From assembly GCF_040409795.1 (NCBI RefSeq), contig NZ_CP099571.1:1869439-1933438 (forward strand): a stretch of DNA of 64,000 bases. The letters run 5' to 3'. The position numbers were made by a program, and so were the translations under genes. The notes beneath the pieces are model-generated. The model was not told the origin of the DNA, made no database searches, and saw only the letters and a program-made list of their open reading frames with translations. Source of the stretch: Polynucleobacter sp. MWH-UH19D. GTDB taxonomy: Bacteria; Pseudomonadota; Gammaproteobacteria; Burkholderiales; Burkholderiaceae. Shown piece by piece: positions 1 to 64,000 of this stretch (within the stretch, counting starts at the first letter, position 1; the number at the start of each line of letters is the position of its first letter).

Positions 1-451
1 TCGCAGTTTTTGGAGTTGGGCCAATCGCACCAGCAGCAAAACGGGGTTTTTCTGCAGTGCTGTATTTATCGCAAGCCGCACGTGCCAGCCTTGCCGAGAC
101 TTCATTCATCTCTCTCGCCAAGCCAGGCATTTTGTAATCTTCTTGGGCTACTGAGGTGGCGCCAAATGTATTCGTTTCAATAATGTCAGCGCCAGCATCC
201 AAATACTTCTCATGGATCTCACTAATAATTTGTGGTTGTGTGAGCACCAATAATTCGTTGTTTCCCTTGAGGTCGCCAGCGTGCTCTGCAAAACGAGTAT
301 TACCTGGTAGTCCGCGGTAATCTGCCTCAGTTAACTTGTATTGCTGAATCATGGTCCCCATGGCACCATCCAATATGAGGATGCGCTGCTTTAAAAGCTC
401 AGGAAGCACCTGGCCGCGGGTATAAGGCTGGGACAAACCATTAAATTGCAT
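1..451 (-). CDS. metH: Methionine synthase, homocysteine-binding domain (5' part only)
   Basis: This is the N-terminal 150 residues of a cobalamin-dependent methionine synthase; the rest lies left of the window. The family moves a methyl group from 5-methyl-THF to homocysteine in the cytoplasm. The sequence shows the start of the homocysteine S-methyltransferase barrel: LDGAMGTM near residue 28, followed by the LTQP and ETNTFGAT segments that line the homocysteine site. The zinc-binding cysteines would lie further on and cannot be seen. The start is the ATG at 451, and its N-terminus [10 protein letters not shown] runs straight into the domain. In Burkholderiales this domain is often a separate gene from the cobalamin part; which form applies here cannot be told. 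It is divergent from the PhaM-like gene, and it links to metF, ahcY and metK later in the window. Confidence 0.9.
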
Positions 452-460
452 TGCTTAACC

Positions 461-481
461 GGGATTGATCTCTAGAATCCC
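461..481. repeat. Short inverted repeat between metH and the PhaM-like gene
   Basis: GGGATT (461-466) and AATCCC (476-481) form a perfect 6-bp inverted repeat with a 9-bp spacer, in the 74-bp gap between two divergent genes. It could be an operator half-site pair, but 6-bp arms occur often by chance. Confidence 0.3.
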
Positions 482-525
482 TTATTCTATTGGAAAAGCC
501 ACTTTTTATTTACCTTGGAGCCCTC

Positions 526-978
526 ATGTTTGGAACCATTCCTGAATTCAATCAAAGTCTTGAGATGTTTAAAACCATGTGGGGACAAGGTGCGGCTGGC
601 CAAGCTGGACAGTTTCCTTTCACCACAGATGCCTCAAAGGCGGCAGGGGGACTAGGCGCGGCATTCCCTGGCATGGATATTGAGGAGCTCGAGAAACGCA
701 TTAAAGACCTCAAAAGCGTTGAAAACTGGCTCAACCTTAACCTCAATATTTTAAAGTCAACAATTCAGGGGCTTGAAGTGCAACACGCAACAATGATGGC
801 CCTGAAATCATTTGGAGATGCGGTCTCAGCTGCAAGCACAGCAGCAACTGCAAAAGCAGAGCCCAGTGAGAGCCCTAAAGCAAGTAAGCCTAAATCACGG
901 AAAACCGCAACACGCCGTCCTCGCAAAGCCGGCGATCCAACTTACCTTGACGAAGTAGGTAATTCAGGTGAGCAATAG
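526..978 (+). CDS. phaM: PhaM-like polyhydroxyalkanoate granule protein
   Basis: A 150-residue protein resembling PhaM, which in Ralstonia/Cupriavidus binds PHA synthase, phasin and DNA and distributes PHB granules. What is seen: the MFG-I-P-F opening, an N-terminal Gly/Ala-rich stretch, a helical centre (about residues 50-105) with the pattern expected of a granule or partner-binding helix, and a Lys/Arg/Pro/Ser-rich tail (KPKSRKTATRRPRK) typical of histone H1-like DNA-binding tails. The ATG at 526 was chosen because GGAG sits about 8 nt upstream and the protein then begins MFGTIPEF; a TTG 36 nt earlier lacks this support. The basic tail is encoded in DNA that is also the antisense 3' end of the MBL hydrolase gene (89-bp overlap). 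No other pha gene is in view. Confidence 0.72.
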   Translation: MFGTIPEFNQSLEMFKTMWGQGAAGQAGQFPFTTDASKAAGGLGAAFPGMDIEELEKRIKDLKSVENWLNLNLNILKSTIQGLEVQHATMMALKSFGDAVSAASTAATAKAEPSESPKASKPKSRKTATRRPRKAGDPTYLDEVGNSGEQ

Positions 979-1975
979 CCTCTCCCATTGCAAAAGTCAG
1001 TTGGTGAATGTCGAGCTCGCGCTTAAATAGAACTGGCACAAGCTCACGAGCAGTCGTAGGCTTTTGACAGGCTTTTAGCGCATCTGCAAGGCGCTCGTCA
1101 TGATGCGCATTTAACTGGGCTACTCTAGGTTTAATTCCAATGAAAGGTTTGCCATGAGATGGCAATACCAATGCATCATCCGGTAATGGCAAATACTTTT
1201 TAAGTGATTGCAAATATAAGCCCAATGGATCTGCATCTGGATCTGCATCATAAACGCTAACGTTCGTAGAGATGCGCGGCAACAGCATGTCTCCAGAAAT
1301 GAGTACATTGAGGTCTTTACAAAAAAGTGATGCATGTTCTGGCGCATGACCATAACCCATAATGACTTGCCAATCATGCCCACCGATTGAGATCAACTCG
1401 CCATCAAGTATCCGACGATATTGACGCGGAACACCGGGAACCATATTGCTGTAGTAATTTGAGCGGGCCCGTATCTTTTCCAAATCTTCTGGTGCAGTTA
1501 ATCCATGCTTTTGAAAATGATCAGCTGAACCACCACTGCCCGCACGCGCACCAACTGCTACACCCCCTTCTTTACAACTTAACCACTGCGCCGTCAAATA
1601 GTCAGTCATTGAAATCCATAAAGGGACATTCCATTTTTCACATAGCCATTGAGATAAGCCAATGTGATCTGGATGCATATGCGTCACAAGCACGCGTAAC
1701 ACTGGCAAGCCTTCTAATTGAGTTGAAAAAATAGATTCCCACGATGCTTTCGTTTCATCATTTGCGATACCACAATCAACAATTGTCCAACCTTCAACCC
1801 CATCAAATTGATCGCGTAATAACCAAAGATTAATGTGGTCTAAGGCGAATGGCAGCCTCATCCGCAACCAACGAACCCCTGGAGCAACTTCAATGCTTTG
1901 ACCAATTGGCGGAAGTTGATCACCTAATGGATAATGAATAGCGGATTCATTTGCAGCTTGATGTTGATTACTCAT
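890..1975 (-). CDS. MBL-fold metallo-hydrolase with C-terminal helical domain
   Basis: A 361-residue metallo-beta-lactamase-fold enzyme. The zinc ligand motif THMHPDHIG lies near residue 98, and later conserved ligands appear as GYGHAPEHAS, SGDMLL and LPSHGKP. Residues 290-361 form a helical tail like the winged-helix domain of the LACTB2/RNase Z-like hydrolase group. Such proteins hydrolyse thioesters, RNA or lactones; the substrate here cannot be read from sequence. Its ATG at 1975 is 32 bp from the divergent DUF1289 gene. Its 3' end overlaps the 3' end of the PhaM-like gene head-on by 89 bp, and the overlapped residues (from LNYLLRQGKLDRR onward) look like a natural domain end, so both frames appear real. 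Confidence 0.85.
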   Translation of the reverse strand: MSNQHQAANESAIHYPLGDQLPPIGQSIEVAPGVRWLRMRLPFALDHINLWLLRDQFDGVEGWTIVDCGIANDETKASWESIFSTQLEGLPVLRVLVTHMHPDHIGLSQWLCEKWNVPLWISMTDYLTAQWLSCKEGGVAVGARAGSGGSADHFQKHGLTAPEDLEKIRARSNYYSNMVPGVPRQYRRILDGELISIGGHDWQVIMGYGHAPEHASLFCKDLNVLISGDMLLPRISTNVSVYDADPDADPLGLYLQSLKKYLPLPDDALVLPSHGKPFIGIKPRVAQLNAHHDERLADALKACQKPTTARELVPVLFKRELDIHQLTFAMGEAIAHLNYLLRQGKLDRRLCEDGVLRFSVI

Positions 1976-2007
1976 ATTGAAATTTTATTTTTTATTTAAG
2001 GATCGCA

Positions 2008-2184
2008 TTGACAACGGTTCCATCACCCTGCATCAACTGGTGCGACATTAACCCTGAAAACGGCTATTGTCGGGGCTGTTATCGCACGCTCTCGGAAATT
2101 TCAGATTGGTCGGAACTTTCAAATGAAGAAAAACTAAAGATTTGGGAAGTCATTACTACTGGCAAACTACAAGTCACAAAGTAA
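2008..2184 (+). CDS. Small DUF1289 cysteine-rich protein
   Basis: A 58-residue reading frame from a TTG at 2008 with AAGGA about 6 nt upstream. It carries the DUF1289 signature: S-P-C-I-N-W-C near the N-terminus, then G-Y-C-R-G-C-Y-R-T, then W and a helical tail (NEEKLKIWEVI). The four cysteines in CxxxC and CxxC spacing suggest a small metal-binding fold; the family has no established function. It is divergent from the MBL gene and convergent with the acuI-like gene (18 bp between stops). It is short and TTG-started, so automated calling could miss it. The family call is firm because all the cysteines and the CRGCYRT core are present. Confidence 0.85.
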   Translation: MTTVPSPCINWCDINPENGYCRGCYRTLSEISDWSELSNEEKLKIWEVITTGKLQVTK

Positions 2185-2202
2185 GGCAATTCCTAAATCA
2201 AC

Positions 2203-3186
2203 TTAGCGATTCACATCCACAATCAAACGACCACGAACATTTCCAAGCATCAGCTCTTGAGCATACTTTAAAGATTCTTCTAAAGTAATTTCATGCGAAA
2301 TTTCCTCTAAGGTCTTTAAATCTACCAATTGGCTTAATTGCTCATAAGCGGCAATACGTTTTTCACGAGGCACAGTAACACTATTAATTCCATACAGGGT
2401 AATACCCCGCAATATAAATGGCGCAACAGTAGCAGGAAAGTCCATGCCTTGCGCAAGACCACAAGCAGCAACCGCACCATTACTCTTGGTTTGTGCGCAA
2501 GCATTTGCAAGCGTATGGCTGCCTACACTATCTAATACTGCCGCCCAACGCTCTTTAGCTAAAGGCTTACCTGGTGCTGACAAGCTGGCACGATCAATCA
2601 CTTCGGTGGCACCTAATTTTTTCAGATAGTCCGCCTCAGCCATACGCCCTGTGCTAGCAACAACCGTAAACCCTAGCTTACTTAATAAGGTAATGGCAAA
2701 GCTACCGACGCCGCCCGCAGCGCCGGTGACCAGCACTTCACCGTCGCTTGGCTTGAGCCCATGCTTTTGTAAAGCCATCACGCACAACATCGCGGTATAT
2801 CCAGCCGTACCAATTGCAAGTGCTTGTTTTGCGTTAAAGCCCTTTGGCAATGGAATCAGCCACTCTGATTTCACGCGTGCTTGTTGGGCTAAACCACCCC
2901 AGTGACCTTCTCCCACTCCCCAGCCATTTAAAAGTACCTTGTCGCCTACCTTAAAGTCAGGGCTAGCACTTTCTATTACCTCTCCAGCAAAATCAATCCC
3001 AGGAACCATTGGAAAACTCCGCACCACAGGACCTTTCCCAGTAATTGCAAGACCATCCTTGTAATTTAGGGTGGAGTAGAGCACTTTTACCCTGACATCG
3101 CCCTCCGGAAGGCTGGTTTCATCAACCTGCCCAAGCTCAGCTCTATATCCTTGGTCATCCTTATTAATCAAGATTGCTTTAAACAT
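2203..3186 (-). CDS. acuI: AcuI/YhdH-type NADPH acrylyl-CoA reductase (MDR family)
   Basis: A 327-residue zinc-free medium-chain dehydrogenase/reductase. AcuI reduces acrylyl-CoA to propionyl-CoA with NADPH, detoxifying acrylate produced in propanoate or DMSP metabolism; E. coli YhdH is the same family. Visible features: the N-terminal GroES-like domain with STLNYKDGLAITGKG and PGIDFAGEV, and the Rossmann motif TGAAGGVGSFA near residue 160. There are no structural zinc cysteines. I chose the ATG at 3186, giving MFKAILI as in the family, with a purine-rich GGGAAAAGAG just upstream; a longer frame starting 45 nt earlier adds unconserved sequence. The exact substrate is inferred from the family. 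Confidence 0.82.
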   Translation of the reverse strand: MFKAILINKDDQGYRAELGQVDETSLPEGDVRVKVLYSTLNYKDGLAITGKGPVVRSFPMVPGIDFAGEVIESASPDFKVGDKVLLNGWGVGEGHWGGLAQQARVKSEWLIPLPKGFNAKQALAIGTAGYTAMLCVMALQKHGLKPSDGEVLVTGAAGGVGSFAITLLSKLGFTVVASTGRMAEADYLKKLGATEVIDRASLSAPGKPLAKERWAAVLDSVGSHTLANACAQTKSNGAVAACGLAQGMDFPATVAPFILRGITLYGINSVTVPREKRIAAYEQLSQLVDLKTLEEISHEITLEESLKYAQELMLGNVRGRLIVDVNR

Positions 3187-3285
3187 GTCTCTTTTCCCCG
3201 GTTCTTTCAATCCATGGAGTGCTTTCCCCACAGCTTTTGTGTAATAGGTTTATCCTAACGAGCATTGTCGATTATGGAGGTTTCC

Positions 3286-3582
3286 ATGAAAAAAATTCTA
3301 CTATTAACTGCAACTTCTGGCTTATTGCTCGCAGGCTGCTATTCAACCAGCATCAATATGTCGATGGGCAATATGCGTCTGATCACCTCAAGCGCAAGCC
3401 CACAGGACGTCATGGACTTTGCGACCCAAACATGTAAAAACGATTTTTACCAAGGCGCCAGCTTTTTATCTAAGGCTGGCAAAGAGTATCGATTCAAGTG
3501 CGTGAAGGCCGAAGAAAACGAAGTATTAATTCCAATTCCAGGCACGACAATAGAAGCAACGCCTAAAACAGAAAGCAAGTAA
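3286..3582 (+). CDS. Small lipoprotein
   Basis: A 98-residue lipoprotein: MKKILLLTATSGLLLAGC gives a lysine-started hydrophobic signal peptide and a lipobox (LLAGC) with Cys18 as the lipidated residue. The mature part has two further cysteines, in an A-x-x-x-C ... F-x-C arrangement. The ATG at 3286 has GGAGG 5 nt upstream. I do not recognise the family. It shares the A...C...F.C pattern with the small lipoprotein at 55905-56135, which suggests a common domain. The flavin reductase gene starts 6 bp after its stop, so the two are probably cotranscribed, but no functional link is visible. Confidence 0.75.
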   Translation: MKKILLLTATSGLLLAGCYSTSINMSMGNMRLITSSASPQDVMDFATQTCKNDFYQGASFLSKAGKEYRFKCVKAEENEVLIPIPGTTIEATPKTESK

Positions 3583-3588
3583 AGAGAG

Positions 3589-4089
3589 ATGGCCCCATTT
3601 ACATCTCAAGAGTTACGTAAAGGATTCGCATCTTTTGCAACTGGGGTCACTGTCATTACCTGCACTGATGAAGATGGAAATCCGCACGGTATTACGATTA
3701 GCTCATTTAATACCGTCTCTCTTGAGCCACCGTTAATTTTATGGAGCCTAAAGAAGCATTCTCGCTTAATGCCATGGGTCGAGGTGGGCAAAAAACATTT
3801 AATTCACGTGCTAGAGCGCTCACAAGAATCTTTAGCGATGCACTTTGCAACTGTCAAGGTCAATCAATTTTCACAAATTGATCATCAACTTGCCGATAGC
3901 GGATTAACCCAAATCAATGATTGCGTTGCCTACTATGAATGCGAAACTGTCTCCGTTCATGTTGGCGGAGATCACAACATCATTGTTGCCAAAGTCATTC
4001 AGTTAAAAAATTATCCCGAAAAAGAGCCGCTCATTTTTGCTAGAAGCAAATTTGTTGGTTTAGATTTTTCTGAAGCTAAAACTAGCTAA
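3589..4089 (+). CDS. Flavin reductase-like FMN-binding protein
   Basis: A 166-residue member of the flavin reductase-like family (split-barrel FMN-binding fold). These proteins reduce FMN or FAD with NAD(P)H, usually to supply a partner monooxygenase. Conserved features: the N-terminal helix LRKGFASFATGVTVIT, the flavin-binding strand GITISSFNTVSLEPPLILWSL, and the C-terminal GGDHNIIVAKV segment with the conserved GDH. The ATG at 3589 follows AAAGAGAG. No monooxygenase gene lies nearby, so the partner is unknown. The next gene is a GST, and the three genes from 3286 to 4782 probably form one transcription unit. Confidence 0.85.
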   Translation: MAPFTSQELRKGFASFATGVTVITCTDEDGNPHGITISSFNTVSLEPPLILWSLKKHSRLMPWVEVGKKHLIHVLERSQESLAMHFATVKVNQFSQIDHQLADSGLTQINDCVAYYECETVSVHVGGDHNIIVAKVIQLKNYPEKEPLIFARSKFVGLDFSEAKTS

Positions 4090-4116
4090 GCACTAAATCA
4101 ATTGATAGGAAAACAC

Positions 4117-4782
4117 ATGATGCGTTTATGGGGGCGAAAAAGCTCTATTAATGTTCAAAAAGTATTGTGGTGTCTTGCTGAATTGGGCCTCAAAGAAGGC
4201 GTTGATTTTGAACGAATTGATGCTGGCCTTCAGTTTGGGAAAGTGCGTACCCCCGAGTTCTTAAAGCTAAATCCAAATGGTCTAGTACCCACACTTGAAG
4301 ACAAAGGCCTTGTGCTGTGGGAGTCTAATACCATCATGCGTTACTTGGCATCACAGTACAACCAGAATAATCGCTTTCCTACAGATGTTTCATCTCAATA
4401 CAGCTCTGAAAAATGGATGGACTGGCAAGTGGGTACGCTGTGGCCTATTTTGCGCCCTGCTTTCATCGGTCTTACACGAGTTCCAGTAGCAGAGCAAAAT
4501 CATGAATTAATTCTGAAGTCTTATCAAGAAACAAATCAGCTATTTGAAGTGCTTGATCAAACCTTAGCCTCGCAAGCATTTTGCTCTGGAGAAAGATTTC
4601 ATCTAGGTGATATCGTTCTTAGCTTGTGCGTGCATCGCTGGATCTTAATTAATAATACATTTGCAAAAGAAACTGGTCCACGAGCAAATTTACAAAATAT
4701 CGATCGCTGGTTAATTCGTATCAAGACTGAAACGCATTTTGAAGAATTTGCCGAGAAAGAGCTCAATATCATTAACAAGTGA
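4117..4782 (+). CDS. Glutathione S-transferase
   Basis: A 221-residue glutathione S-transferase. The N-terminal thioredoxin-like domain shows SINVQKVLWCLAELG, the cis-proline motif NPNGLVPTLED near residue 58, and the glutathione-binding WESNTIMRYLA. The C-terminal all-helical domain carries the HLGDIVLSLCVHRW segment, with the N-cap aspartate typical of the fold. Ser or Tyr at the N-terminus may activate glutathione; SSIN near residue 6 suggests serine. Tandem ATGs at 4117 and 4120 follow AGGA; I use the first. An upstream TTG in the same frame is less likely. The gene runs head-on into the RND permease gene with 20 bp between stops and no clear terminator. Confidence 0.88.
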   Translation: MMRLWGRKSSINVQKVLWCLAELGLKEGVDFERIDAGLQFGKVRTPEFLKLNPNGLVPTLEDKGLVLWESNTIMRYLASQYNQNNRFPTDVSSQYSSEKWMDWQVGTLWPILRPAFIGLTRVPVAEQNHELILKSYQETNQLFEVLDQTLASQAFCSGERFHLGDIVLSLCVHRWILINNTFAKETGPRANLQNIDRWLIRIKTETHFEEFAEKELNIINK

Positions 4783-4802
4783 TATTGATTAATCTCAAAA
4801 AA

Positions 4803-7800
4803 TTATTCTTGTTTGAATTTTTTCTGATGGTGATCTGCACCCATATAGAGATACATCGCAGGTACTACAAACAGTGTAAATAAAGTGCCGATTGATAGGC
4901 CTGTAAAGATCACAATACCCATAGATTGACGACCGGCCGCACCAGCTCCAGAGGCAATAACCAGCGGCACCACTCCCAGCACCATCGCTGCAGTAGTCAT
5001 CAAAATTGGTCTAAGACGAACACTGCTTGCCTCCACAATTGCATCTAATTTACTGCGTCCCGCCTCTTGCAATTCGTTGGCAAATTCCACAATCAAAATA
5101 CCATGCTTACTTATCAAACCCATCAAGGTCACCAAGCCTACTTGTGTGTAAACATTTAAGGTGGTGAAGCCAAGATTAATAAAGATCAGGGCGCCAAAAA
5201 GCGCTAATGGCACGGATACCAAGATAACAATCGGATCACGAAAGCTTTCAAACTGTGCCGCCAACACCAGAAATACAATCAAAATCGCAAAAAACATTGT
5301 TACAAGAAAGCCGCCCGACTCAGACATAAACTGACGTGAAGGGCCAGCGTAGTCCATGGAATAACCATTTGGTGCAACCTCTTTGAGAGTCTGGCGCATG
5401 TATTCCAATAAATCTGCCTGGGAAATAAATGGCGTACTCACCCCAGAAATAGTTGCGGAGTTCAATTGCTGAAAATGATTAATCGATTGCGGTACGACGC
5501 GCTGCTTAATGCTGGCAATAGTACGCGCTTGAATCATGGCACCGCTTGGCGTACGAATGTAGTAATCAAGAATCTGATCTGGATTTAAGCGGTCAACCTG
5601 CTTTACTTGCGGGATCACTCGATATGAACGGCCTGAGACAGAAAAGTAGTTTACGTAGCCGCCACCTAAAGCCGCTGAAAGCGCTGCACCAACTTGCTGT
5701 TGGGTCATTCCTAATGCGGCTACCTTTTCACGATCAATCACCAGGACATCCTGCGGCTTATCAATTTTGAGATCAGAGTCCACAAAGAAGAAGTTGCCAC
5801 TTCGGCGCGCTTTATCTAAGACAGCTTGAGATACCTCATTCAGTTGCTCATATGACTCAGTAGTATTGATAACCACCTGCACTGGCAAACCTTGAGCACC
5901 AGGCAAAGCTGGGAACTGGAAGGCTGCCACCCGAGCGCCAGCAATCGTATTCCATTTTTGCTGCATATCCTCTTGAAACTTAGTGGCACTACGACTGCGT
6001 GAACTCCAATCCTTTAACAAAATTCCACCAAAGCTAGAGGTTGGACTTGTAATTTGAAAGGCTTGCTCATATTCTGGTTCGGCTGCGGCAATCGCATAAA
6101 TTTGATTTGCATAGGTTTGCATCTGATTTACAGTGCCGTTTGGTGGGCCAGAAGCCTGCATCAAGACAATCCCCTGGTCTTCTGTTGGCGCTAATTCAGC
6201 ACGGGCAGTGGCATAAAGATAGGCAACTCCACCAAGCAAAATAACACCCATAACAATAATAACTTGCCATGTACTCAATAAGTCACGCAAGCTTGCTTGA
6301 TAACTGTGATGCACCCGATCAAATATTTGATCAATCTTTTGCACAAATGAAGAGGCTTCTTGCTCTTCAGTAAAAATACGTGAGCACATCATCGGCGATA
6401 AAGTGAGTGCGATTAAGCCCGATACCGCCACAGCACTAGCTAACGTAAAAGCAAATTCTGTAAAAAGAGCCCCGGTCAACCCACCCTGGAAACCAATTGG
6501 AATATATACGGCAATCAATACAACCGTCATTGCTAGAATTGGGCCGCCTAATTCACGAGCTGCAATTAATGAGGCCTCTAAAGGTGATTTACCTTCCTTC
6601 ATATGTCTGTCAACGTTTTCTACAACGATAATGGCGTCATCAACAACCAGACCAATTGCTAGCACTAAAGCTAGAAGCGTTAGCAAATTGATGGAGTAGC
6701 CCAGAATTTGCATTAAGAAAAAAGTGCCGATTAAAGACAATGGCATCGCAATCACAGGAACTGCGACTGCACGAACACTACCCAAAAACAAATAAATGAC
6801 AACTGTCACTATGACCAATGCCTCAAGCAGCGTTGAGATCACCTCATCGATCGAACTAGTAATAAATTCTGTTGAGTCGTAAACAACTTGACCATTCATC
6901 CCAATCGGCAATTGTTTCTGAATATCAGGAACGACATCTCTTACTCGCTGGGCAACATCCAGTAAATTTGCCTGAGGCGCAACCTTAATGCCAATAAAAA
7001 CCGATTGTTTGCCACTAAAAGCCACATTGGTGTTGTAATCCTCAGAGCCTAAAGAAACATTTGCTACTTGATCTAAGTAAACAATGTTGATGCCATCCTT
7101 CTTAACAACCAGCTTTCGGAACTCTTCTAAGGTATGTAAGTCAGTACCGGCAACCAAGTCGACAGCAACCATGTCTCCTTTTGTACTACCCACTGCAGAG
7201 AGGTAATTATTTGCTGCCATGGCACTGTAAACATCATCCGCACCGACGCCCAGGCCAGCCATTTTTTCGCGATCCAACCAAGCGCGTAAGGCAAACTTTC
7301 TTCCACCAATAATTTCCGCATTTTGTACGCCCTCAACCGAATCCAGCTTAGGCTTTACAACACGCAATAAGTAATCTGTGATCGCATTGTTTGGCAATTG
7401 ATCACTATAAAAACCCATATACATCGCTGCTGTAGATTGGCCTACTTGCACGGTTAATACAGGTTGTTGTGCCTGAGGTGGTAATTGATTTTTTACTGCA
7501 CTTATCTGCGTCTGAATCTGCGTCAATGCTGAGTTCGAGTCATAGTTCAGTTTAAGTGTCGCAATAATAGTTGAGACACCGCTCACACTCGTTGAGGAGA
7601 GATAATCGATTCCTTGCGCTTGCGCTATCGAAGCCTCTAAAGGCTGCGTAATAAATCCAGCGATCGTTTCAGGATCAGCGCCATAGTAAGCCGTTGTAAT
7701 CGTAACAATGGCATTTTGAGTTTGTGGATATTGATTAACTGGTAATGAGCCAATCGCCTTCAAACCAAAAACAAGCACAAGCGCACTTACTACCAGTGAT

Positions 7801-7838
7801 AGCACTGGCCTGCGGATGAATATATCAGTCCAATTCAT
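4803..7838 (-). CDS. RND multidrug efflux permease (HAE1 family)
   Basis: A 1011-residue inner-membrane transporter of the AcrB/MexB type, which pumps hydrophobic compounds out of the cell using protons. The length fits the HAE1 family. It begins MNWTDIFIRRPVLSLVV and has the twelve-helix, two-loop plan. Helix 4 carries the proton-relay pair Asp400-Asp401 in GLVVDDAIIVVENV, and helix 10 carries the partner lysine in GLISKHGILIVEFANE. The closest style is the MexQ/MdtB-like group rather than AcrB itself; the substrate is not predictable. It is the last gene of the operon: its start is 7 bp after the adaptor stop. Confidence 0.93.
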   Translation of the reverse strand: MNWTDIFIRRPVLSLVVSALVLVFGLKAIGSLPVNQYPQTQNAIVTITTAYYGADPETIAGFITQPLEASIAQAQGIDYLSSTSVSGVSTIIATLKLNYDSNSALTQIQTQISAVKNQLPPQAQQPVLTVQVGQSTAAMYMGFYSDQLPNNAITDYLLRVVKPKLDSVEGVQNAEIIGGRKFALRAWLDREKMAGLGVGADDVYSAMAANNYLSAVGSTKGDMVAVDLVAGTDLHTLEEFRKLVVKKDGINIVYLDQVANVSLGSEDYNTNVAFSGKQSVFIGIKVAPQANLLDVAQRVRDVVPDIQKQLPIGMNGQVVYDSTEFITSSIDEVISTLLEALVIVTVVIYLFLGSVRAVAVPVIAMPLSLIGTFFLMQILGYSINLLTLLALVLAIGLVVDDAIIVVENVDRHMKEGKSPLEASLIAARELGGPILAMTVVLIAVYIPIGFQGGLTGALFTEFAFTLASAVAVSGLIALTLSPMMCSRIFTEEQEASSFVQKIDQIFDRVHHSYQASLRDLLSTWQVIIVMGVILLGGVAYLYATARAELAPTEDQGIVLMQASGPPNGTVNQMQTYANQIYAIAAAEPEYEQAFQITSPTSSFGGILLKDWSSRSRSATKFQEDMQQKWNTIAGARVAAFQFPALPGAQGLPVQVVINTTESYEQLNEVSQAVLDKARRSGNFFFVDSDLKIDKPQDVLVIDREKVAALGMTQQQVGAALSAALGGGYVNYFSVSGRSYRVIPQVKQVDRLNPDQILDYYIRTPSGAMIQARTIASIKQRVVPQSINHFQQLNSATISGVSTPFISQADLLEYMRQTLKEVAPNGYSMDYAGPSRQFMSESGGFLVTMFFAILIVFLVLAAQFESFRDPIVILVSVPLALFGALIFINLGFTTLNVYTQVGLVTLMGLISKHGILIVEFANELQEAGRSKLDAIVEASSVRLRPILMTTAAMVLGVVPLVIASGAGAAGRQSMGIVIFTGLSIGTLFTLFVVPAMYLYMGADHHQKKFKQE

Positions 7839-7845
7839 CGGCTTA

Positions 7846-9177
7846 TTATTCCTGCGGCTTAGGATCAGGTGAATTTGCTGGCTGCACCTTGTTATTCACA
7901 ATCAATGGTGTCCCGTTCTTTAGCTTTAACTGACCACTAGTAACTACGGTATCGCCTTCATTAATTCCCTTAAGAATGGCGACTTGATCTCCACGAGTTG
8001 CCCCAGTCGTGACAAATACTTGCTGCGCCTCTAATGCAGGTTTGCCCTGCTTGTCCTTCTTACCAGTGGGTTTAGCAATAAATACGGTTGATCCATAAGG
8101 GTTATAAGTCACTGCCGTTTGTGGCAAGGTTAGCAATTTCACCTCAGCACCAAGTTTGATGTTTACATTAGCAAACATACCAGGCAAAACTTTTTTCTCC
8201 GGATTTGCAAGCTGCGCTTCAATTTGAATGTTACGAGTATTGGTATCTACTTTTGGACTGATTGCAGTAATCTTTCCAGTAAAACTAGCGTCTTTAAATG
8301 CGTCTGTAGTAACTACAACCTCTTGCCCAACTTGAATTTGCTCTGCATTGCCCTGAGGTAATGTGAAATCAACAAAAATGGGGTCTAGAGTTTGTAAGGT
8401 GATTAATTTATCGCCTGGATTAACAAATTGACCAGGATTAATCGAGACAATGCCAACCCGCCCACTAAATGGGGCCTTCAGATTTTTCTTAGCAACTAAA
8501 GCGGTTTGAGCTTCAACTTGAGCTTGCTTTGATTGTGCATCGGCTTTACTGGTATCAAAAACATTCTTGCTGATTGCCTGAATGGCTAGCTGCAATTTAT
8601 CTCTCTCATTTATTACTTTTGCGAGATCTGCCATTGCCTTTAAAGAATTGAGCTGAGCGACATCAGATGCATCATTTAATTTAATGAGAAGATCGCCTTC
8701 TTTTACGTCTTGACCAGATTTAACAGGCACAACCTGCACTAAGCCGCCAATTTCTGTACTGAGATCAACGCCCCTGAAAGCACGAATATTTCCAACGCTA
8801 GTTAACTTGGGCTGCCATTCTGACGTTGCAACCACCATCGTAGAAACGGTAGCTGGAGGTAAACCCATTCCTGATATGAAGTGCTTAATCATGAATGACT
8901 TGAACTGATTAAAAGCAAAAATCAGGCCTAGCAATAAAAACACTCCGCACAACATCACTGTCATGCGACGTTGCAAAGGCTCCATTGCCATTAACTTGGC
9001 ATAAGCTTTTGTGCCACGCCACTTAACGCCCATGCGTGCATAAAATGCTTTGGCCCTCTCCCACAACCCAATAGCTCTTTCGCGTATCTTCCATTGCACG
9101 GCCTTTAACTTCAACCACGCCCATAGAGCAATAGCGGCGGCAATTAGCTTACTTTTAATTGTTTGCAGAAGTTTCAT
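7846..9177 (-). CDS. RND periplasmic adaptor with long N-terminal extension
   Basis: A 443-residue membrane-fusion protein linking the permease to the outer-membrane channel. The core has the barrel-sandwich halves (VVPVKSGQDVKEGDLLIKLND and KNLKAPFSGRVGIVSINPGQFV), a helical hairpin between them, and the beta-barrel domain after about residue 250. Unusually, some 72 residues precede the single membrane helix (about 73-91, MLCGVFLLLGLIFAF). This extension is basic, amphipathic and rich in Trp (KLIAAAIALWAWLKLKAVQW and further on). A start at the internal MAMEPLQRR would remove most of it, but the long frame overlaps the upstream gene by 23 bp, as is usual in such operons. The extension would lie in the cytoplasm. 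Confidence 0.9.
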   Translation of the reverse strand: MKLLQTIKSKLIAAAIALWAWLKLKAVQWKIRERAIGLWERAKAFYARMGVKWRGTKAYAKLMAMEPLQRRMTVMLCGVFLLLGLIFAFNQFKSFMIKHFISGMGLPPATVSTMVVATSEWQPKLTSVGNIRAFRGVDLSTEIGGLVQVVPVKSGQDVKEGDLLIKLNDASDVAQLNSLKAMADLAKVINERDKLQLAIQAISKNVFDTSKADAQSKQAQVEAQTALVAKKNLKAPFSGRVGIVSINPGQFVNPGDKLITLQTLDPIFVDFTLPQGNAEQIQVGQEVVVTTDAFKDASFTGKITAISPKVDTNTRNIQIEAQLANPEKKVLPGMFANVNIKLGAEVKLLTLPQTAVTYNPYGSTVFIAKPTGKKDKQGKPALEAQQVFVTTGATRGDQVAILKGINEGDTVVTSGQLKLKNGTPLIVNNKVQPANSPDPKPQE

Positions 9178-10696
9178 TTTGATCTTTATTCGCTATATCT
9201 TTTGGTTTGAAGGCTGGGCCAATCCGATTCCACCACCCACCGCCTAATGCTGCAAATAATGCTGCTGTATCCGAGAAGCGTGTTGCTTGTGCAGCGACAG
9301 ACTTCACCTTGGCTTGCTGATATTGATTTTGGTAATACAGCACTGCCAAATAACTTGCTGTTCCTAATTTATATTGCTTCTGAACCAGATCTAATGTTTC
9401 ATACGCATAACGCTCTGCATCAGAAGCCGCTTTCAGCGCTTGAGCGCCGGTCTCTAAAGCGCGCAATGCATTAGCAACCTCCTGAAAAGCATTTAAGACG
9501 GTGGCTTGATATTGGAAAGCAGCTTGCTCATAGTTTGCAAGTGCGCCACGACGTTGCGCCAAAAGTTGACCGCCTTGAAACAAAGGCTGCAAAATTCCGC
9601 CCCCAATAGACCATAAAGCAGAGTTCGGGCCAAATAGTGCTGCAGAAGTTAGAGCAGCAGAACCAATAGATCCTGTGATATTAAATTGGGGCAATAAATT
9701 TGCAGTAGCTACTCCAACGAAAGCATTCTGTGCTTTGAGTAGCGCCTCTGCAGCACGAACGTCTGGACGCTGACGTACAAGACTTGAGGGTACTGAGAGC
9801 GGCAATTTTTCTGGCAATTGCAATTTACTCAAATCAAAATGAGTAATATCAGCATTGCTAGGTAACTCGCCAACTAAAACCGCAAGCTGATTGCGAGTAA
9901 ATGCTAAATTTCTTTCATAGCTCAACAAATCTACTTGCGAGTTTGATACCAAGGTTCTTTGTGAAGTAACGTCCACTCTAGAAACTGTGCCAATCTCCAA
10001 TTGCTTTTCTGTCACTTCAGCAAGATTGGTTTGCGCCTTCAAAATTTCTTCAGTAGCATTCATCTGCGCACGCAGAGCAGCTTCTCTTACCGCACTAGTT
10101 ACGACATTGGCTGTTAAAGAGAGGTATGCTCCCTCTAACTGAAATTGTGCAACTTCAGCCTGGGCTCTAGCGCCCTCAACCGCGCGGCGAGCCCCTCCAA
10201 ATACATCCAACTTATAACTAACATTCACAGAGGTGTTGTAGAGGTTGTAGGTATCAGACCCATATGGCAAACCATAGATAGCCGATGGCTGGAGTTGACG
10301 ACTAGCCCCTGCACCAAGGCCGACAGCAGGAAAGTACTGCCCACCGATTTGAGCATTAACGTTTTCCTGAGCAGCTCGCAATGCGGCATCAGCGGCACCT
10401 AAATTTGGGTTTTGCTCTAATGCTTTTTTAATTAAGGCATCTAGCTCGGGGGATTTATATAACTCCCACCACTGCGCTTCTATATCAGCACCTTCAATAA
10501 ATTCCTGCTCTGTTCCACCTGGAACACCAGGAGCTGTTGCTAATTTCTTTGATAAAGCACTTTCGGTGTATGAGGAGGTCTTCGGCGCCTCAGGCTGCTT
10601 AAAATCCGGTCCCACTGCGCATGCTGAAAGAATACCCACGCACAGAATGGAGAGCGCCCTGAAAGACAAACAAGAAGAGGGTTTTAAAAAAAACAT
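9155..10696 (-). CDS. NodT-family outer-membrane efflux lipoprotein (TolC/OprM-like)
   Basis: A 513-residue outer-membrane channel of the NodT/OprM group. The signal peptide ends at the lipobox LSAC, so the mature N-terminal Cys is lipidated. The body shows the repeated coiled-coil structure of the TolC barrel: the VGPDFKQPEAP opening after the Cys, NPNLGAADAALRAAQ near residue 97, and the second-half repeat with RQRPDVRAAEALL. It is first in the operon (channel, adaptor, permease), and its 3' end overlaps the adaptor gene. The 128-bp upstream gap holds two palindromes that could be operator sites; no regulator gene is adjacent. Confidence 0.92.
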   Translation of the reverse strand: MFFLKPSSCLSFRALSILCVGILSACAVGPDFKQPEAPKTSSYTESALSKKLATAPGVPGGTEQEFIEGADIEAQWWELYKSPELDALIKKALEQNPNLGAADAALRAAQENVNAQIGGQYFPAVGLGAGASRQLQPSAIYGLPYGSDTYNLYNTSVNVSYKLDVFGGARRAVEGARAQAEVAQFQLEGAYLSLTANVVTSAVREAALRAQMNATEEILKAQTNLAEVTEKQLEIGTVSRVDVTSQRTLVSNSQVDLLSYERNLAFTRNQLAVLVGELPSNADITHFDLSKLQLPEKLPLSVPSSLVRQRPDVRAAEALLKAQNAFVGVATANLLPQFNITGSIGSAALTSAALFGPNSALWSIGGGILQPLFQGGQLLAQRRGALANYEQAAFQYQATVLNAFQEVANALRALETGAQALKAASDAERYAYETLDLVQKQYKLGTASYLAVLYYQNQYQQAKVKSVAAQATRFSDTAALFAALGGGWWNRIGPAFKPKDIANKDQNETSANN

Positions 10697-10750
10697 GTGT
10701 GCGGCAAATATTCTCTTTTACAAGAGTTATTTGAACACAAAAACTCTAGA

Positions 10751-10803
10751 GGTGTTTTGTAACACCCTGATTTATCTACTGAAATTTGTACACAAGTTTG
10801 TGT
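10751..10803. promoter_or_regulatory. Two perfect palindromes upstream of the RND efflux operon
   Basis: GGTGTT-TTGT-AACACC (10751-10766) and ACACAA-GT-TTGTGT (10790-10803) are both perfect inverted repeats. They lie in the 128-bp gap between the end of glmS and the start of the efflux operon, on the side from which the operon is read. They may be repressor or activator sites for the pump, or the first may belong to the end of the glmS transcript. No T-run follows either arm directly, so neither is a convincing intrinsic terminator. Confidence 0.4.
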
Positions 10804-10824
10804 GAAAGTCAAATCAACAAAAAA

Positions 10825-12657
10825 TTATTCGACAGTGACACTTTTCGCTAAATTTCTTGGCTTATCAACATCCGTCCCGCGAGCACATGCAGTGTGATAC
10901 GCCAATAACTGCAGTGGAACCACATGCAAGATAGGAGAAAGATTTCCATAGTGCTCAGGCAATCGAATTACATTAATACTATCACTATTTACTATTTCTG
11001 TATCTTGATCAGCAAACACATAGAGCTTACCGCCGCGCGCCTTCACTTCTTGCAAATTAGACTTCAGTTTTTCAAGTAGCACATCATTAGGAGCCACGGT
11101 TACCACTGGCATCTTCTCAGTAACAAGTGCCAATGGCCCATGCTTCAATTCCCCAGCAGGATAGGCCTCTGCATGAATATAAGAAATCTCTTTTAATTTC
11201 AATGCGCCCTCAAGGGCGATTGGATAGTGGAGACCGCGCCCAAGAAAAAGTGCATTCTCACATTTTGAAAAAAGATCACTCCAAGCAATTATTTGCGGCT
11301 CGAGTGCTAATACCGCATGCAAAGCTTTGGGTAAATGACGCAACTCGCGTAGCAATTCTTTTTCTTTTTCAGGAGAAATTTTTCCAGATCGTTTTGCTAG
11401 CGACACCGCCAAAAGATACAGCGCCAACAACTGAGTGGTAAATGCCTTGGTTGAAGCAACGCCAATTTCTGCACCAGCCTTGGTTAAAAAATGCCACAGG
11501 GTTTCACGAACCATTGCGCTGCTTGCAACATTGCAGATAGCCAATGAATAGCGATGACCCAGTTCCTTGGCATGACGCAAGGCTGCCAAGGTATCAGCCG
11601 TCTCGCCCGATTGGGAAACCACTACAACCAATGCCTTAGGATTTGGGACAGTTGTGCGATATCGATATTCACTTGCAATTTCTACTTGCGTTGGAATACC
11701 AGCAATATCCTCTAGCCAATACTTAGCAACACATGCCGAGTAATAACTCGTACCGCAAGCCAAAATCAAAATCTGGTCAAACGCTTGCCACTCATCTGAA
11801 TTAGCTCCAAATAACTCTGGGCCAAATGAAACAATATTGGCCAACGTATCGCCAATTGCTCTAGGTTGCTCAAAGATCTCTTTTTGCATGTAATGCTGAT
11901 AAGGCCCAAGATCCACTGAGTCCGCTTGGGTTGGCATAGGCTTATGCTCACGCTCCACCAGCTTGCCACTTTGATCTACCACTTCAACACTATCTGCCTT
12001 CAGAATGGCTACATCACCTTCTTCCAAATACATCATTGAGTGAGCCCGCCCTGCTAAGGCAAGAGCATCAGATGCTAAGAAGTTTTCTTGCTCACCCATT
12101 GCTATGACTAAAGGGGATCCAACTCGTGCACCCACAAGAGTACTTGGATTATCTTGTGCAATCACACCGATTGCATATGCTCCATGTAACTTTGGCAATA
12201 CTGCCTTGACTGCATCTGCAATATTTTTTTGGCCGCCAGCAACATATTGCTGATGAATTAAATGGGCAATAACTTCAGTATCCGTCTCGGATTCAAAAGC
12301 ATAACCAGCCGCTTTTAACTCTGTGCGAAGAACCTCATAATTTTCAATGATGCCATTGTGAACAACCGCAATCAGTTCATTTGAAATATGAGGGTGAGCA
12401 TTTTGGGTGTCTGGCTTACCGTGTGTTGCCCAGCGAGTATGAGCAATCCCAAGAGTTCCTTTAAAGTCTTTGCCTTGCTCAGCTAATTCAGAAACACGAG
12501 CAGTGGTGCGCGCACGCTCAATGACATGCTTTGCATCATCGCCATTAATCACGGCAAAGCCACATGAGTCATAACCACGATATTCAAGGCGACGCAAACC
12601 CTCTACTAATACCTCAACGATATTTTGATGAGAGGCTGCGCCAACGATGCCGCACAT
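10825..12657 (-). CDS. glmS: Glucosamine-6-phosphate synthase
   Basis: A 610-residue glutamine-fructose-6-phosphate aminotransferase, which makes glucosamine-6-phosphate for peptidoglycan and LPS. It begins MCGIVGA, with Cys2 becoming the N-terminal glutaminase nucleophile after removal of Met. The glutaminase domain shows [15 protein letters not shown] motifs. Two SIS isomerase domains follow, with [10 protein letters not shown] near residue 302, SQSGETADT, and the [18 protein letters not shown] segment. It ends in the conserved [11 protein letters not shown]. The length matches the family. It is directly downstream of glmU; no glmS ribozyme is visible, as expected outside Firmicutes. The start codon overlaps a stop of the glmU -1 frame (TAATG). 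Confidence 0.97.
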
Positions 12658-12679
12658 TATTTTTTACCCTTAGTTTTAA

Positions 12680-14161
12680 TCACTTTTTTAGGGGCCTTTT
12701 TGCTGGTGATTTTTTAACTGCTACCTTTTTCGTAATTAACTTCTTAGCAGGCGCTTTTTCTTTTTTAACAGGGCGTTGCCACTGTAAAGAAATTTGCTTC
12801 GCCCTTGAAACAGTTAACTGATTAGCTGGTGCGTCCTTCGTAAGCGTTGTTCCTGCGCCGAGAGTGGCGCCACGACCAACACGCACAGGGGCAACGAGCT
12901 GAGTATCTGACCCAATGAAAACGTCGTCTTCAATAATAGTCTGGTGCTTATTAACACCATCGTAATTACAGGTAATAGTGCCTGCGCCAATATTGACTCT
13001 TGTACCAACAATAGAATCGCCAACATAAGCTAAATGATTGGCTTTACTGTTTGCAGCAATCTTGCTATTTTTTACCTCAACAAAATTACCAATATGCACA
13101 TCATTTGATAATTCAGCTCCCGGCCTCAGGCGCGCATAAGGACCGATGAGAGATTGATTACCAACCCTCGCTCCATCAATATGACTGAAAGCATGCACAG
13201 CAACGTCTTTACCGATCGTGCTGTTACGAATAATGCAATAGGGCCCAATTTTTGATCCTGAAGCTAAAGTAACACAGCCCTCAAATACGCAACCAACATC
13301 AATAAACACATCCGGTCCGCACTCTAAAGTACCGCGAACATCTATACGCTTAGGATCTGCAAGAGATACACCAGCATCCATTAACTGATTTGCAATATTG
13401 AGTTGATGTAGACCCTCTAGACTAGCTAACTGCTCTCGACTGTTGACGCCAATGGTTTCATATTCATAATCAGCCTGCGCAGTACGTATAGGCACCCCAT
13501 CTTTTACGGCCATTGCAATCACATCAGTCAAGTAATACTCGCCCTGAGCATTGCTAGCCCGTAAAGCTTTGAGCCATTTTTTTAAAGGGCTTGTTGGCAA
13601 CACCATGATGCCAGTATTAATTTCTTTAATCGCCTTTTGTGCTGTTGAGGCGTCTTTTTCCTCAACAATTTCTTTTACAGAGCCGTCGGTATCACGCACG
13701 ATACGACCATAACCTGTTGGATCACTCAAGTCTTGTGTCAGCAAAGCCAATGCACAATCTTTACCCCGAACGCCGTCAGCTAATTTAGCCAGCTTACTTA
13801 AAGTCTTTTGCGAAGTCAGTGGAACGTCCCCATATAAAACTAGGGTTGGCTCTTGCGCATCTAATTTTGGTAGTGCTTGTAAGAGCGCATGGCCAGTACC
13901 CTTTTGCTGAGCCTGGAGAGCGGTGCTTACCTTACTAAACCTAGCATCTTCCTGGGCCGCATTCGATAAGAATTCCTTCACATCAGTAGCGCCATGTCCA
14001 ACCACCACCACTGGACCTGTTTTAGAGGATTTGCCTTGAAGTGCCAGAGCAGTATCGAGCACATGATGTAAAAGGGGTTTGCCTGCTAGTGTTTGCAAAA
14101 CCTTGGGAAGTGCGGATTTCATCCGCTTCCCCTGCCCAGCAGCCAATATGACGATATTCAT
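12680..14161 (-). CDS. glmU: Bifunctional GlmU with lysine-rich tail, apparently frameshifted at its end
   Basis: A 493-residue GlmU, which acetylates glucosamine-1-phosphate and then makes UDP-GlcNAc. The N-terminal pyrophosphorylase has [17 protein letters not shown] at residues 6-22, and the C-terminal left-handed beta-helix acetyltransferase has hexapeptide repeats up to about residue 455 ([24 protein letters not shown]). Beyond that lies a lysine/proline/alanine tail not found in E. coli GlmU (456 aa). The frame stops at 12680, but from a run of five A the -1 frame keeps the same style ([14 protein letters not shown]) and ends in TAA overlapping the glmS ATG. This suggests a recent indel, a sequencing error or slippage. 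It overlaps ttcA by 4 bp. Confidence 0.95.
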
Positions 14162-15066
14162 AAAGGGGAATTATAAGTCCCTTGCACAAGGGTTCCGCAA
14201 GCCAATTCATCTAACTCTGACTCGTCAATTGCCTTATCTCCTAGAGACCTGGCGGCAATACCAGTTAGCTCTGTTGAAATTTCTAGATTTTTGAAGTCAA
14301 AAGCCTCGGCATCCATTAAATGTGAGGGGACGATATGGTGCATTGAGCGGAACAAATTTTCTACGCGGCCTGGATGCTTCTTTTCCCAATCACGCAACAT
14401 TTCTTTCATTACTTGACGCTGCAGATTAGGCTGACTACCGCAGAGATCACAAGGGATAATTGGGAAATTCATATCGCCCGCGTATCGTTCCAATAATTTT
14501 TCCGGCACATAAGCGAGCGGTCTAATGACAATGTGTTTACCATCATCAGATCGTAGCTTTGGAGGCATGCCTTTGAGTTTCCCCGCGTAAAACATATTGA
14601 GCATTAGCGTCTCAAGAATATCGTCCCGATGGTGACCTAGGGCAATCTTTGTGGCGCCCAACTCATCTGCAACTCGATATAAGATGCCACGGCGCAAACG
14701 GGAGCACAACCCACAAGTCGTTTTTCCTTCAGGAATAACACGCTTCACAATGCTATAGGTATCTTGCTCTTCAATGTGAAACTGAATCCCTAAGCTCTTC
14801 AAATAATTGGGCAATATCTCGGCAGGAAAATTGGGTTGTTTCTGATCTAGATTCACGGCCACAATTTCGAAATGAATTGGGGCGCGTTCTCGCAACTTCA
14901 TCAAAATGTCGAGCATGGCATAGCTATCTTTACCACCAGAAACACACACCATTACCTTATCGCCATCTTCGATCATGCCAAAGTCGCCAATAGCCTGACC
15001 AACTAAACGGCAAAGCTTTTTTTCTAGCTTGTTCTCTTCAAAGACAATTTTGCGTATATCACCCAT
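14158..15066 (-). CDS. ttcA: tRNA 2-thiocytidine synthetase TtcA
   Basis: A 302-residue ATP-dependent thiolase that puts sulfur on cytidine 32 of some tRNAs. It shows the PP-loop motif [11 protein letters not shown] near residue 42, the [10 protein letters not shown] cysteine pair near 119, and a later Cys in the PCDLCGSQ segment that helps hold the iron-sulfur cluster. ALGHHRDD is also conserved. I place the start at the ATG at 15066 ([11 protein letters not shown]); a GTG two codons earlier is possible. Its stop overlaps the glmU start in an ATGA arrangement, so the two are translationally coupled. Confidence 0.93.
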
Positions 15067-15090
15067 AAACACTCAACTCATTTGCAATAC

Positions 15091-15486
15091 TCAAGACTGC
15101 TTGATTCGAAATACTTCGACGCCAACCGAATGACAGTCTGGATAGACATCGGGTTTAGACGTGCTTACCCGAGCTGCCAAAACCTTCGGATGAGCCAACA
15201 TTGCGGATGCAATTTCATCGCAGAAAGTTTCTTGAAGCTGGATATGCCCCTTGGATGCACGCTCTTTAATCGTTTCACGCATAAAGTCGTAATCAACTAC
15301 CTCACTCAATTGATCGTGCGTTGGCGTATTCATTGAAAGAGGAATGTATAAATCCACATTCAAAATCACACGTTGTTCTGCTTTCTTTTCAAAGTCATGA
15401 ACACCAATATTGATATAGATCTCGTAGTCACGTAAAAATAAACGGCGACAATCGATTAAGGCGGGATGCGAAAGAATGGCGTGCAT
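15091..15486 (-). CDS. folB: Dihydroneopterin aldolase
   Basis: A 131-residue FolB, which cleaves dihydroneopterin to 6-hydroxymethyl-dihydropterin in folate synthesis. Family markers: LFLRDYEIYINIGVHDFEK (the conserved G-x-x-x-x-E active-site region), DLYIPL, the central VVDYDFMRETI strand-helix, and LQETFCDEIA with the glutamate that anchors the pterin. The last conserved lysine, in STSKPDVYP, is also present. It sits 24 bp upstream of ttcA and just downstream of a pteridine-reductase-like SDR, so the three probably share a transcript. Confidence 0.9.
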   Translation of the reverse strand: MHAILSHPALIDCRRLFLRDYEIYINIGVHDFEKKAEQRVILNVDLYIPLSMNTPTHDQLSEVVDYDFMRETIKERASKGHIQLQETFCDEIASAMLAHPKVLAARVSTSKPDVYPDCHSVGVEVFRIKQS

Positions 15487-15522
15487 AAATGGGAATTTTT
15501 TCTGAATGCTCAGTTCGGGTAC

Positions 15523-16332
15523 TTAGTTAGTTTTAAACATCACATCACGTGATGAGGGTAATAAGTGTTGGCCACCATCTACATAAAGAGTGGTTCCAGT
15601 AATAGCGTTGGCATTAGCCAAAAATACAGCAGCACTCGCAATATCAGCAGGCGTAGAAGATTTACCCAAAGGCGTCATTTTATGGGCTTGTGTGAAACCT
15701 TGTTGCGATTGATCCCCTGATAGCAAAGTAATGCCTGGTGCCAAACCAACAACTCTGAGGTAAGGGGCAAAATCCATTGCTAAAGCTTCAACTGAGGAAG
15801 CAAGGGCTGCCTTTGATAATGTGTAAGACAAATAATCGGGATTGAGATTAATTAGCTTTTGATCAAGCAACTGAATTACAGATGGAACTACATCGGGCGT
15901 TTGCTTTTTTTCTTTTTGAAATGCAAACATACATTGCGCCAACAAAATAGGAGCTAGCAAATTGACCTGCAAATGATCCAACAAAGATTTACCACTCAAA
16001 GGCGTGTTGGAATTAGCGCGGTCATATTGAAAAATCGAGGCGCTGTTAACTAAACAGTGCAAATGAGGAAATTGCCGACTAACTTCAGCAAACAAACTCC
16101 CAACAGAATTCTCGATCGCCAAGTCTGCCTGAAATGCGCTAGATCTCATGCCAAGACCCTGAATTTCCGCTACGGTTTTCTCGGCCTCTAGTTGAGAACG
16201 TCCATAATGAACTGCCACATCCCATCCTTGGCGGGCAAACTGCAAAGCAATTTCTCGACCTAAGCGCTTACCAGCGCCAGTCACTAAAACTGCTTTTTGG
16301 TGCTCTGAAGGGTGGGTAGAACTCGGGCTCAA
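15523..16332 (-). CDS. Short-chain dehydrogenase, pteridine reductase-like
   Basis: A 269-residue SDR enzyme. The NADPH-binding TGAGKRLGREIALQ near residue 19, followed by AVHYGRS, is typical of pteridine reductases (PTR1/FolM), where the arginine marks NADPH preference. The active site has YTLSKAAL (YxxxK) and a preceding Asp in LLDQKLI instead of the usual Ser, again as in the PTR1 group. Adjacency to folB supports a role in reducing dihydropterins or dihydrofolate. The start is a TTG at 16332 with AAGAGA upstream; no early ATG exists. It is divergent from the MidA-like gene. Substrate is an inference. Confidence 0.82.
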   Translation of the reverse strand: MSPSSTHPSEHQKAVLVTGAGKRLGREIALQFARQGWDVAVHYGRSQLEAEKTVAEIQGLGMRSSAFQADLAIENSVGSLFAEVSRQFPHLHCLVNSASIFQYDRANSNTPLSGKSLLDHLQVNLLAPILLAQCMFAFQKEKKQTPDVVPSVIQLLDQKLINLNPDYLSYTLSKAALASSVEALAMDFAPYLRVVGLAPGITLLSGDQSQQGFTQAHKMTPLGKSSTPADIASAAVFLANANAITGTTLYVDGGQHLLPSSRDVMFKTN

Positions 16333-16357
16333 TTAAATTCTCTTAGACTAGCGAGCT

Positions 16358-17545
16358 ATGGATATTACCTTGACCAGCCTTGAAAAGGAGCATAGCGAGC
16401 TTCTCCAGGCAAAAATAGCCTCTCAGATCGCCTCCCAGGGTGGGTGGGTGCCTTTTTCTCGCTATATGGAGATGGCTCTTTATGAGCCTGGAATGGGCTA
16501 TTACAGCGCTGGGGCGCACAAATTGGGCCTGGGCGGGGACTTCACAACCGCCCCTGAACTCAGCTCCTTATTTGGGGCTGCCGTTTGCTCAACATTGATC
16601 CCCATCCTTGAAGGCCTCAAACGTCAAGGCTTACCAACTCAAATATTGGAGTTCGGCGCCGGCACTGGCAAGTTAGCCACATCCATACTGACTCGTCTCC
16701 GAGATCTCGAATTCATCTTGGATGCCTACAGCATTATTGAAATCTCTCCTGACTTATCCCAACGACAAGAAAAGCATATCCGCAAGACTACTCAGGAACT
16801 CAATATACCAACCCAGTGCGAGTGGTTAAACGATCTACCAAAAAATTACTCTGGCATCATTTTGGCAAATGAAGTGATTGATGCAATACCATGTGATGCC
16901 ATCATTTATAAAAATGGTTTTTGGTATTGGCACGGCGTTGCTTTTGAAAACAATGCACTGATTTGGAAATCAGGCACGCCTGTTGAGCAAGACCTGCTTA
17001 CTGAAACATTGCTGACCAATACCTTTCCCGAAGGATATGTCACTGAATTACACACCCCAGCAATTGCTTGGATGCATCAGATTGCCAAACATTTGCATAG
17101 TGGATTATTTCTAACGTTTGATTATGGCTTTCCAGAGAGCGAGTACTACCACTCACAGAGAATTGAAGGAACGCTGATAGCACACCATCGACATCATGCC
17201 ATTCAAGATCCATTTTATTTACCCGGGTTGTGTGATCTAACCACTCATGTTGAGTGGTCGCAAATTGCACGCGCCGCCTTAGCGGAAAATGCTGATGATG
17301 TTTATTTAACCAATCAGGCTGCCTATCTTTTAGATGCTGGCATTGGCGATATTGCGCTCGAAATCGGCGACCCTAGTAATCCAGAAACATTTCTTCCAAT
17401 CTCTAATGCATTACAAAAGCTTTTATCAGAAGCTGAGATGGGTGAATTATTTAAAGCCTTTGCTTTTTCCAAAAACCTAGAGCAACTACTCCCAGGTCAT
17501 ACTCTAGAAGACTTGCCAGGATTGCGCGGCAGAAATCGGCTTTAA
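16358..17545 (+). CDS. MidA/NDUFAF7-like SAM-dependent methyltransferase
   Basis: A 395-residue protein of the MidA/NDUFAF7 family. The mitochondrial homologue methylates an arginine of a complex I subunit; bacterial roles are not well established. Signature parts: PFSRYMEMALYEPGMGYY near residue 31, GGDFTTAPELSSLFG near 61, the SAM-binding LEFGAGTGKLA near 101, and FDYGFPESEYYH near 258. It is interesting that an NDUFA9-like gene lies two genes away on the other strand, also a complex I-related family. The ATG at 16358 is 25 bp from the divergent SDR start. It converges with cca, with 15 bp between stops. Confidence 0.87.
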   Translation: MDITLTSLEKEHSELLQAKIASQIASQGGWVPFSRYMEMALYEPGMGYYSAGAHKLGLGGDFTTAPELSSLFGAAVCSTLIPILEGLKRQGLPTQILEFGAGTGKLATSILTRLRDLEFILDAYSIIEISPDLSQRQEKHIRKTTQELNIPTQCEWLNDLPKNYSGIILANEVIDAIPCDAIIYKNGFWYWHGVAFENNALIWKSGTPVEQDLLTETLLTNTFPEGYVTELHTPAIAWMHQIAKHLHSGLFLTFDYGFPESEYYHSQRIEGTLIAHHRHHAIQDPFYLPGLCDLTTHVEWSQIARAALAENADDVYLTNQAAYLLDAGIGDIALEIGDPSNPETFLPISNALQKLLSEAEMGELFKAFAFSKNLEQLLPGHTLEDLPGLRGRNRL

Positions 17546-17560
17546 ACAGACTTTAGAAAT

Positions 17561-18688
17561 TTAGTTCTGAAGGGCCGCTGTAATTGCGGCTAATCTTGCC
17601 ACCTCAAATGCACTACCGATACGCTCACCATTTGAACGATCTTCAGCAGCAACTCCTGCTATCACTTCCGCAGCATTAAGCGCCTGCGCATTGCGCATTG
17701 CCTTTATTAATGGCAACACATTGAAATCAAGTTGCTGAGCAAGATTCAGCAAGGCTTGTCCGCGATCGGGCTTACGCCAGACATCTGCGCGATTGAACCA
17801 TGCTAATACATCCACAGCCTGAAAGCTCTGTTGGCTCTTACTAATTAGCACCAATAGCTCACTAAAGATTTCACTGAAGTCACGAACCTCTACTGGCATT
17901 CGAACACAATCAGCCCATGAACGAATCTCTGCTGCGGGAACATGCATCAACACAATAGCGCAACGCTCCTCCAATGAACTCCCTGCTAAGTGCAAATGAG
18001 CTAACAGCGCTTCACGAAAATCTTCTTGCGATAGTTGAGCTACAAGCGTTGGCGCTAATAGCGTTTTTGCAGCCCCTGTGTTGAGTAAAACCTGAAACAT
18101 ATGCATGGGCTTATCTGCAACCAGCCCTCTAGCTAACTCTTGCCAAATACGTTCCGCAGATAATGCTCGCAATTCATCTGCCTGAACAATAGCTTTTAGT
18201 GCACGCATCGTCTCTTCAGCAATGCTGAAACCTGGAAACCGCGCAGCAAATCGAGCAATACGCAATAGGCGAAGAGGATCTTCAGCAAACGCATCTGAAA
18301 CATGCCTAAAAACTTTCGCAGCTAAATCCTGTTGACCGTTATAGGGATCCAAGATAGGGCCTTGTAAGCTCCCATCTTCGCCAAGCTCCTGAGCCATTGC
18401 ATTAATCGTTAGATCACGACGTTGCAAATCTTGCTCTAGGGTCACAGATGGGTCAGCAAAAAAATGAAAGCCTTTATAACCCCTACCAGTTTTGCGCTCA
18501 GTGCGAGCTAAGGCGTACTCAGCTTGAGTATCAGGATGTAAAAAAACTGGGAAATCTTTGCCCACGGGACGAAAGCCTTTAGCAAGCATTTCCTCTACGC
18601 TTGAGCCCACCACTACATAATCAATATCGTGAACAGGCAATCCCATTAAAGCATCACGGATTGCTCCGCCAACGGCGTAGATTTTCAT
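17561..18688 (-). CDS. cca: CCA tRNA nucleotidyltransferase, short form without HD motif
   Basis: A 375-residue enzyme that adds or repairs the CCA end of tRNA. The catalytic head is complete: [11 protein letters not shown] at residue 6, the metal-binding DIDYVVVG (DxD), [10 protein letters not shown] near 109, and [15 protein letters not shown] near 142. The E. coli enzyme has about 410 residues including an HD phosphohydrolase domain. Here the C-terminal part is shorter and I see no H...HD motif, so the extra phosphatase activity is probably missing. The stop of the upstream NDUFA9-like gene overlaps its start (ATGA). Confidence 0.93.
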
Positions 18689-19596
18689 CTCAAAATGCTT
18701 TCTAGATGATGGCGACTCACTTTAAAAACTTGCGTTAAGGAATCGATACCGCCCTCAGGGAGAATATTTGGCAATTGCATAGACGCAATATTGTCTCGAG
18801 ACATAAGCGTGGGTCCAGGTAAAAATTCAAATGCCAGCGCCTGTAGATAACCTACAAACGCTGGAACAGGAATAATCCAACAGGAAGTTTTCGCTTTTCG
18901 TTTGGCTAACTCCACAATCTCTTGCATCGTAAATATCTTAGGGCCAACCAAATCATAAGTCTGGTGGATTGTTTGCGGCATTGCTAGTGCTTTTACAAAA
19001 GCGCTTGCTACATCATCAACACTCACTGGCTGAAACTTTGCTTGATGATTGGCCAGTGGCATTAATGGCAAAAGCTGTGTGAGTTTGGCAAATAAATTTA
19101 TAAATTGATCTTGAGAACCAAAAATGACAGATGGTCTAAAAATAGTCCAATCCAAATTACTGGCTTTAACCGCTAACTCGCCATCGCCTTTACTCCGCTG
19201 ATACATCGAGGGCCCATTAGAGTCTGCACCAAGTGCGCTCATATGCAAATATCTTTTCAAGCCATGCAACTGCATTGCGGTAATAATATTTTTAGGCAAC
19301 TCAAGGTGGGCAGATTTAAAGATCTTGCCATAAGGATGCGCTGGTTTGTCATGCAAAACACCCACCAGATTAATCACTGCGCCATTTGGCTTAATCCTTG
19401 AACACAAAGATTGCAAGGCATCAAACTCGTGAATATTTGCCTCTTCAATATAAATCTTGGGTAACATCCGCAATTCACGACCCGTTGATGGGTGGCTTGT
19501 TGGAATTAATGCTGAGTAACCAGCCAACTGCAATTGCGCTGCTAACACCCTACCCACAAAACCATTTCCACCGATTAGCAAAATGTCATATTGCAT
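18685..19596 (-). CDS. NDUFA9-like NAD(P)-binding epimerase-fold protein
   Basis: A 303-residue Rossmann-fold protein of the atypical SDR group related to the complex I subunit NDUFA9. The nucleotide-binding [13 protein letters not shown] is at residue 7, followed by VINLVGVL and HMSALGA, where the usual YxxxK active site is replaced by [11 protein letters not shown]. These proteins bind NAD(P)H, and in bacteria their role is uncertain (membrane lipid or quinone-linked functions have been suggested). It is coupled to cca by a 4-bp overlap, the usual order in Burkholderiales. The ATG at 19596 is preceded by AGGAGC. Confidence 0.85.
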
Positions 19597-19615
19597 AAAA
19601 AGCTCCTATAACAAT

Positions 19616-21580
19616 CTAGGGCAGCTCAGATTGAGTTGCGGCTTTAGGTGTAATCACACCTAATCGTTGTTTTAATGACTGTGTCTGACCATTCAATACC
19701 GATGAATAGTAATTTGCATTAGACATCACATTTTTTACATACGTGCGCGTTTCATTAAATGGAATGGTTTCGGCAAAAATCGCGCCCTCCGTTGGGCCAG
19801 TAAGCTTTTCTCGCCAAGCCTTGGATCGAGATGGTCCAGCGTTATAGGCTGCAGATGCCAATACCCAGGAACCATCCAAATCGATCAATACCATATTGAG
19901 GTAGTTACTTCCCAAGGTCAAATTTGTATTTGTGTCGCTTAATTTATCGTTCGTGTAATTAGTCATACCAATTTTCTTGGCAACATACTTGGCGGTATTG
20001 GGCATTACCTGCATGAGCCCAGAAGCACCCACCGAAGATGACGCATTCATGATGAAACGCGATTCTTGGCGAATAAGTCCGTATGCCCAAGCAAGATTTA
20101 AATCAATCTGCCTTGCGATTGGAGAGAGTTCATCGCGAAAAGGGGTGGGATAGCGCAAATGAAAATCATGCTCTAGCTTTGTCCGATCTGCAGTATTTAC
20201 AACGCGATCATACAAATGAATACGCTTGGCATACTCTGCAGCAGCTAGTAACTGCCTATCCGTCATATTACGGAGCTCCCAATTCCATTCACGATTACCC
20301 TCAAATCGTAAATTCATTGCATAAAGACGATCACCGCGCGCAAATCCTTTACGGCTTGCCATTGCATCAATTTCTTGATCCGTTACTTTAGTACGACTAG
20401 GTGGATGATTTGGTCTGCCCAGCTCCTCACGAGCCAATTGACCATAAAAGTTATATTGATCTGCAATCAGCTCAAAACTTTCTTTTGCTTTTGCTTCTTG
20501 ACCCTCAACCTTTAAAGCACGGCCATACCAATAGGCCCATGCAGGATCTTTGCTTCTTACTACTGGATTCATCCCATTAATCGCATTCTTGACTAGAACC
20601 CAATCTTTTGCACGCAAGGCAGCGCGCACTTTCCACTCCTGCGACTCCACAGATAGCAACTCGTTGTAACCAAGATCCTGCTGCATTCGATAAGCATCAT
20701 CAGCATTGGGATCGAGCTTCTTTGCCAGAAATTGCCCAATCACACCCCAAGCAAGCGCTTGGTTTTCTTTACTAAAACGTGATGAGGTTTGCAAAAAATC
20801 GCGGTATGCTTTTGCTGGATCGGATCTTGCGGACTTTACAATTTCGCCTATTGGATCATCGCCGCCAAGGCGTCGAGCCATCGTGTCATACCCTTTTTCA
20901 CTTGCAGCGCGACCAATTGCTTTGGCCTCACTTGGTGTCATACCTCCCGCTACTACTAATTCAGGAACCAATTCTTGGCAAGCCTGACCAAAGTAGCTTG
21001 GGTCTAAAAGTACTGAGCGTGAATCGACGGCTAGCTTTGTTGGGTTTTCTCCTTGCGACAATTTAGACAACAGTGAATAGCACTTCACCTGAGTGTCATC
21101 ATCCAATACAAACTTGGCATACTCCGCATCAAAACGCGCCCAATCTTTACGTTTACCAAGCACCAATAACCAATCGTTCCGCATGCGATCTGCCAATGCA
21201 GTTCCTTGATACTGGTTCAAGAATGCCACTACCTGTGAATCAACGGTACTATCATTTCGGGGATTGCCTGCACTATCAAACATTTGAGGTTTGATCCGAA
21301 AATACGTCACATAGTCATCGAATGGGTAGCCCACCAACGCGGAAGATAATTGCTGCGTTCTAAATACATCATTCTTTTTGGCAGCCTCCCGCAAATCTAT
21401 AAACATTCGATCTGTATCGGTGATTTCTGCTGGCGCCACTTTACTTTCATAAGATTTGGGCATCTTCGGTTTTTTGGTTTTTTCTGCATATGCGCTTGGC
21501 ATAGCAAGAGCCGCCCCCAGAGCCAATAACCCTGCCCAACAGGCGAAATGCCCCTTTAGAATTTGACGCGTTTTATTCAC
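19616..21580 (-). CDS. slt: Soluble lytic murein transglycosylase
   Basis: A 654-residue periplasmic enzyme that cuts the MurNAc-GlcNAc bond with 1,6-anhydro formation. A signal peptide (about residues 1-32, ending MPSAYA) is followed by a long all-helical superhelix of Slt70 type. The C-terminal SLT domain holds the catalytic glutamate in LIRQESRF near residue 503, then ASGLMQVMPNTA and ASAAYNAGPSR. The length matches Slt70 (about 620-650). The products could feed the AmpG permease found later in the window. It is divergent from the 5-formyl-THF cyclo-ligase gene. Confidence 0.93.
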   Translation of the reverse strand: MNKTRQILKGHFACWAGLLALGAALAMPSAYAEKTKKPKMPKSYESKVAPAEITDTDRMFIDLREAAKKNDVFRTQQLSSALVGYPFDDYVTYFRIKPQMFDSAGNPRNDSTVDSQVVAFLNQYQGTALADRMRNDWLLVLGKRKDWARFDAEYAKFVLDDDTQVKCYSLLSKLSQGENPTKLAVDSRSVLLDPSYFGQACQELVPELVVAGGMTPSEAKAIGRAASEKGYDTMARRLGGDDPIGEIVKSARSDPAKAYRDFLQTSSRFSKENQALAWGVIGQFLAKKLDPNADDAYRMQQDLGYNELLSVESQEWKVRAALRAKDWVLVKNAINGMNPVVRSKDPAWAYWYGRALKVEGQEAKAKESFELIADQYNFYGQLAREELGRPNHPPSRTKVTDQEIDAMASRKGFARGDRLYAMNLRFEGNREWNWELRNMTDRQLLAAAEYAKRIHLYDRVVNTADRTKLEHDFHLRYPTPFRDELSPIARQIDLNLAWAYGLIRQESRFIMNASSSVGASGLMQVMPNTAKYVAKKIGMTNYTNDKLSDTNTNLTLGSNYLNMVLIDLDGSWVLASAAYNAGPSRSKAWREKLTGPTEGAIFAETIPFNETRTYVKNVMSNANYYSSVLNGQTQSLKQRLGVITPKAATQSELP

Positions 21581-21622
21581 TATCTAACCTTATCTACTAT
21601 ATTTTTTAATTTTCGCCCGATA

Positions 21623-22249
21623 ATGCTTGTTATGCACAGTAATTCGACAAAAACTCTGCGACAAGAATTATTAAAACAACGTAAAGAATTTGCTACGGGT
21701 CGATCTTTCGCTCAAATAAACGAGCGCCTCATTCATGGAGTTCATGAATTTCTACGGAATGAAGCCAAACTTATCCGTTCAATTGCCCTATATTGGCCAA
21801 TTCAAGATGAGCCTGACATCAGACCCCCCTTGCTCAATTGGGCTAGTGACGATGAAGGTCGCCGCTTAGCGCTGCCCTATGCCCGCCCAGACAAACACCT
21901 GGAATTTTATGAATGGCATGATGGCGATAGCCTGATCCCGAGTCAACATGGGGTTCCTGAGCCTATTCCCAGCAATCAAAGTAGGCCGGCCATCAATCCA
22001 GACTGCATCTTCATCCCCTGTGTTGGTTGGTCACGCTCATTCGTAGATGGCAAATCACTCTATTGGAGGCTGGGCTATGGCGGCGGTTATTTTGATCGAA
22101 CCCTATCGTTGTTACGCAAAAAAAATCCCAAGCTAGTTTGCGTTGGGATTGGATTTAATTGGCAAGAACTCGATGATGTGCAGTGGTCTGCTCAAACTCA
22201 TGATGAGCCCTTAGATATGTTGCTCACCGAATCAGGTTTACTTCGTTAA
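21623..22249 (+). CDS. 5-formyltetrahydrofolate cyclo-ligase
   Basis: A protein of about 208 residues that converts 5-formyl-THF to 5,10-methenyl-THF using ATP. Markers: LRQELLKQRKEF at the N-terminus, SIALYWPIQDEPD near residue 45, LALPYARPD, and the signature LGYGGGYFDRTL near 155, where the phosphate of ATP binds. The start is uncertain: ATGs at 21623 and 21632 are both possible, and neither has a strong ribosome site. The gene lies 42 bp from the divergent transglycosylase and ends 2 bp before the metF stop. Both enzymes belong to one-carbon metabolism. Confidence 0.9.
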   Translation: MLVMHSNSTKTLRQELLKQRKEFATGRSFAQINERLIHGVHEFLRNEAKLIRSIALYWPIQDEPDIRPPLLNWASDDEGRRLALPYARPDKHLEFYEWHDGDSLIPSQHGVPEPIPSNQSRPAINPDCIFIPCVGWSRSFVDGKSLYWRLGYGGGYFDRTLSLLRKKNPKLVCVGIGFNWQELDDVQWSAQTHDEPLDMLLTESGLLR

Positions 22250-22251
22250 CT

Positions 22252-23082
22252 TTAGCTCGTCAACTCTAAGTTGTCTGCAATAGCCAGTACGGCATCCGCT
22301 TGATTTAAAGAATAAAAATGTAGTCCTGGTGCACCAGCAGTAAGCAACTGATCGCATAAGTCTGTTACAACCTCCTCACCAAATGCACGTATGGAGGCTA
22401 TGTCATCACCATATGACTGGAGTCGCAAACGAATCCAGCGGGGTATCTCTGCACCACAAGCATCTGAGAAACGCAAAAGCTGACTGCTGTTGGTAATCGG
22501 CATGATCCCAGCGATGATCGGCTGAGTGACTCCTAAATCATAGGCTTCATCGACAAAACGAAAGTAAGCATCACTGTTATAGAAATACTGGGTAACTGCC
22601 GAGTTTGCCCCTGCCTTCATTTTTTGCACAAAGAAATCGATATCGCTTGCGGGAGATTTTGCTTGAGGATGCGTTTCGGGATAAGCGGCTACATCAATAT
22701 GGAACCAATCACCCGTTTCTGCACGAATAAACTCCACCAATTCATTAGCGTGATGAAATTCACCATACTGACCCATGCCTGACGGTAAATCACCGCGAAG
22801 TGCAACGATTCGCTTTACCCCTAGGGCTTGGTATTGCTTCAGCATTTCACGAACGCTTTCACGCGAGCTGCCCACACAGGACAAGTGCGGAGCAACAGCT
22901 GCCCCAGCGGCATGAATATCACTGACCACTTTCAACGTACCTGACTGAGTAGAGCCGCCAGCCCCAAAAGTCACAGAATAAAACGAGGGCTTAAGCGTTT
23001 CTGTGAAACACTTGCGCACCAGATGCAATTTATTCTCACCTTCAGGTGTTTTTGGAGGAAAGAATTCAACGCTTAATTCCAT
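22252..23082 (-). CDS. metF: Methylenetetrahydrofolate reductase
   Basis: A 276-residue flavoprotein that reduces 5,10-methylene-THF to 5-methyl-THF, the methyl donor for MetH. It opens with SVEFFPPKTPEGE, carrying the catalytic glutamate, followed by FYSVTFGAGGST near residue 35, RIVALRGDLP near 91, and AVTQYFYNSDAY near 160. The bacterial single-domain form has about 275-300 residues. It lies 28 bp downstream of ahcY on the same strand and probably shares its SAH riboswitch-controlled transcript, linking methyl supply to SAH level. Confidence 0.95.
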   Translation of the reverse strand: MELSVEFFPPKTPEGENKLHLVRKCFTETLKPSFYSVTFGAGGSTQSGTLKVVSDIHAAGAAVAPHLSCVGSSRESVREMLKQYQALGVKRIVALRGDLPSGMGQYGEFHHANELVEFIRAETGDWFHIDVAAYPETHPQAKSPASDIDFFVQKMKAGANSAVTQYFYNSDAYFRFVDEAYDLGVTQPIIAGIMPITNSSQLLRFSDACGAEIPRWIRLRLQSYGDDIASIRAFGEEVVTDLCDQLLTAGAPGLHFYSLNQADAVLAIADNLELTS

Positions 23083-23110
23083 GATTGGGGCCTAGATCTC
23101 TGACAGCAGA

Positions 23111-24562
23111 TTAATAACGATAGTGCTCAGGTTTATATGGACCCTCTTTAGTGACGCCAATATATGCAGCTTGCTGATCTGTTAATTCGGTCAATTGTGC
23201 ATTCAACTTCTTCAACTGCAAGCGCGCCACCTTCTCATCCAAATGCTTAGGCAGAGTGTAGACACCAATTGGATACTTATTCGTACCAACTGCATTCCAC
23301 AATTCGATCTGAGCAATCACTTGATTGGCAAATGAAGAACTCATTACATAAGAAGGGTGACCAGTGCCACAACCCAAGTTCACCAAACGACCTTTAGCCA
23401 AGATAATTAAACGTTTCTCTGGCATACCATTCGTCGCAGGGAAAATCACATGATCCACTTGCGGCTTAATTTCTTCCCATCTGTATTTCTCAATACCAGC
23501 AACATCGATCTCGTTATCAAAGTGGCCAATGTTACAAACAATCGCCTGATCCTTCATCTTCACCATGTGGTCATGCGTAATCACATGGTAGTTACCTGTT
23601 GCTGATACAAAAATATCTGCCTTGTCAGCGGCGTAATCCATCGTAACAACACGATAGCCTTCCATAGCCGCTTGAAGTGCGCAAATTGGATCAACTTCTG
23701 TTACCCATACCTGTGCAGACAAGGCACGCAAGGCCTGTGCAGAACCCTTACCTACGTCACCATAACCGCAAACTACTGCCACCTTACCGGCCACCATGAC
23801 ATCAGTAGCTCGCTTGATTGCGTCAACCAAAGACTCACGGCAACCATAAAGATTGTCGAACTTGCTCTTGGTTACAGAGTCATTAACGTTGATAGCTGGG
23901 AACTTCAAATCGCCTTTGGCAAACATTTGATACAAACGATGTACACCAGTAGTTGTTTCCTCAGTAACACCTTTTACCTTCTCTAAGCGAGTGGAGTACC
24001 AAGTTGGATCTTGTGCCAACTTCTTCTTAATGGCAGCAAAGAGAATAGTCTCTTCTTCACTGGTTGGATGATTCAAGCACGCCTGATCTTTTTCTGCACG
24101 AGCGCCTAGATGCAACAACAAAGTAGCATCGCCACCATCATCCAAAATCATATTGGTATAGCCACCATCAGCCCATTCAAAAATACGATGAGTGAAATCC
24201 CAGTACTGCTCAAGCGTCTCGCCTTTGATTGCAAATACTGGCGTGCCATTGGCAGCAATCGCTGCAGCAGCGTGGTCCTGTGTAGAAAAAATATTGCATG
24301 AAGCCCATTGCACTTCTGCACCAAGCGCTTCAAGCGTCTCGATCAATACCGCAGTTTGAATAGTCATGTGCAAAGAGCCTGTAATGCGCGCGCCACGTAA
24401 TGGCTGTTGAGCGGCAAACTCATCGCGAATAGCGATTAAGCCAGGCATCTCAGTTTCAGCAATCGCGATTTCTTTGCGACCAAAATCAGCCAAAGAAATA
24501 TCTGCAATTGCGCAACGAGTTGCAACAAAGTCTTTTAAATTGAAATCAGAAACGGTATTCAT
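23111..24562 (-). CDS. ahcY: S-adenosylhomocysteine hydrolase
   Basis: A 483-residue NAD-dependent enzyme that splits SAH into adenosine and homocysteine. Family hallmarks: [21 protein letters not shown] near residue 57, the bacterial insertion after about residue 150, the NAD-binding [13 protein letters not shown] near 267, and the C-terminal [19 protein letters not shown] and [10 protein letters not shown]. The bacterial insert makes it longer than the human enzyme (432). The 5' leader has a clear SAH riboswitch, which activates expression when SAH builds up. The ATG at 24562 is well placed. metF follows. Confidence 0.97.
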
Positions 24563-24625
24563 ATCATGCTCCAGCTAAATACGATCCAACGCTGGAGTCC
24601 AAACTCGCTAGCCGTTGAATCATGG

Positions 24626-24725
24626 GTTAGCGAGCGCAGTTGCAATTAGCAAATCCTTAAAGCATTTGCCCCTTCAAGCCTGGGGATGTGCCAAATTGAC
24701 AATCCTTGCAACGCTCCTTGAAGGT
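24626..24725 (-). promoter_or_regulatory. SAH riboswitch upstream of ahcY
   Basis: Read on the minus strand, the leader has the core of the SAH riboswitch: a CAAGGAGCGTTGCAA segment, the CCCCAGGCTTGAAGGGG segment whose CTTGAA pairs with the opening TTCAAG (helix P1), and the distal AACTGCGCTCGC whose GCGCTC pairs back to GGAGCG as the pseudoknot. This class binds S-adenosylhomocysteine and turns on ahcY. It lies about 65 nt before the ahcY ATG. The boundaries are approximate. The order of conserved blocks and the complementary arms make the call strong, though no covariance model was run. Confidence 0.88.
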
Positions 24726-24726
24726 A

Positions 24727-24752
24727 TGGCGAAATTGTAATCAATTTCGCCA
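24727..24752. promoter_or_regulatory. Perfect 11-bp inverted repeat over the probable ahcY -10 box
   Basis: TGGCGAAATTG and CAATTTCGCCA are perfect inverted 11-mers separated by TAAT. On the minus strand the repeat contains TACAAT (24739-24734), a plausible -10 box, which would start transcription right at the 5' end of the SAH riboswitch. A partial third copy (TTTCGCC) follows on the plus strand. No T-run follows, so this is not a normal terminator of metK. It looks like an operator for a dimeric regulator of ahcY; no good -35 box is visible. Confidence 0.5.
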
Positions 24753-24810
24753 TATTTCGCCTCAATACATCTTAAAACTGATTTTTAAGCCTTAATTCAA
24801 TGAATGGGGC

Positions 24811-25977
24811 TTATAAACCTGCAGCTGCGCGCAATGCAGCCGCCTTGTCTGTCTGCTCCCAAGAAAATTCTGGCTCTTCGCGTCCAAAGTGCCCATAGGC
24901 AGCAGTTTTGCGGTAAATCGGACGCAAGAGATTGAGCATCTTCACAATGCCTTTTGGACGCAAATCAAAATGTTCTGATACGAGTTGCGAAATCTTCTCA
25001 TCAGAAATCTTGCCAGTGCCAAATGTACTCACCATTACTGAAGTAGGCTTTGCAACACCAATCGCATATGAGATTTGGATTAAGCACTTACTTGCCAAAC
25101 CTGCGGCGACCACATTTTTTGCTACATAACGACCAGCGTAAGCGGCTGAACGATCAACTTTTGATGGATCTTTTCCAGAGAACGCGCCGCCACCATGCGG
25201 AGCAGCGCCGCCATAGGTATCTACAATAATTTTGCGACCAGTTAAACCGCAATCCCCTTGTGGGCCACCGATTACAAAACGGCCTGTTGGGTTGACCAAG
25301 AAATTAATCGCGCCTTTGATCAAATGCTTAGGCAATACTGGCTTAATAATTTCCTCTACCACTGCCTCACGCAATTTTTCCAATGAAATATCTTCGTCAT
25401 GCTGAGTAGACAGCACAACAGTATCAATAGAATCAGGTTTGCCATCGACATAACGCAAAGTAACTTGTGACTTGGCATCGGGACGCAACCAAGTTAAGCG
25501 ACCATCACGACGCAATTGTGACTGACGCTCAACCAAGCGATGCGATAAATGAATTGGCAAAGGCATAAGCTCTGCAGTTTCATCACAAGCGTAACCAAAC
25601 ATTAATCCTTGGTCGCCAGCACCTTGGTCCAAGCCATCATCGTGGGCCTTATCAACGCCTTGAGCAATATCGGGACTTTGCTTGTCATATGCAACCAGTA
25701 CAGCACAACCTTTGTAATCGATACCATAGGCAGTGTTGTCATAGCCGATTTCACGCAAGGTATTGCGTGCAACTTGAATGTAGTCAACGTTTGCATTGGT
25801 AGTAATCTCGCCAGCCAATACAACTAAGCCAGTGTTGCACAAAGTTTCTGCCGCAACACGTGCAGTTGGATCTTGCGCCAAGATGGCATCAAGAATTGAA
25901 TCAGAGATTTGGTCTGCTACTTTATCGGGATGACCTTCAGAAACAGATTCTGAGGTAAAGAAGTAATCATTTGCCAT
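24811..25977 (-). CDS. metK: S-adenosylmethionine synthetase
   Basis: A 388-residue enzyme that makes SAM from methionine and ATP. It shows [20 protein letters not shown] at residue 7, the [12 protein letters not shown] motif near 117, the P-loop-like [22 protein letters not shown] near 255, and [11 protein letters not shown] at the C-terminus. Length and motifs match the family. It is followed on the same strand by ahcY, making a SAM-SAH pair, although a 248-bp gap with its own control elements separates them. A ribosome site AAAGGA lies 8 nt before the ATG. The upstream gap holds a candidate structured leader. Confidence 0.97.
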
Positions 25978-26011
25978 TGCATATTCCTTTAAAAATTAAC
26001 ACGATCAATCG

Positions 26012-26082
26012 GACAACTCGACGTGCCTGGAACCACAACGGCGACGCTTTAGCAGAATTTTTGGATCGCCCTGCAAGTTGTC
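26012..26082 (-). promoter_or_regulatory. Candidate structured leader RNA of metK
   Basis: On the minus strand, GACAACT (26082-26076) and AGTTGTC (26018-26012) form a perfect 7-bp closing helix around 57 nt. Inside it, GGCGA (26070-26066) pairs with TCGCC (26044-26040). The 5' arm can alternatively pair with an internal GTTGT (26039-26035), so two exclusive folds exist. A CGAT-TG-ATCG hairpin lies between this element and the metK ribosome site. It matches no SAM riboswitch class I can recall. The same DNA could also be a two-way control region, since an acyltransferase gene starts at 26138 on the other strand. Confidence 0.4.
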
Positions 26083-26137
26083 TTAACTCAGCGATGGTGC
26101 AATTCTATCTGAAAAAGTCCATATTCATCAAGACATC

Positions 26138-27040
26138 GTGAAATTTGGTCTTACCGACAGCATTGAATATCATTGGAGGGTGCGAAAACTCCTCTTAAAG
26201 ATTGGCCTCAATATTGCTGCTGCGCTGCCCTTGGCAGCAGTACAGGCATTAGGTGCTTTTTTAGGGCTTCTTGCCTACCTGGGATCAAAGCAGTATCGCT
26301 CATTATTTAGACCTCAATACGAAGCGGTAGTCAAAACACGCAATTTACCTCTCAAGCTTTGGGAAGCAGTGCGCGCCTCCGGAATGCTCTTTTCAGATAG
26401 CCTGTGGATTTGGCGAAATCCACAAAAAGCTCTCAACTTAGTAGAAATTCAAAACTGGGATTTAGTAGAAAGTGCGATACAAGAGGGCCATGGTTTAGTC
26501 ATGCTCACCCCCCATTTAGGCGGCTTTGAAATTATTCCGAGAGTATTAGCAAGACATTTTCCAGCGACGATTCTGTATCGCCCATCACGCCAAGAATGGT
26601 TGAATGAAGTAGTAGAAGAAGGCCGTGCGTATCCTAATATGCATTTCGTGCCTACCAACCTCAATGGCGTTAGGCAAATGACAAGGGCACTTACACGGGG
26701 TGAGGCAATTGGCATTCTTCCCGATCAAGTACCGAGTGGTGGTGAAGGGGTATGGGTACCATTCTTTGGTCGCCCTGCTTACACCACGCCACTACCTGCG
26801 CGCCTCGCAAATCGCAACAATACTCCCGTGGTGATGTTTACGGCAAAACGTAAGGGCATGGGTAAGGGCTGGGTAATGCAAGCAAAGCGTCTTGCGCCTT
26901 TTAGCGAAGACGCCACCATCGCAGCTGCTGAGCTCAATATCGCCATTGAAAATGCTGTCTTAGTTGCTCCTGAGCAATTTATTTGGTCATACAACCGCTA
27001 TAAGCATCCGTTAGGTGCAGAATTGCCGCCCAGCACATAA
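26138..27040 (+). CDS. LpxL/HtrB-type lipid A acyltransferase (paralogue 1)
   Basis: A 300-residue inner-membrane acyltransferase of the LpxL/LpxM family, which adds a secondary acyl chain to Kdo2-lipid A using acyl-ACP. A membrane-anchoring N-terminal region (residues 20-50) is followed by the catalytic H-x4-E motif in LTPHLGGFEII near residue 125, then PSRQEWL, LPDQVPSGGEGVWVPFFGRPA near 196, and EQFIWSYNRYKHP at the end. The start is GTG at 26138. A second, more distant family member follows 21 bp later, and a third lies at 50257. Which gene adds which chain cannot be decided from sequence. Confidence 0.88.
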   Translation: MKFGLTDSIEYHWRVRKLLLKIGLNIAAALPLAAVQALGAFLGLLAYLGSKQYRSLFRPQYEAVVKTRNLPLKLWEAVRASGMLFSDSLWIWRNPQKALNLVEIQNWDLVESAIQEGHGLVMLTPHLGGFEIIPRVLARHFPATILYRPSRQEWLNEVVEEGRAYPNMHFVPTNLNGVRQMTRALTRGEAIGILPDQVPSGGEGVWVPFFGRPAYTTPLPARLANRNNTPVVMFTAKRKGMGKGWVMQAKRLAPFSEDATIAAAELNIAIENAVLVAPEQFIWSYNRYKHPLGAELPPST

Positions 27041-27061
27041 AGAATATTATTATTTTGTAGC

Positions 27062-27961
27062 ATGGAATGGCTCTCGAACCTTTTTAATTTTTTAGCGCTT
27101 AGTCTATTGCGCTTATTTGCCTTTCTTCCCTACAGCATCACGATCTACACTGGCTACGGTCTTGGCTGGCTCGCGGCACATATTCCCAATAGTCGCTCAA
27201 AAGTCATCAAAACCAATTTGCGATTGTGCTTTCCCAATCTCAATGAAAAAGAAATTGATTCGCTAGCGCTTGAGCACTGGAAATTATTTGGTCGTAGCGT
27301 TTTGGAAAGAAGCAGAATTTGGTTAGGAAGCGGAAAACAAATTACCGACATCGTAACAATTAAATCCGCTATCACGCTTGGCGATCGCAAACCTCGACTC
27401 CTCATCAACCCACATTTTGTTGGTCTTGAGGGCGGTTTCATGGCGCTATCTGTATTAGCCAGCCAACATGATTGGCCAAAAGGTGCGGGGCTTTATCAAA
27501 AAATGAAAAATCCATTTTTTAATCAAAAGATGATTGAATGGAGAAATCGCTTTGGTGGCAAGTCTATTGAGAGACAGAGTCGATTGCGCGATCTGATACG
27601 AGAAATCCAAACTGGAAATTTTATTTTTATAGCTCCAGATATCGACTTAGGGCCACGTGATTCTGTATTTGTGCCTTTCTTTGGAATTCAAACAAACACC
27701 ATCACTTCTGTATCACGCTTAGCGAGACTGAGTGGAGCTGAGGTTTGTTTAATGACCACAAGACTAAACCATGATCGCAAAGGCTATACCTGCCATATCA
27801 GTGCCCCACTGCCAAATTTCCCAAGTGATGATGTTGAAAAAGACACTGCTAGCCTCAATCAATATATTGAGGCGCTTGTTCGAGAAACGCCAGCGGAGTA
27901 CTATTGGGTGCATAAGCGCTTTAAGCATCGCCCTCCTGGCGAACCAAGCCTTTACGATTAA
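27062..27961 (+). CDS. LpxL/LpxM-type lipid A acyltransferase (paralogue 2)
   Basis: A 299-residue member of the same lysophospholipid/lipid A acyltransferase family. The catalytic H-x4-E is in NPHFVGLEGG near residue 120; GNFIFIAPDIDLGPRDSVFVPFFG near 184 forms the second conserved block, and EYYWVHKRFKHRPPGE closes the protein. It shares long stretches with the gene at 50257 (for example PFFNQKM/I, the WRNRFGG block, IAPDIDLG and YYWVHKRFK), so these two are a recent duplicate pair, whereas the gene just upstream is more distant. It sits 21 bp downstream of paralogue 1 and 9 bp before dapF, so the three are likely cotranscribed. Confidence 0.88.
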   Translation: MEWLSNLFNFLALSLLRLFAFLPYSITIYTGYGLGWLAAHIPNSRSKVIKTNLRLCFPNLNEKEIDSLALEHWKLFGRSVLERSRIWLGSGKQITDIVTIKSAITLGDRKPRLLINPHFVGLEGGFMALSVLASQHDWPKGAGLYQKMKNPFFNQKMIEWRNRFGGKSIERQSRLRDLIREIQTGNFIFIAPDIDLGPRDSVFVPFFGIQTNTITSVSRLARLSGAEVCLMTTRLNHDRKGYTCHISAPLPNFPSDDVEKDTASLNQYIEALVRETPAEYYWVHKRFKHRPPGEPSLYD

Positions 27962-27970
27962 TGGATCATT

Positions 27971-28873
27971 TTGAGCTCTACTCCAAGCAACTCCAAGCGC
28001 AAATTACGCTTCACCAAAATGCATGGTGCAGGCAACGATTTCATTGTGCTTAATGGTATCGATCAAGATTTAAGCAATATCACCCGCGCGCAATGGCAAG
28101 CCTTAGCGCACCGTCAATTTGGTATTGGCGCTGATCAAATTCTTTTGGTTGAAAAATCAACGCGTGATGACGCCGATTTTCGGTATCGCATTTTTAATGC
28201 AGATGGCGGAGAAGTAGAGCAATGCGGCAATGGCTCACGTTGCTTTGTACGCTTTGTTCAAGATCAAGGTCTATCGAATAAAAACCCTCTGCGTGTTCAG
28301 GTAGCCCACACCGTGCTTACTCTGAAATCACATCCCGATGGGCAGGTCGAAGTAAATATGGGCGCTCCAATTTTTGAGCATGACCAAATTCCATTTAATG
28401 CAAGTGGCTTGGCTAGCTTACAAGAATTTCAGGAAATTCTTTTTGCTCTACCCCTAAATCATCCCGCGGTACACGACAGTTTTGTAGGCGTCTTATCAAT
28501 GGGTAACCCCCATGCAGTTCAAGTGGTTGGCGATATTGCCAGCGCCCCCGTCATAGAAGAGGGCCCTGAAATTGAAAAACATGCGGCCTTTCCTAAAAAA
28601 GTAAATGCGGGCTATATGCAAATCATGAGCCGCAATGAAATTGCATTGCGTGTTTATGAACGTGGCGCCGGTGAAACCTTGGCCTGCGGAACTGGCGCTT
28701 GTGCTGCGGTAGTTTCAGGTATTCGCAGAGGGTTGTTAGATTCACCAGTAACGGTACACACACGTGGTGGCGACCTACATATTGCGTGGGGTGGATTTGC
28801 TAATAAGATAGCTCAACCCGTCATCATGACCGGGCCAGCTGTTACTGTTTTTGAAGGCGAAGCAGAAATCTAA
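27971..28873 (+). CDS. dapF: Diaminopimelate epimerase
   Basis: A 300-residue enzyme that converts LL- to meso-diaminopimelate for lysine and peptidoglycan. Two half-sites carry the catalytic cysteines: EQCGNGSRC near residue 77 and [11 protein letters not shown] near 237. [14 protein letters not shown] at the start is also diagnostic. The start is TTG at 27971, since no ATG precedes the conserved [12 protein letters not shown] in frame; an ATG 10 nt earlier is out of frame. It is 9 bp from the upstream acyltransferase. Its stop codon lies within a hairpin that may end the transcript. Confidence 0.96.
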
Positions 28874-28893
28874 AGAGCAGGTTAACTGCTCTT
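28873..28893. terminator. Hairpin between dapF and pyrE (weak terminator)
   Basis: AAGAGCAG and CTGCTCTT form an 8-bp perfect stem with a 5-nt loop, in the gap between the convergent dapF and pyrE genes. There is no real T-run on either side, so this is at best a weak or Rho-assisted end for both. Confidence 0.45.
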
Positions 28894-28897
28894 GATC

Positions 28898-29566
28898 TTA
28901 AACGCCGTATTTTTGTCGATACGCCTTTACAGCTGGTAAATAGGCGGTTAACCGAGCATCACTAGATGCAGTTAAAAATGACATCAAGCCATTCAAGTTT
29001 GCAATTGAGATGACTGGCAAACCAAACTCTTGTTCAACAGCCTGGACCGCCGACTTATCTCCAATATCAGTGGCGTTACCCGATCTTTCCATCCGATCTA
29101 AGGCAATTAATACAGCGGCAGGTTCTGCGCCCGCTTTACGAATAAGGTCCACAGACTCTCGAACTGAAGTGCCTGCTGAAATTACGTCATCAACAATAAT
29201 GACCTTGCCCTTTACTCGGGCACCAACTAGCATACCGCCCTCACCATGGTCCTTGGCTTCTTTGCGGTTATAAGCATAAGGAACATTCATTCCATCATTT
29301 GCCAAAGCAATGGCAGTTGCAGCAGCAAGCGTAATTCCTTTATATGCTGGGCCATACAACATGTCGAAAGAAATTTTGGACTCTACCAAAGCCTTGGCAT
29401 AGTAACGCCCTAGCGCGCCCAAACGAGCTCCATCATTAAATTCGCCAGCATTAAAGAAATATGGAGAGAGCCTGCCAGCTTTGGTTTTAAACTCCCCAAA
29501 GGACAAAACCTTTGCCTCTAAGGCAAAACGAATAAAGTTATCTTGATTTGAATTATTTGAGCTCAT
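28898..29566 (-). CDS. pyrE: Orotate phosphoribosyltransferase
   Basis: A 222-residue enzyme that joins orotate to PRPP in pyrimidine synthesis. The PRPP-binding motif [17 protein letters not shown] is near residue 123. [11 protein letters not shown] near 34 and the flexible-loop [12 protein letters not shown] near 100 (lysine plus histidine) are also present. The length is typical. It is divergent from the exonuclease III gene, with only 8 bp between the two start codons, so each promoter must lie within the other gene's coding region. Confidence 0.96.
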
Positions 29567-29574
29567 AGACCTAC

Positions 29575-30357
29575 ATGTTACGCATCATTTCCGCGAACCT
29601 CAACGGTATCCGTTCTGCAGTTAAAAAAGGCTTTCTACCTTGGGCCATGAAACAAAAGGCGGACTTCATCTGTATGCAAGAGCTCAAGGCTCAGCGTGAT
29701 GATTTAGAAGATGCTATTTTGAAACCCGATGGACTACATGGCTTCTTTCATCATGCCGAGAAAAAGGGCTATAGCGGATGTGGCATCTACACCCGGCATC
29801 AACCTGATGATGTGCTCTATGGATACGGTAATGAAGAGTTTGATGCCGAAGGGCGTTACGTTGAAGCCCGTTTCAAAAACCTGTCGGTGATCTCGGTATA
29901 CATGCCATCAGGATCAAGCTCTGCTGAACGACAAGAAGCTAAATATCGTTACCTCGATAGCTTCATGCCACATCTCGTCAAGCTTAAAAAATCTGGGCGT
30001 GAAATTGTGCTCTGTGGTGACGTCAATATTGCCCACCATGAAATCGATTTAAAAAACTGGAAAGGCAATCTTAAGAACTCAGGCTTTTTGCCCGAAGAGC
30101 GCGCTTGGCTAAGCAAGTTGTTTGATCAAGTGGGTTATGTCGATGTCTATCGCAAACTAGAGCCCAAGGCTAGCGAAGCTTGCTACACATGGTGGAGCAA
30201 TCGCGGCCAAGCTTATGCGAAAAACGTTGGGTGGCGCATCGATTATCAAATCAGCACTCCTGAGATTGCTGCAGCGGCCAAGAAAACAACTGTGTATAAA
30301 GATGAACGTTTTTCTGATCATGCGCCGCTAACAGTAGATTACGACTGGAAGCTTTAA
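29575..30357 (+). CDS. xthA: Exodeoxyribonuclease III
   Basis: A 260-residue AP endonuclease/exonuclease of the EEP fold that repairs abasic sites. Catalytic residues are visible: the metal-binding glutamate in ICMQELKAQ near residue 34, the Asp/Asn of [15 protein letters not shown] near 148, and the histidine of [10 protein letters not shown] near the C-terminus. [18 protein letters not shown] is typical of the XthA subgroup. The length fits (E. coli 268). The ATG at 29575 is 8 bp from the divergent pyrE ATG. The gene ends 3 bp before the AmpG stop. Confidence 0.93.
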
Positions 30358-30360
30358 AAA

Positions 30361-31680
30361 CTATTCGCCATCCTTTTTGGTCTGCACGATTTGAAAGCGC
30401 ATGGTCACCCAAATTAACAACAATACCGGCAGACCGATAATGGCTGTGCCATAGAAAAAGGCGGAGTATCCAAAGTGATCAACAAAGACTCCAGAAAAAC
30501 CAGCCAGCCACTTTGGCAACAACAGCATCATGGAACTAAATAAGGCATATTGGGTTGCTGAGTAACGAATATTTGTGAGCGACGAGAGAAATGCGATGAA
30601 TGCTGAGCTAGCAATTCCAGAGCTCAAATTATCTGCTGAAATCACCCAAATCAAACCATGCAAATCATGCCCCTGATGGGCAAGCCATGCGAACAGCAAA
30701 TTGCTTACGGCTGATAACACGGCGCCTACAAATAGAATTCTGAGAACGCCGAATCGCAGCGTGAGAACCCCGCCTACAAAGGCGCCGACGAGAGTCATCA
30801 CCACACCAAATACTTTACTTACAGCAGCAACCTCATCTTTTGTGTAACCCATATCAACATAAAATGGGTTGGCCATAATGCCCATCACTACATCGCTAAT
30901 ACGATAGATCGCGATGAGAGACAAAATTAATATGGCATGCCAACGATAGCGACGAATAAATTCAGCGAAAGGTTCAATCAAAGTTTGATAAAGCCATGCT
31001 TTTGCATTGCGCGCCTTAGCCAACTCATAACGAGCAGGCTCTTTGCTAAATAAGGTTGTCAGAACCCCAACGCCAATCGATGCGGCCATACAAAGATAAG
31101 CAAACTGCCAAGCATTAGCTTCGTAACCGCTGCCCGTTTCAGCTCTTGCTGCTAGCCACAAAACACCTGCACCAGCCCAGATGAGGGCCAATCGATAACC
31201 CGTTTGATAGGTGGCTGCAAGCGCTGCTTGATGATCGCTATCGGCTGATTCAATTCGAAATGCATCTAGAGCAATGTCTTGAGTGGCAGAACCAAACGCC
31301 ACCATCAGAGCACACCAAACCATGGCATTCAGAGCAATTTTTGGATCTAAGGTAGACATACCTAACAAACCCAGGATGATCAAAGCTTGTGCCAATATCA
31401 ACCAACTTCTTCTGCGGCCCAATAGCGTTGTTAAAAGCGGGATTTGCACTCGATCAACCAATGGAGCCCACACCCATTTGAATGCATAAATCAAACCTAC
31501 CCAAGTCAAGTAACCAATCGTGCTGCGATCAATCCCCGCTTCGCGAAGCCAAAAACTTAAAGTTCCTAGAATTAATAAAAGGGGTAGGCCTGCTGAGAAA
31601 CCTAGAAATAACATTCTTATGCAAGACCATTCGAGATACACCCGAAAGTCTTTTAACCAAGATTGAATGGTGGAAAACAC
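30361..31680 (-). CDS. ampG: AmpG-type muropeptide permease (MFS)
   Basis: A 439-residue inner-membrane transporter of the AmpG group, which imports anhydro-muropeptides for cell-wall recycling. The MFS plan of 12 or more helices is visible; diagnostic parts are LGFSAGLPLLLILGTLSFWLRE at residues 27-48, the loop motif KWVWAPLVDRV near 69, QDIALDAFRI near 134, and SSAFIAFLSSLTN in the second half. The start is GTG at 31680. It is last in the dksA-argB-slmA-metX-metW-ampG series, 15 bp after metW. It fits with the lytic transglycosylase at 19616, whose products it would import. Confidence 0.88.
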   Translation of the reverse strand: MFSTIQSWLKDFRVYLEWSCIRMLFLGFSAGLPLLLILGTLSFWLREAGIDRSTIGYLTWVGLIYAFKWVWAPLVDRVQIPLLTTLLGRRRSWLILAQALIILGLLGMSTLDPKIALNAMVWCALMVAFGSATQDIALDAFRIESADSDHQAALAATYQTGYRLALIWAGAGVLWLAARAETGSGYEANAWQFAYLCMAASIGVGVLTTLFSKEPARYELAKARNAKAWLYQTLIEPFAEFIRRYRWHAILILSLIAIYRISDVVMGIMANPFYVDMGYTKDEVAAVSKVFGVVMTLVGAFVGGVLTLRFGVLRILFVGAVLSAVSNLLFAWLAHQGHDLHGLIWVISADNLSSGIASSAFIAFLSSLTNIRYSATQYALFSSMMLLLPKWLAGFSGVFVDHFGYSAFFYGTAIIGLPVLLLIWVTMRFQIVQTKKDGE

Positions 31681-31695
31681 CTAGATGCTTTTGTT

Positions 31696-32289
31696 TTAAG
31701 CGCGGCGTACGCGAAATAATGCAAGACTGCCAAAAAGATTTGGCATTAATGTCACCTGACGACCATCATGCAAAATAAATTGATCAACGACTTTAAGTCC
31801 TAGGCTGGATGCTAATTTTTCAAAGTCGGCAACCGTTAGCACACGCACATTCGGGGTGTTGTACCACTGATAAGGCAAACTCTTTGATACAGGCATACGG
31901 CCGAGTGCAACCGCCAATCGGTGAGACCAATGACCAAAGTTTGGAAAAGACACAATGGATTCTTTTCCAACGCGCACAATTTCACGCAAGATCTTTTCAG
32001 TTTGATGAATCGTTTGTACAGTCTGGGATAACACAACCATATCAAAGCTATTGTCTTCAAATAGCGCAAGGCCACCTTCTAGGTCTTGCTGAATGACATT
32101 TAAGCCCTTTTGAACGCAAGATAGCACTCTTGCATCATCAATCTCAACGCCATATGCGTGCACGGGCTTTTGTCTTTGCAAGAACTCTAAAAAACTACCA
32201 TCGCCGCAACCTAGATCTAGCACCTGACTATTTGGGGCAATCCAATTGGCAATTGCAGAAAAATCAGCGCGTTTATTCAGATTGCTCAT
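31696..32289 (-). CDS. metW: Methionine biosynthesis protein MetW
   Basis: A 197-residue SAM-type methyltransferase fold protein, always paired with metX in proteobacteria. The SAM-binding [15 protein letters not shown] is near residue 19, and [14 protein letters not shown] near 86 follows. MetW is known to be needed with MetX for homoserine acylation, probably as a partner rather than as a methyltransferase. The start ATG overlaps the metX stop (ATGA), so the two are translationally coupled. Confidence 0.94.
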
Positions 32290-33425
32290 GATTGAACCTC
32301 ACGCATCCGCTTGAAATATGCACGTACTAGGTTGTGATAACGATCATCATCTAGCAAGAAGGCGTCGTGCCCATGGGGTGCATCGATTTCAGCATAGGTA
32401 ACTTCACTTTTATTGCTAAGCAAAGACTGGACAATTTCGCGACTGCGGTTAGGAGGAAAACGCCAATCTGTTGAAAAACTCACCACCAAAAATTTTGCCA
32501 GCACTTCGGACAAGGCTCGATTAAGACTTCCATCTGAACGGCGCGCAGGGTCGAAATAATCTAATGCTCTGGTAATAAGTAAATATGTATTGGCATCAAA
32601 ATAAGTTGAGAACTTATCTCCCTGATGACGTAAGTAGCTCTCAACCTCAAATTCCACATCGAAACTAAATCGATAATCATTAGATTCACCATGCGGGCGT
32701 TGTAGCTCACGGCCAAACTTTTCGGCCATATCATCATCGGATAAATAAGTGATATGACCAACCATGCGAGCTAAACGCAAACCGCGTTTGGGCACCACAC
32801 CATGCTCGTAATAATTGCCGCCATGAAAATCAGGATCAGACAAAATAGCATTGCGAGCTACTTCATTGAAGGCTATATTCTGCGCGCTTAACTTTGGAGT
32901 AGAGGCAATCACAATGCAATGATCAAGACGCTTTGGAAACTGAATAGCCCAGGCTAATGCCTGCATACCACCCAAGCTTCCACCCATGACTGCCGCAAAT
33001 TTCCGAATACCTAATTTATCTGCAAGGCGAGCTTGGGTATTGACCCAATCTTCAACTGTGACTACTGGGAAATCGGCTCCATATGGCTTACCTGTAGCAG
33101 GGCTTAAGCTCATTGGCCCTGTGGATCCAAAACATGATCCCAAATTATTCACGCCGATCACAAAAAAATGATTGGTATCGACCGGTTTACCGGGCCCAAT
33201 CATGTTGTCCCACCAACCTATATCCTCAGGATTATCAGGACTTGGTCCTGCTACATGATGGGAAGCATTTAATGCGTGGCAAATGAGTACCGCATTACTT
33301 TTATCAGCATTGAGCTTGCCATAGGTTTCAATAACCAAGTCATATCCCGATAACATGGCGCCACTTTGCAAAGGAAGCGGCTCGGCAAAGTGGATAGTAT
33401 TTCTAGAGAGGTTTAACTCGCTCAT
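32286..33425 (-). CDS. metX: Homoserine O-acyltransferase MetX
   Basis: A 379-residue alpha/beta-hydrolase enzyme that activates homoserine for methionine synthesis. The nucleophile serine lies in [13 protein letters not shown] near residue 145; the oxyanion region [14 protein letters not shown] is near 49; the Asp and His of the triad are in [10 protein letters not shown] near the C-terminus. MetX proteins of the betaproteobacteria may use succinyl- or acetyl-CoA; which applies here cannot be read with confidence. The start overlaps the slmA stop by 4 bp. It feeds homocysteine, and then MetH, elsewhere in the window. Confidence 0.94.
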
Positions 33426-34075
33426 TCTGAGAGCAGAAGACGCAAACTAACGTCAGAAGCATCTGTTGGTAGCTTTTTAAAACCGCTACGTGCAAAACGA
33501 TGCCAGCGACCCAATACAAAACTCATCAACATGGCAGCGCGAATACTCACTTCTTCTTGACCCAACTTTGACCATGCCCCATCTTGAGTTTGGGCGATAC
33601 GCAACGCTTGCTTAAGAGAAGCTTCAACACGATCCAATACTTGGGTAATACGCTCTTGCAAACGATCATCCTCTTGCAATAAGGCGTCTCCCAATAATAC
33701 GCGGGTCATTCCAGGGTTTTTTTCTGCAAAAAACAAAAGCATTTGCAAAATACCGCGAGCCTGAGCAAGGCCAGACTCTTCTTTTTGATTAATTTGATTA
33801 ATTAAGCCGAAAACAGTTTGCTCAATAAATGAAATCAAACCCTCAAACATTTGCGCCTTACTCGCAAAGTGTCTGTATAGGGCGGCCTCCGATACATCGA
33901 TCTTGGCTGCTAAAGCCGCAGTAGTAACACGCTCACCCTTTGGGTTTTGCAGCATCTCCGCCAATACTTGCAGAATCTGCAGGCGGCGCTCACCTGGGCG
34001 AGGGCGCTTGCGTGTCTTCCCAGCATCGACATTGCTGTCAATTTCTGCTGGTTCTATGGATTCGTGCATCGTCAT
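33422..34075 (-). CDS. slmA: SlmA-like nucleoid occlusion factor (TetR fold)
   Basis: A 217-residue TetR-fold protein. The N-terminal HTH ([31 protein letters not shown], about residues 50-82) is very close to SlmA, which binds sites near the chromosome terminus and blocks FtsZ over the nucleoid. The preceding [18 protein letters not shown] helix is also SlmA-like. The basic N-terminal extension is common in the family. Its position next to argB and upstream of metX is the normal Burkholderiales order. Start ATG at 34075; its stop overlaps the metX start. Confidence 0.88.
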
Positions 34076-34079
34076 CTAT

Positions 34080-34982
34080 TTATCTAGAACGAATCATCGT
34101 TCCAAAAGCTTGTTCAGTCAAAATTTCTAATAACAAAGAATGTTCAATACGGCCATCAATTATGTGTACCGAATTTACTCCGCTCTTGGCTGCATCTAAA
34201 GCAGAGGAAATTTTTGGCAACATCCCACCTGAAATAGTGCCATCTGCAAACAAGCCATCTATCTCTCTAGCAGTCAGGTCCGTCAACAACTTTCCATCTT
34301 TATCCATTACACCCGGAATATTCGTCATCATGACTAATTTTTCCGCATGCAGTATCTCTGCCATCTTACCAGCGACCAAATCAGCATTAATGTTGTATGC
34401 CTGACCTTCTGCACTAAAACCAATTGGCGAAATCACCGGAATAAATGCATCGTCTTGCAATGCTTTAACTACCGCTGGATTAATTGCTTCGATCTCGCCA
34501 ACGAAACCAATATCGACTTTCTTGCCTGGCTCTGTATCGCTTGGAATCATCATTTTCTTCGCGTGAATCAAGCCGCCATCCTTACCAGTTAAGCCAACCG
34601 CTTGGCCGCCAAAATGGTTTATCAACATCACGATATCCTGCTGGACCTCACCACCGAGAACCCACTCAACTACTTCCATGGTTTCTTCATCAGTAACGCG
34701 CATGCCCTGAATAAATGTTCCCGTCTTGCCAATCTTTTTTAGGGCTTCATCAATTTGTGGACCACCACCATGAACCACCACAGGATTCATGCCAACCAAT
34801 TTCAACAAAATTACGTCGCGCGCAAAGCTTTCTTTTAGTCGCTCCTCAACCATTGCATTCCCACCGTATTTAATAACGATGGTTTTGCCGTGATACGCGC
34901 GAATGTAGGGCAAAGCCTCAGCAAGAATCTCCGCCTTTAATAAGGGTGAGATATCGCCAATAGTTGTTAAATGCTTAGTCAT
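34080..34982 (-). CDS. argB: Acetylglutamate kinase
   Basis: A 300-residue kinase that phosphorylates N-acetylglutamate in arginine synthesis. Family markers: [11 protein letters not shown] near residue 33, [14 protein letters not shown] near 66, [11 protein letters not shown] near 142, and [13 protein letters not shown] near 197. The length is that of the hexameric, arginine-sensitive form, which has an N-terminal helix (residues 8-26 here). It lies 4 bp upstream of slmA and 12 bp downstream of dksA, all on the same strand. Confidence 0.95.
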
Positions 34983-34994
34983 TGCTCAGCGTGT

Positions 34995-35483
34995 TTATTC
35001 ACCAAATAGCTTTTGACGGAGCTCACGACGCTCTTGGGCCTCAAGCGACAAATTGGCCGTGGGTCTTGCAATTAAGCGGTTCAGGCCAATAGGCTCACCC
35101 GTTTCTTCGCACCAACCATAGTCGCCAGACTCAATTCGGCCAAGCGCTTGCTCAACTTTTTTCAATAACTTGCGCTCGCGATCCCGAGTCCGCAATTCCA
35201 AGGCATGCTCTTCTTCAATCGTGGCACGATCCGCTGGATCTGGCACCAAAATATTTTCACGCAGATGTTCAGTTGTTTCTGATGCATTTTTTAAAATGTC
35301 ATCTTTCAAGGTCAGCAACTTTTGACGGAAAAAATCTAACTGGGCAGCATTCATGTAATCCTTGTCGGACATTTTGAGCAATTCAGCCTCAGTTAAAGGC
35401 GCGCCCTTCACTGCTTTAGTGCTGGTAGCTTTGCTGCTTGCTTTTGTAGCACTTGCAGGTTTTGTTGCTGTTTTTACCGTCAT
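34995..35483 (-). CDS. dksA: DksA transcription factor lacking the zinc-finger cysteines
   Basis: A 162-residue DksA, the RNA polymerase-binding cofactor of ppGpp. The coiled-coil tip VPDPADRATIEEE near residue 80 keeps both aspartates (DxxxD) needed for activity. The globular end has YGWCEETGEPIGLNRLIARPTANLSLEA, where E. coli has CxxC...CxxC: only Cys125 remains, and the other three are Thr, Ser/Leu and Glu/Ala. The zinc finger is therefore lost, as in the Zn-independent DksA type. A Lys/Ala/Ser/Thr-rich N-terminal 30 residues is extra. It sits 121 bp from a COG0523 metallochaperone-like gene. Confidence 0.92.
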   Translation of the reverse strand: MTVKTATKPASATKASSKATSTKAVKGAPLTEAELLKMSDKDYMNAAQLDFFRQKLLTLKDDILKNASETTEHLRENILVPDPADRATIEEEHALELRTRDRERKLLKKVEQALGRIESGDYGWCEETGEPIGLNRLIARPTANLSLEAQERRELRQKLFGE

Positions 35484-35604
35484 CTCATTCTTTCCTAGAT
35501 TTGAAGCATTATTGCCTCATTCTGCCAAACTTTTACTACGACTCAGTAATATTCTTAACGCTTTTACAAACTTAGCCGTGGCGGCGGATTGTACCCGAAT
35601 CTGG

Positions 35605-36666
35605 CTAGACCAAACACCCCTCGAGCCCAGCCATCAAGGTGTCCTTAGGCAGATCAATGCCTATGAACACCATACGAGTTTGCTTGGGCTCAGACCCCCA
35701 TGGACCAGCCAAATCACTCCCCATCATCTGATGAACCCCCTGAAAAACCACTTTTCGGGCACTTCCTTTGACATAAAGCACGCCCTTGTAACGCAGCATC
35801 TTCTCGCCAAAGACCTCCAAAATGCCCCCGAGAAAATCTTCCAATTTTTTATGATCAAAGGGTTTATCACTACGAAAAACGAAGGACTGAATGCGATCTG
35901 TGTGGCCCGCGTGATCATGATGATGGTCATGGCTATGATCATGTCCGCAAGTGCTGTGATCATGATCATGGGAGTGGTCGTGACCACAATGAGCATGATC
36001 GTGATCGTCCTGCTCTAAAAAATGAGGATCAATATCTAACTTCGCATTTAGATTGAAGCCTTTGAGGTCTAACACTGCATCTAATGGCACCACTCCTTTA
36101 GAGATTGCACTGATGGGCGCCCTCGGATTCATGTGCATTAAACGGCTACGAAGCGACTCAACTTCAGCCGCCGAAACCAAATCTGTTTTTGTAATAAAAA
36201 TTTGATCTGCAAAGCCCACTTGTCGCTGGGCCTCCTCATGCTCGGTCAATTGCTGCTGACCATGCTTAGCATCGACCAGGGTCACCACGGCATCGAGTAC
36301 ATAGTGATCCGCAACATCATCATCCATAAAAAAGGTTTGTGCTACTGGCCCTGGGTTTGCCACTCCGGTAGTTTCTATAACAACCCGGTCAAAATGGATT
36401 TTTTTATCTTTTCGCTGCTCCCACAAAGTATTTAAGGCCTCAACCAAATCTCCGCGAATAGTGCAGCAAATGCAGCCGTTACTCATTTGCACAATATTCT
36501 CTTCGTGGTCCTGAACCAAAATATCGTTATCGATATTCTCTTCGCCAAACTCATTCTCAATCACTGCAATTTTTTTACCGTGATCTTCGGTCAAGATGTG
36601 TTTTAACAAAGTAGTTTTGCCGCTTCCTAAAAAGCCGGTCAATATGGTTACTGGAATTAAAGCCAT
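35605..36666 (-). CDS. COG0523 (CobW/ZNG1-like) GTPase with histidine-rich insert
   Basis: A 353-residue G3E-family GTPase. The Walker A motif [15 protein letters not shown] is at residue 10, the metal-binding CICC is near 64, and the base-specificity ITKTDLV is near 158. Between the GTPase and C-terminal CobW domains (about residues 210-255) is a stretch of His/Asp/Gly repeats (HDHxH, GHDHSHDH) that should bind Zn2+ or Ni2+/Co2+. Such proteins insert metals into target enzymes; the target here is unknown. It is 63 bp from xerC and 121 bp from dksA, and no Zur box was found. Confidence 0.92.
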
Positions 36667-36729
36667 GGCGATCCAATCTAAAAATATTGCCTTCCCAATC
36701 CTGGGAAACCTACTATCTTAACGAGTTCT

Positions 36730-37731
36730 TCAAGCTTTGCCAGCCTTGGCGCGTGGATGCGCTTTATCGTATGCCTGGGCTAGATGTTGAAAGTCTAAGG
36801 AGGTATAAATTTGGGTGCTAGCAATACTGGCATGCCCCAACATCTCCTGAACAGCACGCAAATCCTGCGACGATTGCAGAACATGGCTCGCAAAGCTGTG
36901 GCGCATCATATGCGGGTGAACGTGTGTTGGCAAACCCGCACGAATCGCTAGCGTCCGCAAACGCGCCTGCACTGTACGAGGTGATAATCGCTTACCATTT
37001 GTTGACAAAAATAAGGCTATCGATTCTGCTGAGTTTTTTACTGAATCCCGCATACTCCGCCATGCCAGCAAAGACTTCATTGCAGGCGCCCCGACTGGCA
37101 CAGATCGTCTTTTTCCACCCTTACCGAGAACAGTGACTTCGGCCGCATCCCAATCTAACCATCCTGCAGATTCATGTTGACGATCTTTACTCTGCATGAC
37201 ATCAATGCCCAGAAGCTCGGATAAACGCAAACCAGAGGAATACAGCAAATCAACCATCGCAGCGTCACGAAGCGAATCCAGGTCTTTTTTCTCCTCCGCC
37301 TCTTTTACAGCCTGATTCACCAGCGCAAGCGCTTGTTCGACTGACAGGGCTTTAGGCAAAGACTTCAGACGCTTTGGAGCCTTCACATCGTCAACGGGAT
37401 TGGCGGCTAACTGACTGCTGGCTTGACCCGCCTGCGCAGCACGGCTTGTATTTTTTTCTGTTACCCAGTCATACCAACCGCGCCAAGCAGACAAAGCTCT
37501 CGCAATACTTCGAGGCGATTTGTCTTTTGAATGTAAGCGGCCCGCCCATCGACGCACATGGGCATTAGTTACTTTTAGTAAATCAACTGAATCGTCTTGT
37601 GCAAAACTTTGCAAATCACTTAAATCCATCCCATACGCTTTAAGCGTATGTGCGGAGAGTTGACGCAATACATGAAGCTCATGCAAATACTCTTGCATGA
37701 GTGGATGAAGATCAGCCGGCTTTAATTTCAT
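36730..37731 (-). CDS. xerC: Tyrosine recombinase XerC
   Basis: A 333-residue site-specific recombinase that resolves chromosome dimers at dif with XerD. The SAM-like N-terminal domain (MQEYLHELHVLRQLSAHTLKAY) is followed by the catalytic domain with Arg in YSSGLRLSELLG, Lys in GKGGKRR, His-x-x-Arg in HMMRHSFASH and the nucleophile Tyr in ASTQIYTSL. I place the start at the ATG at 37731 (MKLKPADLHPLMQ), overlapping the DUF484 stop by 20 bp. A longer frame back to 37890 adds 53 residues that do not look like XerC. The DUF484-xerC order is standard. Confidence 0.9.
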   Translation of the reverse strand: MKLKPADLHPLMQEYLHELHVLRQLSAHTLKAYGMDLSDLQSFAQDDSVDLLKVTNAHVRRWAGRLHSKDKSPRSIARALSAWRGWYDWVTEKNTSRAAQAGQASSQLAANPVDDVKAPKRLKSLPKALSVEQALALVNQAVKEAEEKKDLDSLRDAAMVDLLYSSGLRLSELLGIDVMQSKDRQHESAGWLDWDAAEVTVLGKGGKRRSVPVGAPAMKSLLAWRSMRDSVKNSAESIALFLSTNGKRLSPRTVQARLRTLAIRAGLPTHVHPHMMRHSFASHVLQSSQDLRAVQEMLGHASIASTQIYTSLDFQHLAQAYDKAHPRAKAGKA

Positions 37732-38386
37732 AAGCTTGGATACGATCCAAAGCTGCTGCCGTGAGTTCTGCAATTTGCTTGAGGTAGAAAGCGCCCATAT
37801 CAGCAGTAAATCGAGTCTCGTCTTTACTAGCCAACAGCAGAACTGCTGGGGACTGATTTGCGCCGATGCTTTTTCCAATCGGTAGACCAATAGCCACCAT
37901 GCTTTGCCATTCAGGATCTACTTGCGTTTGGCTGGCTAACAAATCTACGCTGGCCGCAGCCAGCTCCTTGGCAGAGCCACACAAGGGTGTATCGATCCAT
38001 GGGCCGAATGCAGAATTGGGTGATAACAGTTGCGCGGCTTCAACCTCAAAGACCTCGGCCAAACCAGTAGTAATTGCAGCCTCAACATCAGCTTTATTGT
38101 TGGCCTTCATCAAGCGCAATAACCAAGCCACTAAGCTTTGTTGAGTTTTGTCATTGCGACTACCGAAGTGCAACATCTCACTTAAACGACGATTGAGCTC
38201 TTGGTTCTGCGAACGCAGTACAGTCATCTGCCGTTCTTGCAAAGAAATGGCTCGATCTTCGTGGGGATGCTTGATTCGAATCTCATTAAAAAGATTGGCA
38301 TAACGTTCAAAAAAACCAGGGGTTGCTCGCAACCATTCGGCAACCAACTCTTCTTGCTCGGCCTGTTTTGGATCTATCGCGCTCAT
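37712..38386 (-). CDS. DUF484 family protein
   Basis: A 224-residue protein of the DUF484 family, usually found directly before xerC. It begins with EELVAEWLRATPGFFERYANLF, which is the family's N-terminal helix pair, then a coiled-coil (SLQERQMTVLRSQNQELNRRL, about residues 47-67), then a GAF-like domain in the second half. Function is unknown; a signalling or regulatory role has been suggested from the GAF-like fold. The start ATG is at 38386, and the gene lies 24 bp downstream of gatB. Confidence 0.88.
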   Translation of the reverse strand: MSAIDPKQAEQEELVAEWLRATPGFFERYANLFNEIRIKHPHEDRAISLQERQMTVLRSQNQELNRRLSEMLHFGSRNDKTQQSLVAWLLRLMKANNKADVEAAITTGLAEVFEVEAAQLLSPNSAFGPWIDTPLCGSAKELAAASVDLLASQTQVDPEWQSMVAIGLPIGKSIGANQSPAVLLLASKDETRFTADMGAFYLKQIAELTAAALDRIQAYEIKAG

Positions 38387-38410
38387 GTATCTCTTTCCTG
38401 AATTTCTTAC

Positions 38411-39883
38411 TTAGCTCAGTTTTTTACGTAGCAATTCATTTACCTGACCAGGATTTGCTTTACCCTGTGAGGCTTTCATAATCTGACCCACCAAAGCATT
38501 GAAAGCTTTCTCTTTTCCGGATCGGAATTCTTCAACGGATTTTTGATTAGCCGCAAGCACCTGATCAATGATGGCTTCTAATGCGCCACTATCGCTAATC
38601 TGCTTTAGCCCTTTGGCATCAATAATTTGATCGACTGTACTCATTGACTTGCCTGCAATCGCGTCATCCCAAAGGGTTGCAAAAATATCTTTTGCAATCT
38701 TGTTCGAAATTGTGCCATCAGCAACTCGAGTTAGCAGGGGCGCCAAATGCTCTGCTTTTAATGGCGCATCAGCGATCGCAATTCCTACACGATTAATTGA
38801 GGAAGCAAATTCTCCAGCAATTAAATTAGCCGCTGCTTTTGCTAATGGCTTACCAACAATCGCCAATAACTCTTCAAACACTTTGGCAGTATCGCGATCT
38901 TGACTTAACAACTGTGCGTCATATGCACTGAGTCCATACTCAGACTGCCACTGCGCACGCAAATCTGCAGGCAATGCTGGCATCGTACTGCGCACCCTAG
39001 CAATCCATGCATCATCAATGACCACCGGCAACAAGTCTGGATCTGGGAAATAACGGTAATCATTCGCATCTTCTTTACTACGCATGCTGCGAGTTTCACC
39101 GCGAACAGGGTCGTATAGGCGTGTTTCTTGAACTACTGTGCCACCATCTTCAATCAGTTCAATTTGACGGCGCACCTCATACTGAATCGCTTCTTCTAAA
39201 AAGCGGAAGGAATTTAAGTTTTTAATTTCGCAACGCGTGCCAAATTCCGTCTGCCCTTTTGGTCGCACAGATACGTTGGCATCACAACGGAAAGATCCTT
39301 CTTGCATATTACCGTCGCAAACACCTAACCAAACCACTAAGCCGTGCAAAGCCTTCGCGTAGGCAACGGCTTCAGCAGCGCTACGCATCACTGGCTCAGT
39401 TACGATCTCCAAAAGTGGGGTGCCAGCGCGATTGAGGTCAATGCCACTTGAAGGCTCTCCATGCGGGCCAATGAAACCCTCTTCATGAACGGATTTGCCT
39501 GCATCCTCTTCCATGTGGGCACGAGTGAGTTCAACGGTCTTGACTTCATCACCCACCAAGATTTCAATCTTTCCACCAATCACCACGGGAATCTCAAACT
39601 GACTAATTTGATAGCCCTTTGGAAGATCGGGATAAAAATAGTTCTTGCGAGCAAAAATGCTTGCTGGTGAAATTTTTGCGCCCACTGCCATGCCAAAACG
39701 AATGGCATGCTCAACAGCTTCTCGATTGAGAACTGGTAGTACGCCAGGCAAAGCTAAATCCACAGCACATGCTTGTGTATTTGGCTCAGCACCAAAACGA
39801 GTACTGGCACCGCTGAAAATTTTTGATTGCGTTTGTAATTGCGCGTGTGTTTCTAGACCAATAACGACTTCCCACTGCATCAT
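38411..39883 (-). CDS. gatB: Asp/Glu-tRNA amidotransferase subunit B
   Basis: A 490-residue subunit of GatCAB, which makes Gln-tRNA(Gln) or Asn-tRNA(Asn) by transamidation. The start of the kinase-like cradle [13 protein letters not shown] is at residue 4, [17 protein letters not shown] near 85, and the helical and YqeY-like tail (last 70 residues) has the [21 protein letters not shown] segment. I use the ATG at 39883, whose ATGA overlaps the gatA stop and which has GAGGTGG upstream; a start 30 nt earlier adds unconserved residues. It is third in gatC-gatA-gatB. Confidence 0.95.
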
Positions 39884-41397
39884 GCCACCTCGCTTGCTTG
39901 ACGCATATGCCAATCACTGGCCTGCTGATATTGATGCGCAATTTGCAACAGACGCGCCTCAGAAAAATAATTACCAATTAATTGCATACCAATCGGTAAG
40001 TTGCTTGCATTAAACCCGCAAGGAACACTCATCGCGGGCAACCCTGCAAGATTGGTAGAGAGCGTGTAAATATCCTCTAAGTACATTTGCACAGGATCTT
40101 TTGACTTTTCCCCCAAACGCCAAGCCACATCAGGCGCTACAGGACCCAAAATAACATCGCACTCTTTGAATGCCGCCTGAAAATCTGATGCAATAATCCG
40201 ACGAATTTTTTGTGCCTGTAAGTAATATGCGTCGTAATACCCATGACAAAGAACATAGGTTCCAATCATGATGCGGCGTCTTACTTCTGCACCAAATCCT
40301 TCGGTGCGAGACTTTTGATACATATCACCAAGATCTTTGTATTCACTTGCACGATGGCCATAACGAACACCATCAAAGCGACTTAAATTACTAGAGGCTT
40401 CTGCTGGCGCCAAAACGTAATACACCGGTATCGATAATTTAGTTTTAGGCAATCTCACTTCGACTAATTTGGCGCCCAAGTTTTCTAAAAGCTTCGCCGC
40501 CTCGTTTACAGACTTTGCAACATCGGCAGCTAAGCCATCGGCAAAAAATTCTCTTGGCAGGCCAACTCTCAAACCTTCTAACGGTTTTGCAGGATTTGCG
40601 TTTCCTTCTTGCCAAGCTTGATTGAGGTAGCAAGAATAATCTTCACCAGAGTCAGACAAAGAAGTGGAATCGCGCGGATCATGTGAAGACATTGCGCTTA
40701 GCAAAAGTGCACAGTCCTCTGCCGTCTTGCCCATGGGGCCGGCTTGGTCTAAGGATGATGCGTAGGCAATCATCCCATAGCGAGAAACGCGCCCATAAGT
40801 GGGTTTAATGCCGGTTAAGCCACAAAATGCCGCCGGCTGACGAATCGACCCGCCAGTATCTGTGCCCGTTGCAATAGGGGCCAAACCCGCAGCAACTGCA
40901 GCAGCAGACCCTCCTGATGACCCACCAGCAACGCAGGATGCATTCCAGGGGTTCAATGCTGGGCCATAAGCAGAATTTTCATTCGATGACCCCATTGCAA
41001 ATTCATCCATATTGGTTTTACCCAAACAAACCATTCCGGCTCCATTTGGATTATTGGCATCCGGAATTCCCAAATTCGCAACCACAGTGGCATCAAAAGG
41101 GCTTTGGTAACCAGCCAAGATTTTGGAAGCTGCGGTGGTCTTCCACCCTCGGGTTACAAAGACATCTTTGTGCGCAATAGGGATGCCCGTCAACCTGCCA
41201 GATTTACCATTTGATATGAGCGAGTCTGCTTTATTTGCTTGCTCTAAACTTAAGTGAGCATTCACATCAATAAATGCATTCCACCTTTTTTCGGACTCTA
41301 TACGATCTAAAAAGTACTGTGTTAACTCTTTGCTGGAGACCTCTTTTGCAGCCAGCGCTTTTGCCATTAAGGCAACGGAAGTGTTGTGCCAGCTCAT
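39880..41397 (-). CDS. gatA: Asp/Glu-tRNA amidotransferase subunit A
   Basis: A 505-residue amidase that frees ammonia from glutamine for GatB. The Ser-cis-Ser-Lys triad is visible: Lys in PIAHKDVF near residue 76, and the [14 protein letters not shown] block near 157-170 with both serines. [17 protein letters not shown] surroundings (here [13 protein letters not shown]) follow. Length matches. Its start overlaps gatC by 4 bp (ATGA) and its stop overlaps gatB, so the three are tightly coupled. Confidence 0.96.
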
Positions 41398-41687
41398 TCA
41401 ATCACCTTCGGAACTAAAAAGTAGCCATCTTGTTGGGCTGGCGCAGATTGCATGTTTTCAGCACGCTGGTCGTGCTCACTCACCTGATCGACCCTCAGTG
41501 GCTGAGCCAATTCACGCAAAAATAAAATCGGGTGGGCAAGCGGTTCAAGACCCTCGGTATTAACAGCCTGCATCTCTTCAACCAGGGAAAAAACTGCTTG
41601 TAGTTGAGGCAAAACTGCCTCAGCTTCTTTTTGGCTTAACTCAAGCCTGGAAAGGTGCGCAATGCGCTGAACATCATCAAGTTTCAT
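41394..41687 (-). CDS. gatC: Asp/Glu-tRNA amidotransferase subunit C
   Basis: A 97-residue subunit that wraps round GatA and GatB and stabilises them. The family core is present: [18 protein letters not shown] near residue 5, [23 protein letters not shown] near 31-53, and the closing FLVPKVIE. It is first in the operon, 61 bp from the divergent mreB start. Confidence 0.93.
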
Positions 41688-41724
41688 GGGGCGCTAGAGT
41701 ATCATTACTAAATATTTTCATTAA

Positions 41725-42792
<1,068 letters not shown>

Positions 42793-42816
42793 AAGACGCA
42801 CGCGTCAATCTAGGAA

Positions 42817-43746
42817 TTGCAACATAGCGCCCCACCACTTTTCAGACAGGGCATTCCGGCCTTACTTAAACTGATTGTCTGTCTATCAATCAGCATCGCT
42901 CTGATGCTGATTGATTTCCGCTTTAAAGCACTTGATCCGATTCGCAATTATGTGAATTGGATTTTGCGCCCACTCGAGTATGTCATGATGGCGCCACGCA
43001 ACGCGTTTGAAATTACCTCAGAATATTTCACAACGCGCTCTGTCTTAGAAAAAGAAAATCAAGCAATGAAAACCCGTCTAGCAGAGCTCTCACTGCTAGC
43101 TAATCAATCAGAATTTTTAATGATTGAGAATCAAAATTTGCGCGAGTTGATGGCACTGCAAAACCAAGTACCTTTTAAAACTTTATCCGTTGAAATTCTG
43201 TTCAACCCGCCCAATCCAATTTCACAACGAATTGTGATTAACCGAGGCAGCAATGATGGCTTAAAACTCGGCAATCCGATTGCCAACGATGCGGGCATTC
43301 TTGGTCAGGTTGTGCGACTCTATGAGCGGTCTGCGGAAGTATCTCTGTTGGAAGATCGTGATTTTGCAGTTCCTGTACAAGTTGCTCGTAACGGGCTTAG
43401 AGCAGCTGTTTTTGGCGTTGGGCGAGGCAACCCATTGGAACTACGCTACCTTCCCGTAGCTAGCGATCTAGAGGTTGGCGACATCTTGCTGACTTCAGGC
43501 ATTGATGGCGTCTATCCCCCAGGGTTTGCAGTTGCTGTCATCAGCAAAATAGAACGCAATGCGGATAAAAACTCTTCCAATGTATTTTGCGAACCTATTG
43601 CAGCGGTCAATCGTTATCGTCAGGCTCTAGCTCTTTTATACGACCCACAATTTGACGCTAAAGCACCTGTCTACAACAAGCCGACTACTGGAACTCAAAA
43701 TAACACACCTGGTCGTAGACAAACCCGCGCAAGAGGAATGCAATGA
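42817..43746 (+). CDS. mreC: Rod-shape protein MreC
   Basis: A 309-residue bitopic membrane protein linking MreB to PBP2. A short N-terminal cytoplasmic part and one helix (about residues 15-33) precede a coiled-coil (residues 70-100, LEKENQAMKTRLAELSLL), and then the twin beta-barrel domain follows with INRGSNDGLKLGNPI and DILLTSGIDGVYPPGFAV. The start is TTG at 42817 (MQHSAPPLFRQG), the usual opening of the Burkholderiales protein, although AGGA is only 2 nt away. Its stop overlaps mreD by ATGA. Confidence 0.94.
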   Translation: MQHSAPPLFRQGIPALLKLIVCLSISIALMLIDFRFKALDPIRNYVNWILRPLEYVMMAPRNAFEITSEYFTTRSVLEKENQAMKTRLAELSLLANQSEFLMIENQNLRELMALQNQVPFKTLSVEILFNPPNPISQRIVINRGSNDGLKLGNPIANDAGILGQVVRLYERSAEVSLLEDRDFAVPVQVARNGLRAAVFGVGRGNPLELRYLPVASDLEVGDILLTSGIDGVYPPGFAVAVISKIERNADKNSSNVFCEPIAAVNRYRQALALLYDPQFDAKAPVYNKPTTGTQNNTPGRRQTRARGMQ

Positions 43747-44267
43747 TTGACTTTCAAAGCGGCTATATCTTGCGCCCGGTAAATCCGGCATTCATTTACT
43801 TCAGCTTATTTTGCGCGCTACTACTGAATTTATTGCCGATCGGCAATTACAGCTGGGCACCAGACTGGCTCATTCTGTGTATCGTCTTTTGGAATATTCA
43901 TCAACACCGCTATGTTGATGTTGTTTGGGCATTTATTTTGGGCCTAATCATGGATGTTCATAATTCCGATCTTTTGGGATTACATGCGTTTAGTTATTCA
44001 TTGGTTGCTTACATTGCAATCTCCTGGCATCGACGCATTGTTGCTTTGACCGTTCTCTCTCAAGCGCTACATCTCATTCCTATATTTTTATTGGTCTCCT
44101 TATTTCCTGTATTGGCGCACTGGATGCTTAGTGGTGAACTTTACTGGTGGGCACTAACAGGCTCCATTCAAGCTTTAATAGAAGCAGCACTTTGGCCATT
44201 TGCGACTCGAATTTTATTGGCCCCACAACGTCGCCCAATTGACGTTGATTACAATCGCCCGCTTTAA
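43743..44267 (+). CDS. mreD: Rod-shape protein MreD
   Basis: A 174-residue inner-membrane protein with about five or six helices, a partner of MreC in elongation. RPVNPAFIYFSLFCALLLNLLP near the start, then PDWLILCIVFWNIHQHRYVDVVWAFILG and DVHNSDLLGLHAFSY are typical. Start ATG overlaps the mreC stop. The next gene, for PBP2, starts 8 bp after its stop. Confidence 0.93.
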   Translation: MIDFQSGYILRPVNPAFIYFSLFCALLLNLLPIGNYSWAPDWLILCIVFWNIHQHRYVDVVWAFILGLIMDVHNSDLLGLHAFSYSLVAYIAISWHRRIVALTVLSQALHLIPIFLLVSLFPVLAHWMLSGELYWWALTGSIQALIEAALWPFATRILLAPQRRPIDVDYNRPL

Positions 44268-44275
44268 GAAGCGAC

Positions 44276-46183
44276 ATGGTTTCTTTTAAAAAGCCCAACC
44301 TAGATTCCTTTCAGGAACGCATTCACATTGCGACCTTATTTGTCACCATCTGCTTTTTGCTTTTAGTTACACGATTAGTATGGCTACAGCTAATTAGCCA
44401 TGGAAAGTACTCCTTACTTGCGGAAAGCAATCGCATTGCGCTGGTGCCAGCACCAGCTAATCGGGGATTAATTATTGATCGCAATGGCATTGTGATTGGG
44501 CGAAATTATTCTGCATTAACGCTCGATATCAATGCAGAAGAAGTGAAGGGCAATGTAGACCAGCTGATCAACGAACTCTCCGAAATTATTGATATCTCCC
44601 CAAGAGACCGTCGCAATTTCAAGCGCTCTTTAGAAGATTCACGCAATATGGGCACAATTCCATTGCGCTCTATGCTCAATGAAGCTGAAACAGCGCGCTT
44701 TATGGCTAATCGCTACCGCTTTCCCGGCGTAGAGATCAGAGCAAGAAATTTCCGTGAATATCCATACAATGAATTAGCCTCGCATTTAGTTGGTTACATC
44801 GGTCGAGTTTCGCAACGCGATAAAGAGCGCATGCAAACTGAAATTGAGAACTCTAGGGCAGATGATCTAGACGCTTTACAAACTTCATTTTTACCTGGCA
44901 TTCAATATGTAGGAAAAATTGGTCTAGAGCAAAGCTATGAGAGCGTATTGCGTGGCGTACCTGGATATGATCAAGTTGAAATTACCGCTGGAGGCAAACC
45001 GGTTCGCACGCTTTCTAGCTCTCCCTCATCTCCAGGAAAAAATATTGTGCTGTCAGTTGATGTCAAACTGCAGTATTTAGTTGAAGAGCTTTATGGAAAC
45101 TTTCGAGGCGCCTTTGTTGCAATTGAACCAGAAACTGGCGACGTATTAGCATTTGTCTCCAAGCCGAACTTTAATCCCAATGATTTTGTCGAAGGCATTG
45201 ATTCGGTAACCTGGAAAGAATTAAACGACTCGCCCCAAAAACCTTTATATAACCGCCCACTCAAGGGTATCTATCCGCCTGGTTCAACCTATAAGCCATT
45301 TATGGCTCTAGCGGCATTGGAAAATAAAAAACGTACACCATCACAAACCATATCAGACCCTGGTTATTTTGACTTTGGTAATCACACTTTCCGTGACGAC
45401 AAAAAAGGTGGGCATGGAATAGTAGATATGCAAAAGTCAATTGTTGAGTCTTGCGATACCTACTACTACACCCTTGCCCGCGATATGGGTGTAAACATGA
45501 TGCATGACTTCATGAAACCCTTCGGCTTTGGTCAAATCACTGGCATTGATTTACAAGGCGAATCGAAAGGCGTTCTTCCTTCTACGGATTGGAAAAAAGC
45601 AACTTTCAAAAAACCAGAGCAACAAAAATGGTACGAAGGAGAAACGATTTCGCTTGGTATTGGTCAAGGATATAACTCATTCACTATCTTGCAACTTGCT
45701 CATGCCATGGCGAACTTAGCTAACAATGGCGTTGTGATGAAACCCCATTTAGTAAAAGCTATCGAAGACCCATTCACGCGCAATCGAGTGCTCACGACTC
45801 CAAAAGAAAGCTATCGGATTGACTTGAACCCTGAGAACATTGAGATCATCAAAAAAGCCATGGTTGAAGTAAACGTTTCCGGCACCTCTGCTGCAGCATT
45901 TAGAGGCGCTGGGTACGTTGCTGGCGGTAAAACTGGTACAGCGCAAGTATTCAGCTTGAACTCAAAAGATTACAAACATGGCGCAACTGCAGAGTTCTTG
46001 CGCGACCATGCGCTTTATATCGCGTTTGCGCCAGCAGATAAGCCCACCATAGTGATCGCCATGGTGGTTGAGAACGCAGGGTTTGGCGCTCAATATGCCG
46101 CCCCCATTGCCCGCAAAGCATTGGATTACTACGTTGAGGGAAAGTGGCCTAAGGAGGTTCCTGAATGGAAAAGAGCCCCATAA
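44276..46183 (+). CDS. mrdA: Penicillin-binding protein 2
   Basis: A 635-residue class B transpeptidase that crosslinks peptidoglycan in side-wall growth. One membrane helix (about residues 18-38) is followed by the pedestal domain and the transpeptidase with nucleophile Ser in PGSTYKPF (SxxK) near residue 340, SCDTYYYT (SxN-like) near 396, and KTGTAQ (KTG) near 556. The length matches E. coli PBP2. It sits between mreD and rodA, overlapping rodA by 19 bp. Confidence 0.96.
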   Translation: MVSFKKPNLDSFQERIHIATLFVTICFLLLVTRLVWLQLISHGKYSLLAESNRIALVPAPANRGLIIDRNGIVIGRNYSALTLDINAEEVKGNVDQLINELSEIIDISPRDRRNFKRSLEDSRNMGTIPLRSMLNEAETARFMANRYRFPGVEIRARNFREYPYNELASHLVGYIGRVSQRDKERMQTEIENSRADDLDALQTSFLPGIQYVGKIGLEQSYESVLRGVPGYDQVEITAGGKPVRTLSSSPSSPGKNIVLSVDVKLQYLVEELYGNFRGAFVAIEPETGDVLAFVSKPNFNPNDFVEGIDSVTWKELNDSPQKPLYNRPLKGIYPPGSTYKPFMALAALENKKRTPSQTISDPGYFDFGNHTFRDDKKGGHGIVDMQKSIVESCDTYYYTLARDMGVNMMHDFMKPFGFGQITGIDLQGESKGVLPSTDWKKATFKKPEQQKWYEGETISLGIGQGYNSFTILQLAHAMANLANNGVVMKPHLVKAIEDPFTRNRVLTTPKESYRIDLNPENIEIIKKAMVEVNVSGTSAAAFRGAGYVAGGKTGTAQVFSLNSKDYKHGATAEFLRDHALYIAFAPADKPTIVIAMVVENAGFGAQYAAPIARKALDYYVEGKWPKEVPEWKRAP

Positions 46184-47316
46184 AAAAAATTCAATCACTT
46201 TTCTTTGGTTTTTTCGCTGGTTTAGATCGCCAGCTAGGCTTGATTCTGCTTGGCTTGGCATGCGTAGGCTTTTTTACGTTTTTATCTGCTAGTCAAAATA
46301 CCCCCGTCCAAATTGCCGATGAGCTTCGCAATCTTGCATTGTCATTTGCAGTAATGTGGCTGGTATCTCGCATTCCACCAAAGTGGCTAGAAATTAGTGC
46401 TGTTTGGATTTACGGCTTTGGCGTTGCATTACTCATTGCAGTAGCAGTTTTCGGACTCATCAAGAAAGGTGCGCGCCGCTGGCTCAATATTGGAATTGTT
46501 ATTCAACCCTCTGAAATTATGAAAATTGCGATGCCACTCATGCTGGCGTGGTACTTTCAAAAACGAGAAGGTATACAAAAAGCATGGGATTATGCTGTTG
46601 CAGTCATTATTTTAGCGATCCCCGTCTTTCTTATTGCACGTCAACCCGATCTCGGAACCGCATTACTGGTTTTCGCGGCTGGTCTTTACGTCATTATTTT
46701 GGCTGGCTTGCCTTGGAAGTGGATACTGCCATTTGTAGCGGTTGGGGTTATTGGAATTTTCTTAATTATTATTTTTGGTAGCACTATTTGTGCCCATGAT
46801 GTTGCGTGGCCTTTTGTACATAACTACCAAAAACATCGTATATGCACCCTTTTAGACCCCAGCAGCGATCCGCTTGGCAAGGGCTTTCATACCATTCAGT
46901 CCATGATTGCAATTGGCTCGGGCGGCTTTTTTGGCAAGGGCTGGTTTCAAGGTACGCAAGCGCATTTGGAGTTTATTCCTGAAAAACATACGGACTTCGT
47001 TTTTGCAGTTTTTTCTGAAGAATTTGGCTTGCTTGGTAACTTAGTGTTAATTGCACTCTTCTTCGCGCTCATCAAACGTGGCCTCACCATATCAGCTAGT
47101 GCACCGAATTTATTTACACGTCTTCTTGGTGCAGCAGTGACACTCATCTTCTTTACTTATGCATTTGTAAATATTGGTATGGTTAGCGGCTTACTTCCTG
47201 TCGTTGGCGTTCCCCTGCCGTTCATTAGCTATGGAGGAACCGCATTAGTCACCCTAGGATTTGGTGCTGGCATCTTAATGAGCATTCATCGCCACCGCCG
47301 CTTAGTGCAAAGCTAA
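46165..47316 (+). CDS. rodA: Peptidoglycan polymerase RodA
   Basis: A 383-residue SEDS-family glycosyltransferase with about ten membrane helices that polymerises glycan strands with PBP2. RQLGLILLGLACVGFFTFLSAS near residue 18, RRWLNIGIVIQPSEIMKI near 107, and the catalytic-site GGFFGKGWFQGTQAHLEFIPEKHTDFVFA region near 252 are diagnostic, as is PLPFISYGGTALVTLG near the end. The start ATG lies within the end of mrdA. The gene is last in the operon, and a strong terminator follows 60 bp later. Confidence 0.95.
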   Translation: MEKSPIKKIQSLFFGFFAGLDRQLGLILLGLACVGFFTFLSASQNTPVQIADELRNLALSFAVMWLVSRIPPKWLEISAVWIYGFGVALLIAVAVFGLIKKGARRWLNIGIVIQPSEIMKIAMPLMLAWYFQKREGIQKAWDYAVAVIILAIPVFLIARQPDLGTALLVFAAGLYVIILAGLPWKWILPFVAVGVIGIFLIIIFGSTICAHDVAWPFVHNYQKHRICTLLDPSSDPLGKGFHTIQSMIAIGSGGFFGKGWFQGTQAHLEFIPEKHTDFVFAVFSEEFGLLGNLVLIALFFALIKRGLTISASAPNLFTRLLGAAVTLIFFTYAFVNIGMVSGLLPVVGVPLPFISYGGTALVTLGFGAGILMSIHRHRRLVQS

Positions 47317-47376
47317 TACAAAAATTGATGAGCGATTTCTTGATGGGTCGGCTGTGTATTGTGCAGCTTGACCCAA

Positions 47377-47406
47377 TAAAAAAGCCCGGCATGCCGGGCT
47401 TTTTTA
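47377..47406. terminator. Strong two-way intrinsic terminator between rodA and hupB
   Basis: AAAAAAGCCCGGC and GCCGGGCTTTTTT form a perfect palindromic hairpin with an A-run on the left and T-run on the right, so it terminates in both directions. It serves the rod-shape operon on the plus strand and hupB on the minus strand. Confidence 0.95.
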
Positions 47407-47420
47407 TCAACAACGAAGAA

Positions 47421-47705
47421 TTACTTCTTACGCTTGTTAACAGAGTCTTTAAACGCTTTGCCAGCAGAAAACTTAACAGTTTTCGCAGCAGCGATTTTGA
47501 GGGGCTCACCAGTTTTTGGGTTACGGCCCATACGTGCTGCGCGCTTGCCTGAAGCAAAAGTACCAAAACCGATCAGTTGTACTGAATCGCCTTTAGTAAC
47601 AGCTTTAATAATGTGCTCAATTGCAGAATTCAATGCAAATTCAGCCTTGGCTTTAGAGATCTCCGCGTCGTCAGCAATCGCTGCGATTAGTTCGGCTTTG
47701 TTCAA
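47421..47705 (-). CDS. hupB: DNA-binding protein HU
   Basis: A 94-residue nucleoid protein of the HU family. It has the helical N-terminal [24 protein letters not shown], the DNA-binding beta-arms with [26 protein letters not shown] near residues 46-70, and the closing [13 protein letters not shown]. Start is TTG at 47705 with AAGGAGC upstream, in line with MNKAEL as the usual opening. A clear promoter lies about 65 bp upstream. It shares the terminator with rodA. Confidence 0.95.
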
Positions 47706-47769
47706 GTGAAGCTCCTTATAGATAGTGATGTCGGCGCATAACGCGCTTCCATGATTTTAACCACAAAAA

Positions 47770-47798
47770 ATTATAAAAATAAAGCTTAGCGATAACAA
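47770..47798 (-). promoter_or_regulatory. Probable sigma-70 promoter of hupB
   Basis: On the minus strand TTGTTA (47798-47793) and TATAAT (47775-47770) are separated by exactly 17 bp. This is near the ideal sigma-70 spacing with a consensus -10 box, located about 65-95 bp before the hupB start. Confidence 0.75.
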
Positions 47799-47816
47799 TT
47801 TTAAAACTATTGCAAA

Positions 47817-48182
47817 TTAATCATTTATTACTTCTACGCCAGAAACAAAATATTCAGTATCCCCAAAACATGTTGTTGGCAGGCCAATGTGTTGATCATA
47901 ACTTAGGGCGACTTTTTTTCCTAAGTTAGCATTGATTTTTTGCGCTACAGCATCATCACGCACCGTAAAGAGGAATTTTTCAGACATTGTTCCTGGCATA
48001 GAAACCATTGCCAATTCACCCTCCCACGTCTTACATATAAATCCACGTTTAGAGAATTTTTGTACATAACCCGCTCTTTCTCCATTGCCATAGCTCCAAG
48101 TTAACATGAGCCACGTGTAGGCCGAAATACCCACTAAGCCAATTAAAACAAGGCTTAAGAGCCATTTTATAAAGCTATTCAT
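47817..48182 (-). CDS. Hypothetical single-pass inner-membrane protein
   Basis: A 121-residue protein with one N-terminal hydrophobic helix (about residues 5-25, IKWLLSLVLIGLVGISAYTW) and a likely periplasmic domain with two cysteines (FICKTWEGE and TTCFGDTEYF). I chose the ATG at 48182, with GGAGAA about 8 nt upstream; a longer frame starts 30 nt earlier. I do not recognise the family with confidence. It ends 111 bp before hupB, on the same strand, and the gap holds the hupB promoter, so they are probably separate units. Confidence 0.65.
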   Translation of the reverse strand: MNSFIKWLLSLVLIGLVGISAYTWLMLTWSYGNGERAGYVQKFSKRGFICKTWEGELAMVSMPGTMSEKFLFTVRDDAVAQKINANLGKKVALSYDQHIGLPTTCFGDTEYFVSGVEVIND

Positions 48183-48335
48183 GCGGTGTTCTCCATTTAT
48201 TTGTATCCACATTTACCCTAGCGGGGCAACCCTCTTGATTTACATCAAGTATAGGGGCTTATAAGAAAAAGAAATGATCAATTGGCTACCTCATTCCAAA
48301 TTAAAATCTAGCTATTACGTTAATAGGCAAAAGCA

Positions 48336-49238
48336 ATGCAAGTTCGTCACATTATTTTTTTTATATTTGTAGCATCAGCAATTTATGTCTATTACAGAGG
48401 AAAGGTACGTTTTGGCGTTGTTAGATCGCTTACGGATTACCAAGTTTTACTCGCTCCAGTAAATGCCTTGTTGTATTTATTTTCAAAAGTTAAAGCAAGC
48501 GCTTTCATTCCAGTAGGCCAGTTTCCTGAAATGAAGCCCTTGCAAGATAACTGGGAAATTATTCGCCAAGAGGCGCTTTCCTTGAATGCCGATGGCGCAA
48601 TTGCTGCCGCTACTGGATACAACGATATTGGTTTTAATTCTTTTTTTAGAACAGGCTGGAAGCGCTTTCATCTATATTGGTATGGCAAAGATTTGCCATC
48701 TGCCCAGGCAAGCTGCCCTAAAACTGTCGCCTTACTTAAGTCAATTCCCTCAATTAAAGCCGCTATGTTTGCTTCGCTGCCGCCTGGGGCAACGCTAGTT
48801 CGCCATCGCGATCCCTATGCTGGATCGCTACGCTATCACATTGGTCTTGTAACACCAAACGATCCCAAATGCTTTATTGATGTAGATGGGGAACGATATT
48901 TTTGGAAGGATGGCGAGCCCGTTATGTTTGATGAAACTTTTATTCACTATGCTGCCAACGAAACCGATCATCAGCGAATCGTTTTGTTTTGTGACGTTGA
49001 GAGGCCCGTACATACAAAAGTGGTTCAACTGCTAAATCGTTGGTTTGGACGCTATGTCATGAGTGCTGCCGCTTCACAAAATGTCCCAGGCGAAAAAGTT
49101 GGCTTTGTAAATATTTTATTTACTTACTTTTATCATCTTCGTGCTCAAGCCAAAAAACTGAAGGCCAAACACCGCTCAATTTATTACATTGGCAAATGGG
49201 TGTTGATCTTGGGTATATTGTGGGCAATTTTCTGGTAA
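48336..49238 (+). CDS. LpxO-like aspartyl/asparaginyl beta-hydroxylase domain protein
   Basis: A 300-residue Fe(II)/2-oxoglutarate oxygenase-like protein, probably membrane-bound at both ends (helices about 3-21 and 281-299). The catalytic block has VRHRDPYAGSLRYHIGL near residue 155 (His and Asp as metal ligands), FIHYAANETDHQRIVLFCDVERP near 201 (second His and the Arg for 2-oxoglutarate). LpxO in Salmonella hydroxylates a lipid A acyl chain; this protein has the same architecture. It lies near a lipid A-type acyltransferase (50257), which fits. The substrate is inferred. Confidence 0.82.
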   Translation: MQVRHIIFFIFVASAIYVYYRGKVRFGVVRSLTDYQVLLAPVNALLYLFSKVKASAFIPVGQFPEMKPLQDNWEIIRQEALSLNADGAIAAATGYNDIGFNSFFRTGWKRFHLYWYGKDLPSAQASCPKTVALLKSIPSIKAAMFASLPPGATLVRHRDPYAGSLRYHIGLVTPNDPKCFIDVDGERYFWKDGEPVMFDETFIHYAANETDHQRIVLFCDVERPVHTKVVQLLNRWFGRYVMSAAASQNVPGEKVGFVNILFTYFYHLRAQAKKLKAKHRSIYYIGKWVLILGILWAIFW

Positions 49239-49254
49239 GCGTAAATCTAGGTCT

Positions 49255-49560
49255 TTAGCAACAACTCGGCAGCAATACTTCGATAATTTGCTCAAGACTG
49301 ATATTGCCGCAAATCTCAATTCGCTTTTTGCGACTGTTTTGCCCAGAAATAAGCTGGATCTGCTTTTGCTGAACCTTTAACTGTTTAGATAGCCACGAGA
49401 TCAATAGTTCATTTGCCTTATTTTCAAGCGCGGGTGCTTGTAAAGCAATTTTTAAGCAATCGTCATGCAATCCAACGACTTTGGTCTGCTTGGCTCCTGG
49501 CTGGCAATGCAAGCTCAGCACAGCTCCTTTGGGGGTTTGTTTTAACCAAATAGGCGTCAT
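49255..49560 (-). CDS. DUF167 family protein (YggU-like)
   Basis: A 101-residue protein of the DUF167/YggU family. Core: LHCQPGAKQTKVVGLHDDCLKIALQAPALENKANELLISWLSKQL (residues 18-62), then LISGQNSRKKRIEI. The family is widespread and has no settled function. It is divergent from the carbonic anhydrase gene, 23 bp away, and convergent with the LpxO-like gene, 16 bp away. Confidence 0.9.
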   Translation of the reverse strand: MTPIWLKQTPKGAVLSLHCQPGAKQTKVVGLHDDCLKIALQAPALENKANELLISWLSKQLKVQQKQIQLISGQNSRKKRIEICGNISLEQIIEVLLPSCC

Positions 49561-49583
49561 TAAAGTACTTTAAACTTAAACCC

Positions 49584-50249
49584 ATGCCATACAAAAATTC
49601 TCAAGCCTTAAATCACCTCTTTGCAAGCAATCGCCAGTGGGCTGAAGGCATGGTTGCTAAAGATCCAGATTTTTTTACGAGACTGGTAAATCAGCAGGCC
49701 CCTGAATATCTCTGGATTGGATGTGCCGACAGCAGAGTGCCAGCAAACGAAATTGTAGATTTATTGCCTGGCGAACTTTTTGTACATCGCAACGTCGCCA
49801 ATGTTGTCGTTCACACAGACCTTAATTGTCTATCGGTTATTCAATTTGCAATTGACTTGCTAAAGGTAAAACATATTTTGGTGGTTGGTCACTATGGTTG
49901 TGCCGGTGTCCATGCTGCCTTAAGCGATAGAAGAATTGGCCTTGCTGATAATTGGCTCCGCCATGTTAAGGATGTTCATCAGAAACATGAACGTTATCTC
50001 GGCGAAGTATTACCAAGAGCAAAACGACAAGATCGCCTATGTGAGCTAAATGTCATAGAACAAGTTGTCAACGTTTGCGAAACCACTATTGTTCAGGATG
50101 CTTGGTCCCGCGGACAAGACTTAACGGTTCATGGCTGGGCTTACAGACTAGATACTGGTTTGGTTAATGACCTTGGAATGTCTAGCAGCTCAACAGAAGA
50201 AATGTTGGAGCGTTACGCAAAATCAATCAAGCGTTACGAGTCAGAGTAA
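49584..50249 (+). CDS. can: Beta-class carbonic anhydrase
   Basis: A 221-residue zinc enzyme that interconverts CO2 and bicarbonate. The zinc ligands are visible: Cys with Asp-Arg in WIGCADSRVPANEIV near residue 45, and His-x2-Cys in VGHYGCAGV near 105. FVHRNVANVV is also conserved. The length fits the E. coli Can type. An acyltransferase gene starts only 7 bp after its stop, so the two may be cotranscribed, though without an obvious functional link. Confidence 0.95.
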   Translation: MPYKNSQALNHLFASNRQWAEGMVAKDPDFFTRLVNQQAPEYLWIGCADSRVPANEIVDLLPGELFVHRNVANVVVHTDLNCLSVIQFAIDLLKVKHILVVGHYGCAGVHAALSDRRIGLADNWLRHVKDVHQKHERYLGEVLPRAKRQDRLCELNVIEQVVNVCETTIVQDAWSRGQDLTVHGWAYRLDTGLVNDLGMSSSSTEEMLERYAKSIKRYESE

Positions 50250-50256
50250 TAAATTA

Positions 50257-51156
50257 GTGTTTAGCGCTTTTGCGAACCATGCAAGTGTTGCATGCTTAAA
50301 ACTACTCTCTCTGCTTCCTTATAGAGTTTTAATATCGATAGGTTATGGGCTTGGCTATATTGCAGCCAATATACCGAGCGATCGCAATTGCGTTATCAAA
50401 ATTAATTTAAAGCTGTGCTTTCCAGATCTTTGTGAAATAAAAGCTAACCTATTGCGAAAACGACATTGGCATCTACTAGGTCGTAGCCTGGTTGAAAAAA
50501 GCATTATCTGGCTGGGCAGCGAAAAACAGCTATCTCAATTAATTGAAGTGCAATCTTCTGTTGATTTAACAAATCGCAAGCCTCGTATATTAGTGAATAT
50601 GCACTTTACTGGTATTGAAGGGGCAATTATTTTGAGCGCACTAGCTAAGCAAATGAACTGGCCAAGAACATCAGGATTTTTCCAAAGAATGAAAAGCCCA
50701 TTTTTTAACCAAAAGATCATTGGGTGGCGAAATCGATTTGGCGGAAACTCCATTGATCGTCAAGGAAATACAAAGGCTATTATTCGTGAGATTCGTAACG
50801 GCAACTTAATCATCATCGCTCCAGATATTGATCTTGGACTGAAGGACTCTGAGTTTGTGCCGTTTTTTGGGGTTCAAACAAATACGGTTACAACAGTCTC
50901 TCGTCTTGCAAGCATTACTGGAGCAGAAGTCTGCTTAATGACAACGACTCTAAAAGATGATGAGTCAGGATACCTCTGCAAGATTAGTGAGCCTTTAAAT
51001 GACCTTTCATCCGAAGACCATAAAGCAAATACAGCGCGCCTCAATAGGTATTTTGAGGATGAAATTCGTTTGCGGCCTGCAGAATATTATTGGGTGCACA
51101 AGCGCTTTAAAAATCGCCCAAATCACGAAGCAAACCCCTACAGCGCTTCTAAGTAA
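50257..51156 (+). CDS. LpxL/LpxM-type lipid A acyltransferase (paralogue 3)
   Basis: A 299-residue acyltransferase, the close duplicate of paralogue 2. Shared parts include GYGLGYIAANIP, the PFFNQKIIGWRNRFGGNSIDRQ block, IAPDIDLGLKDSEFVPFFG and EYYWVHKRFKNRP. The catalytic H-x4-E is in NMHFTGIEGA. I chose the GTG at 50257, seven bases after the can stop, because it gives the same length and start alignment as paralogue 2; a longer frame back into can adds unrelated residues. Two related genes at separate sites with lipid A-type signatures suggest alternative acylation, for example under stress or cold. Confidence 0.85.
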   Translation: MFSAFANHASVACLKLLSLLPYRVLISIGYGLGYIAANIPSDRNCVIKINLKLCFPDLCEIKANLLRKRHWHLLGRSLVEKSIIWLGSEKQLSQLIEVQSSVDLTNRKPRILVNMHFTGIEGAIILSALAKQMNWPRTSGFFQRMKSPFFNQKIIGWRNRFGGNSIDRQGNTKAIIREIRNGNLIIIAPDIDLGLKDSEFVPFFGVQTNTVTTVSRLASITGAEVCLMTTTLKDDESGYLCKISEPLNDLSSEDHKANTARLNRYFEDEIRLRPAEYYWVHKRFKNRPNHEANPYSASK

Positions 51157-51181
51157 AAGACTTTTGTCCTATCATTAGAAG

Positions 51182-51934
51182 ATGACTGAACGCATTGGAC
51201 TGTTCGCAGACCTTCACAGCAATTTAGAGGCTTTTGAGGCCTGCATTACTCGGGCCGAAGAGCTTGGGGTCACCCGCATGGCATTTCTTGGTGACCTTGT
51301 TGGCTATAACGCCGATCCCGTTGCAATTATTGATCGAATCGCTGATTTGATCGAGTCTAAAAAGGCAATTGCGATTCTTGGTAATCATGATGAAGCGATA
51401 TTTAAAGATAGTCGCAACCATATGAATGCAAGTGCAAATGCTGCGATTGAGTGGACCAAGAGTCAGCTCAGCAATGCTCACGTGCAATTTTTACAAAACC
51501 TCCCATTGATTGTGAATGAGGAAAAAATTTGCTTTGTACATGCCTCTGCGCACAACCCATCTGATTGGCACTACGTTACTGATAGCATGAGCGCTTGGCG
51601 TTGTGCTCAAAGCTCCGGCAAAAGCTATACCTTTGTTGGTCATGCTCATGAGCAAGCGCTCTTTTACCAAAGTGCAGTTGGCAAACTCATTCGGTTTGCT
51701 CCCCACCCAGGCGATGAAATTCCGGTTCTTAGTCATCGGCAATGGGTTGGCATTGTTGGCTCTCTTGGACAACCCAGAGACGGAAACCCTGAAGCATGTT
51801 TTGCAATATTTGAGCCGGAAGCAGAAGTGCTGACATTTCATCGTACTGCTTATGATCACTTTACAGCCGCCGAGAAAGTACGGCGTGCTGGGTTGCCTGA
51901 AGATTTAGCCAACCGCCTCATTACTGGCAAATAA
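51182..51934 (+). CDS. Calcineurin-like metallophosphoesterase
   Basis: A 250-residue phosphoesterase. All the metal-binding motifs are visible: GLFADLHSNLEA at residue 6, FLGDLVGYNADP near 35, ILGNHDEA near 64, VHASAHNP near 118 and FVGHAHEQA near 155. It most resembles the YfcE/diadenosine tetraphosphatase-like group, but a protein phosphatase role is possible given that its stop is only 3 bp from a Ser/Thr kinase gene. The substrate is unknown. Confidence 0.87.
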   Translation: MTERIGLFADLHSNLEAFEACITRAEELGVTRMAFLGDLVGYNADPVAIIDRIADLIESKKAIAILGNHDEAIFKDSRNHMNASANAAIEWTKSQLSNAHVQFLQNLPLIVNEEKICFVHASAHNPSDWHYVTDSMSAWRCAQSSGKSYTFVGHAHEQALFYQSAVGKLIRFAPHPGDEIPVLSHRQWVGIVGSLGQPRDGNPEACFAIFEPEAEVLTFHRTAYDHFTAAEKVRRAGLPEDLANRLITGK

Positions 51935-51937
51935 TCT

Positions 51938-53356
51938 ATGCCCATCAATACTGAAATTGAGGCAGTAGACGACATCTTTCAAGAAGGCAAAATCGTTGAC
52001 GGTTTTGTGCTTGGACAAGAAGTTCATCGTGGTGGAATGGCAAGCCTTTTCTCGGCTACAAAAGAAGGGGTTGATGTTCCGATTTTGCTAAAAATTCCAA
52101 GAGTAGGAAGAGACCAGCCTGTTGAAAGCTTGATTGGTTTTGAAACTGAGCTCACTATTTTGCGATCTTTGAAAAGTCCTTATGTACCTAAATTTTTAGG
52201 TGCGGGCAATATGGCCACAAGACCTTATATTGCAATGGAACGAGTTGAGGGTAGGCCGCTCGAGGACTTAATCAAAGAGGGTAAAGAATTTACGATTGAT
52301 GAAGTTGTTCGCATCGGGTCTGATCTTGCACAAGCAGTTCAATCACTACACTCTCAAGATGCGATTCACCTAGACATCAAACCTGAGAATATTCTGATAG
52401 ATGACAAAGGCAAGTTAACGCTAATCGACTTTGGTCTGTCTCACCATGCACGTTATCCCGATCTACTGGCGGAAGAAATGCGCAAAGGGGTTGGTTCAGC
52501 ACCTTATATATCGCCTGAGCAAGTTGCTGGTATTCGCACAGACTCTCGTAGCGATATTTATTCCATAGGCGCGATTCTGTATGAACTACTAACCGGCGAA
52601 CTACCTTACGGAAACCCCCAAACCATGTCGGGGCTTAGAAGGCGAATGTGGGCAAAACCATTTCCACCACGAGCCATTCGCCGAGAAATTCCCCGCTGGC
52701 TACAAGAGATCGTTTTACGCTGTCTCGAGCCACGAGCAGCAGATCGCTATCAAAGTGCCGCACGCTTACGACAAATGTTACGCGACCCAGAAGGGGTGAC
52801 GCTTACCGAGCGAGCTGACCGCATTGAACCGCCAAGCTTTTGGGAAAACCTCAAAGGCATGTTTAGGGCTGCCGGCTATGAGCCCTCACCAAGCCCCAAA
52901 CCTAGTATGGGGAACTACGATGCACCATTAATGATTGCAGCTATTGACACTCGTCAGTCTGATGAAAATTTGCGCGAAAGAATGCAAGTAACTGCAAAAA
53001 ATTTATTACAAGCTTATCCGGAAAGTCGTCTTGTTTGCATTAGCACCATTGCAAGCACCCCAACTTTTGAAGGCAACCTAGAAAGTGAAACTGCTAGTGG
53101 CATTGTTCGTGGTCACCTGGTGCAATTGATGGATTGGGCAAAACCTCTGAAGCTCCCGCCAGAACGTATCTCATACCATGTTCTAGAAGCTATAGACCCA
53201 GCATCACGGATTGTCGAATTTGCAAAAGATAATGATGCTTCTCTCATCTTAATTGGCGCATCACATAAGCTTCCAAATAAGGTGGCGCCTTGGCGAACCT
53301 CAATGACCAAGATTGTCGAAGAGGCCCCTTGTAGCGTTCACATCGTTCGAACCTAA
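51938..53356 (+). CDS. Ser/Thr protein kinase with C-terminal UspA domain
   Basis: A 472-residue Hanks-type kinase. Gly-rich loop RGGMASLF at residue 31, the ATP lysine at Lys52 (PILLKIPR), catalytic HLDIKPEN at 144-151 (Asp146, Asn151), DFG at 164-166, and SAPYISPEQ and RSDIYSIGAILYELLTGELPY follow. A linker leads to a universal stress protein-like domain from about residue 325 (LMIAAIDTRQ ... LILIGASHKLP ... VHIVRT). The kinase-UspA fusion has no signal peptide or membrane helix, so it is cytoplasmic. The adjacent phosphoesterase (3-bp gap) suggests a coupled pair. The target and ligand are unknown. Confidence 0.9.
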   Translation: MPINTEIEAVDDIFQEGKIVDGFVLGQEVHRGGMASLFSATKEGVDVPILLKIPRVGRDQPVESLIGFETELTILRSLKSPYVPKFLGAGNMATRPYIAMERVEGRPLEDLIKEGKEFTIDEVVRIGSDLAQAVQSLHSQDAIHLDIKPENILIDDKGKLTLIDFGLSHHARYPDLLAEEMRKGVGSAPYISPEQVAGIRTDSRSDIYSIGAILYELLTGELPYGNPQTMSGLRRRMWAKPFPPRAIRREIPRWLQEIVLRCLEPRAADRYQSAARLRQMLRDPEGVTLTERADRIEPPSFWENLKGMFRAAGYEPSPSPKPSMGNYDAPLMIAAIDTRQSDENLRERMQVTAKNLLQAYPESRLVCISTIASTPTFEGNLESETASGIVRGHLVQLMDWAKPLKLPPERISYHVLEAIDPASRIVEFAKDNDASLILIGASHKLPNKVAPWRTSMTKIVEEAPCSVHIVRT

Positions 53357-53471
53357 TTCTTTATATGGGCATGACAAACCTCCTAAGTTTGTTAATGAGT
53401 GCCAAACAGTGAATTAATCACTTCAAGAGGCCTGCCCTATTTACGATAGTTGTTTATCGGATAATGTAGCC

Positions 53472-54209
53472 ATGGAAGAAAAAGTGCGCGTCTCAAAACT
53501 ACTATCCGAACTTGGCTTATGTTCACGGCGAGAAGCCGACTCTTATATTGAACAAGGGCTTGTGACGGTTGATGGAGAAGTGGTAAACGAACTCGGTATT
53601 CGTGCATATCGCCATCAAAAAATTGAATTGCAATCTGGGGCTAAAGCACAACAAGCATCTCGAATTACTGTCATTCTTAATAAGCCTGTTGGCTTTATCT
53701 CGCACTACGATGACGAACAAGAATATCAACCTGCCGCCTCGCTCATTACGCCAGAAAATTATTTTCCTAATCCGCTTGATAAAAATCGGAGTCCGCGCTT
53801 CAACACTAAAGGTCTTGCTCCTGCAGGTCGACTAGACATTGACTCAACAGGCTTACTTGTCCTGACTCAAGATGGTCGAATCGCTAAATTATTAATTGGG
53901 GAAAATAGTCCAATTGAAAAAGAATATCTGGTGCGCGTGGAAGGCAAACTTTCATACGAAGATTTAGATCGATTAAGGCACGGCTTATCTTTGGATGGCG
54001 TTGCCCTTAAGCCCGCTCAAGTCAGCTGGCAAAATGAAGATCAACTACGCTTTGTTTTACGTGAAGGCCGCAAACGTCAAATTCGGCGCATGTGTGAAAT
54101 GGTAGGCCTGAGAGTACTTGGACTAAAACGTGTTCGCATGGGGCGTGTTTCCTTGGGCCCTTTGCCTCCTGGTCAATGGCGCTATCTCAAGCCAGGCGAG
54201 CAATTCTAA
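53472..54209 (+). CDS. rRNA pseudouridine synthase (RsuA/RluF group)
   Basis: A 245-residue pseudouridine synthase. The N-terminal S4 RNA-binding domain is clear ([31 protein letters not shown]), then the catalytic [17 protein letters not shown] near residue 122 (Asp as catalyst), KEYLVRVEG and [26 protein letters not shown] near 200. It belongs to the RsuA/RluB/E/F group; the middle part ([15 protein letters not shown]) fits RluF best, which modifies U2604 of 23S rRNA, but I leave the symbol open. It is 51 bp upstream of prfC. Confidence 0.9.
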
Positions 54210-54260
54210 AGGGGGCTTACCCGCTTATAATTGCTCCCGAAATAGATTAATCAGCGCAGA

Positions 54261-55895
54261 ATTACCATCGATACCAATACCCCTAGCACCCCCGCCTCAG
54301 AAGTATTAAGACGTCGCAGCTTTGCCATCATCTCTCACCCAGATGCAGGCAAAACTACGCTAACTGAAAAACTATTACTTTATGCGGGAGCGATTCAAAT
54401 TGCTGGGAGCGTGAAGGCTCGTAAAGCCAGCAGACATGCTACATCTGATTGGATGGAAATTGAGAAGCAACGCGGCATCTCTGTAGCAAGCTCGGTGATG
54501 CAAATGGAATATCGCGACTGCATTATTAATCTCTTAGATACTCCAGGACACCAAGATTTTTCTGAAGATACTTATCGAGTGCTTACTGCCGTTGACTCTG
54601 CCTTAATGGTTATTGACGCAGCCAATGGCGTGGAATCGCAAACATTGCGCTTACTAGAGGTCTGCCGAGCACGCAACACGCCCATTGTGACCTTCATCAA
54701 TAAAATGGATCGTGAAGTAAAACCACCAATGGAGCTCATGGATGAAATTGAGTCGGCTCTTGGTATTGAAGTCGTTCCATTTACGTGGCCAGTTGGCATG
54801 GGCAAATCTTTTGCTGGTGTTATTGATATTGCAAACAATCGCATGCGGATGTTCAAAGCTGGCGAAGATCGAGTAACCGAGGACTCTCATGCGGTAGTGG
54901 ATATCAATGATCCAGCACTGAAAGAACGCTTGGGTGACGATCTCGAAAACGCTTTAGGAGAAGTTGAGCTTATCAAAGAAGCAATGCCGGCATTTGATCG
55001 CGAGGCATTTCTGGCTGGATATCAATCTCCCGTATTTTTTGGTTCAGCAATCAATAATTTTGGTGTGCGAGAAATTCTTAACACCCTCGTTGAATTAGCA
55101 CCATCACCAGGTGGTCGCAAAGCTTTGCAACGCGAAGTTAGTCCAGCAGAAAATAAATTCTCGGCGGTGGTTTTTAAAATTCAGGCAAACATGGATCCTG
55201 CGCATCGTGATCGCGTGGCTTTCTTGCGAATTTGCTCGGGACATTTTGAGCGCGGCATGAAACTTAAAATTTGTCGCAATGGCAAGGAAGTTCGCACCAA
55301 CAACGCACTTTCTTTTTTATCGCAAAGGCGCGATATTTTGGACGAAGCTTTTCCAGGCGACATTATTGGTTTGCCAAATCATGGATTATTGCGCCTAGGT
55401 GATACGCTAACTGAAGGCGAGCAACTGCAATTTACTGGTCTACCCTTCTTTGCTCCGGAAATTTTTCGCCTCGTTGAATCAGCCGATCCATTGCGATCCA
55501 AGCAGCTACGAACTGGGCTTATGCAACTGGGCGAAGAAGGCGCTATCCAGGTATTTCGCCCGATGGCTGGTGGCACCATGCTACTAGGTGCTTTCGGGCA
55601 ACTGCAATTCGAAGTGGTTAGTCATCGGCTGCAGACCGAATATGGTGCTGAAGTCCGCTTATTGCCCGCACGTTATAGTCTAGCGCGCTGGGTTAGCTCT
55701 GAAGATCCTGTAGCTTTAAAAAAATTCACTCAAGAAAATATTCACCGAATGGCAGAAGACGTTGTTAGTGCGCCCGTATTTTTGGCGTCTCATAAATCAG
55801 AACTAGACGTTGCACAACAGCGCTGGGAATCAATTCAATTCCACGCTCTCAGAGAGCATGCCGGACTAATTTATCAATCTGATTTAGCTGGCTAA
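54261..55895 (+). CDS. prfC: Peptide chain release factor 3 with a non-canonical start
   Basis: Release factor RF3, a GTPase that recycles RF1/RF2 (about 544 residues). The P-loop is SHPDAGKTTLTE near residue 25, then TPGHQDF and FINKMDRE. The frame is open from a TAG at 54243, and no ATG, GTG or TTG occurs before the P-loop; the first canonical codon is the GTG at 54411, beyond it. So the start must be ATT (54246 or 54261) or ATC (54267). I use ATT at 54261, which gives a leader of usual length. A TATAAT at 54226-54231 may be its -10 box. A sequencing error is the alternative. Confidence 0.9.
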   Translation: MTIDTNTPSTPASEVLRRRSFAIISHPDAGKTTLTEKLLLYAGAIQIAGSVKARKASRHATSDWMEIEKQRGISVASSVMQMEYRDCIINLLDTPGHQDFSEDTYRVLTAVDSALMVIDAANGVESQTLRLLEVCRARNTPIVTFINKMDREVKPPMELMDEIESALGIEVVPFTWPVGMGKSFAGVIDIANNRMRMFKAGEDRVTEDSHAVVDINDPALKERLGDDLENALGEVELIKEAMPAFDREAFLAGYQSPVFFGSAINNFGVREILNTLVELAPSPGGRKALQREVSPAENKFSAVVFKIQANMDPAHRDRVAFLRICSGHFERGMKLKICRNGKEVRTNNALSFLSQRRDILDEAFPGDIIGLPNHGLLRLGDTLTEGEQLQFTGLPFFAPEIFRLVESADPLRSKQLRTGLMQLGEEGAIQVFRPMAGGTMLLGAFGQLQFEVVSHRLQTEYGAEVRLLPARYSLARWVSSEDPVALKKFTQENIHRMAEDVVSAPVFLASHKSELDVAQQRWESIQFHALREHAGLIYQSDLAG

Positions 55896-55904
55896 TAAAA
55901 AATA

Positions 55905-56135
55905 TTAATGCGCTGAATGACAGGTAAAAACTGTTGCTAAAGAAGAATCGCCACTTTTATATCTAGCAACTTTGCCATACTGAGCGCAGTAAGCATTTGC
56001 TTTTTGAGTCAACTGATCTATTGACTCGCCGCCAGCGTTTAAAAAAGTGACATGATTTGCATCCGATGCATCCGTATAAACCGGCGTACAAGCAGTCACC
56101 CCAAAAGCGATCATGAATAAACTAATTACCTTCAT
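55905..56135 (-). CDS. Small lipoprotein
   Basis: A 76-residue protein with a lipoprotein signal: MKVISLFMIAFGVTAC, with Cys16 as the lipidated residue. The mature part has an A-x-x-x-C ... F-x-C pattern with two more cysteines, as in the lipoprotein at 3286-3582, so they may share a fold. Family not recognised. It is convergent with prfC, 9 bp between stops, and 17 bp downstream of a DUF2798 gene. Confidence 0.7.
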   Translation of the reverse strand: MKVISLFMIAFGVTACTPVYTDASDANHVTFLNAGGESIDQLTQKANAYCAQYGKVARYKSGDSSLATVFTCHSAH

Positions 56136-56152
56136 ATTGGCTCTTTGACTTT

Positions 56153-56380
56153 TTAGCTCTTTAGTTTTTTAAGTACTAATTCAGTTATTTTGCTTGCAAA
56201 AGGTCGGTAGAGCAAAATACAAATAATTGCAACAGGATATGCAACCAGCCATACCTCTAGCCACAGCCAAAAGAAGTTCTCAACGACACCAATCCTGACA
56301 AATGTGGTTGCAAGAGTAATGCTGGCGGACATTAAAAAGCCCATTACCAAAGCAAAAATGATGCTTGCAATATTAATCAT
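56153..56380 (-). CDS. DUF2798 two-helix membrane protein
   Basis: A 75-residue integral membrane protein with two hydrophobic helices (about 5-26 and 38-60) and a basic C-terminus (ELVLKKLKS). MGFLMSASITLATTF and the WLEVWLVAYPVAI segment are characteristic of DUF2798. Function unknown. It is followed by the EamA transporter on the same strand, 14 bp upstream of this gene. Confidence 0.75.
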   Translation of the reverse strand: MINIASIIFALVMGFLMSASITLATTFVRIGVVENFFWLWLEVWLVAYPVAIICILLYRPFASKITELVLKKLKS

Positions 56381-56394
56381 GATTTAAATATAAA

Positions 56395-57267
56395 TTAAGT
56401 GCGCTTAACTAGCATTCTTTTGCTTAAGATGACTGTCGACACTACCAAGAATGCAAAAACCATATTGATCATCGTCAAATGGTCGCCCAATAAAACACTG
56501 GCCGCAACTAGCGTACAGAATGGTTGTATGAGTTGTACTTGACTAACTCTAGCAATTCCGCCGACAGCAAGGCCTTCATACCAAAAGAAAAATCCCAGAA
56601 ACATTGGAAAGAGACTCAAGTAAATAAAACTTGTCCAAGCAAGTGCATCAGCGCCCCAATACGTTGATGAAAATAGATAGAAAGAGGCGATGACGTTTAT
56701 TGGCAGCGACACCACTAAGGCCCAAGAGATCACTGCGCGCGGATTCATGCGGCGGGAAAGCTCCCCGCCCTCCACATATCCTATGCAGGCGCAAATACCG
56801 CCAGCCACCAGCAGGCCGTCGATATAGGTAATGCCTCCTGAGCTCTTTAACAAGGCATAAACCACAACCAATGCAGCCCCCAACAAAGACACCAGCCAAA
56901 AACCAATTGAGGGCCGCTCCTTAAAGCGAATAACCCCAATCACAGTAGTAGCTAAGGGCATCATTCCCAAAATCACTGCACCATGCGATGAAGACCCTTC
57001 TTTCATGGCTACAGTTGTAAAAATTGGAAAGCCAAAGACAACCCCAAGCGCAATAATGACAAACTTGACCCAATCTGATTTTTGGGGCCATGGCACTTGT
57101 TTGTAAATTAGGTAGGCCAAAGCAACTATTCCGGCCAAAAATGCCCTACCAAACGCAATGAAATAAGGATCAAAACTGAGGACAGCGATTTTACTTACTG
57201 GCAAGGTCAAACTGAAAATCAGAATGCCGATAAAACCAATCAACATTCCCTTGCTTTCCTGATTCAC
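56395..57267 (-). CDS. EamA/DMT-family transporter
   Basis: A 290-residue inner-membrane permease with ten predicted helices arranged as two EamA repeats. LPVSKIAVLSFDPYFIAFGRAFLAGI near residues 23-48 and the second-half LSLFPMFLGFFFWYEGLAVGGIARVSQVQLIQPF (about 215-248) are typical. Such proteins export amino acids or small metabolites; the substrate is unknown. It is transcribed away from the MOSC gene at 57343. Confidence 0.85.
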   Translation of the reverse strand: MNQESKGMLIGFIGILIFSLTLPVSKIAVLSFDPYFIAFGRAFLAGIVALAYLIYKQVPWPQKSDWVKFVIIALGVVFGFPIFTTVAMKEGSSSHGAVILGMMPLATTVIGVIRFKERPSIGFWLVSLLGAALVVVYALLKSSGGITYIDGLLVAGGICACIGYVEGGELSRRMNPRAVISWALVVSLPINVIASFYLFSSTYWGADALAWTSFIYLSLFPMFLGFFFWYEGLAVGGIARVSQVQLIQPFCTLVAASVLLGDHLTMINMVFAFLVVSTVILSKRMLVKRT

Positions 57268-57342
57268 TCTTATCCCTTTTGATGTCTATAGGGTCATTGT
57301 ATTAATAAAGCATCGACATTGGGCTGTAATATATAAATATCC

Positions 57343-57846
57343 ATGAATACAACATTGCCCTATATTCAGGCTATTTATATTGCCACTAGCGCTGGCGCCC
57401 CGATGCAATCATTGTCCAAAGTTAAGGTCATTTCAATGGGGATAGAGGGCGATCGATATACCAACGACAAAGGTGCTTACTCAGATATTTATCCCAAAAA
57501 AACGCGCCATCTTAGCTTAATCACTGAATCAGGAATTGCTACTGCTAACGAATGGCTTCTCGCTGGGGACGAGCCAACTTTTGATGCCTCACAAACCCGC
57601 AGAAATATTGTCATTAGCAATATGAGTTCGGATGAGCTTAACTCACTTGTTGGCAAGTCTTTTATCTTAGGGTCTCTTATTCTCAAAGGCACCGAACTAT
57701 GCACACCATGTCAAAGACCCGCACAACTCCTGAGCAAACCAAACTTCATCGATGCATTTGAGGGGCGTGGCGGCTTAAGGGCTGAAATTATTAAAACAGG
57801 AGAGATTTCGGTGGGCGATACATTACGCCCACTGATAAAGGACTGA
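57343..57846 (+). CDS. MOSC domain protein
   Basis: A 167-residue MOSC domain protein. Family marks: YIATSAGAPMQSLSKVKVISMGIEGDRY (near residues 11-38), RRNIVISN, and the conserved Cys in ELCTPCQRP near 127. MOSC domains are known from molybdenum cofactor sulfurases and from reductases that remove N-hydroxyl groups (YiiM). The C-terminal GGLRAEIIKTGEISVGD matches YiiM-type proteins. It starts an operon of four genes (MOSC, GNAT, phosphatase, MipA). Confidence 0.85.
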   Translation: MNTTLPYIQAIYIATSAGAPMQSLSKVKVISMGIEGDRYTNDKGAYSDIYPKKTRHLSLITESGIATANEWLLAGDEPTFDASQTRRNIVISNMSSDELNSLVGKSFILGSLILKGTELCTPCQRPAQLLSKPNFIDAFEGRGGLRAEIIKTGEISVGDTLRPLIKD

Positions 57847-57848
57847 TC

Positions 57849-58244
57849 ATGATTCTCTATCGAGACGATGCAAAAGTAAGTGCCGATGAAGCAATTGATT
57901 TGTATATTCGCTCAACTCTTGGAGAGCGTCGACCAATTCATAGTAAGCCAACTTTTGAGGCAATGTTAAAAAATGCCAATCTCACCATCACTGCCTGGGA
58001 TCGAGAAAAGTTAGTTGGCATTTCGCGATCCTTGACAGATTTTGAATATGTCGCCTATTTGGCTGACCTAGCAGTAGATCAGCAATATCAACGCAAGGGC
58101 ATTGGCAAAGAGCTAATTGCGCAAACGCAAAAGCGTTTAGGATCCAGCTGTATGATTGTTTTACTAGCTGCACCAAAAGCAAATGCATACTACGAGCACA
58201 TTGGCTTTGAACATAATCCACGCGCTTGGACGCTAAAAAATTAG
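57849..58244 (+). CDS. GNAT-family N-acetyltransferase
   Basis: A 131-residue acetyltransferase. The acetyl-CoA binding motif is DLAVDQQYQRKGIGKELIAQTQ near residues 73-94 (R/Q-x-x-G-x-G/A), followed by ANAYYEHIGFEHNP, the family's C-terminal segment. Substrate unknown. Its start is 2 bp after the MOSC stop, and its stop is 1 bp before the phosphatase start, so they are translated as a unit. Confidence 0.87.
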   Translation: MILYRDDAKVSADEAIDLYIRSTLGERRPIHSKPTFEAMLKNANLTITAWDREKLVGISRSLTDFEYVAYLADLAVDQQYQRKGIGKELIAQTQKRLGSSCMIVLLAAPKANAYYEHIGFEHNPRAWTLKN

Positions 58245-58245
58245 T

Positions 58246-58890
58246 ATGAAATCAACTCGCTTTTGCTTAGTGCGTCATGGTGAAACTGATTGGAATGTCG
58301 CTCGACGTCTTCAAGGTCACACCGACATTCCACTAAATGAACATGGGCTAACTCAAGCCAAACAAATGGCAAAAGCCATTAAGGCAATCGACTTACAATT
58401 TGATGTCTTATATTCCAGCGACTTACAACGTGCCGCCAATACAGCAGCTGCAATAGAAGCAATATTTGGTGTTAAAGCAAAGCTTGATCAAGCGCTTCGC
58501 GAGCGACATCTTGGCGCGCTTCAAGGACTCACCACTGACGAAGCCCCAAAGCTCAAATCAGATCTTTGGGCAATTCACTTAAGTCGCAACCTTGATCACC
58601 CCTTGGATGGCGGGGAAAGTATTAGACAGTTTGCACAGCGCATTCATAGTGCTTTAGAAAATATTCGCAAGCAACATGAAGGTAAAACCATTCTGCTGGT
58701 GAGCCATGGAGGTGCTTTAGACATGATGTATCGACTAGCTAGTAAACAATCCTTGGACTCTGAAAAGGCTGTGGCCGTTCCAAACGCATCTTTAAATTGG
58801 ATTAGTCATAATGGAAGCTTTTGGCAAGTGGACAAATGGGCTGAAACAGGTCATTTAAAAAATGCGGCTCTTGATAATTTAGATCTTTAG
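58246..58890 (+). CDS. Histidine phosphatase family protein
   Basis: A 214-residue phosphatase of the phosphoglycerate-mutase-like branch. The catalytic RHGETDWN is at residue 10, DLQRAANTA near 62, ERHLGALQG near 88 and the second histidine in SHGGALDMM near 152. Possible roles are CobC, GpmB-like or small phosphatase; I cannot decide which. It is the third gene of its operon. Confidence 0.88.
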   Translation: MKSTRFCLVRHGETDWNVARRLQGHTDIPLNEHGLTQAKQMAKAIKAIDLQFDVLYSSDLQRAANTAAAIEAIFGVKAKLDQALRERHLGALQGLTTDEAPKLKSDLWAIHLSRNLDHPLDGGESIRQFAQRIHSALENIRKQHEGKTILLVSHGGALDMMYRLASKQSLDSEKAVAVPNASLNWISHNGSFWQVDKWAETGHLKNAALDNLDL

Positions 58891-58918
58891 ACAAATCAAC
58901 ATGTCCTATCATGGACAG

Positions 58919-59701
58919 ATGAAATTGATCATTAAGCTCTTAATTGGCCTAATCGGCATCACCCTATCTATTTTTGCCTATGCCTTAGATGTAGAACCGG
59001 TAGATGTGCCCAATGGCTTGCCCGATCGTATTGTTGGCGATATCGGTGTTGCGGTCTATACCTCCAATATGCATATTGGTACAGAAGGAACTCAATCTTT
59101 AGTGCTGCCTTATGCTTTTTTTGATTACAAGCGATTTTTTGTTCGAATCGATGAGGTGGGCATTAAAACATTTGAGCTTGGCAATGGCTACCTTGAGATC
59201 ATTGGAAAAATTGATCTCAATACTTACAAAGTTAAGTCGCCATTTAATGGCGCCTCGATTAATCGGAGTGATCCGATTCCGCTGGGCATTGGCACCTATC
59301 AAGAAACACCTATTGGTGGTTTTTTTGCGAATGCATACCATGACTTTGGTAAATCTCATGGGGCCCTTTATGAGCTTTTGTATTTTGCTGAAATAGAAAC
59401 TTATAAAAATGTGGTGCTATATCCAGAACTTGGAATTGAAAGGCAATCTAGCCAGTATGCCAACTACTACTATGGTATGAATGCTGGCGAAGTAAATGCA
59501 ACAGGCTATGCAGCCTATGTTGCGCCAGCCACCAATAATTTAATAGCGGGCTTCATGCTTGAAATTCCGGTAGTGGATAACTGGTATGTGAATCTTTATG
59601 GGCGTCGCAAATGGTTAGGTAATGGCATTAATAACAGCTCCGTCATGAATCGCTCATTTCAAGATAATATTTTTGCTGCACTTGCTTATCGCTTTAAATA
59701 A
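58919..59701 (+). CDS. MipA/OmpV-family outer-membrane protein
   Basis: A 260-residue outer-membrane protein with an N-terminal signal (IIKLLIGLIGITLSIFAYA) and a mostly beta-strand body ending in AALAYRFK, the usual C-terminal aromatic of a barrel. The pattern (GDIGVAVYTSNMHIG, ANAYHDFGKSHGALYELLYFAEI, PELGIERQSSQYANYYYG) fits MipA/OmpV. MipA interacts with peptidoglycan enzymes in E. coli; others are stress or scaffold proteins. I chose the ATG at 58919 as the signal begins there; an ATG 18 bp earlier is possible. Confidence 0.8.
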   Translation: MKLIIKLLIGLIGITLSIFAYALDVEPVDVPNGLPDRIVGDIGVAVYTSNMHIGTEGTQSLVLPYAFFDYKRFFVRIDEVGIKTFELGNGYLEIIGKIDLNTYKVKSPFNGASINRSDPIPLGIGTYQETPIGGFFANAYHDFGKSHGALYELLYFAEIETYKNVVLYPELGIERQSSQYANYYYGMNAGEVNATGYAAYVAPATNNLIAGFMLEIPVVDNWYVNLYGRRKWLGNGINNSSVMNRSFQDNIFAALAYRFK

Positions 59702-59702
59702 A

Positions 59703-59730
59703 AAATAGGCCACTAATTGGCGGCCTATTT
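59703..59730. terminator. Hairpin terminator between MipA-like and riboswitch genes
   Basis: AAATAGGCC and GGCCTATTT form a 9-bp stem with a 10-nt loop. On the minus strand it is followed by TTTTTTATTT, a good intrinsic terminator for the 63-residue gene of the riboswitch unit. On the plus strand the T-run is short, so it is a weaker terminator for the MipA-like gene. Confidence 0.85.
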
Positions 59731-59738
59731 AGCAAATG

Positions 59739-59930
59739 CTATTTTGCAATATTGAGCCGATTATGGCTCGACGAGCAAAAATCAACAATTACATCTGCAA
59801 AACTCAAGTAACGAGAATTGCTTTTTCTGAAACTGTCAATTTCGGCTGCCAAACGTGAGGTTTCATCTTTAAATCCAACATCTTCATACCCAGGATGGTA
59901 CGGCGCTTCTTCCACAAATTTATTGCTCAT
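59739..59930 (-). CDS. Hypothetical 63-residue protein controlled by a glycine riboswitch
   Basis: A 63-residue soluble-looking protein with no signal peptide or membrane helix and mixed charge (MSNKFVEEAPYHPGYEDVGF at the start). It has one Cys and one helix-prone central part (SRLAAEIDSFRKSNSRYLSFADVI). I do not recognise a family. AAGG lies about 6 nt before the ATG. It is the only open frame of note between a tandem glycine riboswitch and a terminator, so its expression should depend on glycine. Its role cannot be inferred beyond that. Confidence 0.6.
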   Translation of the reverse strand: MSNKFVEEAPYHPGYEDVGFKDETSRLAAEIDSFRKSNSRYLSFADVIVDFCSSSHNRLNIAK

Positions 59931-60019
59931 ATTTATACCTTACGTAATTAATCTTTAAGATCTATTAAAGATGCATCAAAATATTCTGCCAATGCAGAGC
60001 CAAAAGATAGGCAAATTAC

Positions 60020-60037
60020 TTAAGTAGAGTTGTGCAT
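60020..60037 (-). CDS. Possible five-residue upstream ORF in the riboswitch leader
   Basis: ATG-CAC-AAC-TCT-ACT-TAA (MHNST) has a GGGAG 6 nt upstream, a better ribosome site than that of the main gene. It sits between the riboswitch and the 63-residue gene. It could be a leader peptide in the expression platform. Short ORFs with a chance Shine-Dalgarno are common, so confidence is low. Confidence 0.3.
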   Translation of the reverse strand: MHNST

Positions 60038-60080
60038 GCTGTACTCCCAAAGCGATCCAAGACACACGTGGTGTATGGAT

Positions 60081-60269
60081 GCCGCTCCCCCTGTCCTTGA
60101 TACCTGAGAGATTCATGTCAAGCTATGCTTGACACTTGCTCCTTCGGTGCACCATTAGAGGTGACTCTCCAGACGGCAGTTAAAGTTAAGCAGTACATTC
60201 CTAGTAGATACCTGAGCGTTCATGGGAGTTTGCGCCTTCGGTGGAGGGCATGCCCTCACTCTCCTGCTT
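60081..60269 (-). promoter_or_regulatory. Tandem glycine riboswitch
   Basis: On the minus strand two aptamers follow each other, each with the three conserved blocks of this class. Aptamer 1 (about 60269-60188): GGAGAG, CACCGAAGGCGCAA, then GCTCAGG, closed by CTGCTT/AAGCAG pairing (P1). Aptamer 2 (about 60179-60081): GGAGAG, CACCGAAGGAGCAA, then TCTCAGGTATCAAGGACAGG, closed by GCCG/CGGC. Glycine binding turns on gcv or transport genes elsewhere; here no gcv or symporter gene is downstream, only the 63-residue gene. The structural match is very strong; the boundaries are approximate. Confidence 0.93.
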
Positions 60270-60276
60270 GTTGAAG

Positions 60277-60282
60277 ATTATA
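60277..60282 (-). promoter_or_regulatory. -10 box of the glycine riboswitch transcript
   Basis: TATAAT lies on the minus strand about 7 nt before the first base of aptamer 1, so transcription would start right at the riboswitch. No good -35 hexamer is visible at 16-18 bp. The region falls after the TauE-like gene stop, so the unit may be independent of that gene. Confidence 0.6.
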
Positions 60283-60333
60283 TCTGTGAATTGTTGCGCT
60301 TATCTAGTGAGTTTTACCTATGCTTCAAAAATA

Positions 60334-61080
60334 TCAAAAAGTCATCAGTAATATAGCGAGTCCTGAGATCAACATTACCAACTCCATCAGCATTAAGAAT
60401 TTTTCTTCTGGCAGAGCTAAAACAATTTTCTTTGAAAAAATGGCGCCCATCAAAACAAATATGCCAATAAATAAGCCTTGAACTATCGCAGCAGTATTCA
60501 AAAATCCTAACTGATGAAAAGTAATTCCTTTTGTAAAAAGAATCGATAAAGTGCTTGCCGCTTCAGTCCCCAAAAATGCACCCTTGCTTAAGCCATAAGC
60601 CAAGAAGAATGGTGTATTGATTGCGCCGGTGGTGGCAACAATTCCAGTCAGATAACCAATACCTGCACCTACCAAACTCATCTGCCAAAGTTTTAAATAA
60701 AAGTTTTTGTTGCGCATCCATCTACGAATTGGGATCAGCGCTATCAAAAAAAATCCCAAGGTCATTTCTATAAACTTCTCATTTAAAGAAACTAAAGTAT
60801 TAACCCCCAAAACTACTGCGGGCGCGCCGGCTAGGCTATAGACAAAACAAACCTTCCAATCAATCTGATTCCACCACAAAAAAATGCGAGATAAATTTGC
60901 TACTGTAGCCACTAATGCAATGATCGGAATCGCCTGTATTGGTCCGTAGAAATAAACCAGGGCTGGCATCAAAATAATGGTGGTTCCAAACCCGATGACT
61001 CCCCCCAATACTCCAGCCACCAAGCCCAACGAGCCCAGCACAAAGCCCTGCAAAACATAATCAGCGAGACTCGTAATCAA
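60334..61080 (-). CDS. TauE/SafE-family (DUF81) membrane protein
   Basis: A 248-residue inner-membrane protein with about eight helices of the TauE/SafE family, associated with export or uptake of sulfite, sulfoacetate and other small anions. GVLGGVIGFGTTIILMPALVYF near residues 23-44 and VGAGIGYLTGIVATTGAINTPFFLAYGL near 137-164 show the duplicated repeat. The start is a TTG at 61080; no ATG is available early in frame. It follows a ModA-like binding protein gene by 7 bp. Confidence 0.85.
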   Translation of the reverse strand: MITSLADYVLQGFVLGSLGLVAGVLGGVIGFGTTIILMPALVYFYGPIQAIPIIALVATVANLSRIFLWWNQIDWKVCFVYSLAGAPAVVLGVNTLVSLNEKFIEMTLGFFLIALIPIRRWMRNKNFYLKLWQMSLVGAGIGYLTGIVATTGAINTPFFLAYGLSKGAFLGTEAASTLSILFTKGITFHQLGFLNTAAIVQGLFIGIFVLMGAIFSKKIVLALPEEKFLMLMELVMLISGLAILLMTF

Positions 61081-61087
61081 AATCGGG

Positions 61088-61882
61088 CTACCAAGGCAAT
61101 GCCGGTAAGACTGGTTTTAGACCTGCCTTCTGAATAGTGGGTGCCGCCTTGGGGGAGGCTAGAAATGCAATTAGATCTCTTGAGGCATTGAGATTTGAAA
61201 CATTGCTAGTGATGCCCGCAGAGAATAAAACAGTTTGCTGAACCTCTGGCGGAATCTCGCCAATAAAATCAATTCCTGAAATCGGAATTAATTCACTCAC
61301 CTGCTGAAAACCTAATTCCGCATCACCTCTTGCAACTACAGTACCAACGCGCTCACTGTAAATCTTTTTTGCAGTCTTACTCATTTGCTCTGCAATGCCT
61401 AACTTCGGAAATAGATCGTTGGATAAATAGGTTCCGCTTGCGCTGGCTGAGTAAGCCACAGATTTTGCATTCAAGAGCGCCTGCTTAAGAGCGGGGACAG
61501 TGCTAATGTCTGGCTTAGGAGCGCCCGCTTTAACAGCCGCACCAATTACAGACGCAACCAGATCCACACGAGTGCCTGATTGAACTGCTCCACTTTTAAT
61601 GAAATTATCTAAAGATGGTGATGCCAAAATCAAGACATCAAACTTTTCATCTCTTGCCAGTCTTGAAGGAATTGAATCTGGTGCTGATCCCATTGATGAG
61701 CCGTAAGAAATAATCACTTTGTTGGGCGATTGTTTTTCATACTCTGGCACCAATGCTTTTAATGCTTCAGCAAATGCGCCAGAAGTAATTACTTGGATGT
61801 CGGCTGCAAAAGCAGATGTGACACCAAGTACGCCAATAATAGTAATTAGGATGCACTGTTTAATCCAAATGAAGGTTTTCAT
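61088..61882 (-). CDS. ModA-like periplasmic substrate-binding protein
   Basis: A 264-residue periplasmic protein of the molybdate-binding ModA type. The signal peptide covers about residues 1-27 (ends TSAFAA). The mature part shows ITSGAFAEALKALVPEYEKQS, YGSSMGSAPDSIPSRL and FDVLILASPSLDNFIKSGAV, in the class 2 binding-protein pattern. No ABC permease or ATPase gene is near; its neighbour is a TauE/SafE permease. It may serve a distant transporter or be linked with the TauE-like gene. Anion identity is open. Confidence 0.8.
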   Translation of the reverse strand: MKTFIWIKQCILITIIGVLGVTSAFAADIQVITSGAFAEALKALVPEYEKQSPNKVIISYGSSMGSAPDSIPSRLARDEKFDVLILASPSLDNFIKSGAVQSGTRVDLVASVIGAAVKAGAPKPDISTVPALKQALLNAKSVAYSASASGTYLSNDLFPKLGIAEQMSKTAKKIYSERVGTVVARGDAELGFQQVSELIPISGIDFIGEIPPEVQQTVLFSAGITSNVSNLNASRDLIAFLASPKAAPTIQKAGLKPVLPALPW

Positions 61883-61943
61883 TTTCTTTTCCTAAACCTT
61901 AGTATCCAATTGTTTGTGATGTTTTTTACTCAGTCGACTTACA

Positions 61944-62096
61944 TTACCTGCCTTGGCAAGCAACTGGCATTTCCCACAACGGCTTTTCTTGGCTGAAGTC
62001 GCAATTCACGCCCACTGGCGAATTAGTGCTTGCAAGACACCCGCTCAGGGATAAAGCCATTGCGGCAATAGAAATTGTTAAGGCGAATCTTTTCAT
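61944..62096 (-). CDS. Small 50-residue lipoprotein
   Basis: A 50-residue lipoprotein: MKRFALTISIAAMALSLSGC is a basic-then-hydrophobic signal with the lipobox LSGC (Cys20). The remaining 30 residues (CLASTNSP...) carry two more cysteines, which could form a disulphide. GAGTG lies just before the ATG. It lies 61 bp upstream of the ModA-like gene on the same strand. No family is recognised. It is below the usual length cut-off for gene finding. Confidence 0.6.
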   Translation of the reverse strand: MKRFALTISIAAMALSLSGCLASTNSPVGVNCDFSQEKPLWEMPVACQGR

Positions 62097-62264
62097 AATC
62101 ACTCATTTATAGATGTTGCTAGCACGATTTGTCGTCTAATCGTAAACCAATCTTTTCACATAATCGATTTTTCAGATCAATAAAATCAAAATAATTCGTT
62201 AGGATAATAAGCAACTGTGCCGCCATAATGATCCTATAGTGTTTATTTATTAGGAGAGATAACC

Positions 62265-62756
62265 ATGGCTGCAAAATCATCCAAAACCGCAATTGATATT
62301 GGTATTAGTGAAAAGGATCGAAAAGAGATTGCCAGGGGTTTATCTGCACTCTTGGCCGATAGCTACTCTCTTTACTTAATGACTCATAATTTCCACTGGA
62401 ATGTCAAAGGCCCAATGTTCAATACCCTTCATACCATGTTCATGGCTCAATACACAGAGCAATGGGCAGCCCTTGATCTAATCGCCGAACGAATCAGAGC
62501 GCTTGGTGAGCCAGCACCAGGGACCTATAAAGAGTTTGCTAAGCTGAGCTCGATTGATGAAGTACAAGGAACTCCGAAAGCAATGGAAATGGTTAGGCTT
62601 CTTGTTAAGGCGCAAGAAGCTACTGCCAAGACTGCTCGCAAACTATTTCCAGTGGTTAATAAAGCGAACGATCAACCTACTGCCGATTTACTCACTCAGA
62701 GACAAGATGTACATGAGAAAACTGCTTGGATGTTACGCAGCCTACTGGAAGAATAA
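62265..62756 (+). CDS. dps: Dps-family ferritin-like DNA-protection protein
   Basis: A 163-residue Dps/miniferritin, a 12-mer that oxidises Fe(II) with hydrogen peroxide and coats DNA. The intersubunit ferroxidase residues are visible: THNFHWNVKGPMFNTLH near residues 43-59 (His ligands) and WAALDLIAERIRALGEPAPG near 69-88 (Asp and Glu). The N-terminus is Lys/Ser-rich (AAKSSKTAIDIG), as in DNA-binding Dps proteins. AGGAGAG lies ahead of the ATG. It is monocistronic, with an inverted repeat after its stop. Confidence 0.93.
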   Translation: MAAKSSKTAIDIGISEKDRKEIARGLSALLADSYSLYLMTHNFHWNVKGPMFNTLHTMFMAQYTEQWAALDLIAERIRALGEPAPGTYKEFAKLSSIDEVQGTPKAMEMVRLLVKAQEATAKTARKLFPVVNKANDQPTADLLTQRQDVHEKTAWMLRSLLEE

Positions 62757-62764
62757 GCATCAAA

Positions 62765-62819
62765 GGAGTTTATATAGCAACGGCAATTGGCTGCTAGCGA
62801 AAAGGAGTATATAAACTCC
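62765..62819. repeat. Perfect 12-bp inverted repeat between dps and the MAPEG gene
   Basis: GGAGTTTATATA (62765-62776) and TATATAAACTCC (62808-62819) are perfect inverted repeats 31 bp apart, with an inner TAGCA/TGCTA pair. The right arm runs into the MAPEG coding region (its stop lies at 62794). There is no T-run, so it may be a convergent-gene stem or a protein-binding site. Confidence 0.45.
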
Positions 62820-63192
62820 AGACCAGATTCAATATAACTAAAGCTATTAATGTATTGAAGGTAAATTTCATTCCAAGAATTCGCTTACTAAAATCTGGGG
62901 GCGGCACATTAATGCCCTTGGCGTGAATCATCCGACCAACAATCAAAGTAATACCTGGAATAGCAACTAGCCACCAAGGTGCTCCATTAAGCTCTAAACA
63001 GGCGATCAAAATAATTCCAAACGGAACATACTCGGCAAAGTTTCCCTGGGCACGAATTGCTCGCTCAAGATCTTCGTGACCACCACTGCCTAAGCCAACC
63101 TTATTTTTTCTTCTTAGCCCAATAACAGCAAATGAAAGCTTAATAAAGATGATGGTTAATAAAGAGGCAATGATTGAAGTAACTATTAACAT
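62794..63192 (-). CDS. MAPEG-family membrane protein
   Basis: A 132-residue integral membrane protein with four helices. GSGGHEDLERAIRAQGNFAEYVPFGIILIACLELNG (about residues 35-70) is the MAPEG signature, with the conserved Arg/Gln/Asn and Glu that bind glutathione in the human family. PGITLIVGRMIHAKGINV follows. Bacterial members may be glutathione-linked peroxidases or transferases. It is convergent with dps, 37 bp between stops. Confidence 0.9.
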   Translation of the reverse strand: MLIVTSIIASLLTIIFIKLSFAVIGLRRKNKVGLGSGGHEDLERAIRAQGNFAEYVPFGIILIACLELNGAPWWLVAIPGITLIVGRMIHAKGINVPPPDFSKRILGMKFTFNTLIALVILNLVWSLYTPFR

Positions 63193-63233
63193 TTAGATCT
63201 CCGAGAGGTTTCCCCAAATATTACTCAGAAAAT

Positions 63234-63256
63234 AAAAAACCACCCGAAGGTGGTTT
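63234..63256 (-). terminator. Intrinsic terminator of the alpha/beta hydrolase gene
   Basis: On the minus strand AAACCACC and GGTGGTTT form an 8-bp stem with a TTCG tetraloop, followed by a T-rich run (TTTTTTATTTT). It lies after the stop of the hydrolase gene and is the clearest terminator on this strand. Confidence 0.9.
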
Positions 63257-63311
63257 TGGTGTTTCTTGGCGGACCGAGGCAGAATCAACCAGGGTCGAAA
63301 ATGCTTGGCTC

Positions 63312-64000
63312 TCACCGCATAAAAGCATTAAGAGTTTCAGCAAATTTTTTATGCTGCTGAAATAAAAAAGCATGCCCACCGTCAAAGTATGCCAACCAAG
63401 CAAATGGGATCTGATTCGCAATAATTTGTGAATTTTTGGGGACATCAAGGATGTCATATTGGCCATCTGCTACCAACACAGGAACCTTAATATTTTTTAA
63501 ATCAACGAAATTCTTATTGTCCGCATCCCAAAGGGTTGTTCTCGCCCGAGTTTGACGTAGCTTAGATTCTTTAGAAATAACAAAATCATCAGGAACTGTT
63601 CCCGCCAACTTCGCAGCCTGCTCCCTTGCTAGCGCATCTTTAGCGGCTTGTTTTCCAGCTTCATTATTCGGGAACAGAAGTGCGACATTTTCCATAACCG
63701 ATAAATGGGGATTGTTTAGCTCCTCCTCGGTCTTTTTACTTGCTTTAACCTGATACTTGCCGCCCGGGTTTGGCGCACAAAGAATACCTTTAATAACCAA
63801 GTCGGGATGTCTAATCAAAAACTGTTGCGCAACACGGGCCCCCATTGACCAGCCCAGAACATTGGCTTTTTTATAACCAAGCGCTTTTACCAGCCCAGCG
63901 GCATCATCAGCCATCTGAGCCATGGTAGTTTTGTTTTCTTTGGTGTCCGTTGACAGCCCTATGCCACGATTATCAAACAGTATCAAAGTATTGTTTTTGG
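63312..64000 (-). CDS. Alpha/beta hydrolase (5' end beyond window)
   Basis: An alpha/beta hydrolase whose N-terminus is outside the window; the frame is open to the last base (preceding NNTLILFDNRG). The nucleophile serine is in VLGWSMGARVAQQFL, the usual G-x-S-x-G elbow; the acid Asp in VADGQYDILD and the His in FDGGHAFLFQ near the C-terminus complete the triad. The opening DNRGIGLS is an oxyanion-loop motif. The substrate is unknown. A terminator follows. Confidence 0.88.
   Translation of the reverse strand, partial: KNNTLILFDNRGIGLSTDTKENKTTMAQMADDAAGLVKALGYKKANVLGWSMGARVAQQFLIRHPDLVIKGILCAPNPGGKYQVKASKKTEEELNNPHLSVMENVALLFPNNEAGKQAAKDALAREQAAKLAGTVPDDFVISKESKLRQTRARTTLWDADNKNFVDLKNIKVPVLVADGQYDILDVPKNSQIIANQIPFAWLAYFDGGHAFLFQQHKKFAETLNAFMR

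What the first reader, a model, noticed from the sequence alone, without database searches (positions are those of the whole stretch)
59703..60282. A tandem glycine riboswitch unit whose only gene is an unrecognised 63-residue protein
The minus strand has a TATAAT box ending 7 nt before aptamer 1, two full glycine aptamers, a possible leader peptide MHNST with GGGAG ahead, a 7-bp hairpin (TCTTTAA/TTAAAGA) close to the ribosome site, one 63-residue frame, and then a terminator. No gcvT, gcvH or sodium:alanine symporter is present. Glycine riboswitches are known to control such genes, so a short protein of unknown family as sole target is unusual. Inference: it may be a glycine-stress or one-carbon helper protein, or a regulator acting on other proteins.
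Basis: partly seen in the sequence, partly recalled or inferred. Interest (0 to 1): 0.78.

Follow-up and report, generated by a model that had tools for sequence, protein, structure and literature searches.

The report
Glycine switch with two-step translation relay
In many Polynucleobacter bacteria an RNA matching the glycine riboswitch family lies in front of a 63-residue protein that matched no genome of another genus searched, with a conserved 5-6-codon mini-gene between them whose translation is predicted to open the protein's ribosome site; the protein likely helps the cell handle glycine.

Summary
Two glycine aptamers (58.2 and 46 bits), the only ones in this complete genome, precede a 63-codon frame and a terminator. 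The frame is under purifying selection, matches no Pfam or NCBIfam family, occurs in 78 of 186 genus genomes (one weak hit dropped) and matched no other genus among 299 family and 250 order genomes. Of 79 loci, 68 have the riboswitch directly upstream. The region of its stop codon pairs with the region of the main ribosome site. Best reading (inferred): glycine gates the mini-ORF, and a ribosome ending there melts the helix so that the 63-residue protein is made. Riboswitch-uORF relays are known in Mycobacterium; a glycine version with a sequence-free mini-ORF and a genus-restricted small protein is a new variant. Protein function and ON/OFF polarity are untested.

The parts
60277..60306 (-). 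promoter-like site TAGATA-18-TATAAT just before aptamer 1
   Evidence: 10 of 12; shuffles give 2.1 on average; TATNNT at the same place in 37 of 44 loci
60181..60276 (-). glycine aptamer 1, with the 5' arm of the P0 kink-turn helix
   Evidence: RF00504, 46 bits; P0 complement in the linker in 42 of 44 loci
60081..60182 (-). glycine aptamer 2
   Evidence: RF00504, 58.2 bits
60051..60086 (-). hairpin AGCGGC..GATCGCT directly after aptamer 2, before SD1
   Evidence: RNAalifold consensus of 29 loci has this hairpin, 4 of its pairs with two-sided changes; in the minimum-energy fold of the window
60044..60048 (-). SD1, GGGAG, ribosome site of the mini-ORF
   Evidence: GGGAG/AGGAG-like site 5-8 nt before a start codon in 53 of 53 loci examined
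60020..60037 (-). mini-ORF ATG..TAA, five codons (MHNST)
   Evidence: length 6 codons in 48, 5 in 4, 16 in 1 of 53 loci; 14 of 14 held-out
60014..60024 (-). left arm of the long-range helix, overlapping the mini-ORF stop codon (CTTA-A-GTAATT)
59939..59949 (-). right arm of the long-range helix (AATTAC-G-TAAG), overlapping SD2
59938..59941 (-). SD2, AAGG, ribosome site of the 63-codon ORF
   Evidence: read from the sequence
59739..59930 (-). ORF of 63 codons, orphan small protein
59703..59730 (-). terminator-like hairpin
   Evidence: 2 such sites found, shuffles 0.4 on average

Best explanation
A tandem glycine riboswitch, a 5-6-codon mini-ORF and a 63-residue orphan gene lie in this order in one unit, and the unit likely works as a two-step translation relay in which glycine binding would let ribosomes onto the mini-ORF and a ribosome ending there would melt a helix that hides the gene's own ribosome site. 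Shown by sequence: both aptamers, the mini-ORF and its pattern of change, complementarity and co-change of the two helix arms, purifying selection on the gene. Inferred: that glycine is the ligand in the cell, that the switch is of the ON type (about 65%), that SD1 is what it gates (how is open), that coupling is by helix melting, and that the protein is a small partner-binding helper or regulator needed when glycine is high in cells without a glycine cleavage P-protein.
For: RF00504 tandem. Riboswitch directly upstream in 54 of 62 first-set and 14 of 17 held-out loci, in several different gene neighbourhoods. Mini-ORF in 53 of 54 and 14 of 14 riboswitch-linked loci; in 44 nearest-neighbour pairs start nucleotides changed 2 of 132, SD core 8 of 220, inner nucleotides 155 of 609 times, and 11 stop codons were swapped for other stops. 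None seen by eye behind 26 other glycine riboswitches of the genus. Arms: own duplexes -9.69 against -7.96 kcal/mol permuted, 0 of 5000 as low; held-out -9.91 against -8.81, 150 of 5000; 76.4% of cells paired against 21-40% slid. A ribosome footprint on the mini-ORF stop lowers the computed cost of opening SD2 from 3.88 to 2.58 kcal/mol (66 loci), a footprint downstream to 3.69, and in shuffled middles the drop is 0.14.
Against: RNAalifold does not return the long helix in either alignment. In one search the 3' letters dealt out anew pair nearly as often (74.4%), pairs with two-sided change (3 against 2.6) and pair types (9 against 9.3) are not unusual, and sliding by -1 or -2 gives 8 two-sided cells against 9. 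Folds of the window's own leader are no better than shuffles (z -0.75 and -0.61), and its own footprint effect is only 0.48 kcal/mol; over 1 kcal/mol in 33 of 66 loci. G117 has no mini-ORF, G023 one of 16 codons. Nine genomes keep the gene without riboswitch. No expression data of any kind. Relatedness of the sequences is not removed in the permutations.
Confidence: 0.5

Rival explanations
1. Landing pad: ribosomes that end on the mini-ORF reinitiate at the main start, and the helix mainly brings the two sites together instead of hiding SD2.
For: Precedent: PPE2 of M. tuberculosis is made mainly by termination-reinitiation from a riboswitch-controlled uORF (PMC11260477, section 22 read). Start and stop but not codons are conserved here.
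Against: The mini-ORF stop lies 55-108 nt before the main start in 52 of 53 loci, 39 in G023, with no overlap; the main ORF has its own site.
Confidence: 0.2
2. The same relay with OFF polarity: glycine hides SD1 and the small protein is made when glycine is low, for example to aid uptake or synthesis.
For: The P0 arm of the kink-turn is kept in 42 of 44 loci, a trait reported as more conserved in OFF types (PMC13104608, passages).
Against: A CUCCC tract of aptamer 1 (CTCCCATG in 47 of 50 loci) could form the P5-like pseudoknot, reported as frequent in ON and absent in OFF types, with the G tract after aptamer 2; aptamer 1 is at least as conserved as aptamer 2 (0.902 against 0.887), as reported for glycine-cleavage (ON) contexts (PMC6944388, passages).
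Confidence: 0.3
3. The mini-ORF shields the leader from Rho: glycine-dependent translation of it keeps transcription going into the gene, and the helix is secondary.
For: Rho-dependent termination with a translational platform is reported for the M. tuberculosis pe20 Mbox and its uORF (PMC12810186, abstract).
Against: A 5-6-codon ORF covers little RNA; no Rho site was tested here; the arm complementarity and footprint results are not explained.
Confidence: 0.12
4. The mini-ORF is a sensing leader peptide (attenuation by stalling at certain codons).
For: A short ORF before a hairpin and a gene, as in attenuators.
Against: Inner codons vary freely (155 of 609 nucleotides in neighbour pairs); glycine occurs in 6 of 53 peptides.
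Confidence: 0.05

Closest known systems
Tandem glycine riboswitch (RF00504), e.g. before gcvT
   Same: Two aptamers over the gathering score, P0/kink-turn arm, one expression platform
   Different: Target is an orphan small protein, and a mini-ORF with its own ribosome site is interposed; in 26 other glycine riboswitch loci of the genus (18 FAD oxidoreductase, 7 gcvT, 1 other; named) none was seen
B12 riboswitch - uORF - ppe2 of M. tuberculosis (PMC11260477; abstract and section 22)
   Same: Riboswitch-controlled short ORF whose translation is needed for the main gene
   Different: There the ORFs overlap and reinitiation is the main route; here the mini-ORF is 5-6 codons, its sequence drifts, it lies 55-108 nt upstream and helix opening is inferred
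Mbox - uORF rv1805A - pe20 of M. tuberculosis (PMC12810186; abstract)
   Same: Riboswitch acts on a small upstream ORF
   Different: That ORF encodes a conserved protein and the leader also uses Rho; here the peptide is not conserved
mgtQ-mgtB of Salmonella (PMC8092293; short abstract and section headings)
   Same: Translation of a short ORF frees a downstream ribosome site through alternative stem-loops
   Different: By its headings mgtQ needs particular acidic codons; no riboswitch is mentioned in what I saw
Glutamine riboswitch - gifB (IF17) of cyanobacteria (PMC6316151; passages)
   Same: An amino-acid riboswitch doses a small protein rather than an enzyme or transporter
   Different: Other ligand and phylum; no Pfam match of the present protein, so no sign of homology; partner unknown here

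Membership tests
Tandem glycine riboswitch (RF00504) | Two adjacent aptamers over the gathering score | tested here: met
   58.2 and 46 bits, cut-off 32
Tandem glycine riboswitch (RF00504) | Leader-linker P0 helix / kink-turn (frequent, not universal) | tested here: met
   Exact 6-nt complement in the linker in 42 of 44 loci
Tandem glycine riboswitch (RF00504) | Binds glycine and changes expression | not testable with these tools
   Needs probing and reporters
Riboswitch-uORF relay (M. tuberculosis ppe2 type) | Short ORF with its own ribosome site between aptamer and gene, under selection to be translated | tested here: met
   67 of 68 riboswitch-linked loci; start, SD and length kept, codons not
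Riboswitch-uORF relay (M. tuberculosis ppe2 type) | uORF stop overlaps or touches the main start | tested here: not met
   39-108 nt apart in 53 of 53 loci
Riboswitch-uORF relay (M. tuberculosis ppe2 type) | Main gene depends on uORF translation | not testable with these tools
   Only computed: footprint test
Amino-acid attenuator leader peptide | Codons for the sensed amino acid in the leader | tested here: not met
   Glycine in 6 of 53 peptides
Known small-protein families | Match in Pfam, NCBIfam, PADLOC, PHROGs or PDB sequences | tested here: not met
   None in Pfam, NCBIfam, PADLOC; best PHROGs E 0.075, best PDB E 0.49

The most novel reading that the evidence does not exclude
A two-stage translational relay of a new design: a tandem glycine riboswitch gates a peptide-free start-stop mini-ORF whose only job is to park a terminating ribosome on one arm of a helix, and so doses a genus-restricted, partly disordered 63-residue protein that stands in for glycine-cleavage control by binding and modulating a glycine enzyme, an amino-acid counterpart of the IF17 logic.
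Probability: 0.25. Interest if true: 0.82.

Novelty: new variant of a known kind. Interest (0 to 1): 0.62.

Why it matters
The usual targets of glycine riboswitches named in the passages I read are glycine cleavage and transport genes (PMC12452182, passages). Here one has been kept in front of a small orphan protein, in genomes where no glycine cleavage P-protein was found, with a minimal ORF between sensor and target whose translation and not sequence is conserved. If the relay works as inferred, it is a clean natural case of signalling from a riboswitch to a ribosome to a second ribosome site without overlap or stalling, and the glycine response gives a handle on what a genus-restricted small protein does.

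Tried and rejected
Control of SD2 by the TCTTTAA/TTAAAGA hairpin alone: dropped, not seen in relatives (by eye). Attenuation by leader codons: dropped (glycine in 6 of 53 peptides). Chance ORF: dropped. RNAalifold: did not return the long helix, so I used a named-helix count, own-versus-permuted duplex energies and an 8-mer register test after the stop (own 6.61 pairs against 6.26, sd 0.08, 51 distinct loci). Anti-SD1 search: three candidate tracts (aptamer 1 CUCCC, linker UCCUAA, CUCUC near the end of aptamer 2) in 50 loci, each strong in 56-86% of them, so how SD1 is hidden stays open. A simple terminator pattern found 32 of 62 and missed visible hairpins with short T runs, so I claim a terminator for the window only. 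No fold search: the model is one helix, pTM 0.40. Protein tree: few columns, G117 a long branch without a sure place; that the riboswitch-free clade lies inside riboswitch-bearing ones rests on midpoint rooting.

Rows dropped or odd: G117 (no mini-ORF); G023 (16 codons); two further loci with short upstream sequence; weak hits G069 second and G096 from locus counts; G146, which begins with GTG and departs at P13 and D17, was left out of alignment A4, and its spacer was cut 3 nt late; G664 and G673 were missed by my pattern, read by hand, and have no RF00504 match; A2 used 24 and A3 29 of the 53 spacers, the window's own in both, one identical copy (L073) in neither; 26 of 30 other riboswitch loci were printed; the anchor motif was found in 44 of 62.

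Full report
What is there. On the minus strand a promoter-like site leads into two glycine aptamers at 60181-60276 and 60081-60182, the only RF00504 matches in this complete single-contig genome. A hairpin, a GGGAG site, a five-codon ORF (MHNST, 60037-60020), 89 nt of spacer, an AAGG site and the 63-codon ORF (59930-59739) follow, then a terminator-like site. Upstream on the same strand is a TauE/SafE-family gene, downstream a convergent MipA-family gene.

The 63-residue gene is real. A protein search gave 143 relatives; the 120 listed are 58-82 residues long, without Pfam domain, a few named as Polynucleobacter hypothetical proteins. In 151 genus genomes there are 62 loci in 61 genomes (one weak hit dropped); in all 186 genus genomes held, 78 genomes (one weak hit dropped), which adds 17 loci. 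Matches in 299 family genomes (25 genera) and 250 order genomes (120 genera) lie in this genus only. Substitutions of 1345/1243/6262 by codon position, with 4860 synonymous and 2259 other codon changes in 241 pairs, against 598-718 and about 6600 out of frame, show purifying selection. Thirteen columns, eight of them in EAPYHPGYED, are invariant in the 70 sequences aligned (G146, which departs, was not among them). The model has a loose N-terminal part and one helix 26-61, mean pLDDT 77.9, pTM 0.40.

Gene and riboswitch go together. In the first set 54 of 62 loci have RF00504 matches directly upstream, in several gene neighbourhoods: near a phosphoglycerate-mutase-like gene in 29 genomes, a phasin-like or a solute-binding-like gene in 10-11, and others (gene names by eye). 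One genome has two units. The eight other loci, one clade, have no riboswitch match. Of 17 held-out loci, 14 have the aptamers, one belongs to that clade (G668), one has lost the leader (G664), and one keeps the mini-ORF with a decayed riboswitch (G673); in the last two the protein also departs at otherwise invariant residues. In all nine loci of the riboswitch-free clade GGAGG stands right before the start.

The mini-ORF. In 53 of 54 riboswitch-linked loci of the first set a start codon (52 ATG, 1 GTG) lies 5-8 nt after a GGGAG/AGGAG-like site, and the frame ends after 6 (48), 5 (4) or 16 (1) codons. In the exception, G117, the small gene itself follows the hairpin. In 14 of 14 held-out riboswitch loci the mini-ORF is there with 5 or 6 codons. 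The peptides differ (MHNST, MQNLCK, MYIPIE, MNTTPS, MTRYSG). In 44 nearest-neighbour pairs start nucleotides changed 2 of 132 times, SD core 8 of 220, inner nucleotides 155 of 609; 11 stops were swapped for other stops. Changes by codon position in 38 pairs of six-codon ORFs are 42/42/53. So starting and ending translation seem to be selected, the peptide not. In 26 other glycine riboswitch loci of the genus, read by eye, I saw no such ORF: the ribosome site serves an FAD oxidoreductase (18), gcvT (7) or another protein (1).

The helix. The stretch at the mini-ORF's stop codon is complementary to the stretch at the main ribosome site. Own pairs average -9.69 kcal/mol against -7.96 (sd 0.32) with right arms exchanged between loci, 0 of 5000 as low (52 distinct loci); 14 held-out loci give -9.91 against -8.81 (sd 0.57), 150 of 5000. 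In the 24-row alignment 76.4% of cells pair against 21-40% when slid; nine cells have two-sided changes against 3.4 in shuffles (1 of 500). But shuffled letters pair in 74.4% of cells, the number of pairs with two-sided change is not unusual, and sliding by one or two columns gives eight such cells. RNAalifold misses the helix. With a ribosome footprint on the mini-ORF stop, the computed cost of opening SD2 falls from 3.88 to 2.58 kcal/mol (66 loci); an equal footprint downstream gives 3.69, and shuffling the middle leaves a mean drop of 0.14 against 1.30. The drop exceeds 1 kcal/mol in 33 of 66 loci; in the window's own it is 0.48. The window's fold pairs UACUU and GUAAUU with AGGUA and AAUUAC, over SD2, but is no more stable than shuffles (z -0.61).

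How it likely works (inferred). Glycine-bound aptamers expose SD1; ribosomes translate five or six codons and stop on the left arm; the helix opens; SD2 is used. What hides SD1 is not settled. Polarity leans to ON; clues conflict (PMC13104608 and PMC6944388, passages).

What the protein does (inferred). A glycine cleavage P-protein over the cut-off is found in 25 of 151 genus genomes and in none of the 61 with the small protein; 65 have neither (Fisher p 6e-7, not corrected for descent). GcvT and GcvH were not searched on their own in this genome. A small riboswitch-dosed product recalls IF17 under a glutamine riboswitch (PMC6316151, passages). A modulator of a glycine-related enzyme is my best guess.

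Known versus new. A search of the held open-licence library for glycine riboswitch with Polynucleobacter gave no paper; five more searches listed none whose title or abstract start tells of a glycine riboswitch with a uORF relay. Riboswitch-uORF relays are in print for M. tuberculosis (PMC11260477, abstract and one section; PMC12810186, abstract). Hence a new variant of a known kind.

Noticed in passing
window 24625-24725 (-): SAH riboswitch, RF01057, 50.4 bits, over its cut-off.
   Followed up: no
L063 and L075 (genome G145): One genome holds two diverged copies of the whole unit at two loci, each with its own riboswitch and mini-ORF.
   Followed up: partly
L130 (G664) and L136 (G673): Decaying units: leader lost in one, riboswitch below threshold in the other, and in both the protein departs at otherwise invariant residues.
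   Followed up: partly
L086 (G117): The only riboswitch-linked locus without a mini-ORF; the small gene starts right after the hairpin, and the P0 arms have both changed (TATACAG with CTGTATA).
   Followed up: partly
L003-L032: Glycine riboswitches of the genus also precede an FAD-dependent (DAO family) oxidoreductase, gcvT, and in L023 a protein with only a weak ApbA match below the cut-off.
   Followed up: partly
L087-L094, L131: A clade that keeps the small gene without riboswitch and has GGAGG right before its start: possible switch to unregulated expression.
   Followed up: partly
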